From: Anaerolineae bacterium
Lineage (GTDB): Bacteria; Chloroflexota; Anaerolineae; Anaerolineales; Villigracilaceae
NCBI GenBank assembly: GCA_017303655.1
Contig: JAFLCE010000033.1
Span: forward strand, 1 to 38,475
Length of the DNA: 38,475 nucleotides
Direction: 5' to 3'
Shown: positions 1-38,475 of the stretch, in pieces
How positions within the stretch are numbered: position 1 is the stretch's first letter
How the letters are laid out: every line of letters starts with the position of its first letter
The notes under the pieces: generated by a model
What the model saw: only the letters and a program-made list of their open reading frames with translations
Database searches by the model: none
What the model was told of the DNA's origin: nothing
Program-made: the position numbers and the translations under genes

Positions 1-8
1 AGAAATTA

Positions 9-66
9 AACTATCCATCTGACCAGTCTAATACTCCCCCAGCGACGGGGGAGTATTAGTTTATTA
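9..66 (+). terminator. Composite double-hairpin terminator, copy 1
   Basis: A weak mini-hairpin (ACTATCC..GACCAGT, 10-27) is followed two bases later by a perfect 12-bp stem (29-40 with 47-58, loop AGCGAC) and a T-rich tail. It would end transcription of a gene left of the window. This is the first of seven related elements in the window. Confidence 0.8.
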
Positions 67-103
67 AAACGTAAGATTGCAAGCGATAAACAAGGAGACC
101 ACC

Positions 104-307
104 ATGTTCGCAAGTATCTTTATCCTCATTCTGTTATTACCCGCCGCCTGTCTGCCATTGACGCTCAATACATTTTTCTCAAGCGCCGATCTGAAGGAAA
201 TGGGCATATCTCTGGAAAGCTCAGATGACATGTTCCCCATGCAGGGATATGAACTTGTTGATGTGTTCCCAATCTCAAATAGTTGCGAGCAGCTTCAAGT
301 CTGTTAG
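104..307 (+). CDS. Small hypothetical exported/membrane-anchored protein (67 aa)
   Basis: I do not recognise this protein. The start at 104 is chosen because AAGGAG lies 6 bases before the ATG; an in-frame ATG at 77 has no ribosome-binding site. Residues 1-25 form one hydrophobic segment containing PAAC, which could be a poor lipobox or simply a membrane anchor. The remaining 40 or so residues are acidic and end in a Cys-containing tail. The gene sits between two copies of the composite terminator, so it is a self-contained unit. The LPLT stretch after the hydrophobic core recalls the N-terminus of the next gene, so it may be a degenerate fragment of a related protein. The good ribosome-binding site favours a real gene. 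Confidence 0.5.
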   Translation: MFASIFILILLLPAACLPLTLNTFFSSADLKEMGISLESSDDMFPMQGYELVDVFPISNSCEQLQVC

Positions 308-327
308 TTACTTATCCGTCTGACCTT

Positions 328-377
328 ACTATCCATCTGGACAGTGCAAGACTCTCCCAACGACGGGGGGGCTTTTT
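328..377 (+). terminator. Composite double-hairpin terminator, copy 2
   Basis: The mini-hairpin ACTATCC-ATCT-GGACAGT occupies 328-345. It is followed by an imperfect hairpin (AAGACTCTCCC / GGGGGGGCTTTT) with a run of five T. A degenerate extra half of the first hairpin (TTATCCGTCTGACC) lies just upstream at about 312-325. It ends the 67-aa gene. Confidence 0.75.
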
Positions 378-424
378 GTTTATCCAGCGTATCATGATGG
401 CAAAGATACTAAAAAGGAGTTGTA

Positions 425-1651
425 ATGAAAATCATTCTTAATATTCTGGTTATCATTCTTGTAATCCTGCTTTGTCTGCCAGTGGTTTTACTGCCATTGA
501 CGACCTCCGTCCCTGCGTGGAGCTGGATACTGCTCGTCATTGCCGATGTGATGTTAATCATGGCTTTATTCCGTGTCACTCCTAATGGACGCGGTATGTC
601 AGTTGGGCTTTCTGGTATGACCCTTGTTTCCATCCTTGCAATCGTCGCTTCACAAGTTTTCGCCGCCACACCTCCCATCACGGATGTAAATGGCGAGCCT
701 CTTCCCAATTCCATTGCTTCCCTTGAAAAGGTGAACTTGAACGGAAGCGAGCAGTGGATCACCATTCGCGGACAGGATATCAACAAGCCGATTCTGTTGA
801 ATCTCGGCATGGGCGGCCCGGGCGGAGGTGGATTTGCAACCCGCTCCCTTTTTGAGTCGTTGGAAAAAGATTTTGTCATCGTGAGTTGGGATGAACCCGG
901 TACAGGCAAATCCTACAATGCGGTTCCCTTCTCCGAATTGAACAAACAACGTTTTGTTGAAGACGCTCATGCACTGACATTGTATCTGCGCGAGCGATTT
1001 CATCAGGAAAAAATTTATGTCTATGGCGTTTCGTGGACAAGCATTCTAGGCGTTTGGCTGGTTCAGGAATACCCCGAACTATATTATGCCTACATCGGCA
1101 ACGGGCAGATGGTCAACGTCATCAGGGACGATGTTATGGGCTATGAGTTGGCGCTCAGCTACTCGGTCGAAAGAGGCGATGCGAAAATGGTGGAAACTCT
1201 CCAGCGGAATGGTCCACCTCCTTATACAGGTGAAGATATGCTGGATAAGTATGTCACCTATTTGGATGTGTTGAATGATTATATGAACTCACCTCACTAT
1301 ACCGTTATCGTTCCGATCATCCCTTTCATTGCACCTGAGTATGGGCTCGTTGACAAGATCAACCACACCCGCGGACTGATCCGATCTTTTGAAGTGGTAT
1401 ATCCGCAATTGCAGGATGTTGATTTCACGACACAAGCCGCGAAGCTGGATGTGCCCGTTTACATTTTTGCGGGACGTAATGATGTAAATGCGATATCCTC
1501 ATTGGTGGAGGAATATTTCAATATTCTCGAAGCGCCGCACAAGGAATTGATCTGGCTAAACGGCGGACACGGATTGGATGGAAATAATCTCGGTCAGTTC
1601 GTAGATGTGATGGTCAACAAGGTGCTGGCAGAGACCTATCCAAACAAATGA
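425..1651 (+). CDS. Membrane-anchored alpha/beta hydrolase (prolyl iminopeptidase-like, S33 type)
   Basis: This is a serine hydrolase of the alpha/beta fold with about two to three N-terminal membrane segments (residues 5-27, 32-50 and 62-80), so the catalytic domain probably faces outward. Visible hallmarks are the oxyanion loop MGGPGGGG at 129-136 (HGGPG in prolyl iminopeptidases), the strand motif WDEPGTGKS at 155-163 (usually DQRGxGxS), the nucleophile elbow GVSWTS with Ser203, the acid in AGRNDV (Asp353) and His382 in GGHGLDG. The elbow has Thr where the family usually has Gly, and the oxyanion loop has Met instead of His. The substrate is unknown: peptide, ester or amide. AAGGAG lies 6-7 bases before the ATG. 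The gene stands alone between composite terminators 2 and 3. Confidence 0.85.
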   Translation: MKIILNILVIILVILLCLPVVLLPLTTSVPAWSWILLVIADVMLIMALFRVTPNGRGMSVGLSGMTLVSILAIVASQVFAATPPITDVNGEPLPNSIASLEKVNLNGSEQWITIRGQDINKPILLNLGMGGPGGGGFATRSLFESLEKDFVIVSWDEPGTGKSYNAVPFSELNKQRFVEDAHALTLYLRERFHQEKIYVYGVSWTSILGVWLVQEYPELYYAYIGNGQMVNVIRDDVMGYELALSYSVERGDAKMVETLQRNGPPPYTGEDMLDKYVTYLDVLNDYMNSPHYTVIVPIIPFIAPEYGLVDKINHTRGLIRSFEVVYPQLQDVDFTTQAAKLDVPVYIFAGRNDVNAISSLVEEYFNILEAPHKELIWLNGGHGLDGNNLGQFVDVMVNKVLAETYPNK

Positions 1652-1742
1652 ATTACAAGTAGAAAAACTTCCTCGGTAAAACGATGCAGACATAATGCAT
1701 CATGCAAAAGACGATGATCGATCGACCCATCCACTTGGATAG

Positions 1743-1780
1743 TAAAGACTCTCCTTTCGATAGGGGAGTCTTTACATCTT
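1743..1780 (+). terminator. Composite double-hairpin terminator, copy 3
   Basis: The mini-hairpin CCCATCC-ACTT-GGATAGT (about 1726-1743) leads into a 12-bp stem (1743-1754 with 1763-1774, one T-G wobble) and a T-rich tail. It ends the alpha/beta hydrolase gene. Confidence 0.8.
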
Positions 1781-1833
1781 CATGACTATGATTCATTTAA
1801 AAATAAGATCGAATTGTAAAAGGAGAAGAATCA

Positions 1834-2733
1834 ATGAAACGTATTCTTTCAATTATCCTGGGTGTGGCCATGCTTACGGTGATCTACGCTGTGCTATTTA
1901 TGATCGGCACGAGTTTGACCACGCCGCCTGAGTTAGCCGAAAAGATGTCTCCGGAAGCAGGCATTCAAGCCGCTTCGATGATTCCTGTTGTTGCGATAAT
2001 TATGACGGTTACCATTTCTTATCTTGCCCTGCGTTCGCGCTGGCATGGACTGAAACTTGCCGCGGCGATATTTGTTGTATTCTTTGGGGTCTATACCTTT
2101 CTGGCGCAGATCGAGCCGCTAGCTTTCCCGGCGGTGACTGAACAAATGCCACCCGGAACGATCCCAGGATTTTTCCTGGCAGGGCTGATGCTTACACTTC
2201 CGTTCTCCTTGCTGACCGTCTGGATTCTAGGCAAGGCGAAAAAGGATTCACTTGCTGATGAGTCAAATACACGATTGCAAATGTCTACTTCAGAGTGGAT
2301 GTGGAAACTTTCTGCGGCAGTGATTCTGTATGAGATTGTTTATTTTACGTTTGGCTATTACGTCGCCTGGCGCACACCTGGTTTGCCGGAGTTTTATGGC
2401 GGCACGAATCCCGGCACATTTTTCGGTCAGATGGCGAATGTGATCCGCGATACGCCGTGGCTGTTCCTGTTTCAGCTCTTTCGTGCCTTGGTTTGGACAG
2501 GCGTCGGCTGTGTCATCATCCGCATGCACAAAGGCGGAGTATTCGAAACGAGTTTTGCTGTAGGTCTCGCTTTCTCAATTTTGATGAGCGCTACGATGTT
2601 ACTTCCAAACCCGCTCATGCCGCCCAATGTGTATCGTGCGCATGCCATCGAGCTGGTCTCGTCAAACTTCGTTTTTGGAATTTTGTTTACCGCATTGTTG
2701 ATTGGGCGAACGTTGAACAGAGAAATAATATGA
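1834..2733 (+). CDS. Unknown polytopic membrane protein (299 aa)
   Basis: I do not recognise this protein. It has about seven hydrophobic segments (roughly residues 5-25, 48-66, 74-92, 112-132, 155-175, 208-228 and 236-295), no obvious soluble domain and no catalytic motif that I can name. AAAGGAG is well placed before the ATG. It follows composite terminator 3, so it starts its own transcription unit, probably together with the next two genes since no terminator separates them. The next gene also encodes a polytopic membrane protein, which suggests a small envelope module. Function cannot be assigned from sequence. Confidence 0.75.
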   Translation: MKRILSIILGVAMLTVIYAVLFMIGTSLTTPPELAEKMSPEAGIQAASMIPVVAIIMTVTISYLALRSRWHGLKLAAAIFVVFFGVYTFLAQIEPLAFPAVTEQMPPGTIPGFFLAGLMLTLPFSLLTVWILGKAKKDSLADESNTRLQMSTSEWMWKLSAAVILYEIVYFTFGYYVAWRTPGLPEFYGGTNPGTFFGQMANVIRDTPWLFLFQLFRALVWTGVGCVIIRMHKGGVFETSFAVGLAFSILMSATMLLPNPLMPPNVYRAHAIELVSSNFVFGILFTALLIGRTLNREII

Positions 2734-2863
2734 TGCGCGTCGGTTTAATGATGAATTCGAATAATCCAGAACATACTATTGTTCGTTTTCAAAAGTATGT
2801 CAATTCAACGACGGTCTGCAGTGTTATGGTTTTCCTCGTCGCCACACTAGCACAGGTGGAATA

Positions 2864-3724
2864 ATGAAACCCAATCACATCGTCATTCGTTTGGCGCTTA
2901 TCATCATTCCACTGGCGCTCCTCGCCGCGGGTGCGGGCGTCTTCTGGCAGGGGGCGGGTGAGTCGTATCCATTTGAAACATTGCGCGGCGAAACAGTTAT
3001 GATCCGTGGTCATGGACTCTATCGCTACGACACAGTCAACTCTTCATCACAAGAGATCGGCACCGACATCGTCACCCTGCTCATCGGCATTCCGCTACTC
3101 TTTACGGGCATCGTCCTCAGCCGCAAAGGCACATTTCGCGGTCAACTCTTGCTCACGGGCGCGCTCGGTTATTTCCTCTACACTTATGGCGCGATGTGTT
3201 TCCTCACTGCCTTCAATCCGCTCTTCCTTGTGTACGTTGCGCTGTTCTCGTTGAGTCTCTTCGGCTTCATTCTTTCCATGAAAAATCTGGATGTGGATGA
3301 AGTGACACGGCACATCTCAGACGGATTCCCGCGCCGCGCCATCGCCGCCTACTTCATCATTGTTGCGGTCTTTCTCACTCTTGCCTGGCTCGGATTAGTT
3401 GCATCTCCCTCGCTAACGTGGACTCCGCCAAACGGACTTGAATCCGCGATCACGATGGTCATTCAAGCCTTGGACCTGGGTGTTATCGTCCCGACAAGTC
3501 TTATCACAGCGACATTGCTCATAAAGAAGCAAGCGTGGGGCTATGCCTTATCCTCCGTAATGCTCCTCAAAATTCTGACGATGGGTGCAGCGTTGATTGC
3601 CATGATCATTGGACAGGTTCTTGCGGGCGTTCCTGTTGATGTTGTTGTTTCAACGATCTTCGTTATTATCAGTGTGTCAGGTATCCTTCTTGGAATCATC
3701 ACGTTGAAAAATATTCGAGGCTGA
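2864..3724 (+). CDS. Unknown polytopic membrane protein (286 aa)
   Basis: I do not recognise this protein. Residues 8-27 form a first membrane helix, followed by a loop of about 40 residues (ESYPFETLRGETVMIRGHG..) that probably lies outside the membrane. Six or more further helices run to the C-terminus (about 68-86, 95-112, 116-136, 158-180, 195-220, 225-250 and 258-280). AGGTGG lies a few bases upstream of the ATG. It lies 130 bp downstream of another membrane protein gene and is translationally coupled to the small gene that follows (TGA and ATG two bases apart). A YxFxGD-type binding motif or protease motif was looked for and not seen. Confidence 0.75.
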   Translation: MKPNHIVIRLALIIIPLALLAAGAGVFWQGAGESYPFETLRGETVMIRGHGLYRYDTVNSSSQEIGTDIVTLLIGIPLLFTGIVLSRKGTFRGQLLLTGALGYFLYTYGAMCFLTAFNPLFLVYVALFSLSLFGFILSMKNLDVDEVTRHISDGFPRRAIAAYFIIVAVFLTLAWLGLVASPSLTWTPPNGLESAITMVIQALDLGVIVPTSLITATLLIKKQAWGYALSSVMLLKILTMGAALIAMIIGQVLAGVPVDVVVSTIFVIISVSGILLGIITLKNIRG

Positions 3725-3726
3725 AA

Positions 3727-4020
3727 ATGAAGATCCTTGCGCTCGAACACGAACTTCCCACCGCCACAGCAGAGGAATTCCAGCAATATTCCAAAGACGA
3801 AGCGCGAAAGGTCTGGGCGTTGAATCAGGCTGGGGTGGTTCGAGAATCATACTTCCGCGCAGATCGAAGCGAGGCTGTCTTGGTGCTGGAATGTCAAACA
3901 GTGGAGGAGGCACGGGAGGCGTTATCAGCGTTGCCATTTGTTCAGAACAAGTTAATCGCGTTTGAGTTAATTCCGTTGAAAGCCTATCCTGGCTTCGAGA
4001 GATTGTTTGAAAAAGGGTAG
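3727..4020 (+). CDS. Small cytoplasmic protein, possibly ferredoxin-like (muconolactone isomerase/YCII-like) fold
   Basis: A 97-residue soluble protein. The alternation of strands and helices (KILALEHEL, then a helix with EEFQQYSKDEARKVW, then strand SEAVLVLEC, helix VEEAREAL, strand LIAFELIPLKAYPGF) resembles small dimeric alpha-beta barrel proteins such as muconolactone isomerase-like or YCII-like families. This is a fold impression, not a clear family match. The start codon lies two bases after the TGA of the membrane protein gene with GAGG just upstream, so the two are co-translated. It is followed 5 bases later by composite terminator 4. Confidence 0.7.
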   Translation: MKILALEHELPTATAEEFQQYSKDEARKVWALNQAGVVRESYFRADRSEAVLVLECQTVEEAREALSALPFVQNKLIAFELIPLKAYPGFERLFEKG

Positions 4021-4024
4021 CGCC

Positions 4025-4076
4025 ACTATCCACTCGGACAGTTCAAACTCCCCCAGTGACGGGGGAGTTTTTTATT
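4025..4076 (+). terminator. Composite double-hairpin terminator, copy 4
   Basis: The clearest copy. The first hairpin is ACTATCC-ACTC-GGACAGT (4025-4042). The second has a perfect 10-bp stem (4045-4054 with 4061-4070, loop AGTGAC) that runs directly into a six-base T-run and TATT. It ends the 1834-4020 unit. Confidence 0.9.
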
Positions 4077-4123
4077 CCCTTTCGCTATCATGTACTTGAA
4101 AATATAAATCAAAGGAGTCACAC

Positions 4124-4951
4124 ATGAATCTCAAAACTTGGGCTACCCGTCATCCAATTCTCACGTACGTCATCCTGACGATGGTCTGGTCATTTGGTAT
4201 CTGGTCGTTTTTATTCCTGTATATCAAACCCGGCGAATTGATGAAGTTTGCCCCGCCAATATCTTTTTTATTTGTTGTGCTGGGCGGGTTTGGACCTTCG
4301 CTTAGCGGTTTGCTCACCACATGGCTAGTCTACGGACGCGAAGGACTTCAAGCCTTGTGGGACAGGGTCCGCATCGGACGTGTGGGAGGCTGGTGGTTTG
4401 CTCTGTTGGTAATCCCTGCGGTGACAGCACTGACTCCGCTCCTTCGTTGGCTGGCTGGTTACCCCGTCGATACTGAAGCGATGTTAGCTCTGCTTGGTCC
4501 CGGCATTGCCTTGGGACTCACCGCCGGGCTGATGGAAGAATTTGGCTGGCGCGGCTTTTTGCTGCCACACCTGCTCAAACGCCATTCTCCGCTTGTCGCC
4601 ACTTTGATACTAGGTCTGATCTGGGGAGGGCTGTGGCACGGCTATGCAGATTACTTCGCGCTTGGCGGCAGAGGACTTGACTCGCTGGTGTTGATTACCT
4701 TGCTTGGTCCTGTCTTGTTGACCGCCTGGTCATTCATCATCACCTGGATTTATGAACGAACGCAGGGTAGCGTGCTGCTCGCTTACTTTATGCATGCCAG
4801 TATTTCATCCAGCGCGTTGATTTTCGGGCAAACGTATACGACCTCTGCCGAAGAAATTACCTGGACGGCGATCAGCACCGGAGTTGCTGTACTTGCAGCA
4901 ATTTTCATCTGGCTATTCATCCGCCGCTTCAGTTCACAGACATTGTATTAA
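4124..4951 (+). CDS. CPBP-family intramembrane metalloprotease (Rce1-like)
   Basis: Integral membrane protease of the CPBP/Abi family (Rce1 relatives). About seven membrane helices are visible. Motif 1 is MEEFGWRGFLLPHL, with Glu138, Glu139 and Arg143 (EExxxR). Motif 2 is WGGLWHGYADYF with His172, and a third motif, FMHASISSS, has His224. These are the metal-binding and catalytic residues of the family. CPBP proteins act in peptide maturation, bacteriocin self-immunity or membrane protein processing; which applies here is not shown. AAAGGAGT precedes the ATG. The gene begins right after composite terminator 4 and is followed 14 bases later by a lipoprotein gene, so the two are probably co-transcribed. 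A second family member is at 9257-10156. Confidence 0.9.
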   Translation: MNLKTWATRHPILTYVILTMVWSFGIWSFLFLYIKPGELMKFAPPISFLFVVLGGFGPSLSGLLTTWLVYGREGLQALWDRVRIGRVGGWWFALLVIPAVTALTPLLRWLAGYPVDTEAMLALLGPGIALGLTAGLMEEFGWRGFLLPHLLKRHSPLVATLILGLIWGGLWHGYADYFALGGRGLDSLVLITLLGPVLLTAWSFIITWIYERTQGSVLLAYFMHASISSSALIFGQTYTTSAEEITWTAISTGVAVLAAIFIWLFIRRFSSQTLY

Positions 4952-4965
4952 CAAGGGATCCATCC

Positions 4966-5898
4966 ATGAAAAAGTTTTTCCTGTTTCTCTCTCTATTCGT
5001 CGTCGCGACTCTGGCATGTGATGTGTCGGTGAATATTGCACCTACCAACACAGTTCCTGCTACAGCGGAAACTCCCGTTCCGATCGAACCTCCTACAACC
5101 ACGCCCGAGGTGTTCATATCGTTGACACAGGCAATCCCTGCAACCACGGTTCCCAGTGCGACACCTCTTGTCCAGCCATCGCCTGTTACAAAGACATCCG
5201 TAACATTCGGACGATTGAGCCTAGACATACCGTCGAGTGTTGCCAGCGGCGCGAGTGGCAAGGAATATCCACGCAACGACTCGGAAAATGCTCCCTATTG
5301 GGACAAAACCCCAGGTCACTTGCAAGTCTCGTTGAATGACTACTACATCTTGCAAGGAAAATTCCATCAGCCGCAGATCTACGTGTACCCCGCGATGCCT
5401 TATGTTGAACTTGTTCCTGCTACGTTCGAAAGTATGCACCGTTTGCGCAATGTGATGAATGCCGCCGCGCCGATCACTGCCGATCAACTTCCTACAGTGC
5501 CATTCTTCAACGCCGCGCAGGTCTTTGCCTCGAACATTCAAGCGGTCTCATTCCAGAATGGGAGCGGCATTCGCTTCCTGACCGAATACTCTCAATATTA
5601 TGCGCCTGTTAACAACCATGAACTGGTCTATCACTTTCAAGGATTCACCGATGATGGTGAGTACTACATCATTGCCATCCTCCCGATCACGGCTCCCGTG
5701 TTGGCAGAGACTAGTGACACTGGAGCAATTATCCCGTCAGGAGGAATCGCATATCCCGATATCAATGATCCCAATGCTGATTTCTTAGGTTACTACGCCT
5801 CCATTACAGACTTGTTGAATGCCACGTCACCCGATGCATTCACTCCCTCGATCAGCCAATTGGACGCGTTGATCCAGTCCATGCAGGTTGCTCCGTAG
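4966..5898 (+). CDS. Lipoprotein with Thr/Pro-rich linker, unknown function
   Basis: An exported lipoprotein of 310 residues. It has Lys-Lys, a hydrophobic core and lipobox ATLAC with Cys18. Residues 20-75 are a Thr/Pro/Ala-rich spacer (many TPV, PTTTP and PSATP runs), as is common in Anaerolineae surface lipoproteins; the rest is a folded domain without Cys. The domain family is not recognised. The gene follows the CPBP protease gene by 14 bases and ends at a bidirectional terminator shared with the convergent acyltransferase gene. Confidence 0.8.
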   Translation: MKKFFLFLSLFVVATLACDVSVNIAPTNTVPATAETPVPIEPPTTTPEVFISLTQAIPATTVPSATPLVQPSPVTKTSVTFGRLSLDIPSSVASGASGKEYPRNDSENAPYWDKTPGHLQVSLNDYYILQGKFHQPQIYVYPAMPYVELVPATFESMHRLRNVMNAAAPITADQLPTVPFFNAAQVFASNIQAVSFQNGSGIRFLTEYSQYYAPVNNHELVYHFQGFTDDGEYYIIAILPITAPVLAETSDTGAIIPSGGIAYPDINDPNADFLGYYASITDLLNATSPDAFTPSISQLDALIQSMQVAP

Positions 5899-5960
5899 TG
5901 GGAAATTGGAGTTCGTCAAAATCTGTCTGAAGAGGATGGCGTGGGTGGGTTGCTATAAAT

Positions 5961-5995
5961 AAAACAGGAGCGGACTCAGCGTTCGCTCCTGTTCG
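5961..5995. terminator. Bidirectional terminator between convergent genes
   Basis: A perfect 10-bp stem AACAGGAGCG (5963-5972) / CGCTCCTGTT (5984-5993) with an 11-base loop lies between the stop of the lipoprotein gene and the stop of the acyltransferase gene. AATAAA on the left gives a short U-run on the minus strand; the plus-strand tail is poorer in T. Confidence 0.75.
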
Positions 5996-6010
5996 TTAGT
6001 TGCGGACATT

Positions 6011-7159
6011 CTACTGTTGCGCGATTGCTGCGCTTGAAGAAACAACCATATCTTTTGTAGCAGACTTCATGCCGAACAGTAAACGAGTCACATTCCAGCG
6101 CCGCACCAGTTCATAGGCAATCAACGTCAAGCCAGTGGCGACCAAAACAATGAGCGGGTATTTCACTGCAACGGGCGCGTTGAGTTGAATTACAAAATAT
6201 CCCGTTACTACACTGAAAGTCATGTGTAATAAATAGAACGACATTGCGGCTTCGCTTGCATATCGCAATACGCGATTTGTAAAGTTCAAAAAGCGATGTC
6301 CCAATCCAAACGCTGCTAGTGTCAAAGCCCAGCGCCCCATTTGATACATCAAACCAAGCGCCATCCACTGCGGCGTCCATTGGGCAAAATTTCTTATTGG
6401 GAAAATGATGTTGATCGCAGTTTCAGCTACGCCATACGCCAACGCAATCCACGTCAATTTATCAATGGATTTTTGAAAACGCATATCACTCGCAAAGACA
6501 AACCCAAAAAAGAAGACGAGGAAGTAATACAGCGGATTCATATCTCCAAGGATTCCAGTCGCGGCAGCGAGCGTCAATGGGATGCCTAACCCGATTAAAC
6601 TTAGGCGAGACTGCATCGCTGTTCCCAATCTTTCAATTACCCTTCTGCCTTTTTCTGTCCGCAACCATTGGAAGATGGGCAATCCAACCAGTGAAAAGAC
6701 AAACAGATACAAGATGAACCACAGATGTGCAGGTGTAAATGCTCCATTCATACCGTCCAGTTGATTTAGGTCAATGCGGAAAAAACCAGCGTAGCCTTCC
6801 TGTAGTGAAAGAACATCACTGTGCTGGATGTATATTGTGAACGGGACAAAGGTCAGAATGCCAAAGGCGAGCGGGATGAATAATCGAAGGAAACGTTCAC
6901 GGACATATTGCCCTGCCGAGCGAACACCAAGTGCAAAATACGTCGCCGCACCAGAGATCATGAACAGCATGGGCATGTGCCACATGTGGATAAAGCCTGT
7001 GACTTCAGCCAAGACGCGGCTGTTGACCGAATCCCTGATGTACATGATAGTGAATGGGTCGAACACAAAGATCAATGCCACGTGAAAGGGTATGAGCAAT
7101 AACACACCCAGTACACGTAACCAATCGAGGTCGTGGCGTCGTTCGGATGATGATGTCAT
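6011..7159 (-). CDS. Acyltransferase family 3 membrane protein
   Basis: A polytopic membrane protein of the acyltransferase 3 family (OafA/MdoC type), which moves acyl groups from cytoplasmic donors to sugars or lipids across the membrane. The family signature is at the N-terminus: RRHDLDWLRVLGVLLLIPFH, with the basic-acidic RxHDLDWLR lead and a His at the end of helix 1. About ten membrane helices follow, with the FIHMWHMPMLFMISG segment around residue 55-70. The length, 382 residues, is normal. AGGAG lies about 9 bases before the ATG. The gene is read towards, and shares a terminator with, the lipoprotein gene. The acceptor is unknown. Confidence 0.9.
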   Translation of the reverse strand: MTSSSERRHDLDWLRVLGVLLLIPFHVALIFVFDPFTIMYIRDSVNSRVLAEVTGFIHMWHMPMLFMISGAATYFALGVRSAGQYVRERFLRLFIPLAFGILTFVPFTIYIQHSDVLSLQEGYAGFFRIDLNQLDGMNGAFTPAHLWFILYLFVFSLVGLPIFQWLRTEKGRRVIERLGTAMQSRLSLIGLGIPLTLAAATGILGDMNPLYYFLVFFFGFVFASDMRFQKSIDKLTWIALAYGVAETAINIIFPIRNFAQWTPQWMALGLMYQMGRWALTLAAFGLGHRFLNFTNRVLRYASEAAMSFYLLHMTFSVVTGYFVIQLNAPVAVKYPLIVLVATGLTLIAYELVRRWNVTRLLFGMKSATKDMVVSSSAAIAQQ

Positions 7160-7215
7160 GGTGATAACTCCTATGTGAAATCCTAAAGTCTTGAAAACCT
7201 TTTGGGTCTTAATAT

Positions 7216-7899
7216 CTATAATGGTGTTGCTTCAATCGAATGGAACATACCCAGTATATTCCGTTTACTCTTCAGCACTTTTATGCCTGCCGATTGCACC
7301 AGATCTAATGGGTTTTGATTCCAACGGCATCCTGCATGGTTTTCGTAGTGTTGATATTCATGGCGGTCTTGATAATTGGCAAGCCACGGTATGGAGCTAT
7401 GACCATGTTCCAGAAGCAGGATCAAGCCGTTTGGTCGGCAGACGCGTTTCATTTCATCCAATGCTTTGAGTGGGTTGGGAAATGTACACGTGGACAAGGT
7501 CGAGACCACCGTGTCAAAACTTCCGTCGGGAAATTCGAGTTTCTCAGCGTCCATCACTACAAAGTTTACGTTCAATCCGTTTTTGGTTGCATTCTCATGG
7601 GCAACTTCCAGCATCTTTGGGCTTAGGTCAACAGCCGTGATGTCATTACCAACTGGGAGGAAGGGAATGTTAGAGCCCGTTCCACATGCCACTTCCAAAA
7701 TTTTCCCCTTTGCTTTTGAAAGTAGATTCTTTTTTAGCCGCGCCACACCGAGAATATGTTGGTCGAACCAGACTTTTTTCTCGTATTGATCGGCGATCTT
7801 ATCATAGGCATTTTGTATTTGAGGTGCGGTCAACTTTGCGTTGTACGGAATGCGTTGAGGCTTGCAGGTTTTGCCTTCGCTTGTTGTTATCGTTTTCAT
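7216..7899 (-). CDS. Class I SAM-dependent methyltransferase
   Basis: A soluble Rossmann-fold methyltransferase of 227 residues, UbiE/Methyltransf_11 type. Motif I is KILEVACGTGSNIPFLP (about residues 66-82), the acidic end of strand 2 is ITAVDLSPKMLEVA, and the motif after strand 4 is FDTVVSTLSTCTF, followed by LILLLEHG. The substrate cannot be told; similar proteins act on small molecules, lipids or quinones. AAGGAG lies 5 bases before the ATG. A strong promoter (TTGACT, 16 bases, TACAAT) with an operator-like palindrome lies directly upstream, and a TetR regulator gene is divergent. This is a classical arrangement for a repressor controlling its neighbour. Confidence 0.9.
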   Translation of the reverse strand: MKTITTSEGKTCKPQRIPYNAKLTAPQIQNAYDKIADQYEKKVWFDQHILGVARLKKNLLSKAKGKILEVACGTGSNIPFLPVGNDITAVDLSPKMLEVAHENATKNGLNVNFVVMDAEKLEFPDGSFDTVVSTLSTCTFPNPLKALDEMKRVCRPNGLILLLEHGHSSIPWLANYQDRHEYQHYENHAGCRWNQNPLDLVQSAGIKVLKSKRNILGMFHSIEATPL

Positions 7900-7912
7900 G
7901 ATTGCTCCTTTT

Positions 7913-7956
7913 TGTTATACTATGTAACATTGTAGTCAGCCCGCCATGCAAGTCAA
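7913..7956 (-). promoter_or_regulatory. Methyltransferase promoter with overlapping palindrome
   Basis: On the minus strand a -35 TTGACT (7951-7956) and -10 TACAAT (7929-7934) are separated by 16 bases. A 17-base palindrome with TGTTA/TAACA arms (7913-7929) touches the last base of the -10 and covers the start-site region. This is the expected place for a TetR operator. Confidence 0.7.
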
Positions 7957-7974
7957 TTGCGGATATGGTGTTGA

Positions 7975-7990
7975 TATAACAAAAGTTATA
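7975..7990. promoter_or_regulatory. Perfect palindrome, candidate TetR operator
   Basis: TATAAC-AAAA-GTTATA is a perfect 6+4+6 inverted repeat in the divergent intergenic region. It shares the GTTAT/ATAAC half-site with the palindrome over the methyltransferase promoter (GTTATA arm) and with the inner part of the hairpin at 8048-8063. Confidence 0.5.
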
Positions 7991-8023
7991 GAAAGCCATA
8001 TTTTGTAACAAAACTTGAGAGAA

Positions 8024-8078
8024 CGTCCCGAAGGGTGTTTTGAGTTGATAACCCCTTCGTTATAAAACCTTCGGGACG
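8024..8078 (+). promoter_or_regulatory. Nested 55-base inverted repeat in the leader of the TetR gene
   Basis: A perfect 11-bp outer stem CGTCCCGAAGG (8024-8034) / CCTTCGGGACG (8068-8078) is followed by TTTT/AAAA pairing (8038-8041 with 8064-8067) and an inner ATAAC-CCCTTC-GTTAT hairpin (8048-8063). It ends 27 bases before the TetR start codon. It could be an operator, a leader structure in mRNA or a decayed repeat. Confidence 0.6.
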
Positions 8079-8105
8079 GTTGGTGTTGTAAAGAACAGGA
8101 TAATC

Positions 8106-8717
8106 ATGCCAAGAAAATCATCCCCTATTACTATTGACCCTCGAGTCAAACGCACACGCCGTTTGTTGCGTGACGCGTTGGTTTCATTGATCCTGAAAAA
8201 AGACTTTGCTTCCATCACGATCAAAGAGGTCACAGAACGTGCCGAGGTAGCGTATATCACGTTCTATAGGCATTACGAGAGTCTCGATCAATTGTTGATG
8301 GAAGTGCTAAATGAAGGACTGGCGGAGTTGATGACTCACATCGAAACGCTGGCGAAACAGTCTGACACATCTGCCCTTGAAACGGAGGGTCGTCTCATTT
8401 TTGAATATATCGAGCAAAAAGCCGATCTTTTCCGCATCCTGCTCAAGAGCCAGAGCGTGACACGTGTCCGCAGGAAGGTTGTTGGGAATATCGCCGCCAT
8501 TTTCCAGAAGTCCTGCGTACCGTTGGAGAGATTGGGCGATCAGGTGACGATCAACATTGCATCGAATCACATTGCCACGTCTTTATTGTCGCTGATCGAG
8601 TGGTGGCTGGAAAATAATATGAAACCTTCCCCAATGGAGATGGGGAAGGTTTACAAGAGTTTGATCATTGATTCGACTGTGGGGGCGGTGAGTTCTTTAT
8701 CGGTCATATCGAGATAG
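8106..8717 (+). CDS. TetR/AcrR-family transcriptional regulator
   Basis: A 203-residue one-component repressor. The N-terminal helix-turn-helix is typical: TRRLLRDALVSLILKKDF, then ITIKEVTERAEVAYITFYRHYESLDQLL (about residues 15-65), with the TFYRHY recognition-helix end. The all-helical C-terminal ligand domain is variable, as usual, and its inducer is unknown. The gene is divergent from the methyltransferase gene; the shared 206-bp region holds several GTTAT/ATAAC inverted repeats that are candidate operators for self-regulation and methyltransferase control. The start codon has only a weak ribosome-binding site (AACAGGA). Confidence 0.92.
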   Translation: MPRKSSPITIDPRVKRTRRLLRDALVSLILKKDFASITIKEVTERAEVAYITFYRHYESLDQLLMEVLNEGLAELMTHIETLAKQSDTSALETEGRLIFEYIEQKADLFRILLKSQSVTRVRRKVVGNIAAIFQKSCVPLERLGDQVTINIASNHIATSLLSLIEWWLENNMKPSPMEMGKVYKSLIIDSTVGAVSSLSVISR

Positions 8718-8743
8718 GTGTCTCATCCATCTCATATTTTCAA

Positions 8744-9094
8744 TTAATACACAATCACCTGATCTGCCTCTACCGTCCAATCGCCAAGTAGATCCATATT
8801 GCCCATTTCGACTCCCTCTGTTAAATCATCCAGCCCGAGACCTCGGGCTTCAGAGCATGTGCCTCAGGTGGCGACCTTGCCGCGCTTCGCCAGCGACTTG
8901 ACAATGCGCTCGATGTTGTAATACCCATCTGGTGTTTTCTGCGCCTTGCGGGCGCAATAGACCGCATCGGCAACCAGGAAGACCTTTACCTGCACCTCAT
9001 CACGTTTGACCAGGTTCATTGCATGACGCGTGGCATTATAGGGGCGCTCATTTCCATACGGAGCATCATTAATCACGAATAGAATCTTCTTCAT
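8744..9094 (-). CDS. DsrE-family protein, probable selenoprotein (UxxC) with in-frame TGA
   Basis: A small soluble protein of the DsrE/DsrF-like sulfur-relay superfamily. Residues 1-76 (KKILFVINDAPYGNERPYNA.. to ..AKRGKVAT) end at a TGA (8864-8866). The same frame continues for 39 more codons to a TAA at 8744: GTCSEARGLGLDDLTEGVEM, then GNMDLLGDWTVEADQVIVY. That tail is what the family normally has after a CGTC motif, so TGA stands exactly where the first Cys of CxxC is expected. A hairpin with loop AGGUCU starts about 20 bases after the TGA, within the usual bacterial SECIS range. I read it as 116 aa with selenocysteine at 77. Role inferred: thiol/selenol redox or sulfur transfer. The alternative is a one-base nonsense mutation. 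AAGGA lies about 10 bases before the ATG. Confidence 0.8.
8830..8866 (-). promoter_or_regulatory. Bacterial SECIS-like hairpin following UGA
   Basis: Directly after the UGA on the minus strand the mRNA can form AGCCCG/CGGGCT (8832-8837 with 8844-8849), 6 bp, with apical loop AGGUCU, or 7 bp with loop GGUC. The loop begins 20 bases after UGA and has G in its first two positions, as published bacterial SECIS models require. From memory, the E. coli fdhF element has the same AGGUCU loop. CUCUG/CAGAG further out could add a lower stem. Confidence 0.7.
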
Positions 9095-9188
9095 TTGATA
9101 TCATCCTTTGTGGGCGTTTTGGTTTGGCGAATGGTTTCCCAATATTTTGGTATTCATAAGGGCGATTATACTGGAATTGATTTTGATA

Positions 9189-9218
9189 AAAGACTCCCCC
9201 ATCGTTGGGGGAGTCTTT
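9189..9218 (-). terminator. Terminator hairpin of the composite family, copy 5 (second hairpin only)
   Basis: A perfect 12-bp stem AAAGACTCCCCC (9189-9200) / GGGGGAGTCTTT (9207-9218), loop ATCGTT. It has the same core as the other composite elements but lacks the ACTATCC mini-hairpin. It lies downstream of the minus-strand CPBP gene, with TTTTATC following on that strand. Confidence 0.85.
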
Positions 9219-9256
9219 GCTTTTGAGATGCGAATTGTGGTTTTATCCACCTTTCG

Positions 9257-10156
9257 CTATGGCTCCAATGCATCACGCTTCAAGAAGATGATTAACGTAA
9301 CAGCTGCGATAGCCCACGAACCAATGAGCGCAGCGACCGATGGTCCCAGCAAGGTGTTTGGAGTGCCCTGTGTAAAAAACACATAGATGCCAGCGATCCC
9401 ATTAATGGCGCCGTGACCGATGACCGCGGGCCACACACTACCTGCCCGCAAGGTTGCCCAGCCGAGGAAGGTGCCCAGAGTGAACGTGAACCATATCATC
9501 GTTAGGATGCCCAGCCACGGCGCACCGGAATATTCCGTACCATAGTTGTGTCCCATGGCGATGATCGGCGCGTGCCACAGACCCCAGATGACACCCATCA
9601 AAAGCATTGCCTTTCTTCCACCAAGCGGCATTAACTTGGGTTGTAAATAGGCGCGCCAGCCGAACTCCTCGCCGAGAATGGGTATGGAGTTTATTAAGGG
9701 AGCAATGATGATTGCACTCAGAGTTTGCGACAGGACGATTATCCACGGATCAATCGCGGGCAAAGTCTGACCCGCCGCCGCAGCGGACTGTTCCATCAAC
9801 TTTGTTACCGCTGACAAGGTGGGGTCGTAATACTGCGGGAAAAACAAGAAGAAGAGTCCCATGCCCAGAAATGCAAAGATGACAGGAGCGATCCAGCAGA
9901 TCAGCCAATAAACCCAGCCCTTCTTGAAATTCGGATGCAGATAAAGTTCCTGCCAGCCTTCCCGCGTAATGAGGCGGGTAAGGATATGAGCAAGTGCAGG
10001 TGCGCCCATGTATCCCACCGCCAATGCGATGATGGTAGCAGGAGTTGGAGTGAGCCCGCCTGTTAGATAAAGTCCCAGTGCCACAAGCCAGGCGACACCA
10101 AAAGCAAATGCAATATAAATACCAACACGTTTCCAGTCTACAACATTGTTTTCCAT
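9257..10156 (-). CDS. CPBP-family intramembrane metalloprotease (second copy)
   Basis: A second CPBP/Rce1-like membrane protease. Motif 1 is LGEEFGWRAYLQPKL (EExxxR), motif 2 is WGLWHAPII (His after WGLW), and motif 3 is GHGAINGI (HxxxN), giving all the metal and catalytic residues in order, with about eight helices. It has a longer central loop (YYDPTLSAVTKLMEQSAAAA) than the 4124 copy. The start at 10156 is preferred over the ATG at 10162 because AAGGAG is then 7 bases away rather than 1. It follows the serine hydrolase gene by 14 bases, so they form a two-gene unit that ends at the terminator at 9189-9218. The substrate is unknown. Confidence 0.9.
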   Translation of the reverse strand: MENNVVDWKRVGIYIAFAFGVAWLVALGLYLTGGLTPTPATIIALAVGYMGAPALAHILTRLITREGWQELYLHPNFKKGWVYWLICWIAPVIFAFLGMGLFFLFFPQYYDPTLSAVTKLMEQSAAAAGQTLPAIDPWIIVLSQTLSAIIIAPLINSIPILGEEFGWRAYLQPKLMPLGGRKAMLLMGVIWGLWHAPIIAMGHNYGTEYSGAPWLGILTMIWFTFTLGTFLGWATLRAGSVWPAVIGHGAINGIAGIYVFFTQGTPNTLLGPSVAALIGSWAIAAVTLIIFLKRDALEP

Positions 10157-10170
10157 TTTCATTCTCCTTT

Positions 10171-11655
10171 TTATATCTTGCGGGTTTTTCCACTCACCAG
10201 CCAGAATAGTTTTACAAATCCCTGCACATAATCTGGGACGGAACCAAGAACCATCAAAACAGCGATATCGGGCAGGGTGCGGAACATCATGACCATTTGA
10301 TAGGTGAAGTTGAACCGGTATCCCAGATATGCCTTGACCTGACTAAAAATAACAATCAAAATGATCGTGGGGATCAGAAAACTAATGGCAGTATCCCGGA
10401 TCTTTTTTCCATTTGACCAATTGCGGGCGCGTTCAACCCAGCCGCGCAGAGAAAGCAAATTACGAATCTGGAAAATCCCCAAAGCAAGCACAAAGACAAG
10501 CAAGCCCCAGCCTATCTGCTTCACCGACCAGCCTTCAGCGACAGATGGCAGCACACGCCCCAACACAATAGCTTCGACGCCTTCAAAGATCTGCGGCGCT
10601 GAGATGTAGTGATCGAACATGTATCCCTGATTGATGAGCAATACAATGCTCATATCGCGCAGCGGATAAATATCCACATAGGTCTTGAAGGTCTCGTTTG
10701 CGCCGCCGTGAAAGATATGTCCCTGCTCGACGAACCAGCCCATTCCATAACCCTGCACGGGCGCGAAGAGCATATCCATGCTTTTGACCGTCAACAATTG
10801 ATTGCCTTTATAAAACCCAGAGTTATCCATTGCCATGGAATAATGCGCCATGTCTTCGGCAGTCGAAATGATATAGCCCGCGCTGACTTCAAAGACGCGG
10901 TGCGGTTGCCTTTGCGGAACTGTAAAACCAAAAAACCGACTATAACCTTGCGAGAGTCCGTTCTCACGAGCAAGAACAGGATCGGTATAGGTGTGCGTCA
11001 TCTCCAGCGGGTCAAAAACATTCTGTTGAATATAGTCTTCATATTTCTTGCCGCTCACATTCTGCACAACAACCGACAGTACATCATAACCAACATTGAA
11101 ATATTGAAACGTCGAACCAACGGGTGCGGTCAATTCAGCAGAAGCCAGCGCGCGTACAGCATCTTCATTAGTGGCATCTTCGGGCAGGCTAACCGTGAAT
11201 CCCGTTTCAGAGAGTCCACTGGTGTGATGGAGCAAATGGTTGATCGTGATCTTCGCAGACGTTTCCTCATCCGCCACCTTGAACCACGGGATATATTTCT
11301 GCACTGCATCGTTCGGCTTGAGCCTGCCCTGCTCGATCAACTGCGCGATCGCCAGCCCCGTAAATGACTTGCTTTGCGACCCAATATACATCGGTGTCTG
11401 CGGCGTCATCGGGCGACCATCTCCCGCAGTACCGTATCCCTTGAGAAAAATAATTTCTTTTTTGGATGTCACCGCGATGGAGATTCCCTGAATCCCATGC
11501 TTTTCCATTTGCCCAGAGATGTACGCATCGAGAGCATCCGCCTCAAACCTGACCGAGGAAACTGTCTCTGCTCCAACGGGCATTGTCCACGCTGATAGCC
11601 CGACCATGAACGTGATTGCTGTAAATAAAATACAAATGCGATGTCTAACCATCAT
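10171..11655 (-). CDS. Serine hydrolase, class C beta-lactamase/PBP-like, with C-terminal membrane segments
   Basis: An exported penicillin-recognising-type serine hydrolase (COG1680-like). The N-terminal hydrophobic segment (ILFTAITFMVGLSAWTM) is a signal or anchor. Catalytic motifs are SQSK (SxxK) in MYIGSQSKSFTG, YFN (YxN) in FQYFNVGYD, and HGGANETF in place of KTG. A tail of about 150 residues holds four hydrophobic helices, an arrangement seen in membrane-anchored members. It may be an esterase, D-aminopeptidase or peptidase; beta-lactamase activity is not implied. The frame is open to 11748, but those extra codons run through the terminator of the GNAT gene, so the ATG at 11655 (or 11652) is preferred. 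No good Shine-Dalgarno is seen; TATGAT lies 6 bases before the ATG. Confidence 0.85.
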   Translation of the reverse strand: MMVRHRICILFTAITFMVGLSAWTMPVGAETVSSVRFEADALDAYISGQMEKHGIQGISIAVTSKKEIIFLKGYGTAGDGRPMTPQTPMYIGSQSKSFTGLAIAQLIEQGRLKPNDAVQKYIPWFKVADEETSAKITINHLLHHTSGLSETGFTVSLPEDATNEDAVRALASAELTAPVGSTFQYFNVGYDVLSVVVQNVSGKKYEDYIQQNVFDPLEMTHTYTDPVLARENGLSQGYSRFFGFTVPQRQPHRVFEVSAGYIISTAEDMAHYSMAMDNSGFYKGNQLLTVKSMDMLFAPVQGYGMGWFVEQGHIFHGGANETFKTYVDIYPLRDMSIVLLINQGYMFDHYISAPQIFEGVEAIVLGRVLPSVAEGWSVKQIGWGLLVFVLALGIFQIRNLLSLRGWVERARNWSNGKKIRDTAISFLIPTIILIVIFSQVKAYLGYRFNFTYQMVMMFRTLPDIAVLMVLGSVPDYVQGFVKLFWLVSGKTRKI

Positions 11656-11679
11656 GTCTACATCATAGCCCTTGAAAAC

Positions 11680-11730
11680 AAAAGACTCCCCCATCAGCGG
11701 GGGAGTCTTGAACTGGTCAAGTGGACAGGT
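11680..11730 (-). terminator. Composite double-hairpin terminator, copy 6
   Basis: On the minus strand the mini-hairpin (11712-11730) starts at the GNAT stop codon, followed by a perfect 11-bp stem AAGACTCCCCC (11682-11692) / GGGGGAGTCTT (11699-11709) and TTTTGTTTT. It separates the GNAT gene from the serine hydrolase gene. Confidence 0.85.
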
Positions 11731-12656
11731 TACCATTCCTTGATCCACGGCTCCAGCAAATCGAACTCCGTGAATCCCATTGATTCATATAATGCGTGTG
11801 CGCCTACTGAGTATGAGCTGACCGTTGCAAGCGTTGCGCCGAGTTTTTGTGCGCGGCGCAAGCCTTCGCTCATCACTGCTTTGCCAAGTCCGCGTTTTTG
11901 GTGATTCGGGTGTGTGCCCACGGGCTCGAAGACCGCAGTGCGGGTCACATCGTCAAACCAGACGGTGCAGAACGCGGCGAGTTCTCCATTTTCCGCAACT
12001 GCGACAATGTCTAGGTCACGGCGATAAAGTGGAACGCGTTGCACGTTCTTGTACCACTCCCAGCCTTGATATTTTTCGTCAGGCTCATCGGGATGAAAAA
12101 CTTTCCACGAAAGCCAACTGCGCGCGGGCAACTCGCTCTCGTCACCCAAGGCGCGGATGAAGTATCCGCTTTTCGGAGCAGAATCAGGTATCGGCTGGGA
12201 AAAGAAGCGGCGGCGCATGTGTTCGGCTGAGAACTTCGAGCGTGCGTATCCGTGTTCGGCGAAGAGTCCTTTTGTCGAGTCGTCCGCTGCATTCACCCAA
12301 ACGATCAATTCCTTTTTGCCGTTCTCGTTTGTTTTGGGAAGTTTCTCTTCGGCGATATCCAACATCTCTGATATGGATACCTGATCCTGGAACACGGGAT
12401 GAATCTGGAAGAACGCTTCGCCATTACCATCGGGGTTGAGCATTGCGACGATCTGCCCGTTCAACTCCCAGAGATGAATCACATCTTCTAATTTGAAGTT
12501 GAAAATATTTTCGTTGACGTGCCAACGCCAGTAATCCCAGCGTAAAAGCGACCATGAAAAATCATGACGAACGTTGCTCATCGATACTTCACGCAAAAAT
12601 TCGCGAATGCACCAGTAATCTTCCTCGGTTTGATAGGGGCGTAGCATTGGTTTCAT
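11730..12656 (-). CDS. GNAT-family N-acetyltransferase (two-domain size)
   Basis: A 308-residue protein from the ATG at 12656. The C-terminal half is a clear GNAT domain: strand DIVAVAENGELAAFCTVWFD, acetyl-CoA loop GTHPNHQKRGLGKAVMSEGL (V/HxxQxxGxG/A type, QKRGLG), then ALYESMGFTEFD. The N-terminal half (MLRPYQTEEDYWCIREFLRE) resembles a degenerate first GNAT domain. The acceptor substrate is unknown. Codons upstream of 12656 overlap the terminator T-run and are unlikely to be translated. No Shine-Dalgarno is seen; a perfect TATAAT ends 7 bases before the ATG, so a leaderless message is likely. Confidence 0.87.
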   Translation of the reverse strand: MKPMLRPYQTEEDYWCIREFLREVSMSNVRHDFSWSLLRWDYWRWHVNENIFNFKLEDVIHLWELNGQIVAMLNPDGNGEAFFQIHPVFQDQVSISEMLDIAEEKLPKTNENGKKELIVWVNAADDSTKGLFAEHGYARSKFSAEHMRRRFFSQPIPDSAPKSGYFIRALGDESELPARSWLSWKVFHPDEPDEKYQGWEWYKNVQRVPLYRRDLDIVAVAENGELAAFCTVWFDDVTRTAVFEPVGTHPNHQKRGLGKAVMSEGLRRAQKLGATLATVSSYSVGAHALYESMGFTEFDLLEPWIKEW

Positions 12657-12663
12657 GGTTTCA

Positions 12664-12669
12664 ATTATA
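12664..12669 (-). promoter_or_regulatory. -10 box directly before the GNAT start (leaderless candidate)
   Basis: TATAAT on the minus strand, with 7 bases to the ATG at 12656 and no ribosome-binding site between. The -35 region would lie in the T-run of terminator copy 7 and is not consensus. Confidence 0.45.
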
Positions 12670-12679
12670 TAGGTGAATA

Positions 12680-12730
12680 AAAAAAAGCTCCCCGTCACTT
12701 GGGGAGTCTTCACTATCCGAGTGGATAGGT
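12680..12730 (-). terminator. Composite double-hairpin terminator, copy 7
   Basis: On the minus strand ACCTATCC-ACTC-GGATAGT (12712-12730) is followed by a CTCCCC/GGGGAG stem (12688-12693 with 12701-12706, loop of 7) and eight T. The bases upstream of it (about 12731-12755) read in frame as ..VKKIQEW-stop, resembling the WIKEW-stop end of the neighbouring GNAT gene. The element may therefore be left over from a lost paralogue. Confidence 0.8.
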
Positions 12731-12841
12731 CACCATTCTTGGATTTTTTTCACGTCCTGTTAGAAATAAAAGGTTGAAATTTGCCCTCAAATTCCCCCCT
12801 AAGGTTATGAGACATGGGTACTTTTCGCTGATGTTGTGAAG

Positions 12842-13774
12842 TTATAGTTGAATCCGAGTTAATACAGTCTTATCGCATAAGACTTCAAACTCTCTCTGCT
12901 TCACCACACCTCCTTCAAAGTGGAGCGCGTTCGCCGCGCCCGCTGCCACGCCGTATTGCAGCGCAACTTCGGGCGGATGACCCTGCTCCAACGCAAATGC
13001 CAGCCCGCCGAGAAACGCATCCCCACTGCCCACGCTGCTGACAACTTCAATCGCAGGCGGACGCACAAACCACATGCCCGAATCTACAACCAAAATCGCA
13101 CCGTCTTTACCGAGCGTCACCGCAATGGATGAAATGCCACGCCCCAGCAATTGTCTGCCCGCATTTGCTGCTTGCTCCATGTTGGAAATTTCAAACCCTA
13201 GCGTTTCCCCCAACTCTTTCGCGTTGACCTTGATATTCAAACCGCGCACATCCAGCGCAATCTTCAACGCAGCGCCGCTCGTATCCACCCAAACGGATTT
13301 TCCTTGCGCCACCAATCCCTGCAACATGCTAGAAAAATCATCCAAAGAAAATCCAGGTGGTAGGCTTCCACTGACACAAACAAGTTGAGCGCGTTTCCCC
13401 TGCATCCACACATCGCGTAAAAAGGTCTGACATTCATCCGCGCTCACTTCCGCGCCGCGTTCATTGACTACGGTCGCGTCTCTGCCGCGTTCCACCAAAA
13501 TTATACAAGTGCGGGTTTGATTCTTCGTGCGCGTCCAATGCGCAGACAAGCCTTCGCGTTCCGCCAGTTCTGCCAGCAGATTTCCGACCTGTCCTCCCAC
13601 CAAGCCCATGCAAAGCGGAGCACCGCCTAACGCGAGAATCGTCCGCGCTACGTTGAGTCCTTTTCCGCCAGCCGCTGCCAGCGTTTTCTCGGCGCGGTGA
13701 ACTTCCCCAGGTGTCAGCGAATCGACATAAATGGTACGGTCAATGGCGGGGTTGGGCGCTAGGCATAGGATCAT
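12842..13774 (-). CDS. PfkB-family hexose-phosphate kinase, 1-phosphofructokinase/tagatose-6-phosphate kinase type
   Basis: A cytoplasmic sugar-phosphate kinase of the FruK/LacC branch. The N-terminus NPAIDRTIYVD, GGKGLNVARTI (residues 36-46) and the C-terminal GSGDAFLGGLAFAL with its catalytic Asp are diagnostic. The length, 310 aa, is normal. Together with a LacD-type aldolase gene two positions upstream, the best guess is tagatose-6-phosphate to tagatose-1,6-bisphosphate; fructose-1-phosphate kinase is the alternative. Its start overlaps the previous kinase stop by 4 bases (ATGA type). It is the last gene of the minus-strand catabolic operon. No hairpin terminator was seen in the 100 bases after its stop other than composite copy 7. 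Confidence 0.9.
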   Translation of the reverse strand: MILCLAPNPAIDRTIYVDSLTPGEVHRAEKTLAAAGGKGLNVARTILALGGAPLCMGLVGGQVGNLLAELAEREGLSAHWTRTKNQTRTCIILVERGRDATVVNERGAEVSADECQTFLRDVWMQGKRAQLVCVSGSLPPGFSLDDFSSMLQGLVAQGKSVWVDTSGAALKIALDVRGLNIKVNAKELGETLGFEISNMEQAANAGRQLLGRGISSIAVTLGKDGAILVVDSGMWFVRPPAIEVVSSVGSGDAFLGGLAFALEQGHPPEVALQYGVAAGAANALHFEGGVVKQREFEVLCDKTVLTRIQL

Positions 13775-14682
13775 AGATATTTCATTGCCTCATCCAGTGT
13801 TGGTTGCCCGTTCGTGCCACCTGCCTGCTGTGTGGATAATGCTCCGCAGACACAAGCCAATCTCAAAGACTTCTCCAATTCCCAGCCATTCAAGTAGCCA
13901 TAGATAAAACCTGCATCGAACGAGTCACCTGCACCAACAGTATCAACAACTTTTACTGGGATACTTTCGGCTTGGACTTTCTGACTCCCGCAGGTTCCCA
14001 ACGCTCCATCTTTTCCTAACTTAATTGCCAGCGCCTCCACCTTGGACCTCAGCCTGTTCGCTGCTTCTTCAGCATTCACTGCACCTGTGAGCGACTTCGC
14101 TTCGGCTTCATTCGGCAGAAATACATTTGTGACTGCGAGTAATTCATCGAAGCCAATCCACTTTTCGGATGGGTCGTAATTTGTATCAAGCGAGGTGGTT
14201 AATCCCAACGTGCGGGCGCGTTTGAAGAGAGTCGGCAAGTCTGGTTGAAGTTTCGTTTGCAGAAAGTAACTCGCCACATGCAGGTGACGTGCTTTGCGCA
14301 GTAAATCATCAGTGATGTCTGAGGCTTGGAGTTCAGCGATCAAGCCAGAGTGAGTCAGAATCGCGCGGTCAGAGGTTTGATTAAGAATCACGCTCAATCC
14401 TGTAGGTTCATTTGGGCGGATGATAACGTTTCCAATATCCACATTGCTTTTAGACATTTCATCCAGCATGAATTTTCCAAACACATCGTCGCCACAGATG
14501 CCAATGAACGCTACATTCAAACCCAGCCGTGCCGCGCCACAGGCAAATATGACAGATGATGAGCCGATGGTCAGCTTTGCATCATCCACGATCTTTTCAA
14601 CTTGACCAAACTCAGGCATAACGTTGCCTGAAAGGATCAAGTCTGGGTTTATTTCACCTGCAACAAGAATATCGAACATCAA
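13771..14682 (-). CDS. PfkB-family carbohydrate kinase (ribokinase-like)
   Basis: A second PfkB kinase of 303 aa, of the ribokinase/fructokinase branch rather than FruK/LacC. The N-terminus DILVAGEINPDLIL is followed by IGSSSVIFACGAARLG, TSLDTNYDP and the C-terminal VDTVGAGDSFDAGFIYGYL, whose Asp is catalytic. Members phosphorylate free sugars or sugar derivatives. In this operon a galactosamine/N-acetylgalactosamine or galactose-derived ketose kinase would fit: the ABC importer delivers unphosphorylated sugar, so one kinase must make the 6-phosphate. This is an inference from context. It overlaps both neighbours by 4 bases. Confidence 0.88.
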   Translation of the reverse strand: MMFDILVAGEINPDLILSGNVMPEFGQVEKIVDDAKLTIGSSSVIFACGAARLGLNVAFIGICGDDVFGKFMLDEMSKSNVDIGNVIIRPNEPTGLSVILNQTSDRAILTHSGLIAELQASDITDDLLRKARHLHVASYFLQTKLQPDLPTLFKRARTLGLTTSLDTNYDPSEKWIGFDELLAVTNVFLPNEAEAKSLTGAVNAEEAANRLRSKVEALAIKLGKDGALGTCGSQKVQAESIPVKVVDTVGAGDSFDAGFIYGYLNGWELEKSLRLACVCGALSTQQAGGTNGQPTLDEAMKYL

Positions 14683-15626
14683 TAGGTCTTATACCAATCA
14701 AATGGCGCTTCGGCTTGGAAGAAATCGGTGTAGGGTTTGGCGAGGGCATGACATAAGGATGTGAGCCGTGAGATGCGTTGACGTGCAATAGTGCGAAGAA
14801 ATTCGAGGCGGTCGTCGCCCATCATGTGAACGGCTTCCTTCCACACCGCACGACCGACGGCAATGCCGCTTGCACCTGCATTACATGCCACGGTGACTTG
14901 TTGTAAAAATGTTTCGTACTCCACTGCTGCAGAGAGGAGAATCCATGGGACGGTGGAGGCGGAGGAGATTTCTTTGCAGGCATTCATCCATTTGGTCTCA
15001 TCTATTTCATTGAGGTCGAGCGGAAACTCGGCTTTGAGAATATCCACATTAAGCGCAGTGAGTCGTCTTGCACTTTCGACCACTACATATCTTTTTTCTT
15101 CGGAGGAAAGTTTTTTGCTTTCATCGAGAGAATAAGATAAAGGTTCGAGCATAAGGACGAGGTCGTGCTTGGTGCAGTCTTCGGCGATCTTTGAAGTGAA
15201 ATCTTCGATCTCTTTAGCAGTGGGAGAGTCTGGATGATAGTAGACCAGCAGTTTGATGGCGGAGGCTCCCATGCGTTTGGCTTTTTCCACGTTCCAACCT
15301 GGGATGATCTGTGCCTGACGGGCGGTGGCATCGCCTGTGTAGCCTGTCGATTCGACGGCAACGACCAGACCAACGTTGCTGGGAATGGCTCCCTTGGCAA
15401 TGGCTTGCGCGGCAGCGACTTCGGGGTCAAGCAAAACAGAAGTTGCACGATGCGCGAGAGCTTTGGTGATATCCAGTTTGAAGCGGGAGAGTTCGGCATT
15501 GTCTACGAAGGCGGAGTTGGCTTTACGTAGATTCTGACGATGGTCGAGGGCAAGGGCGGTGAAGGTTCCGCGCTTGGAGGAGATTTGTTGAAGTCCGCGT
15601 AGTTTGCCGATAGTGATAGGTTTCAT
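14679..15626 (-). CDS. Class I aldolase, LacD (tagatose-1,6-bisphosphate aldolase) / DeoC-FbaB-LacD family
   Basis: A TIM-barrel Schiff-base aldolase of 315 aa. Recognisable segments are FTALALDHRQNLRK (residues 22-35), AIKLLVYYHP (123-132, with Lys125), LVLMLEPLSY and DILKAEFPLD (195-204), where Lys198 is in the position expected for the Schiff-base lysine. The C-terminal GASGIAVGRAVWKE is the phosphate-binding loop. The expected reaction is tagatose-1,6-bisphosphate to glyceraldehyde-3-phosphate and dihydroxyacetone phosphate. Sulfofructose-phosphate aldolases (YihT) are in the same family and cannot be excluded by eye, but no sulfoquinovose genes are nearby. It overlaps the next kinase gene by 4 bases. 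Confidence 0.87.
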   Translation of the reverse strand: MKPITIGKLRGLQQISSKRGTFTALALDHRQNLRKANSAFVDNAELSRFKLDITKALAHRATSVLLDPEVAAAQAIAKGAIPSNVGLVVAVESTGYTGDATARQAQIIPGWNVEKAKRMGASAIKLLVYYHPDSPTAKEIEDFTSKIAEDCTKHDLVLMLEPLSYSLDESKKLSSEEKRYVVVESARRLTALNVDILKAEFPLDLNEIDETKWMNACKEISSASTVPWILLSAAVEYETFLQQVTVACNAGASGIAVGRAVWKEAVHMMGDDRLEFLRTIARQRISRLTSLCHALAKPYTDFFQAEAPFDWYKTY

Positions 15627-15654
15627 GGGGTAGGTTCCAAATTAAAGTTTTCAG

Positions 15655-15709
15655 GTTTGAAGGTTGACAGGTTAGAAAATTTCAACTTTCAACCTGTCAA
15701 CCTTCAAAC
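15655..15709 (-). repeat. 19-bp perfect inverted repeat between GH114 and aldolase genes
   Basis: GTTTGAAGGTTGACAGGTT (15655-15673) is the exact reverse complement of 15691-15709, with a 17-base loop. It fills most of the 87-base gap inside the operon. There is no T-run, so it is more likely an mRNA-stabilising or processing hairpin, or an inserted repeat, than a terminator. Confidence 0.85.
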
Positions 15710-15713
15710 TTCT

Positions 15714-16577
15714 TTACGGGCAGGTTTGTATCCAGGCATCCAGTCCGCGTTTTTTGAGGATGGTACTGAAGTTGAGTTGTTTCGAGCGTTGGCAGAAGGC
15801 GTCAAAATCGCCGGGCAGGTCGGTGTATTCGGCGGCGAAGACGGGTTTGCCTGCTTCGATATAGGGAAGCATCTTATCGGCTTCATCATAGTAGAAGTAA
15901 TCTTCGGTAATGGCGAAGTCGTAGATGTTTACAAGCTGTGTGACCTGATCAGAGGCATTCTTTTGACCGATGGCGAGTCCGCGTTTGTGGGCTTCGTCTG
16001 CGAGCCAGAGGGCAAACTTTAACTGGTCGTCGTAGGTGAGTGGGAAACCTGTGTCGTTGGTGTAAATTTCCATGTTATCGGGTTCGACGGCATCGAAACC
16101 TTTGGCTTGGCACAGGTCGAGGCGGGCAAGCATGATAGGAGCAAGCAGGTCAATGCGACGGATGTCGAGCCAGCGTTCGCCTTTCCAGCCATCGTAGTCT
16201 TTACCCAATACTTCGGCGGGGAATTGGTCTTTGTCGGGGCGCCAGTCTTCCCATGAGCCGACGCTGATGTAGCAAATGACTTTGCGTCCTTTGGCATGGA
16301 GTTCGTCTATGATGGCTTGGTCAACATACAGGTCAATGTCGTAGACATCGGCTTCGATGGAGGTGTCGATATCATCGTTGCCGATCTGCCATTGCCAGGT
16401 GAGTCCTGCGGTGGGGTGCCACCAGTTGGTTTCAGGTTGCGGGTTGGAAGGTTGGGAGGTTGAAGGCATGAGGGTAGATTCTTTCATTGGAGTAGAAGCA
16501 GGCTCGGGGGAGTCGGAAGCGAGGTTACATCCAAAGAGGAAAGATGAAAGAAGAAAGAGAGTTAGCGCGCGTCTCAT
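15714..16577 (-). CDS. Lipoprotein glycoside hydrolase of the GH114 type (endo-alpha-1,4-polygalactosaminidase-like, TM1410 family)
   Basis: A surface lipoprotein of 287 aa. It has a signal with lipobox FLFGC (Cys17) and a Ser/Thr/Pro linker to about residue 48. Then comes a TIM-barrel domain beginning WWHPTAGLTWQWQIGN, with YDIDLYVDQAIIDELHAKG, KVICYISVGSWEDWRPD, GWKGERWLDIR, GFDAVEPDNMEIY (acidic active-site candidates) and FAITEDYFYYDE. These are the usual blocks of the GH114/DUF297-like family. The expected role is cleavage of alpha-1,4-linked galactosamine polymers outside the cell, giving fragments for the ABC importer of the same operon. It overlaps the GH4 stop by 4 bases. The signal peptide is nearly the same as that of the DUF4874 lipoprotein at 18489-19853. 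Confidence 0.87.
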   Translation of the reverse strand: MRRALTLFLLSSFLFGCNLASDSPEPASTPMKESTLMPSTSQPSNPQPETNWWHPTAGLTWQWQIGNDDIDTSIEADVYDIDLYVDQAIIDELHAKGRKVICYISVGSWEDWRPDKDQFPAEVLGKDYDGWKGERWLDIRRIDLLAPIMLARLDLCQAKGFDAVEPDNMEIYTNDTGFPLTYDDQLKFALWLADEAHKRGLAIGQKNASDQVTQLVNIYDFAITEDYFYYDEADKMLPYIEAGKPVFAAEYTDLPGDFDAFCQRSKQLNFSTILKKRGLDAWIQTCP

Positions 16578-17887
16578 TGATATTCGGGCAGCATGTCGCC
16601 GTGGGCTGTGATGAGTTCGTCAACGAGTGACCAGATCTGGTCGAGGCTGAGTTCGGCGGCGGTGTGCGGATCGAGCATGGCGGCGTGATAGATGTGCTCG
16701 CGTTTGCGGGTGAGCGCGGCTTCGACAACGAGCGATTGCACGTTGATATTGGTCTGTTGCATGGCGGCGAGTTGCGGTGGCATGTTGCCGATGTGTGTGG
16801 GTTGTAGGCCGTTTTTGTCGACGAGCACTGGGACTTCGACACAGCAGCCATCGGGCAGGTTGTCGATGAGCCCGTTGTTGGCGACGTTGCCATACACGAC
16901 GCGCGGTGTGCCTGTTTCGAGCGAGTGGATGATGAGCGAGCCGTATTCCTGACTGCGTTCGTAGGACTCGTTGAGTTCACCGCGTTCGAGTGCAGCTTTG
17001 TCGGCTTCCCATTCGGCGATCTGGATCTCACAGCGCGTGATGTATTCGTCAACGGGAATTTCAAATTCTTCGAGCAGGTCGGGGCGGTTTTGTTTGATGA
17101 ACCACGGCACGTACTCGCTGAAGTGTTCACTCGACTCGGTGACAAAATAACCCGTGCGTTTGAAGACTTCATAGCGAACATGATTGGCAAGTTCGCGATA
17201 GCCGCGCGCATAGGTCTTGGCTTTTGCAACTTCACGGATCTTTGGGTACAGGTCTACGCCATCGCGTTCGAACTTGAGATAGAACGCCATGTGATTGATG
17301 CCTGCGCATAGATAGTTGATCTCGTTGATGGGCACTCCAATATCTGCGGCGAGAACTTCGGCTGTCCCTTGCACACTGTGGCATAAGCCAACGGTTTTAA
17401 TTTTGCTGGCTTTGTTGATCGCCCAGGTGTTCATCGCCATTGGGTTGACATATTGCAGGAAGGTCACATCGGGGCAGACTTCTTCCATGTCTTTGCAGAT
17501 GTCGAGGAAGACGGGGATGGTACGAAGTCCGCGCATGATGCCGCCGATGCCAAGCGTATCCGCGATGGTTTGTTTGATGCCGTATTTCTTTGGAATTTCA
17601 AAATCGATGACGGTGCTGGGTTTGTAGCCGCCGACCTGAAACATGCTGATGGCATAGTCCGCGCCATCGAGGGCGGCATGACGGTCGAGCGTAGCTTCAA
17701 TCTTTGGCTTTGCGCCGAAGAACTCCGCGATCTTGTGCGCCACGATCTCGGTCGTTTTGAGGCGCACGGGGTCAATGTCCATCAGGCTGATGGTGGAGTT
17801 GGCAAGCTCGGGGAAGGCGAGAATGTCTGCGAGCAGGTTCTTGGCGAAGACGGTGCTGCCTGCGCCGATGAAGGTGATTTTGGTCAT
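16574..17887 (-). CDS. Glycoside hydrolase family 4 (alpha-galactosidase-like, NAD- and Mn-dependent)
   Basis: A cytoplasmic GH4 enzyme of 437 aa. It shows the NAD-binding FIGAGSTVFAKNLL (residues 6-19), MDIDP after strand 2, QYVNPMAMNTWA (145-155), the metal-site Cys in GLCHSVQGT (Cys169) and His in AGINHMAFYL (His199). GH4 enzymes use an oxidation-elimination mechanism and accept alpha- or beta-linked substrates; the CHS variant of the Cys motif is typical of MelA-like alpha-galactosidases acting on unphosphorylated sugars. In this locus it would cut imported alpha-linked galactose or galactosamine oligomers. GGAGA lies just before the ATG. It is 62 bases downstream of the GNAT gene and overlaps GH114 by 4 bases. 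Confidence 0.92.
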   Translation of the reverse strand: MTKITFIGAGSTVFAKNLLADILAFPELANSTISLMDIDPVRLKTTEIVAHKIAEFFGAKPKIEATLDRHAALDGADYAISMFQVGGYKPSTVIDFEIPKKYGIKQTIADTLGIGGIMRGLRTIPVFLDICKDMEEVCPDVTFLQYVNPMAMNTWAINKASKIKTVGLCHSVQGTAEVLAADIGVPINEINYLCAGINHMAFYLKFERDGVDLYPKIREVAKAKTYARGYRELANHVRYEVFKRTGYFVTESSEHFSEYVPWFIKQNRPDLLEEFEIPVDEYITRCEIQIAEWEADKAALERGELNESYERSQEYGSLIIHSLETGTPRVVYGNVANNGLIDNLPDGCCVEVPVLVDKNGLQPTHIGNMPPQLAAMQQTNINVQSLVVEAALTRKREHIYHAAMLDPHTAAELSLDQIWSLVDELITAHGDMLPEYQ

Positions 17888-17949
17888 GGGGTTCTCCTTA
17901 TAATATTTCGTGTCAAGTTCTTATGTGTTGGATCTACGATTACATTTGA

Positions 17950-18492
17950 TTACCACGGTGCGCCACACAGGTCGATTTCACCTGCCAACCAGGCTTGATC
18001 TTGTAACTGCAAGATCATTACACACGTGCGTAATAGCTTTCGTTCATTGTCTTGATGATAGGCAAGCAAGTCTGCGGCGACTTGCCAGCGAGCAAGTTCA
18101 TAAAACGGACGAGTCTCGTCTGCACAGATGAGCAAACCAAAGGGCACACGCATATCATTTCGCATAAAAGTTTCCGCCGCGCTAAGCAACTTTGAGCCGT
18201 AGCCCTTATGGTGGTGGTTTGGATGCGTCGCCATGCCGCCGATGCCTGCCACCCAAACTTTTTCAGTGCCGACGGAAATCTCTCGCTTGGGCAGACACAA
18301 TTGAGTAACCAATTCTTCACCCACAAAACCAAGTGCCATCCAATCAGGCTCTGACCAGTGGATGCTGGAGAACTCAGGATCATGGTCAATACCATCGTCG
18401 GCAAAAGCGAGTTTATCCAGGGCGTCGATTTCACTGTCAAGTTCTGATGTGATTTCTGCTTTGGGAATAAAGCGGACTTGCAACTCGGTCAT
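17950..18492 (-). CDS. GNAT-family N-acetyltransferase, AAC(2')-like ending
   Basis: A 180-residue GNAT protein inside the sugar operon. Core motifs: VWVAGIGGMATHPNHHHKGYGSKLL (strand 4 plus the acetyl-CoA loop HHKGYG), FGLLICADETRPFYELARW, and the C-terminus GEIDLCGAPW, which resembles the tail of AAC(2')-type aminoglycoside acetyltransferases and their many relatives. It lies between the DUF4874 lipoprotein gene, which it overlaps by 4 bases, and GH4. Because the proposed substrate is an amino sugar, acetylation of galactosamine or an oligomer is an attractive guess, but only context supports it. Confidence 0.85.
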   Translation of the reverse strand: MTELQVRFIPKAEITSELDSEIDALDKLAFADDGIDHDPEFSSIHWSEPDWMALGFVGEELVTQLCLPKREISVGTEKVWVAGIGGMATHPNHHHKGYGSKLLSAAETFMRNDMRVPFGLLICADETRPFYELARWQVAADLLAYHQDNERKLLRTCVMILQLQDQAWLAGEIDLCGAPW

Positions 18493-19853
18493 TTGATAAC
18501 CTCAAATTCTTCTCCACGTTGATAGTTGCCGCTTGTATTTTTGCTCACTTTGATGATACCGAGGCTATTGTAGCCTGTGGCTTCATCGAAGATATTTTCA
18601 TTGGCAAATTGAATGGCGTAGAGTGGATTACTTTGTAATGTCTCTGATGCATCAGGAAACCATAGTGCGAGTTGATAATCGCCTTCATCTGCGTTCGAGG
18701 GGATATGTAGTTGGATGTTGAACGATGAAGTTCCAGGTTGCCATGTGCGCGGGTCTATGGAGGTTTGAACTTCATAGCGTTCAGAGTCGTTGAAAAGAAC
18801 AACAACCAAGGGTCTTTCATTGACGATGGATGCAAAGCCCGTATTCTGCAAATTGACAGTGAGATTTAGAACACCGCCTGGGCGTACTTGTTCGTTGAAG
18901 TCTGCCGAAGTCAACGCAAGGCGATAGCCCATGCGGTCCGTGATCTCTTGTAGGCAGCCGCCGTCTTCCCATGAGCGAATGATGCCTTTGTGATACGACT
19001 CATTGATAGCGGAGAAGTGCAGCAGTTCCATTTCGTGAATGGCATTCGTACATTCGGAGCGTGGAGGAAATGGCGCACAGGTTTCGCCGCTCATGGGTGT
19101 GAAGCGAGTCAACTCAGTGAGATAGGCTTGGTCGCGCTCAATGGTGTTCTCACCATCGCGTTCATACGTGCCAACATCTGTTTCGCTCGAAAGAAAACAA
19201 TCGTTATGATGTGCGACTCGCGCGGTCATTGCTTCTTCAGGGTTTGGATACATCTCAATGATGTTGGCGGGATAACGCACTTGCACATAACGGTTCGGAA
19301 TGGCAGCAACCAGCGCAGTGAGAATTTCCTGCTTGTCTTGAATGTTATCCAAGCCATTGGTCGAGGTATGCCACTCGCCCCATGCGCCGATGAAGCCCGC
19401 TTCAACCCAGGCGATGACATCTGAGTTCGTTTGTAGTAATGGTGTCAACTGTTCGATGTGTCGCAGAATTTGGGATTTGGATGCATCGGGTTCGGTATCG
19501 GGATAGGGTCCCTCATTGTAGGCAAAGCGGATGATGGCTTTAACGCCCGCCTCTCGGATATCGTCGAAGTTGGTCTGTAGTCCGTTCAGCAGTTCCTCAG
19601 GGAGGTCTGATTCGCGGTAGTCGTTCAGGAAGATGTTGAGATGGACAAGCGTGTTACCCGTGATGCGCACGGAACTGAATCCCGCTGGGCTTGGCAATTC
19701 GTAGGGAGTGAAGAATCCGCGCTCGGGGTTGAGGATGGAGGCTTCAGAGTAAGTGTAGGTATGAGAAATTGAATCAGGCTCGGGTGAGGTAGAGGCGGGG
19801 CTACATCCGAAGAGGAAAGAGGAAAGAAGAAAGATGTTCAAGAATCGTCGCAT
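18489..19853 (-). CDS. Lipoprotein with DUF4874 and DUF4832 domains
   Basis: An exported lipoprotein of 454 aa (lipobox FLFGC, Cys17). The N-terminal half has the DUF4874 hallmarks: ASILNPERGFFTPYEL (about 36-51), KAIIRFAYNEG and AWVEAGFIGAWGEWH, the look of a TIM-barrel hydrolase with a conserved GEWH. The C-terminal half is DUF4832 (HFSAINESYHKGIIRSW.. MGYRLALTSADF), ending in an immunoglobulin-like beta domain (GGVLNLTVNLQNTGFASIV). No activity is established to my knowledge. Its place between permeases and glycosidases, and a signal peptide like that of GH114, argue for a surface polysaccharide-binding or -cleaving role. Confidence 0.87.
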   Translation of the reverse strand: MRRFLNIFLLSSFLFGCSPASTSPEPDSISHTYTYSEASILNPERGFFTPYELPSPAGFSSVRITGNTLVHLNIFLNDYRESDLPEELLNGLQTNFDDIREAGVKAIIRFAYNEGPYPDTEPDASKSQILRHIEQLTPLLQTNSDVIAWVEAGFIGAWGEWHTSTNGLDNIQDKQEILTALVAAIPNRYVQVRYPANIIEMYPNPEEAMTARVAHHNDCFLSSETDVGTYERDGENTIERDQAYLTELTRFTPMSGETCAPFPPRSECTNAIHEMELLHFSAINESYHKGIIRSWEDGGCLQEITDRMGYRLALTSADFNEQVRPGGVLNLTVNLQNTGFASIVNERPLVVVLFNDSERYEVQTSIDPRTWQPGTSSFNIQLHIPSNADEGDYQLALWFPDASETLQSNPLYAIQFANENIFDEATGYNSLGIIKVSKNTSGNYQRGEEFEVIK

Positions 19854-19854
19854 G

Positions 19855-20709
19855 TTATTTGAATGCGGATGAGGTTGCCTGATCTACTATCCAGCGTTGC
19901 AGGAAGATGTAGACAATGAAGATGGGCAGCAGGGTGAGGATGGATGCGGCGAGGATGAGTCCCTGATTGGAGACGTGCGCCGTTTGGAACCAGACGACCA
20001 AAAGTGGAATGGTTCGTTTCTCAGGTGAGGTGAGGACGATGAGGGGCCAGAGATAATCGTTCCAGGTAAACATAAAGGTGAAGATGCCGAGGGAGGCGAG
20101 CGGCGGTCCCATTTGTGGGAGGATGATGCGGCTGTAGATGCCAAACTCGGAAGCGCCGTCGATGCGGGCGGCGTCCATGAGTTCGGAGGGCATGGCTTCG
20201 ATGAACTGCTTCATCATGAAGATGCCGTAGGCGTCGATGAAGGATGGGATGATGAGAGCCCAAAGGGAGTCGATCAGACCGAGTTTGACCACCAGAAGAT
20301 AGTTAGGGATCATGACCACTTGAAAGGGAATCATGATCTGAATAAGAATTACTCCGAATGCAAGGTTTTTGCCTTTGAAGTGATACTTGGCAAAGATATA
20401 GCCTGCAAAGGAACTGGTAAAGAGTGTGATGACCACACGCATCAACGAGACGAATATACTGTTTCCCAGATTTTGTACGATTGGGATTTTTTCGTCTGTG
20501 AGGATGGTGGTGTAATGTTCGAAGGTTGCTTGCTTGGGGAAGAAGTCTGGCGGGGTCTGGCGCAGTTCGGCGGTGGTCTTTAAGGAGGAGACCATAATAT
20601 AGAAGAACGGCAATAGTGTTCCGATCAGCCCAAGGATGAGGATGGCGTATGCACCTGATTTGCCGAGGATGAAACCAACAGATGTTTTTTTACGGGAAGC
20701 TGTTGCCAT
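19855..20709 (-). CDS. Carbohydrate ABC transporter permease (MalG type)
   Basis: An inner-membrane permease of 284 aa with six helices. The cytoplasmic EAA loop is [20 protein letters not shown], followed by [29 protein letters not shown], the usual MalG-type signature. The C-terminus ends [14 protein letters not shown] without an extension. It starts one base after the stop of the MalF-type gene and partners with it. No ATPase gene is in the cluster, so a shared MsmX/UgpC-type ATPase from elsewhere is implied. Confidence 0.95.
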
Positions 20710-20710
20710 C

Positions 20711-21703
20711 TTAATACTCCCATTCCGTTCGCAGGATTCTGAATTGGGTAACGGTCAGGACTAGGATGATGATGAATAAGATCATGGACATGGCGGCGGA
20801 TAAACCAAGATTATTTGCAAACTTGAAGGCGTTCTCGTAAATAGATAACAACATGGTTTGCGTTTGGTTTTGCGGTCCGCCACGCGTGAGGAGTTGGAAG
20901 ATGACAAAGACTTGCAGCGAAGAGATCACCGTCAGAACGCTGGTCAGTAATACGGTCCGACTGAGAAGCGGGACGACCACAAGCCAGAATTCCTGCCAGG
21001 CGTTAGCGCCATCTACGCGGGCGGCTTCGCGCAGAGTCTTTGGGATCGATTGCAAGGCGGCAACGAAGATGACGAGGTTGAAGCCAAAATCCTGCCAGAC
21101 GTGTGCAATGACCACACAGATCATTGCCAGCGGCACACCGAAGTAGACCGTGCTTGGGTCTTGCAGCCATGATTTTGGTGGGACAAGCCCTACAGCTTTG
21201 AACATGATGCTGAGCAAGCCCCAGCCTGGTGCATACATGTATGACCAAATGATAACGAGCGCTACGGAAGATGAAATGGTGGGCAGAAAATAAATGGCGC
21301 GGAACAAGGTCTTGAAACGTTCACCGATGGATTCAAGGATGACAGCCAACGGCAAAGTAATGATGAGATTGAGAGGTAAAACCAATGCGGTGAAAAGAAA
21401 AGTGTTTTTTACAGCCAGGCGAAATACTTCGGCAGGTTTGCTGGTGCCTGTGAACAGCTCGATGTAGTTGTCGATGCCGATGAATGGATTCGCTCCGCCC
21501 AAGCCGAGAAAACCACTCCCTTCGCGGATGGGGGTGTAACTGAAGAAGCTCATTACCACTGCCCAGGTGATCGGAAACAATGTGAACAGCCCCATATAAA
21601 GCAAAATGGGCGTCAGACTGGTATAGGCAAAACGTCTTTGTTTTGCCATCAACTTGCCGCTGTCACTGACGATGTCCTTTTTGAAGAGAGTGTTGAATGC
21701 CAT
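20711..21703 (-). CDS. Carbohydrate ABC transporter permease (MalF type)
   Basis: An inner-membrane permease of 330 aa. It has an N-terminal extension, a first helix at [21 protein letters not shown], five more helices, and the EAA loop [20 protein letters not shown] followed by [20 protein letters not shown]. It lies downstream of the solute-binding gene across a 136-base gap with a strong hairpin, so permease expression is probably reduced relative to the binding protein. Substrate inferred from neighbours: oligosaccharides containing galactosamine or galactose. Confidence 0.95.
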
Positions 21704-21744
21704 GGAACCTCACTACCTGAATAAAGGCTATGAATACCAAACAA

Positions 21745-21796
21745 AAGAAAGAGGAAAGAAAGAGCGGCTCAGCGTTGCGGCACAAGCCGCTCTTTC
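21745..21796 (-). terminator. Intercistronic terminator/attenuator after the solute-binding gene
   Basis: On the minus strand a perfect 12-bp stem GAAAGAGCGGCT (21785-21796) / AGCCGCTCTTTC (21758-21769) with a 15-base loop is followed by TTTCCTCTTTCTTTT. It lies between the binding-protein gene and the permeases. Partial termination here would give excess binding protein, as is usual in ABC operons. Confidence 0.8.
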
Positions 21797-21839
21797 CTGC
21801 TTACGAATCGACTATCAAACTTTTTGACTACTTCACTAA

Positions 21840-23144
21840 CTACTGAGCCGCATCCACCATCGAATTTGCAGCTTCGTGAATGCTATTCGCAGCTTCTTCG
21901 GCGGTCTGGTTACCTTGAACCGCATCGAGAATAGTCGGGTAGACGATCTCATATGCCAGTTGGTCGGGGTCGGTCAGGTTGCCCTGATACGCACCCGCAT
22001 CCAGGATCGGCAGGACAGCGGCGGCGAATGGAACGGCTTCCACGTATTTCGGATCGGTGGCGACAGATTTCATTGCAGGGATGGTTGCGGATGTCGTGTT
22101 GAAGTACATCACATTGGCTTCATTCGCGCCGAGGAAGGCGGCGAGTTGCCAGGCAATATCAGCATGTTGCGTGCTCTTGCCGACCACGTAACCCCATCCG
22201 CCCACGGAGACGAATTTGTGTTCCGAACCCATCATTGGGGGCAGGGAAACATAATCGAAGACCAGATCGGGATAACCGATCTTCGCATCGCCCGCATACC
22301 AGGAGCCCAACACACCAATGGCGTTGTGTCCCTGTGCGAACGAATCACCAACCCATTCACTTTCCGCATTGAAGATGATCGGGTCAACCACACCGTCAGT
22401 CTGCGCCATGTCCATCAACTTCTGGATGGACGCAATGGCTTCGGGAGAATTGAAGTTGAAGTGCTTGCCATCTTCAGCGAAATAACTTCCGCCTTGCTCT
22501 AAAATGCCAGCCAGGAAGTAGGTGAAGAGTTGGTCGCTGTTGGTGTAATGCATGCCTGCTGTGGTCATTACGCCATCGGAGCCAAGCACAGTCATCTTCT
22601 TTGCATCGGCAACAACTGCATCCCAATTTTCCCAAGTGGGTGGGTAGGCAACCCCAGCCGCTTCGAACAACGCCGGGTTCACGTACGCGCCGCCATATTC
22701 AAGATTGTATTCAGCAGGGAAGCCGTAGAGTTTGCCGTCGCAGGTCTGACCACCGAGTGGCGCATCGAAGAAGACTCCCTTCGCGGCATCTACGGTCATC
22801 ACATCGGCGGGCACTTCGAGCAACTGTCCGCCTGAGGCATAACGGCAGGTATAGCCACCAGGGATCAAGATCACATCGGCGGTGTTGCCAGCGGGGAGCG
22901 AAGTCTGGATGGTCTGAATGAACACATCCCACGGGAAGGTCTCGTACTTGATGGTCACATTCGGGTTCGCTGCCATGAAGTCATTAAACATCTTCTGATT
23001 GGCTTCATTGAACGCAGGCGCCTGATGTCCCCACACACGGATCTCAACCTTTTCATCAGCCGCAGCAGGCGCTTCAGTCGCACCGCCGCCGCACGCGGCA
23101 AGCAACAGGCTCGCCATCACAAAAACGAACAGTATCTTTTTCAT
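21840..23144 (-). CDS. Extracellular sugar-binding lipoprotein of an ABC transporter (family 1)
   Basis: A solute-binding protein of 434 aa. The signal peptide ends in lipobox LLAACGGG (Cys18), so it is lipid-anchored. The mature part begins KVEIRVWGHQAPAFNEANQK and continues with VTIKYETFPWDVFIQTIQTS, MTTAGMHYTNSDQLFTYFLAG and GHNAIGVLGSWYAGD, the normal layout of family 1 carbohydrate-binding proteins (MalE/UgpB class). AAGGAG lies 6 bases before the ATG. It is the first transport gene after the SIS-domain gene and is followed by the attenuator hairpin. Confidence 0.95.
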   Translation of the reverse strand: MKKILFVFVMASLLLAACGGGATEAPAAADEKVEIRVWGHQAPAFNEANQKMFNDFMAANPNVTIKYETFPWDVFIQTIQTSLPAGNTADVILIPGGYTCRYASGGQLLEVPADVMTVDAAKGVFFDAPLGGQTCDGKLYGFPAEYNLEYGGAYVNPALFEAAGVAYPPTWENWDAVVADAKKMTVLGSDGVMTTAGMHYTNSDQLFTYFLAGILEQGGSYFAEDGKHFNFNSPEAIASIQKLMDMAQTDGVVDPIIFNAESEWVGDSFAQGHNAIGVLGSWYAGDAKIGYPDLVFDYVSLPPMMGSEHKFVSVGGWGYVVGKSTQHADIAWQLAAFLGANEANVMYFNTTSATIPAMKSVATDPKYVEAVPFAAAVLPILDAGAYQGNLTDPDQLAYEIVYPTILDAVQGNQTAEEAANSIHEAANSMVDAAQ

Positions 23145-23162
23145 GCTTCTCTCCTTTTTTGA

Positions 23163-24194
23163 TTAAAAATCTAATTTCACGACCGCCGTCAAATTGGTCG
23201 GGCGATCGGGATTCAAACCTTTAGCCAGCGAACGATAGAACGCCATCAACTGCAAAATAGGCAGATACAAAACACTGCGGACACCCTCAGGAACATTCGA
23301 CTCAAAACAGACATCCGCTTCAGACTCACCGATTGCTGTTACGCTTCCCCCAAGCATTTGCATCTCTGATAACACCTTCGCCTCGTGGGCTCGATTCGCA
23401 TCTGAAAGCATTCCCACCACCACGGCATTTTCATTGACCATGCTCATCGGTCCGTGGCGAAATTCCAAAAAGTGGAAAGGCTCGCTGTGGGTGAGTGTCA
23501 TCTCTTTCATTTTGAGATTCACTTCACAGGCGAGACCATAACGAATGCCCGAGCCGAGAAAATAAAAACGATCGAAGTTCAGGTTTTCACCGACCACTTT
23601 TGCATAGGCTTCATACTTTGCCATCAAAGCTTCGCCCACTTTGGGTAAATCACTCATCGATGAAAGCAAATCATCGCGTCCTGCCACTTTTGCACACAAG
23701 GCAGTCACCGCTACGTACATCGAAGCAAAGGAACGAGTCTGTGCGACGGATTCTTCCTGCCCTTTATCGATCACATAATTAAAGTCTGCCATGTGTGAAA
23801 GGACTTCGTTGTAGTTAGTGATGACGACCACATCCCCGCGCTTTTCTGCTTTGAACTTCTCAACAGCCTTCACGGTTTCGGTCGTCGTCCCAGAACGACT
23901 GATGGCGACCAATAATGTTTTCTGGTTGGTCAAAACAGTCTGTGAATTTAATAACAACTCTCCGCCAGGGACGGCCCGTGCGGAGAGACCTGTCAGTTCT
24001 TGGTAGATTGCCGCGGCTGAGAGTGAGAGGTAATAGGTCGAGCCGCAGCCAGTGAAAATGACCTGGTCGTAGTCACCAACTTTGGGTGAGTCCGAAGCGC
24101 GCACGACATCTAATGCCTGTGCCCAGGCTTGAGTCTGAGTCTTGATTTCGTTGTAAGTATGGTAGGTAGTTGGTTGCATCGTTTGATAGTCCAC
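23163..24194 (-). CDS. Double-SIS sugar-phosphate isomerase/deaminase (AgaS/NagB-II-like)
   Basis: A cytoplasmic protein of 343 aa with two SIS domains. Domain 1 has FTGCGSTYYLSLSAA and LLVAISRSGTTTETVKA (phosphosugar-binding Ser/Thr loop); domain 2 has FYFLGSGIRYGLACE and FLEFRHGPMSMV. The C-terminus NPDRPTNLTAVVKL is shared with the GlmS isomerase domain and with SIS-type deaminases. It lacks the glutaminase domain of GlmS. The expected reaction here is galactosamine-6-phosphate to tagatose-6-phosphate plus ammonia (AgaS), with glucosamine-6-phosphate deamination as the alternative. The first codon is a GTG two bases after the amidohydrolase stop; an ATG five codons in (24179) is possible. 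Confidence 0.88.
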   Translation of the reverse strand: MDYQTMQPTTYHTYNEIKTQTQAWAQALDVVRASDSPKVGDYDQVIFTGCGSTYYLSLSAAAIYQELTGLSARAVPGGELLLNSQTVLTNQKTLLVAISRSGTTTETVKAVEKFKAEKRGDVVVITNYNEVLSHMADFNYVIDKGQEESVAQTRSFASMYVAVTALCAKVAGRDDLLSSMSDLPKVGEALMAKYEAYAKVVGENLNFDRFYFLGSGIRYGLACEVNLKMKEMTLTHSEPFHFLEFRHGPMSMVNENAVVVGMLSDANRAHEAKVLSEMQMLGGSVTAIGESEADVCFESNVPEGVRSVLYLPILQLMAFYRSLAKGLNPDRPTNLTAVVKLDF

Positions 24195-24196
24195 GG

Positions 24197-25228
24197 TTAG
24201 ATTTTCAAAACTTTCATTGCATTCTCGCTATAAATTTTTTTCAGCACATCATCAGGTAGATATAAGCCGTAGGCATAGAAGCGCCCTTGCCCGGGGACTT
24301 CGCTGGTGTTGTAGTTGAAATACTCATCGTCTGTTTCGAGTAGGCGATAGCTCAAACGATAGGCATCAAGGTCAGGACTCATATCTGAGCCATAAAGAAT
24401 GCGATCTTGATATTGAATAAAGAAACGACGGGAGGTGTAAGGCTGGCGTCCGATCTCGCCGAAGCGGGCGGATGTGTCGATGTAATAGTTCGGGCAATCA
24501 TCAAGCATCTGCCCGACCCAGCCGAGATTCTCGCCATAGCAGCCCATGTGTGCGCCGATAAAAGTCGTTGATGCGTGACGCTTAACCAGATTCTTAAAGC
24601 TATTCATGATGTGCATAAACGATGGAAACGGCGGACTGGTGAATGCCCAATCGGGATGTTCGCCGATCTCTTCCCAACGTTCGTTAGTTTCATCAATAGG
24701 GTCGAAGAATGCGACAGGGTCAGCAACGTGAATCAAAACGGGAAAGCCAAGTTCACCCGCCGTTTCCCAAATGGGGGAGAGACGCGCATCATCTACATCT
24801 ACCAGTTTGCCTTGATTGTCTTTGACATGTAACCCGAGCGGCTTCCAGATCTTGAGCCCCTGTGCGCCGCGTTCCTTTTGGATGTGTAACCGCTTCGCAG
24901 CCCAGTCTGGAAATTGATTCCCCAGCTCCTGCCATTTCCCCCAATCTACACCACCAAAGACTTGGAATCGCTCAGGTGCGCCTTCTTTGAAATGTTTGAG
25001 ATGCGCATCGAGAATATCTTCGCCCCAGCCACCATCCAAATCCACATAATGAGTGATGTCAGCTTCATCGAGTAAGTCGAGCAATTCACTCAACGGCTTT
25101 TTATCCCAGCCGCCGCCAAAGGGTTCGCCAAGGTGATCGTGCGCGTCAATAACAGGGAACTTTGGTTTGTTTACCAATGTAGTTTTCGTAACAAGCTTTG
25201 ACTTCGGACGAAAATCTTTGAGAAGCAT
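24197..25228 (-). CDS. Amidohydrolase-2 family protein (TIM-barrel, metal-dependent)
   Basis: A cytoplasmic protein of 343 aa. PVIDAHDHLGEPFGGG (about 25-40) supplies the HxH-like metal site at the end of strand 1. LGFPVLIHVADPVAF supplies a later His, FIGAHMGCYGENLGWV another, and RILYGSDMSPD the final Asp, matching the Amidohydro_2 pattern. This family covers decarboxylases, lactonases and hydrolases rather than the NagA/AgaA deacetylases. Its role in the pathway is open: deacetylation of an amino sugar, or hydrolysis of a lactone. GGAGAG lies before the ATG. It is two bases upstream of the SIS-domain gene. Confidence 0.85.
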   Translation of the reverse strand: MLLKDFRPKSKLVTKTTLVNKPKFPVIDAHDHLGEPFGGGWDKKPLSELLDLLDEADITHYVDLDGGWGEDILDAHLKHFKEGAPERFQVFGGVDWGKWQELGNQFPDWAAKRLHIQKERGAQGLKIWKPLGLHVKDNQGKLVDVDDARLSPIWETAGELGFPVLIHVADPVAFFDPIDETNERWEEIGEHPDWAFTSPPFPSFMHIMNSFKNLVKRHASTTFIGAHMGCYGENLGWVGQMLDDCPNYYIDTSARFGEIGRQPYTSRRFFIQYQDRILYGSDMSPDLDAYRLSYRLLETDDEYFNYNTSEVPGQGRFYAYGLYLPDDVLKKIYSENAMKVLKI

Positions 25229-25242
25229 AACTCTCCAAATTT

Positions 25243-25260
25243 GTCACGCGACAACGTGAC
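25243..25260. repeat. Small inverted repeat after the regulator stop
   Basis: GTCACG (25243-25248) and CGTGAC (25255-25260) form a 6-bp inverted repeat with a 6-base loop in the 32-base gap between the DeoR-type gene and the amidohydrolase gene. No T-run follows, so its role is uncertain. Confidence 0.45.
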
Positions 25261-26034
25261 TTATGAAATAACGACTTCGATGCCGAGCTTTTTCAAGGAC
25301 TGGAGGAATTTCTTTTCTGCGTTTGAGTCTGTTACAAAAACATGCATGGTCTTCAATGACGCCAACAGGGCAGTGGCGACACGATTGATCTTGGTATGAT
25401 CGGCTACGATGATGACCGTCCGCCCGATCTTTAAGATGGCACGGTCGGTGAGGGTTTCAGGCAGGTAATCGTTGGTCAGACCGTGTTCGAGGCTGATGCC
25501 GCGTGTGCCCATGATGACTTTGTCCACGTGAAGTTCTGCCAGCGCCTGCTCAGTGATGTGACCGATGAACGAAAGTTCGCTCTCGCGCAATTGTCCACCC
25601 AATGAGACAACGGTGATGTCTTTTAGCCCTGCGAGCGCATTCAACACAGGTAGGGAATTGGTGATGACGGTGAGATTTTTGCGATCTCGTAAATGCCTTG
25701 CAACTTCAAGCACAGTTGTCCCTGAGCCCAGGAAAACGGTTTCGCCATCAGCGACCAATTCTGCGGCGGCGCGCCCAATGCTGGATTTTTCATCCACTTG
25801 TTCACCTTCACGCTGTAGGATGGGTAACTCTGGTGGCGCCTGTTCCGCAGCGATCACGCCGCCGTGTACGCGTTGAGCTTTGCCTTGCGAGGCGAGTGTT
25901 TCCAGGTCGCGCCTTGCAGTGGCTTCGCTGATCGAGAATTGCTCCACGATCTCAGAGACGCTCAAGCGTCCCTGTTTGCTAAGCATGGAAAGGATCTGTT
26001 TTTGCCGTTCGGGGGTGGGTGTGAAATCAGTCAT
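25261..26034 (-). CDS. DeoR/GlpR-family transcriptional repressor
   Basis: A 257-aa regulator. The N-terminal winged helix is RQKQILSMLSKQGRLSVSEI, then VEQFSISEATARRDLETLAS and AQRVHGGV (residues 9-61), the DeoR-family signature. The C-terminal DeoRC domain is a sugar-phosphate sensor (IGRAAAELVADGETVFLGSG, then TTVLEVARHL, MGTRGISLEHGLTN). By context its inducer is a phosphorylated intermediate such as galactosamine-6-P or tagatose-6-P, as in AgaR. It is the first gene of the 13-gene minus-strand run, and its promoter is overlaid by direct repeats, so it likely represses itself and the operon. Confidence 0.93.
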   Translation of the reverse strand: MTDFTPTPERQKQILSMLSKQGRLSVSEIVEQFSISEATARRDLETLASQGKAQRVHGGVIAAEQAPPELPILQREGEQVDEKSSIGRAAAELVADGETVFLGSGTTVLEVARHLRDRKNLTVITNSLPVLNALAGLKDITVVSLGGQLRESELSFIGHITEQALAELHVDKVIMGTRGISLEHGLTNDYLPETLTDRAILKIGRTVIIVADHTKINRVATALLASLKTMHVFVTDSNAEKKFLQSLKKLGIEVVIS

Positions 26035-26088
26035 AATCGCTCAATAATCAATCATAAACAATCATAGCAGGTTTTGGAGAATTTTCAA
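26028..26088 (-). promoter_or_regulatory. Operon promoter with phased CAATCATA repeats
   Basis: On the minus strand a -35 TTGAAA (26083-26088) and -10 TATGAT (26061-26066) are 16 bases apart. The 8-base direct repeat CAATCATA (plus-strand reading) occurs at 26059-26066, over the -10, and at 26049-26056. A close version, CAGTCATA, is at 26028-26035 and covers the start codon. Spacings of 10 and 21 bases put them on one face of the helix, as for a DeoR-type operator. Confidence 0.65.
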
Positions 26089-26106
26089 GAGGGAAATTAA
26101 AAAGAA

Positions 26107-26128
26107 AAGATATCCGAAAGGACATCTT
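26107..26128 (-). terminator. Intrinsic terminator after the comM/yifB remnant
   Basis: On the minus strand AAGATGTCC-TTTC-GGATATCTT (8 of 9 pairs) is followed by TTCTTTTTAAT. It probably belonged to the gene whose decayed end lies at 26146-26343, and now also separates that region from the catabolic operon. Confidence 0.7.
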
Positions 26129-26145
26129 CCCAAAATCCCTTTCTA

Positions 26146-26343
26146 TTACCTCATTAGCCACTTCGGACGATATTGCAGTGCCTCCAGCAAATGAGCACGC
26201 GCTTGCGAATCAACACTCTGGTTTCGCCGAGTTGTCGCTGAGTTTTTCGTAATCGACTCTGGGGACTTCGATGTGGAGGTGGAGGTGCATGTGCAGGCTG
26301 TTTGAGAATCTCCAAAAAATCCGCATGGCAGGGGTTTATGGCT
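26146..26343 (-). pseudogene. comM: Decayed 3' part of a comM/yifB (Mg-chelatase-like AAA ATPase) gene
   Basis: Minus-strand frames carry three separate pieces of the YifB/ComM C-terminal region in the correct order. First comes PLPCGFFGDSQTACTC (family: NPCPCGYFGDP..CTCS). Then, in another frame, HLHIEVPRVDYEKLSDN (family: DRIDIHIEVPRVPYEKLS), ending at a TGA. Back in the first frame, ARAHLLEALQYRPKW (family: HLAEALQYRP) runs to the stop. The parts between them are missing, so at least two deletions and a frameshift have occurred, and nothing of the ATPase core upstream remains. Full-length ComM is a helicase used in natural transformation. The rest of the 420-base interval (26035-26454) contains only the promoter and the two terminators listed. 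Confidence 0.8.
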
Positions 26344-26371
26344 GAGGTAAGAGCACACCCTAATTATGTTT

Positions 26372-26409
26372 AAAAAAAAACACTCCCTGGCTTTCAAAGC
26401 CAGGGAGTG
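26372..26409 (-). terminator. Strong intrinsic terminator of the DUF35 gene
   Basis: CACTCCCTGGCTTT (26381-26394) is the exact complement of 26396-26409, a 14-bp near-perfect palindrome around one base. On the minus strand it is followed by nine T (26372-26380). It lies 45 bases after the stop of the DUF35 gene. Confidence 0.92.
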
Positions 26410-26454
26410 GAGAAATTTATTTTTGTTTTTGATGCTTCATCCTATATTTGGAGA

Positions 26455-26865
26455 TTATGTTGTGGTATGTAGGGAAGTAGGTCTGAACTTATACCCATAC
26501 ACAATCAACCCGCGTTCGTCACCATCATTCCTCATCTTGCGGGTGACCATTTCCACGGGCATGCCGATCTGAACTTCAGAGTTATCCACGTCGGTTAATT
26601 GAGCCGTGAGCATGGGACCCTCTTCAAGTTTGACCAGCGCCACAGTGTAGGGGACATTCGCTTCATAGCCAGCAGGGGCTTCATAAATAGTGGTGTAGGA
26701 ATACACTTCACCTTTGCCGCTAAATGCGAATGTGTCTTTGGCTTCGTCGCCGCAGTTCGGGCAGACATCGCGCGGGGGGAAGATCTTATGGTCGCAGTGC
26801 GGACAGACCTCGCCGACGAGACCGTATCGTTGCTTTTTGAGACGCCAGTGTCTAGGGATTTCCAT
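26455..26865 (-). CDS. Zn-ribbon/OB-fold protein of the DUF35 (ChsH2-like) family
   Basis: A 136-aa cytoplasmic protein. The N-terminal rubredoxin-like zinc ribbon has Cys21, Cys24, Cys35 and Cys38 (CPHC..CPNC), followed by an OB-fold with GKGEVYSYTTIYEAPAGYEA and VPYTVALVKLEEGPMLTAQL. Such proteins normally accompany a thiolase-like or HMG-CoA synthase-like gene and bind acyl-CoA or its enzyme. No such partner is within this window, so it is an orphan here. The gene reads away from the glycosyltransferase gene; a strong terminator follows. Confidence 0.92.
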   Translation of the reverse strand: MEIPRHWRLKKQRYGLVGEVCPHCDHKIFPPRDVCPNCGDEAKDTFAFSGKGEVYSYTTIYEAPAGYEANVPYTVALVKLEEGPMLTAQLTDVDNSEVQIGMPVEMVTRKMRNDGDERGLIVYGYKFRPTSLHTTT

Positions 26866-27050
26866 GAGTGCTGTTCCTTTCTTTGACTGTAATTCTACGC
26901 AGGCAAACTCTCAAAGACTCTCAGAGTTCTCTCTTTGCGCGTAGCCAGATTGACGGATTTGAAAGTTTGAAAATCGAACATGCGAGAACGATTTCGACCA
27001 AGCCATGCAATCACTATCGTCCATGGTCTGTTGTCCATCGTCCAGATGCT

Positions 27051-27056
27051 ATAATC
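27051..27056 (+). promoter_or_regulatory. -10 box before the glycosyltransferase (leaderless candidate)
   Basis: TATAAT with only 9 bases to the ATG at 27066 and no Shine-Dalgarno between (CCTTCCTCGC). The expected transcription start falls within about three bases of the start codon. Confidence 0.5.
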
Positions 27057-27065
27057 CTTCCTCGC

Positions 27066-28286
27066 ATGAAGATATTACTCATCAACCAAGTTTTTGTTTC
27101 ACCCGAAGAGCCGGGACATACACGCCACTTTGAGATGGGGAAGTACCTCAAACAGCGTGGACATGAACTGGTCATCGTTGCCAGTGACCTGAATTATCAG
27201 ACCGGTCAACGCACAGTTGAGCGCCGCGGACTCTATGCCGAGCAGACCTTCGACGGTGTGCGCGTGTTACGTTCGTATATTTACCCCGCTATCCATCGCA
27301 GTTATTTTTGGCGCATCATCGCCTTTTTTAGTTTTATGTTCTCTTCTATTCTGACGTCGCTACGCGTCAAAGACGTGGACCTCGTGCTGGGCACCACGCC
27401 TCCGATCTTTCAAGCTGTTTCGGCGTGGGTTGTCGCTGTTTTGCGCTGCAAGCCCTTTTTACTTGAAGTGCGTGACCTGTGGCCTGAGTTCGGTATCAGT
27501 ATGGGTGTGTTGAAGAATCCAATCATCATTGCGCTCTCACGCTGGCTTGAAAACTTTTTGTATAAACGCGCTGATCATATATTGGTGAATTCGCCTGCTT
27601 ACCGTGAGTATATGCTTGCCAAAGGTGTGCCCGAAACCAAAGTGACCTACATCGCTTACGGCACAGATATAGATATGTTCAATCCGTCCATTGATGGTTC
27701 GTCTGTTCGCAGAGAACTCAAGGTCGAAGATAAATTTGTGGTCTTGTATGCTGGGGCGTTAGGGCAGGCGAATGATATTGATACTTTGCTGCGTGCGGCG
27801 GAACGATTGAAGAAAGAAGAAAGAATCCGTTTTGTGCTTTTTGGGGATGGCAAAGAAAGAGCGCGCCTCGAAGCCGAAGCAAAAAATAAAAATCTAACTA
27901 ATATAATCTTCGCGGGCACGCGCCCTAAAAAAGATATGCCGCTTATCGTCGCTTCAGCAGATGCCTGTCTCGCTATCCTGCAAGATATTCCCGCCTTCCG
28001 CACTACATACCCGAATAAGGTCTTTGACTACATGGCGGCGGGACGTGCCAGCATCATCGTCATTGACGGTATCACGCGCGAGTTGATCGAGTCGTCACAT
28101 GGCGGTGTGTATGTGAAACCTGCCGACGATGCCATGCTCGCACAAAAAATTCTTGAGCTCTCACAGAACCCCGTACAAGTCAAAACGATGGGTGCGAACG
28201 CCCGTAAGTATCTTGTGAAAAATTTGGATCGCCGCGATAAATTGAATGAAACGCTTGTATTGCTTGAGAAGTTGGTAAACGCATGA
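27066..28286 (+). CDS. Glycosyltransferase family 4 (WbuB-like)
   Basis: A GT-B fold glycosyltransferase of 406 aa from the ATG at 27066. The frame is open from 26868, but the extra 66 codons are non-conserved and lie upstream of the TATAAT box. The N-terminal domain has KILLINQVFVSPEEPGHTRH and the WbuB-type LLEVRDLWPEFGISMGVL; the C-terminal donor domain has FVVLYAGALGQANDIDTLL, FVLFGDGKERARLE and AYPNKVFDYMAAGRASI-like ending (TTYPNKVFDYMAAGR), with the nucleotide-sugar-binding E replaced by D-Y-M. It is likely to act in cell-surface polysaccharide or glycolipid assembly. Its stop overlaps the next start (ATGA). Confidence 0.92.
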   Translation: MKILLINQVFVSPEEPGHTRHFEMGKYLKQRGHELVIVASDLNYQTGQRTVERRGLYAEQTFDGVRVLRSYIYPAIHRSYFWRIIAFFSFMFSSILTSLRVKDVDLVLGTTPPIFQAVSAWVVAVLRCKPFLLEVRDLWPEFGISMGVLKNPIIIALSRWLENFLYKRADHILVNSPAYREYMLAKGVPETKVTYIAYGTDIDMFNPSIDGSSVRRELKVEDKFVVLYAGALGQANDIDTLLRAAERLKKEERIRFVLFGDGKERARLEAEAKNKNLTNIIFAGTRPKKDMPLIVASADACLAILQDIPAFRTTYPNKVFDYMAAGRASIIVIDGITRELIESSHGGVYVKPADDAMLAQKILELSQNPVQVKTMGANARKYLVKNLDRRDKLNETLVLLEKLVNA

Positions 28287-29140
28287 AAGTACTCGTCACA
28301 GGCGCTACAGGATTTACCGGCTCACGCGTCGTCCCTCTTCTTTTAAATAGCGGATACCAAGTCCGTTGTTTGACTCGCGCTACAAGCGACCGCTCGCCTC
28401 TTTCCGCGCTGACAGTGGAGTGGGCGGCGGGAGATTTATCCAACGCTGAAACATTGACAGCCGCCCTGCGCGGCGTGGATGCTCTTGTCAACATCGCATC
28501 ACTCGGCTTCGGGCACGCAGAATCAATTGTCAGGGTGGTAAAAGAGGCGGGCGTGAAGCGCGGAATTTTCATCAGCACCACCGCCATCTTCACCCAGTTG
28601 AACGCAGGCAGTAAATCCATTCGTCTCGCCGCCGAAGAAGCCATCCAAGCCAACGGATTGGATTACACCATCCTGCGCCCGACGATGATCTACGGCAGTG
28701 AACGCGACCGCAATATGTGGCGATTGATTCGTTTGCTGAAAATCACACCTATCATGCCCATATTCGGGGACGGTGAGTCTTTGCAACAGCCCATCTTTGT
28801 GGATGATGTTGCTCAAGCCGTAGTGCTTGCTTTGAAAACGGACGCGACTATCGGCAAGAGTTACAACATCGCAGGTAAAGACCCACTCACCTATAACCAG
28901 GTCATTGATACGGTTTCAATGGCGCTTGGTAAACGTGTCTGGAAACTTCATTTGCCCTACATGCCTATTGTTCGTGCCTTGCAATTCACCGAGCGGATGC
29001 GCTTGCCTTTGCCCATCAAAGCCGAACAAGTCCTGAGATTAAATGAGAACAAAGCATTCTCGTACGAAGACGCTCAGAAAGATTTTGGTTTTAGCCCGCG
29101 CAGTTTTGAGGAAGGGATTCGAGCTGAACGAAAAGGCTAG
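28283..29140 (+). CDS. NAD(P)-dependent epimerase/dehydratase (extended/atypical SDR)
   Basis: A 285-aa Rossmann-fold protein. VLVTGATGFTGSRVVPLLL (residues 3-21) is the nucleotide-binding TGxxGxxG site, then AAGDLSNAETL, VDALVNIAS, FISTTAIFTQLNAG, LDYTILRPTMIYGSERDRN and QQPIFVDDVAQAV, the pattern of NAD-dependent epimerase or NmrA-like atypical SDRs. The usual YxxxK catalytic pair is not obvious at the STTAIFTQ position, so it may be a binding or redox-sensing variant. It is translationally coupled to the glycosyltransferase by an ATGA overlap, suggesting a shared sugar-modification job. Confidence 0.88.
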   Translation: MKVLVTGATGFTGSRVVPLLLNSGYQVRCLTRATSDRSPLSALTVEWAAGDLSNAETLTAALRGVDALVNIASLGFGHAESIVRVVKEAGVKRGIFISTTAIFTQLNAGSKSIRLAAEEAIQANGLDYTILRPTMIYGSERDRNMWRLIRLLKITPIMPIFGDGESLQQPIFVDDVAQAVVLALKTDATIGKSYNIAGKDPLTYNQVIDTVSMALGKRVWKLHLPYMPIVRALQFTERMRLPLPIKAEQVLRLNENKAFSYEDAQKDFGFSPRSFEEGIRAERKG

Positions 29141-29427
29141 CAAGATTTTTGGGGGAATAAAAACTGAACGAATATTTTTTGTAAAAAGCAACCCAAGTTT
29201 GTCCAATTTTTTCAATAGAGAAACCAGTTAAACCTTTGGTAGGGATTTCCCCCATTTTCATGATACTTCGTGTAACAGATAATATGAATGGTTGAGCCGT
29301 CCAACGAAGGTTGGGCTTCGTCTATACCCCATTAAGCGGATGAAGAATATCATGACTATTAGGGAACTATTGTAGTGGTCATAAAGAGGGTATGAATGGA
29401 TAATAGTTTCATAAGCCGGAGGCATTT
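29141..29427 (+). promoter_or_regulatory. 287-base leader/promoter region of the hybrid kinase gene
   Basis: There is no gene here. It holds a small CCAAC-GAAG-GTTGG hairpin (about 29309-29322), AT-rich promoter-like stretches (GATAATATGAAT near 29278-29289 and TGGATAATAG near 29398-29407) and a GGAGG ribosome-binding site just before the ATG at 29428. No known riboswitch was recognised. Confidence 0.4.
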
Positions 29428-32400
29428 ATGCCAAAAAATAAAACCAAAGCGGAAATCCTGATCGAGCTGGAACAGGCGCATAAACGGATCGCTGAACTGG
29501 AATCGAGCGAAAACGAGAAGCGGCTTCGCTCCATGTTGGAGATCAGTCAGGTGATGTCGGCGTCGCTTGAAATGGATATCGTTCTACAAAAGATCATTGA
29601 AAATGCCGCGGGTCTGTTGCAATTGGAGAGCGGCGCCATCTACACATTGGTAGGGGATGAATTATTTTTGGAAGCCACAACCCCGCCGTTGCCGCCCAGT
29701 TTTCCGGATGAGTTACGCCATGCGAATGTAGCAGATCACCCCCATATTCAAGCAGCGATTTCAAACGGTTCAAGCGTAGTTCTTGCGGATTCAACATCTG
29801 CAGAACTTTCCAGCGCCGAAAAATTGGTTGCCGAATCGCGTGGGTTACGATCCATTGTATATGTTCCCCTCATGATCTCAGAGAAGGCGATCGGTGTTTT
29901 TATCGTAGCCTCGGTTAATAGAGTACGGACTTTCAGTGAAGAAGAAATAGCATTGTATTCCGGCTTTTCAGGGCAGGCGGCGCAAACCATAGAGAATGTC
30001 CGCTTGTTTAGATCGGAACATGAGTATGCTGCCGAGCTGGAAGCGCAGATCGCCGAGCGCAAGCAGATGGAGAACAACCTGCGTGAAAGCGAAAGAAAAT
30101 ATCGTGACCTGATCAACGGCATGAATGACGCCGTATGGGTGATCGATATGGATATGCGTTTCTTGGATGTCAACGACGCGGCTGTAACAGCATTGGGATA
30201 CTCGCGGGACGAATTACTTTTCATGAAGGTTTCAGATATCGATTCTGCCATCAAAATCGAACAGATCCAGCAGTTGATCGATAGATTGAGCGAAGAAAAA
30301 CTACAGATATTTGAAACCCGTCACAAGGCGAAGGACGGTCGAGAGATTCCCATAGAGGTCAGCAGTAGTTTGGTCTCGTATATGGGTAGAACGGTCATTA
30401 TGAGCATTGCGCGTGATGTTACTGACCGGAAACAGGCGGAAGAAGAGGCGCGCCTTGCAGAAAGACGTTACCGGGCTTTGATCGAGAATGCCCCAGATGG
30501 GGTTGTGTTGATCGGGATGGATGGTAAGTTTAAGTATGCCAGCCCGGCGATTAAAAAGATGTTTGGTTATGAGCAGCATGAAGCAAGTGCAAGTGATCCA
30601 TATTCTTTGACACACCCCGATGATCTTCAAGAAATGGTTAATGAGTTGGCGGCGTTGATCGAAGACCCGTCACGGGTGTCTACTCTACAATATCGTTTTA
30701 AACATAAGAATGGCGAGTGGCGCTGGGTCGAAAGTATCTTCAGTAATTTATTAATGCAGCCGGGCATTGAGGCGATTATCATCAATGTCCGTGATATTCA
30801 CCAAAGAAAACAGACAGAGGAAGCGTTGGCTCGAAGTCAGGCTTTGCTCAACGAAGCTCAGCGCATCGGGCGCATCGGTTACATGGAATGGCAGAATGGC
30901 AATCTGGCTTTGATCTGTTCGGATGAAGTCTATTCCATCTTGGGACTGCCGCGCGATATGGTGATCACCCAGGAAATCATTGCCAATATGATGGTTCCTG
31001 CTGAACGCGACCATCTCAAAAAAATGGATGCATCCTTCATTCAGCGGCGAATCGATATGGACTATGAATACCGTATCCGCCTGAATGACGGTAGTATGCA
31101 CTGGATTCATCAACGGGGCAAGGTAACCTATAGCGAAGAGGGCATTCCCCTGCGCATGATGGCGATCATACAAGATGTGACCGAGCGGAAACAGTCGGAG
31201 GAAGAACTGCGAGAGAGCCGTCTGCGCACCGAAATGGCATTGAAGGGTGCCAACGCCGCCATGTGGGACTGGAACGTTCTAACTGGCGAAACCATATTCA
31301 ACGAACGCTGGGCGGAAATAATCGGGTATACGCTAAAGGAACTCGAGCCAGTCAACATTAAAACCTGGGCAGATCTGTGCCATCCGGATGACTTCAAGGT
31401 TTCAGAGAATTTACTGAACCGGCACTTTTCGGGCGAAACGGAACATTACCAGTGCGAAGCGCGAATGAAACACAAGAACGGATCGTGGGTCTGGGTGCTC
31501 GATAGCGGCAAAGTAATGGAATGGGAAGAGGCTGGTAAACCTGTCCGCATGGTTGGAACACATCTCGATATCACCCAACAGAAGCGGGAGGAACTCTATA
31601 CCCAGGCACGCTTACGGCTGACAAATTTATCCTATGAAACGCTGGACATGGAGATGCTCATGCGCTCCATGCTCGACGAAGCTGAATCGCTCACCGACAG
31701 TCAGCTTGGTTTCTTCCACTTTGTCGATGACGATCAGAATTCCATCACTCTGCAAGCCTGGTCTACCAATACCCTGAGTACGCTTTGTACAGCCGAAGGT
31801 AAAGGACAGCATTACCCGGTGGAGCAAGCCGGGGTATGGGCGGATGCGATCCGCAGCGGCAAGGCGCACATCTATAATGATTATGCGTCGCTTGTGCATC
31901 GCAAAGGCTTACCAGAAGGTCATGCATCTATCACCAGGCTCATCACGTTGCCAGTCAAACGAAACAACCTTGTCGTAGCGGCACTTGGTATCGGAAATAA
32001 GATGCTGGATTATACCGAGCAAGATCTGGAGATATTGCAGCGTTTTGCCGAAACTGTTTTCGATATCATCATGCGCAAACGGGCGGAAGAAGCGTTGCGC
32101 AAAAACGAAGAACGCCTGCGTACCGTGGCAGACTTCACTTATGACATGGAATTTTGGATGGATGAAAACAAAACCCTCCAGTATATGTCACCATCTTGCA
32201 AACGTATTACGGGATATGAGCGGGAACAGTTCTTGCAAGACCCATCTCTGCTGGAAAGTATCGTTCATCCGGATGACCGCCATGCCTTTGACCAGCACAA
32301 TATGCAGGAGTTTGACCTGCTTGATTCCTCTTCGTTGGATTTCCGCATCCTAACAGCGGCGGGCGAGGTGTGCTGGATCAGTCACACCTGCCAGGCTGTA

Positions 32401-34830
32401 ACAAGTGCGGATGGCAAATTCCGCGGGCGGCGGGTGAGTCATCGGGATATTACCGAACGGCGGCGTGTCCTTCAAGAATTACGGGCAAGCGAAGAAAAAT
32501 ATCGCGGGTTACTGGAAAGCCTTGATAGCGTGATTGCCACTGTAGACCCAATTGGTAAATTCTTGTACATGAATGATAAAGCTGCTGAACAATTAGGAGG
32601 CGAAACAGCTCAGTTTATCGGCAAGACCATGTATGAGTTGTTCCCAGAGCAAGTGGCAAACAAGCAAATGTACGATATTCAAAACGTAATAGAGGCAGAT
32701 CGGGCGAAAGTGCTGGAAAATCTTTCTTTCGTAAATGGGCAACCGCGTTGGTACCGAACTTTCATCCAACCATTGCACGATGAGGCGGGGCAGGTTGCCT
32801 CCGTCCTGGTCAATTCTACAGACATTCATGCCCTAAAGATGATGCAGCAGGAATTACAGGAGTTGAACCGCACACTGGAGGACAAGGTTACACAGCGTAC
32901 CGCCGAGGTGCAAGATCTGTACGAAAACGCTCCAACTGGCTATCACTCTGTCAATCCAGAGGGAAAGTTCGTCATGGTCAACCAGACCGAGTTGAACTGG
33001 CTTGGTTACACCCGCGAAGAGATGCTCGGGCATACTGCCATTGATTTTATAACTGAAGCCACACGCGGCGTCTTCCGCGAAAACTTTCCACTCCTTATTC
33101 AACGCGGCTGGGTGAAGGATGTTGAATTCGAGTTCGTTCGAAAAGATGGTTCCGCTTTGCCTGTTTCGTTAAATGCTACTTCCATTTATGATGAAGCTGG
33201 CAATTTCATCATGACCCGTTCTACCGTTTTCGATAATACCGAGCGCAAGGTAGCAGAAAATACTTTACGTGAAAGCGAAGCGACCTACCGTGCCTTGTTC
33301 GAAAACTCTAACGATGGCATTTTCCTGATGAGTTCCACTGGGGAGGAATTGCGTGCCAATCAACGTGCCTTGGATATGGTGGGCTACACCCTGGAAGAAT
33401 ACTTAACCCTTGGGCATGTCAACCAAAATCCCTTTGCACTTGAAACTGAACAACGCAAAGACGCAGATGATAAGTTGGCAGCTCTCTTACGGGGTGAGAC
33501 TGTCCCACTCTATGAAAGGATATTTACAGCGAAAGACGGGCATAAAGTGCCAGTGGAAGTAAACCTCTCGCCAGTGCGTGACGCGAACGGCACCATCATC
33601 ATGGTCCAAAGTGTGGTACGTGATATTGCCGAGCGTAAAGCAGCAGAAGCAGCTTTACGAAACATCAATAAAGAATTGCAACGTGCTTTGCTGGTGAAAG
33701 ATGAATTCCTGGCAAACATGAGTCATGAATTGAGAACCCCGCTCAATGGTATTCTTGGTTTCTCCGAGATCCTACTCACGGGTGAGTTTGGCAGCCTGAA
33801 CGAAAAACAATATAAATACATCAGCACTATTGAAAGCAGCGGCAAGCATCTGCTTGGGCTGATCAATGACCTGCTTGACCTCGCCAAGATCGAAGCGGAT
33901 AAGCTGGACATTACCCTTGAAAATGTGGTCATCTCGGAATTATGCCAAGCCAGCCTGATGTTCGTCAAACAGATTGCGCTTAATAAGAATATCCAACTAT
34001 CCTTCGAACAGGATATGACCTACCCCTATGTGGTCGGTGATCAACGCCGCCTTAAACAGATCCTCGTGAACTTACTGAGCAATGCCGTCAAGTTCACGCC
34101 TGAACACGGCAAAGTGACGCTGCGAGTTACAGCAGACTCCGCCAAAGATTGCCTTGGCTTTGCAGTGGAAGATACCGGCATTGGCGTATCACAAACAGAT
34201 CTGTTGCGTTTGTTCAAACCTTTTACCCAAGTCGATAGCAGCCTGGCACGCCAGCATGAAGGCACCGGGCTTGGGTTGGCATTGGTGCAAAAACTGGCGG
34301 AACTGCACGGTGGCGGCGTATCCGTTCAAAGTGAGGTGGGCAGAGGCAGCACCTTTACAGTTTGCATTCCCGGCAGATCCATGATCGGTGCGGAAGAAAG
34401 AATAAAACATCAGCTAACACCGGAGCATAGTATCGTTACCAAGCAAGGTGTGGCAACCGGCGGCAAGATCTTGCTGGCAGAAGATATGGAATCAAATATT
34501 GTCATTCTGGGTGATTACCTCGAACATCAAGGCTATGAATTGATCTACGCCAGGAATGGAGAGGAAGCGCTTGAAAAGGCAAAAGAAACCCTGCCAGATC
34601 TCATCCTTATGGATATTCAAATGCCAGTGATGGATGGGCTTGCCGCCACTCGACGTTTGCGAACGGACCCACGCTTCGCGACTGTGCCCATCATTGCTCT
34701 GACCGCCCTAGCCATGACCGGCGACCGGGAACGATGCCTCGAAGCAGGCGCAACAGAATATGTGAGCAAACCCACGAATTTAAAAAAACTTAAAGATATG
34801 ATCGCGAGTCTGCTGAAAGCAAAAGCCTGA
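29428..34830 (+). CDS. Giant hybrid sensor histidine kinase, GAF-4PAS-GAF-4PAS-HisKA-HATPase-REC (1800 aa)
   Basis: A cytoplasmic hybrid kinase without membrane helices. The order is a short coiled coil (1-30), GAF (about 30-200), PAS at about 222, 345, 471 and 598, GAF at about 728-885, and PAS at about 894, 1022, 1165 and 1285. Most PAS units end in a DVTERKQAEE-type linker helix. Then come HisKA with the H-box FLANMSHELRTPLNG (His1433), HATPase_c with LKQILVNLLSNAVKFT, EDTGIG and GTGLGLALV, and a receiver domain with phospho-acceptor Asp1729 in LMDIQMPVMDG and Lys in YVSKP. It senses internal signals through many sensors; the output partner is not evident. GGAGG lies before the ATG. A strong terminator follows, then a diguanylate cyclase gene. 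Confidence 0.95.
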   Translation: MPKNKTKAEILIELEQAHKRIAELESSENEKRLRSMLEISQVMSASLEMDIVLQKIIENAAGLLQLESGAIYTLVGDELFLEATTPPLPPSFPDELRHANVADHPHIQAAISNGSSVVLADSTSAELSSAEKLVAESRGLRSIVYVPLMISEKAIGVFIVASVNRVRTFSEEEIALYSGFSGQAAQTIENVRLFRSEHEYAAELEAQIAERKQMENNLRESERKYRDLINGMNDAVWVIDMDMRFLDVNDAAVTALGYSRDELLFMKVSDIDSAIKIEQIQQLIDRLSEEKLQIFETRHKAKDGREIPIEVSSSLVSYMGRTVIMSIARDVTDRKQAEEEARLAERRYRALIENAPDGVVLIGMDGKFKYASPAIKKMFGYEQHEASASDPYSLTHPDDLQEMVNELAALIEDPSRVSTLQYRFKHKNGEWRWVESIFSNLLMQPGIEAIIINVRDIHQRKQTEEALARSQALLNEAQRIGRIGYMEWQNGNLALICSDEVYSILGLPRDMVITQEIIANMMVPAERDHLKKMDASFIQRRIDMDYEYRIRLNDGSMHWIHQRGKVTYSEEGIPLRMMAIIQDVTERKQSEEELRESRLRTEMALKGANAAMWDWNVLTGETIFNERWAEIIGYTLKELEPVNIKTWADLCHPDDFKVSENLLNRHFSGETEHYQCEARMKHKNGSWVWVLDSGKVMEWEEAGKPVRMVGTHLDITQQKREELYTQARLRLTNLSYETLDMEMLMRSMLDEAESLTDSQLGFFHFVDDDQNSITLQAWSTNTLSTLCTAEGKGQHYPVEQAGVWADAIRSGKAHIYNDYASLVHRKGLPEGHASITRLITLPVKRNNLVVAALGIGNKMLDYTEQDLEILQRFAETVFDIIMRKRAEEALRKNEERLRTVADFTYDMEFWMDENKTLQYMSPSCKRITGYEREQFLQDPSLLESIVHPDDRHAFDQHNMQEFDLLDSSSLDFRILTAAGEVCWISHTCQAVTSADGKFRGRRVSHRDITERRRVLQELRASEEKYRGLLESLDSVIATVDPIGKFLYMNDKAAEQLGGETAQFIGKTMYELFPEQVANKQMYDIQNVIEADRAKVLENLSFVNGQPRWYRTFIQPLHDEAGQVASVLVNSTDIHALKMMQQELQELNRTLEDKVTQRTAEVQDLYENAPTGYHSVNPEGKFVMVNQTELNWLGYTREEMLGHTAIDFITEATRGVFRENFPLLIQRGWVKDVEFEFVRKDGSALPVSLNATSIYDEAGNFIMTRSTVFDNTERKVAENTLRESEATYRALFENSNDGIFLMSSTGEELRANQRALDMVGYTLEEYLTLGHVNQNPFALETEQRKDADDKLAALLRGETVPLYERIFTAKDGHKVPVEVNLSPVRDANGTIIMVQSVVRDIAERKAAEAALRNINKELQRALLVKDEFLANMSHELRTPLNGILGFSEILLTGEFGSLNEKQYKYISTIESSGKHLLGLINDLLDLAKIEADKLDITLENVVISELCQASLMFVKQIALNKNIQLSFEQDMTYPYVVGDQRRLKQILVNLLSNAVKFTPEHGKVTLRVTADSAKDCLGFAVEDTGIGVSQTDLLRLFKPFTQVDSSLARQHEGTGLGLALVQKLAELHGGGVSVQSEVGRGSTFTVCIPGRSMIGAEERIKHQLTPEHSIVTKQGVATGGKILLAEDMESNIVILGDYLEHQGYELIYARNGEEALEKAKETLPDLILMDIQMPVMDGLAATRRLRTDPRFATVPIIALTALAMTGDRERCLEAGATEYVSKPTNLKKLKDMIASLLKAKA

Positions 34831-34875
34831 AAAAGTTTGACGCAGGAGAATAGTCCTCTCCTGCGTCAAACTTTT
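34831..34875 (+). terminator. Strong terminator after the hybrid kinase gene
   Basis: A perfect 19-bp stem (34831-34849 with 34857-34875, loop ATAGTCC) begins at the base after the kinase stop codon and ends in CTTTT. AAAA at its left gives it bidirectional character. Confidence 0.92.
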
Positions 34876-34961
34876 ACGGGATGGGGAGATAAAGCCGTCG
34901 ATGCAAAGACATCCAACTTATGGGGGAACAGCCGTCCCTTAGGGAAGAGGCGGATTTCCGA

Positions 34962-34967
34962 TAGAAT
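34962..34967 (+). promoter_or_regulatory. -10 box before the diguanylate cyclase (leaderless candidate)
   Basis: TAGAAT with 10 bases to the ATG at 34978 and no Shine-Dalgarno between. It lies between the kinase terminator and the chosen start, as expected for an independent promoter. Confidence 0.4.
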
Positions 34968-34977
34968 CCAAGTCCGT

Positions 34978-36003
34978 ATGGCATCCAAAATTAAGACTCA
35001 GAATGAACGCTTGTCTGCGCTGTATTCCATCGCACTGGATCTGCTGCATCATCAAAGCCTGGACGATGTGTTGAAGACCATCCTTAACCGTGCATCCGAG
35101 TTGATGGAGTCGCCGATCGGGTTTCTGGATTTGATCGATGACGATATGCTGATCATTCAGGCGGTGACGCCGATGGTGGAAAATTATCTTGGTATGCGTA
35201 TACCGATAAAGGAAGCGGCTCTGACATACCGTGCCATTCAGACGCGCCAGCCGCAATTTGTTAAGAATTATCAAAAGCGACGGAAGCGCATTAAGGCGTA
35301 TGATCCGTTTCAAATGTTATCTGCCTGTACCTTCCCGATCATGGTGGGTGAGACTGCCGTGGGCGCGTTGAGTTTGGGCAGGGTTTATCCGGGTAAGCCG
35401 TATTTGCCAGAGGATGTGGAGACCATGCGTTCGCTGGCGGAATTGGCGGCGATTGCTTTGCAGCGTGCGAATGTTTTCGAAGAGACGTTAAGACATTCGT
35501 TGACCGATGGCTTGACCGGGTTGGCGAATCGACGTCACTTTGATGCGCGGCTGACTCAAGAGTGGGAGAATGCTACGCGAGAGAGCCGACCGTTGGCATT
35601 AGCTCTGGTGGATATTGATTCGTTCAAGAAATATAACGATAGTTATGGGCATGCACAAGGCGATGAATGTCTGCGTCAGATCGCGGAGGTGTTGATGTCT
35701 GCCGGGCGCAGGCAATATGACGTGGCGGCTCGCTACGGCGGGGAAGAGTTTGCCTTGATCTTGCCAGATAGCACTGCGAAGAATGCCGCCAAACGAGCGG
35801 AAGCCTTGCGTAAAAGAATCCTAGCAATGAAAATTCTTCATCGCGCCTCCGTCACCGGCAAAGTTGTGACGGTCAGCATTGGCGTGGCGGCGATTGTCCC
35901 CACAGCATCCACTCAACCCGTAGACTTGATTGCCAACGCCGACCAGGCTCTTTACGAAGCCAAGAAGCAGGGACGCAACCGGGTGGTGATGTTTAAGGGG
36001 TAA
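34978..36003 (+). CDS. GAF-GGDEF diguanylate cyclase
   Basis: A 341-aa cytoplasmic enzyme making cyclic di-GMP from two GTP. The N-terminal GAF domain spans about residues 10-165 (ERLSALYSIALDLLHHQSLD.. CTFPIMVGETAVGALSLGRV), and a short linker leads to the GGDEF domain (HSLTDGLTGLANRRHFDARL.. VDIDSFKKYNDSYGHAQGDE). The active-site loop is GGEEF at 254-258. An inhibitory RxxD site, RQYD at 245-248, stands exactly five residues before it, so product feedback is expected. The frame is open from a TTG at 34837, but those codons lie inside the terminator stem of the kinase gene, so the ATG at 34978 is preferred. The location suggests a signalling pair with the hybrid kinase. Confidence 0.93.
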   Translation: MASKIKTQNERLSALYSIALDLLHHQSLDDVLKTILNRASELMESPIGFLDLIDDDMLIIQAVTPMVENYLGMRIPIKEAALTYRAIQTRQPQFVKNYQKRRKRIKAYDPFQMLSACTFPIMVGETAVGALSLGRVYPGKPYLPEDVETMRSLAELAAIALQRANVFEETLRHSLTDGLTGLANRRHFDARLTQEWENATRESRPLALALVDIDSFKKYNDSYGHAQGDECLRQIAEVLMSAGRRQYDVAARYGGEEFALILPDSTAKNAAKRAEALRKRILAMKILHRASVTGKVVTVSIGVAAIVPTASTQPVDLIANADQALYEAKKQGRNRVVMFKG

Positions 36004-36025
36004 AGTTTGTAGACCTTGAATATCG

Positions 36026-36031
36026 TATAAT
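36026..36031 (+). promoter_or_regulatory. -10 box before the zinc-ribbon gene (leaderless candidate)
   Basis: TATAAT followed after two bases by the ATG at 36034 and after 11 bases by a second in-frame ATG at 36043. A start at 36043 would give a transcript beginning almost at its start codon. No Shine-Dalgarno is present. Confidence 0.45.
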
Positions 36032-36033
36032 CC

Positions 36034-36756
36034 ATGAAACTTATGAAAGCCCTTAACTGTCCCAACTGCGGAGCGACCCTTCCTGCCGCCGCCCTCAAAG
36101 CGGACCTCGCCACCTGCGAATTTTGCGGCACATCCTTTCGCATGTCGAAGACAGCCACGCCTGAACCAGACATGGGTGACCTGCTCCTCGGTGCGGACTT
36201 TGCCGACAGCACCCTGCCCGGCTGGGAAATCGTGCGAGAGGGCGAGATCACATTCCACAAAGGCAATCCCCCCGAATTGCGCGGACTGTACAAACCGCGC
36301 CTCAATTCCTATTACGTCCTGATCAGTTCCGGCTTTTTAGATGACTTTGACGTGGGCATCACCATCAAATTCACCGAAGGAGACGAGAAGTTGATCACCG
36401 CTGGACTGTATCCGCGTATGAACAGCGAAGGCGGATATGCATTCTACATCTCTCCGCTGGGACAATACAACATCGGCTATTTCACCAAAGAGACCACCAA
36501 CACCGATTTCAAATGGAACACCCTCGTAGACTGGACCACTCACACCTCCCTCCGCAAAGGCAGAGACGTGACCAACCGCCTGCGTGTCATCATGGACGGC
36601 GAAAAAATGCGCGTGTATCTGAACGGCGTGCTGGCAACTTCGCTCAAAGACAACCGCTACAAAATGGGCAAATTGCACGTGGTCGCCGAACCCAACGGCG
36701 AGACGAATTTGGGCGTCGCCTACTCGGATTTGCAGGTGAGAGAGGTTGGGAGGTAG
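36034..36756 (+). CDS. Zinc-ribbon protein with LamG-like beta-sandwich domain
   Basis: A 240-aa protein (237 if it starts at 36043). The N-terminal zinc ribbon has CPNCGATLPAAALKADLATC followed by EFCG, i.e. two CxxC pairs. After a short linker, residues 50-238 look like a concanavalin/LamG-type or DUF1080-like beta-sandwich (LLGADFADSTLPGWEIVREG, YYVLISSGFLDDFDVGITIKF, NRLRVIMDGEKMRVYLNGVL). There is no signal peptide, so it seems to be cytoplasmic, which is unusual for a carbohydrate-binding-like fold. Such zinc-ribbon plus sandwich proteins are frequent in Anaerolineae, but a role is not known to me. Confidence 0.82.
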   Translation: MKLMKALNCPNCGATLPAAALKADLATCEFCGTSFRMSKTATPEPDMGDLLLGADFADSTLPGWEIVREGEITFHKGNPPELRGLYKPRLNSYYVLISSGFLDDFDVGITIKFTEGDEKLITAGLYPRMNSEGGYAFYISPLGQYNIGYFTKETTNTDFKWNTLVDWTTHTSLRKGRDVTNRLRVIMDGEKMRVYLNGVLATSLKDNRYKMGKLHVVAEPNGETNLGVAYSDLQVREVGR

Positions 36757-36808
36757 TACTCTTTCTCAAGAGTAATTTAGAAGATAATGAATATATAGAG
36801 GAGGATAA

Positions 36809-37960
36809 ATGAAAAAAATTCACAACCCGCTTTTGAATAACATATTTTTGGTTTTTCTTCTTGCAAGTTGTTCTCCTGCAAAAATTATTGAAAAATGTCC
36901 CGATATAGAAACAGATTTATCAAAATTAAATTCAAATGGAACTCTTATCCTTGATGGTGATGAAACCTATCAAATGGATATGAGTTCTCTTGTTAAAACT
37001 CAATTAAGTCAACCAGGTAATAATTTTTATTTCTTTGCCGCTTCCCCCGAACATAACTGGATTTCTTATATATCGGGCAAAACAGATGAATTGGTCATTG
37101 GGGATGGAAACGCTCAGGCTAAACTTTTACCTATGGAAGAAGACTGGTCATATGCAAAATGGCTAAATGAAGAACAACTGATTATCGATCTAATTCAAGA
37201 AGAGGATAGTTTTTATACAGTCTCTAGATTTCTTGTATTAAATCCTTTTACCAACGAGCGCTATTTTCTTGATGCAAACTACCCTGAAGTTTTTTATGAT
37301 TATTGGTATAGAGTTATTGAATACAATAAAAATATTGACCAAGTTGTATATTTACAAGGCGGTATTTCTGGACCATTTTATTACACATTATGGGGTATTA
37401 AAAGCAATTCTGCGCTTACTCAACTTGATCCCAGCGGCGATATGCATGTGAGTCCTCGATGGACTTCCGATGGAAGTCGCTTTGCTATGGCGCTTAACTT
37501 GTTTTCAAACCCAGAAGATTTTCCATCGTATGAAATTTTTGAGGTCTCGCGAGATGGCAAGATTAACCAATTGACCCATTTGTCAGATTATTATCCTTGG
37601 TTTTATATATCTGACTTGAGTTGGTCGCCAGAAAATCGGTTTATCGCTTTCTGGTATTCTTATTGGACTGATGTACAGCCTTGGTTTTACGACTCCGCAG
37701 ATCGTTACCTTGGTATTTTAGATTTGAAAACAGGAGTAACAACCAATTATTGTTTCCGTGGGGAACTTAATGCTGAGATTGGTTTAAATATATATTCACC
37801 ACCATTATGGTCGCCAGACGGTAGGCAGGTTGTTTTTAGAAGTCAAGTTGGAGAGCATTACTTTTTGGATTCCCAGGCTATCTTGCTAGATATTATAGAA
37901 AATCGCGCTTTTCTCATTGGCGAGGCATTAGAACCTGTTGGTTGGCTAAAAGCCCCATAA
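36809..37960 (+). CDS. Beta-propeller-like lipoprotein (TolB/WD40-like), unknown function
   Basis: An exported lipoprotein of 383 aa: signal with lipobox LLASC (Cys21). The mature part has repeated beta-propeller blade motifs of the TolB/PD40 kind: AASPEHNWISYISGKTDELV, RWTSDGSRFAMALNL, LSWSPENRFIAFWYSYW and LWSPDGRQVVFRSQVG. AGGAGG lies 5-6 bases before the ATG. The gene and the one after it are clearly more AT-rich than everything to the left, and codon use shifts to A/T-ending codons, which suggests later acquisition. The ligand is unknown. Confidence 0.85.
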   Translation: MKKIHNPLLNNIFLVFLLASCSPAKIIEKCPDIETDLSKLNSNGTLILDGDETYQMDMSSLVKTQLSQPGNNFYFFAASPEHNWISYISGKTDELVIGDGNAQAKLLPMEEDWSYAKWLNEEQLIIDLIQEEDSFYTVSRFLVLNPFTNERYFLDANYPEVFYDYWYRVIEYNKNIDQVVYLQGGISGPFYYTLWGIKSNSALTQLDPSGDMHVSPRWTSDGSRFAMALNLFSNPEDFPSYEIFEVSRDGKINQLTHLSDYYPWFYISDLSWSPENRFIAFWYSYWTDVQPWFYDSADRYLGILDLKTGVTTNYCFRGELNAEIGLNIYSPPLWSPDGRQVVFRSQVGEHYFLDSQAILLDIIENRAFLIGEALEPVGWLKAP

Positions 37961-37981
37961 AATTAATTGAAAGGAGGAAAC

Positions 37982-38475
37982 ATGAGAAAACTGGTGAGGC
38001 AATTCGTTGTTATTACGATAATCTTTGTGATTGTTGCATGTGGTATTCCATCTGTGCAACCTAACCATACTGTGCCACCCACCACAGTTTTGCCAGAAAA
38101 AATGATAACCCCCACGACAAACCTTTTGGTAATAAATGTTCAGAATTCTTGTTTGTTGAAATTTCAGAATGCCGTAGATACTGAATACTTGAATGACGTT
38201 GCATGGTCGCCCCAAGGTGATGTGATTGCAATTGCTTTGAATGATGATATTCTGTTTTATGAGAGTTCCTCTCTTCGTTTGATTGGAAACATAGGCTTTG
38301 GTGGCACTGAAATAGATTTCTCACCAAATGGGTTTTTTCTGGCGATTAGTAATGATACTGAAATAACATTTTGGGATATAAAAGAGAAGAAGAGTATTAA
38401 TAAAATTAAAGTGGGAATGGCAAGAATTAAACATATTATTTACAACTCAACTGGGAATTCTCTTGCAGTTCTTGG
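37982..38475 (+). CDS. WD40-like lipoprotein, 5' part only (cut by window end)
   Basis: A reading frame from the ATG at 37982, with a strong AAAGGAGG 5 bases upstream, stays open to the window edge (164 codons visible). MRKLVRQFVVITIIFVIVAC gives a signal peptide and lipobox (Cys20). A short Thr/Pro spacer follows, then WD40-type blades: DVAWSPQGDVIAIALND, EIDFSPNGFFLAISNDTEIT and FWDIKEKKSI. It follows the previous lipoprotein gene by 21 bases and shares its AT-rich character and propeller theme, so the two are probably one operon and perhaps paralogues. Confidence 0.85.
   Translation, partial: MRKLVRQFVVITIIFVIVACGIPSVQPNHTVPPTTVLPEKMITPTTNLLVINVQNSCLLKFQNAVDTEYLNDVAWSPQGDVIAIALNDDILFYESSSLRLIGNIGFGGTEIDFSPNGFFLAISNDTEITFWDIKEKKSINKIKVGMARIKHIIYNSTGNSLAVL

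Follow-up and report, generated by a model that had tools for sequence, protein, structure and literature searches.

A very probable selenoprotein of the DsrE family in Anaerolineae, with a conserved in-frame TGA and a covarying SECIS-like hairpin

Within the window, by which we mean the whole 38,475-nucleotide stretch of Anaerolineae DNA that was analysed, a gene that seems to be interrupted by a stop codon very probably makes a selenoprotein, judging from comparative sequence evidence. The gene encodes a 116-residue DsrE/YchN-type protein whose codon 77 is TGA. In our reading, this UGA would be decoded as selenocysteine (Sec) by tRNA-Sec and SelB owing to a hairpin that starts 14-15 nt downstream. 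A first-pass annotation of the same DNA had suggested a probable selenoprotein, and that suggestion is now supported by the Sec machinery of the genome, conservation of the TGA across relatives, constraint on the part of the gene beyond it and a covarying hairpin. The Anaerolineae proteins form a new clade of the published DsrE-like UxxC selenoproteins, set beside these by description.

Results

A DsrE-family gene with TGA at the first cysteine of the redox motif

The gene occupies the positions given by the first-pass annotation and lies on the minus strand (Table 1). Its frame comprises 76 codons 5' of the TGA and, as had been described, 39 codons 3' of it. With the TGA treated as a residue, the protein matched Pfam DsrE (PF02635) at 64.3 bits against a gathering cut-off of 22.7, over profile positions 1-115 of 116, so the family assignment made at first pass holds from end to end. 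Escherichia coli YchN (1jx7) gave a full-length sequence match with an E value of 7.7e-20 and a profile match of 1.8e-32, and the TGA aligned with the first Cys of the YchN C-K-T-C motif. This alignment, together with the TGC or TGT found in Cys homologues, bears out the view that TGA replaces the first Cys of a CxxC motif. A UxxC motif inside PF02635, the defining trait of the published DsrE-like UxxC selenoproteins, is present in the protein. None of the NCBIfam models reached its own cut-off with the window protein, and the TusD/DsrE equivalog model TIGR03012 scored 29.5 bits, below its cut-off of 89.25.

Table 1. Positions of the Sec-DsrE gene, its elements and its neighbours in the window
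Feature	Position	Strand	Basis or remark
Sec-DsrE gene, 116-aa DsrE/YchN-type protein	8744..9094	minus	Pfam DsrE and YchN matches run through the TGA
Start ATG	9094-9092	minus	sequence reading
Probable ribosome-binding site, AAGGA, 9 nt 5' of the ATG	9104..9108	minus	read from sequence alone
In-frame TGA, codon 77, U of U-G-T-C, probably read as selenocysteine	8866-8864	minus	TGA at 50 distinct sites, TGC/TGT in 40 Cys homologues
Codon 80, resolving-type Cys of UxxC	8855..8857	minus	invariant in the 13-protein Sec and Cys alignment (A3) and in 34 Sec genes
bSECIS-like hairpin, 7 bp in the window copy	8832..8849	minus	comparative, covariation
Five core pairs of the hairpin	8848-8844 with 8837-8833	minus	
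Hairpin loop GGUC	8842-8839	minus	
Stop TAA	8746-8744	minus	sequence reading
TetR gene, convergent with Sec-DsrE	8106-8717	plus	methyltransferase gene next
Rce1-like protease gene	9257-10162	minus	flanks the window Sec-DsrE gene

The TGA is conserved among close relatives and gives way to Cys codons in distant ones

Aligning homologues at this codon, as had been proposed at first pass, we found TGA at the codon 77 position of 50 distinct sites, a count that includes the window, and TGC or TGT in all 40 Cys copies read, which are more distant from the window gene. (Two of these Cys loci, L031 and L133, are one contig, and the 40 loci correspond to 39 places.) The public genome collection held 15 loci, of which six at 72-91% identity carry TGA and six at 52-54% carry TGC or TGT; the other three (L032-L034) are partial or weak and were not counted. 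Within the family-level group, all 33 matches 100 residues or longer, drawn from 32 of 152 genomes, have TGA, four short fragments being left uncounted; one of the 33, in G008, also has a late TAG. A sample of the phylum gave matches in 46 of 400 genomes, with internal TGA only in matches from the window's own family group, and a sample of the class gave matches in 50 of 396 genomes, including 22 long TGA matches in 19 genomes from 10 family-level groups. A protein search of plasmids returned 34 records, every one below 60% identity. Because the TGA is common to many separately assembled genomes, a base error in one assembly is ruled out, and with it the misread TGC or TGT at 8864-8866 that the first-pass annotation had raised.

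Copy number varies among these genomes. The assembly DYGV01 carries a Sec form (L020) plus a Cys form (L026), and two matches with internal TGA occur in each of G015 (C10, C19), G635 and G679, both copies having been read for G015 only. Some Sec-DsrE copies are decaying or damaged, with extra stops or in fragments (L136, L045, G110:C254, G791:C4), and a decayed copy is present in G707 of the class sample.

The part of the gene beyond the TGA is constrained

Across 34 ungapped Sec genes, pN/pS was 0.363 for the 39 codons after the TGA and 0.251 for the 70 codons before it, the tail thus being slightly looser than the front of the gene; this set omits L045, which has an extra TAG, and L054, whose 5' end is missing. 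An alignment of 13 Sec and Cys proteins shows no variation at Cys80, Ala83-Arg84-Gly85, Trp106 and Asp111. All 34 Sec genes retain Cys80 and Trp106, and a few of them depart from Ala83-Arg84-Gly85 or Asp111. The earlier claim that the tail is under selection is therefore upheld (pN/pS 0.36), with no decay save in two outlying copies, L136 and L045 (the latter by one late TAG).

These results bear on whether the gene is a pseudogene or yields a truncated product, the TGA being a true stop and the tail dead. Such a reading would leave a frame of 76 residues, and the class does contain decayed copies, such as L136, with both TGA and TAG, and the pieces in G791. Against it stand the TGA at 50 distinct sites, the constrained tail and the retention of Cys80 and Trp106 in every Sec gene of the set, and we regard it as extremely unlikely.

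A hairpin downstream of the UGA is conserved and covaries in Sec sites

The hairpin reported at first pass is present, with its GGUC loop and a stem of 7 bp (AGCCCGA-GGUC-UCGGGCU), and it starts 14-15 nt 3' of the UGA, not the 20 originally given. Of 50 distinct Sec sites, 46 form all five core pairs and four lack one of them, and none of 30 distinct Cys sites forms the full set; this census omits L136, and its pattern caught those 30 Cys sites among the 40 Cys loci. When hairpin codons were recoded at random with synonymous codons, the 5-bp stem arose in 3,399 of 100,000 trials (3.4%). The apical GG is also found in 27 of the 30 Cys sites, because it belongs to a Gly codon.

In an alignment of 36 distinct Sec sites, stem columns 19-24 pair with columns 29-34 in 93.1% of cells, compared with 25.4% when the same structure is laid on 19 of the 20 Cys sites (L089 was too divergent and was omitted). 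Sliding the partner by one to three columns left at most 49.5% of cells paired in Sec sites. Compensatory changes occur at two stem pairs, C-G being replaced by U-A at pair 21-32 in 9 of 36 Sec sites and both sides being changed at pair 19-34 in 2 of 36; at the innermost, sixth position (24-29), 12 of 36 sites do not pair. None of 500 shuffles reached the covariation score or the number of cells changed on both sides; the tally of two pairs with changes on both sides was reached by 145 of 500. RNAalifold folded the Sec sites into the same stem of five pairs; its only stem for the Cys sites was an unrelated one of two pairs. Furthermore, codons 83-87 show the lowest synonymous variation of any five-codon window in 34 Sec genes (0.272 versus a median of 0.698).

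Folding energy of single sequences gave a weak signal, with a mean z-score over a 42-nt stretch of -0.58 in 36 Sec sites and 0.03 in 20 Cys sites, and covariation was therefore used as the SECIS evidence instead. An Rfam scan of 8700-9120 returned zero matches at E values up to 1. The predicted hairpin is supported by conservation and covariation, not by stability.

The genome encodes the selenocysteine machinery

The assembly that holds the window spans 4.6 Mb in 172 contigs and is 93.6% complete and 5.8% contaminated. A search for selA, selB, selD and tRNA-Sec, which the first-pass annotation had named as the way to check its reading, found all four, and a genome devoid of the machinery is not what we observed. 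The tRNA-Sec scored 68.5 bits (cut-off 47) and has the anticodon TCA (ARAGORN); selB scored 343 bits (cut-off 242), selA 541 (cut-off 268) and selD 361 (cut-off 125), the last with one in-frame TGA. All of them lie on contigs other than the window's, with the 5.8% contamination of the assembly as a caveat. As a control, the models for tRNA-Sec, selB, selA and selD exceeded their cut-offs in 5, 2, 1 and 2 of 14 known genomes. The selD of the window's genome (L018, minus strand, near 2400) itself resembles a selenoprotein gene, with a TGA that would be read within CAGU near the N-terminus.

Within the family-level group, tRNA-Sec exceeded the cut-off in 133 of 152 genomes and in 29 of the 32 with a long Sec-DsrE match. 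The other three, G125, G145 and G150, seem to be without a tRNA-Sec over the cut-off (best E values 2.1e-7, 1.2e-7 and 1.2e-6); their assemblies are fragmented, with 190-460 contigs each.

Low-level read-through of UGA occurs in bacteria, and the codon could accordingly be imagined as being read as Cys or Trp, through a near-cognate tRNA or a changed code, with the hairpin a coincidence. The full Sec machinery of the genome argues against this, as does a hairpin found in TGA members and in none of the Cys sites of the census. TGA also serves as an ordinary stop, ending 9 of 30 long open reading frames in the window and acting as the gene's own terminator in 13 of 35 Sec-DsrE genes, which excludes a changed code. 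We consider such a reading very unlikely, and selenocysteine insertion remains our interpretation.

The Sec form may have arisen once from a Cys ancestor

When 34 Sec and 20 Cys proteins were placed in a tree, a branch with support of 100/94 set all Sec forms apart from the Cys forms. A second, quick tree, with 48 Sec and 39 Cys proteins and built from few columns, again required only one change (SH-aLRT 93). Both trees omit L045, L054 and L032-L034; the first also omits Cys loci missed by the motif pattern, and the second L088, which has a split frame, and L136. Because the outer groups carry Cys, the simplest reading of these trees, which do not include Sec members published from other phyla, would be a single Cys-to-Sec change within Anaerolineae.

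Many relatives lie near putative genes of sulfide oxidation

Of 50 distinct Sec loci, at least 17 have an ArsR-type gene no more than 1 kb upstream, at least 8 have a gene for a 4Fe-4S ferredoxin no more than 1 kb downstream, and at least 13 have, within 4 kb, a gene for a flavoprotein like sulfide quinone reductase (SQR); these flavoproteins are 50-100% identical to that of L096. At least 18 of 40 Cys loci also have an SQR-like flavoprotein gene within 4 kb, at 28-54% identity, a range in which the weaker matches may be other flavoproteins. Since the flanking sequence of many loci extends for just 1.5 kb, these counts are lower bounds. Among 21 long loci used as a control, 9 had ArsR, 7 ferredoxin and 6 SQR matches no farther than 4 kb from the TGA, as against 1, 0 and 0 in a similar amount of DNA beyond 4 kb. 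Among 22 other loci of the window's own genome, an SQR match occurred in two only, both of them fetched for their match to an SQR model. Against NF049943, the model for type III sulfide quinone reductase, the L096 flavoprotein reached 228.7 bits where the cut-off is 525; it also has a match to FCSD_central.

The gene row ArsR - Sec-DsrE - ferredoxin - SQR-like flavoprotein is seen in L096 (5631-8619), L095, L101 and L102 and, gapped, in L093; in L096 it is followed by two small zinc-ribbon genes. The ArsR proteins of L091, L093 and L096 keep Cys at about positions 14 and 85, a pattern that may point to redox or sulfur sensing.

Because many relatives adjoin an SQR-like flavoprotein gene, the usual setting of Sec-DsrE is probably sulfide or persulfide handling. 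The copy in the window belongs to the same clade and stands alone as an unlinked single gene: no ArsR, ferredoxin or SQR match lies within 4 kb of it, and the type III SQR selenoprotein model NF049943 reached at best 63.1 bits in its genome against the cut-off of 525, so that this model gives no SQR link there. For the window copy, therefore, the connection with sulfide is carried over from its relatives. Its own TetR and methyltransferase neighbours (7216-8717) recur near Sec-DsrE in L020, L022 (= L105), L091 and L092; in the last two they are arranged or oriented differently.

Sec77 may stand in for a persulfide-carrying cysteine

An AlphaFold model (pLDDT 91.5) places residue 77 at the end of a strand (73-77), just before a helix (78-83). 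Foldseek ranked YchN first (TM 0.88), with chains of DsrEFH and TusBCD among the next four. In weak HMMER alignments, the U77 column fell on Cys78 of TusD (2d1p_A; E 0.016) and on a Cys of DsrE (2hy5_A; residue 78 by count; E 0.17). In the literature on these complexes, sulfur was found on Cys78 of DsrE and none on DsrF or DsrH, and Cys78 of TusD was reported as the sole essential cysteine of TusBCD (PMC3397948). DsrE and TusD share the fold of the window protein, with their Cys78 under the U77 column; unlike it, both have Ala at the second Cys of CxxC, and they function in DsrEFH and TusBCD hexamers. YchN, the best fold match and a full-length sequence match, differs in having Cys-Lys-Thr-Cys where the window protein has Sec-Gly-Thr-Cys. 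A DsrE homologue inside an sqr cluster is known from Bacillus, namely YrkE (PMC9918477).

Given the SQR-like neighbours in relatives, the alignment of U77 with Cys78 and the YrkE precedent, we think that the Sec-DsrE protein handles sulfane sulfur, which for the window copy, without the sulfide neighbours, we infer. Sec77 would take the place of the persulfide-carrying Cys78 of TusD and DsrE. A persulfide or polysulfide would donate sulfane sulfur to the Sec77 selenolate, at the strand end and helix start, to give Se-SH. Either Cys80 of the UxxC motif would then resolve this Se-SH by forming a selenenylsulfide, with release of sulfide, or an acceptor would receive the sulfur. We favour this sequence of steps, Se-SH formation on Sec77 followed by resolution through Cys80 or sulfur hand-over, as the most likely mechanism, with somewhat better than even confidence. 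The first-pass suggestion of a Sec-dependent thiol or sulfur-relay enzyme likewise keeps the standing of a conjecture.

A competing view of function, which leaves the selenoprotein assignment intact, is that the protein is a general thiol-disulfide oxidoreductase or the partner of a regulator, not a sulfane-sulfur relay or reductase. In its favour, UxxC is a redox motif of a generic kind, YchN has no established function known to us, and the window copy has no SQR neighbours. U77 nevertheless maps to the persulfide Cys78, and SQR-like genes lie near 13 of the 50 Sec loci and 18 of the 40 Cys loci. We give this view roughly one chance in three, and sulfane-sulfur handling is the function we carry forward.

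Discussion

DsrE-like UxxC selenoproteins of the PF02635 family have been in print since 2005, from the Sargasso Sea and Desulfovibrio vulgaris (PMC1088965, PMC1794560, PMC9312934, PMC13188914), as the first-pass annotation had correctly noted. In the accounts available, two sequences came from the Sargasso Sea survey and one from a 2006 genome survey, and the GOS survey lists selenoproteins termed DsrE 1 (two sequences) and DsrE 2 (19 sequences) (PMC2398784); a review calls the functions of DsrE-like selenoproteins largely unknown. As described there, these proteins share with ours the Pfam family, the UxxC motif and a UGA with a downstream bSECIS. They differ in source, since the named members come from a marine metagenome and D. 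vulgaris, not from Chloroflexota. Among papers on DsrE/YchN, on selenoproteins in Anaerolineae or Chloroflexota, and on DsrE or selenoproteins together with quinone oxidoreductase or sulfide, judged partly by title or abstract, we found none on this clade.

DsrE-like selenoproteins have been a minor entry in selenoprotein lists, and the clade described here comprises 50 distinct sites together with Cys relatives. Less expected are its breadth, its apparent single origin and the neighbours that recur beside Sec and Cys relatives alike. Tentatively, and with odds against it, one can picture an Anaerolineae sulfide-oxidation module (ArsR - Sec-DsrE - ferredoxin - SQR-like flavoprotein) in which a selenopersulfide (Se-SH) on Sec77 serves as the sulfur-carrying intermediate, Sec having replaced Cys a single time in an ancestor of much of the class.

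A gene caller that takes TGA as a stop would cut Sec-DsrE at 76 residues; despite its apparent stop codon, the gene is very probably whole. With a Sec clade, its Cys relatives, a covarying hairpin and a sulfide-oxidation neighbourhood in many relatives, the question of why selenium is used here becomes testable by comparing Sec and Cys forms. If the proposed function is true, these bacteria would be using selenium for sulfane-sulfur relay or persulfide reduction.
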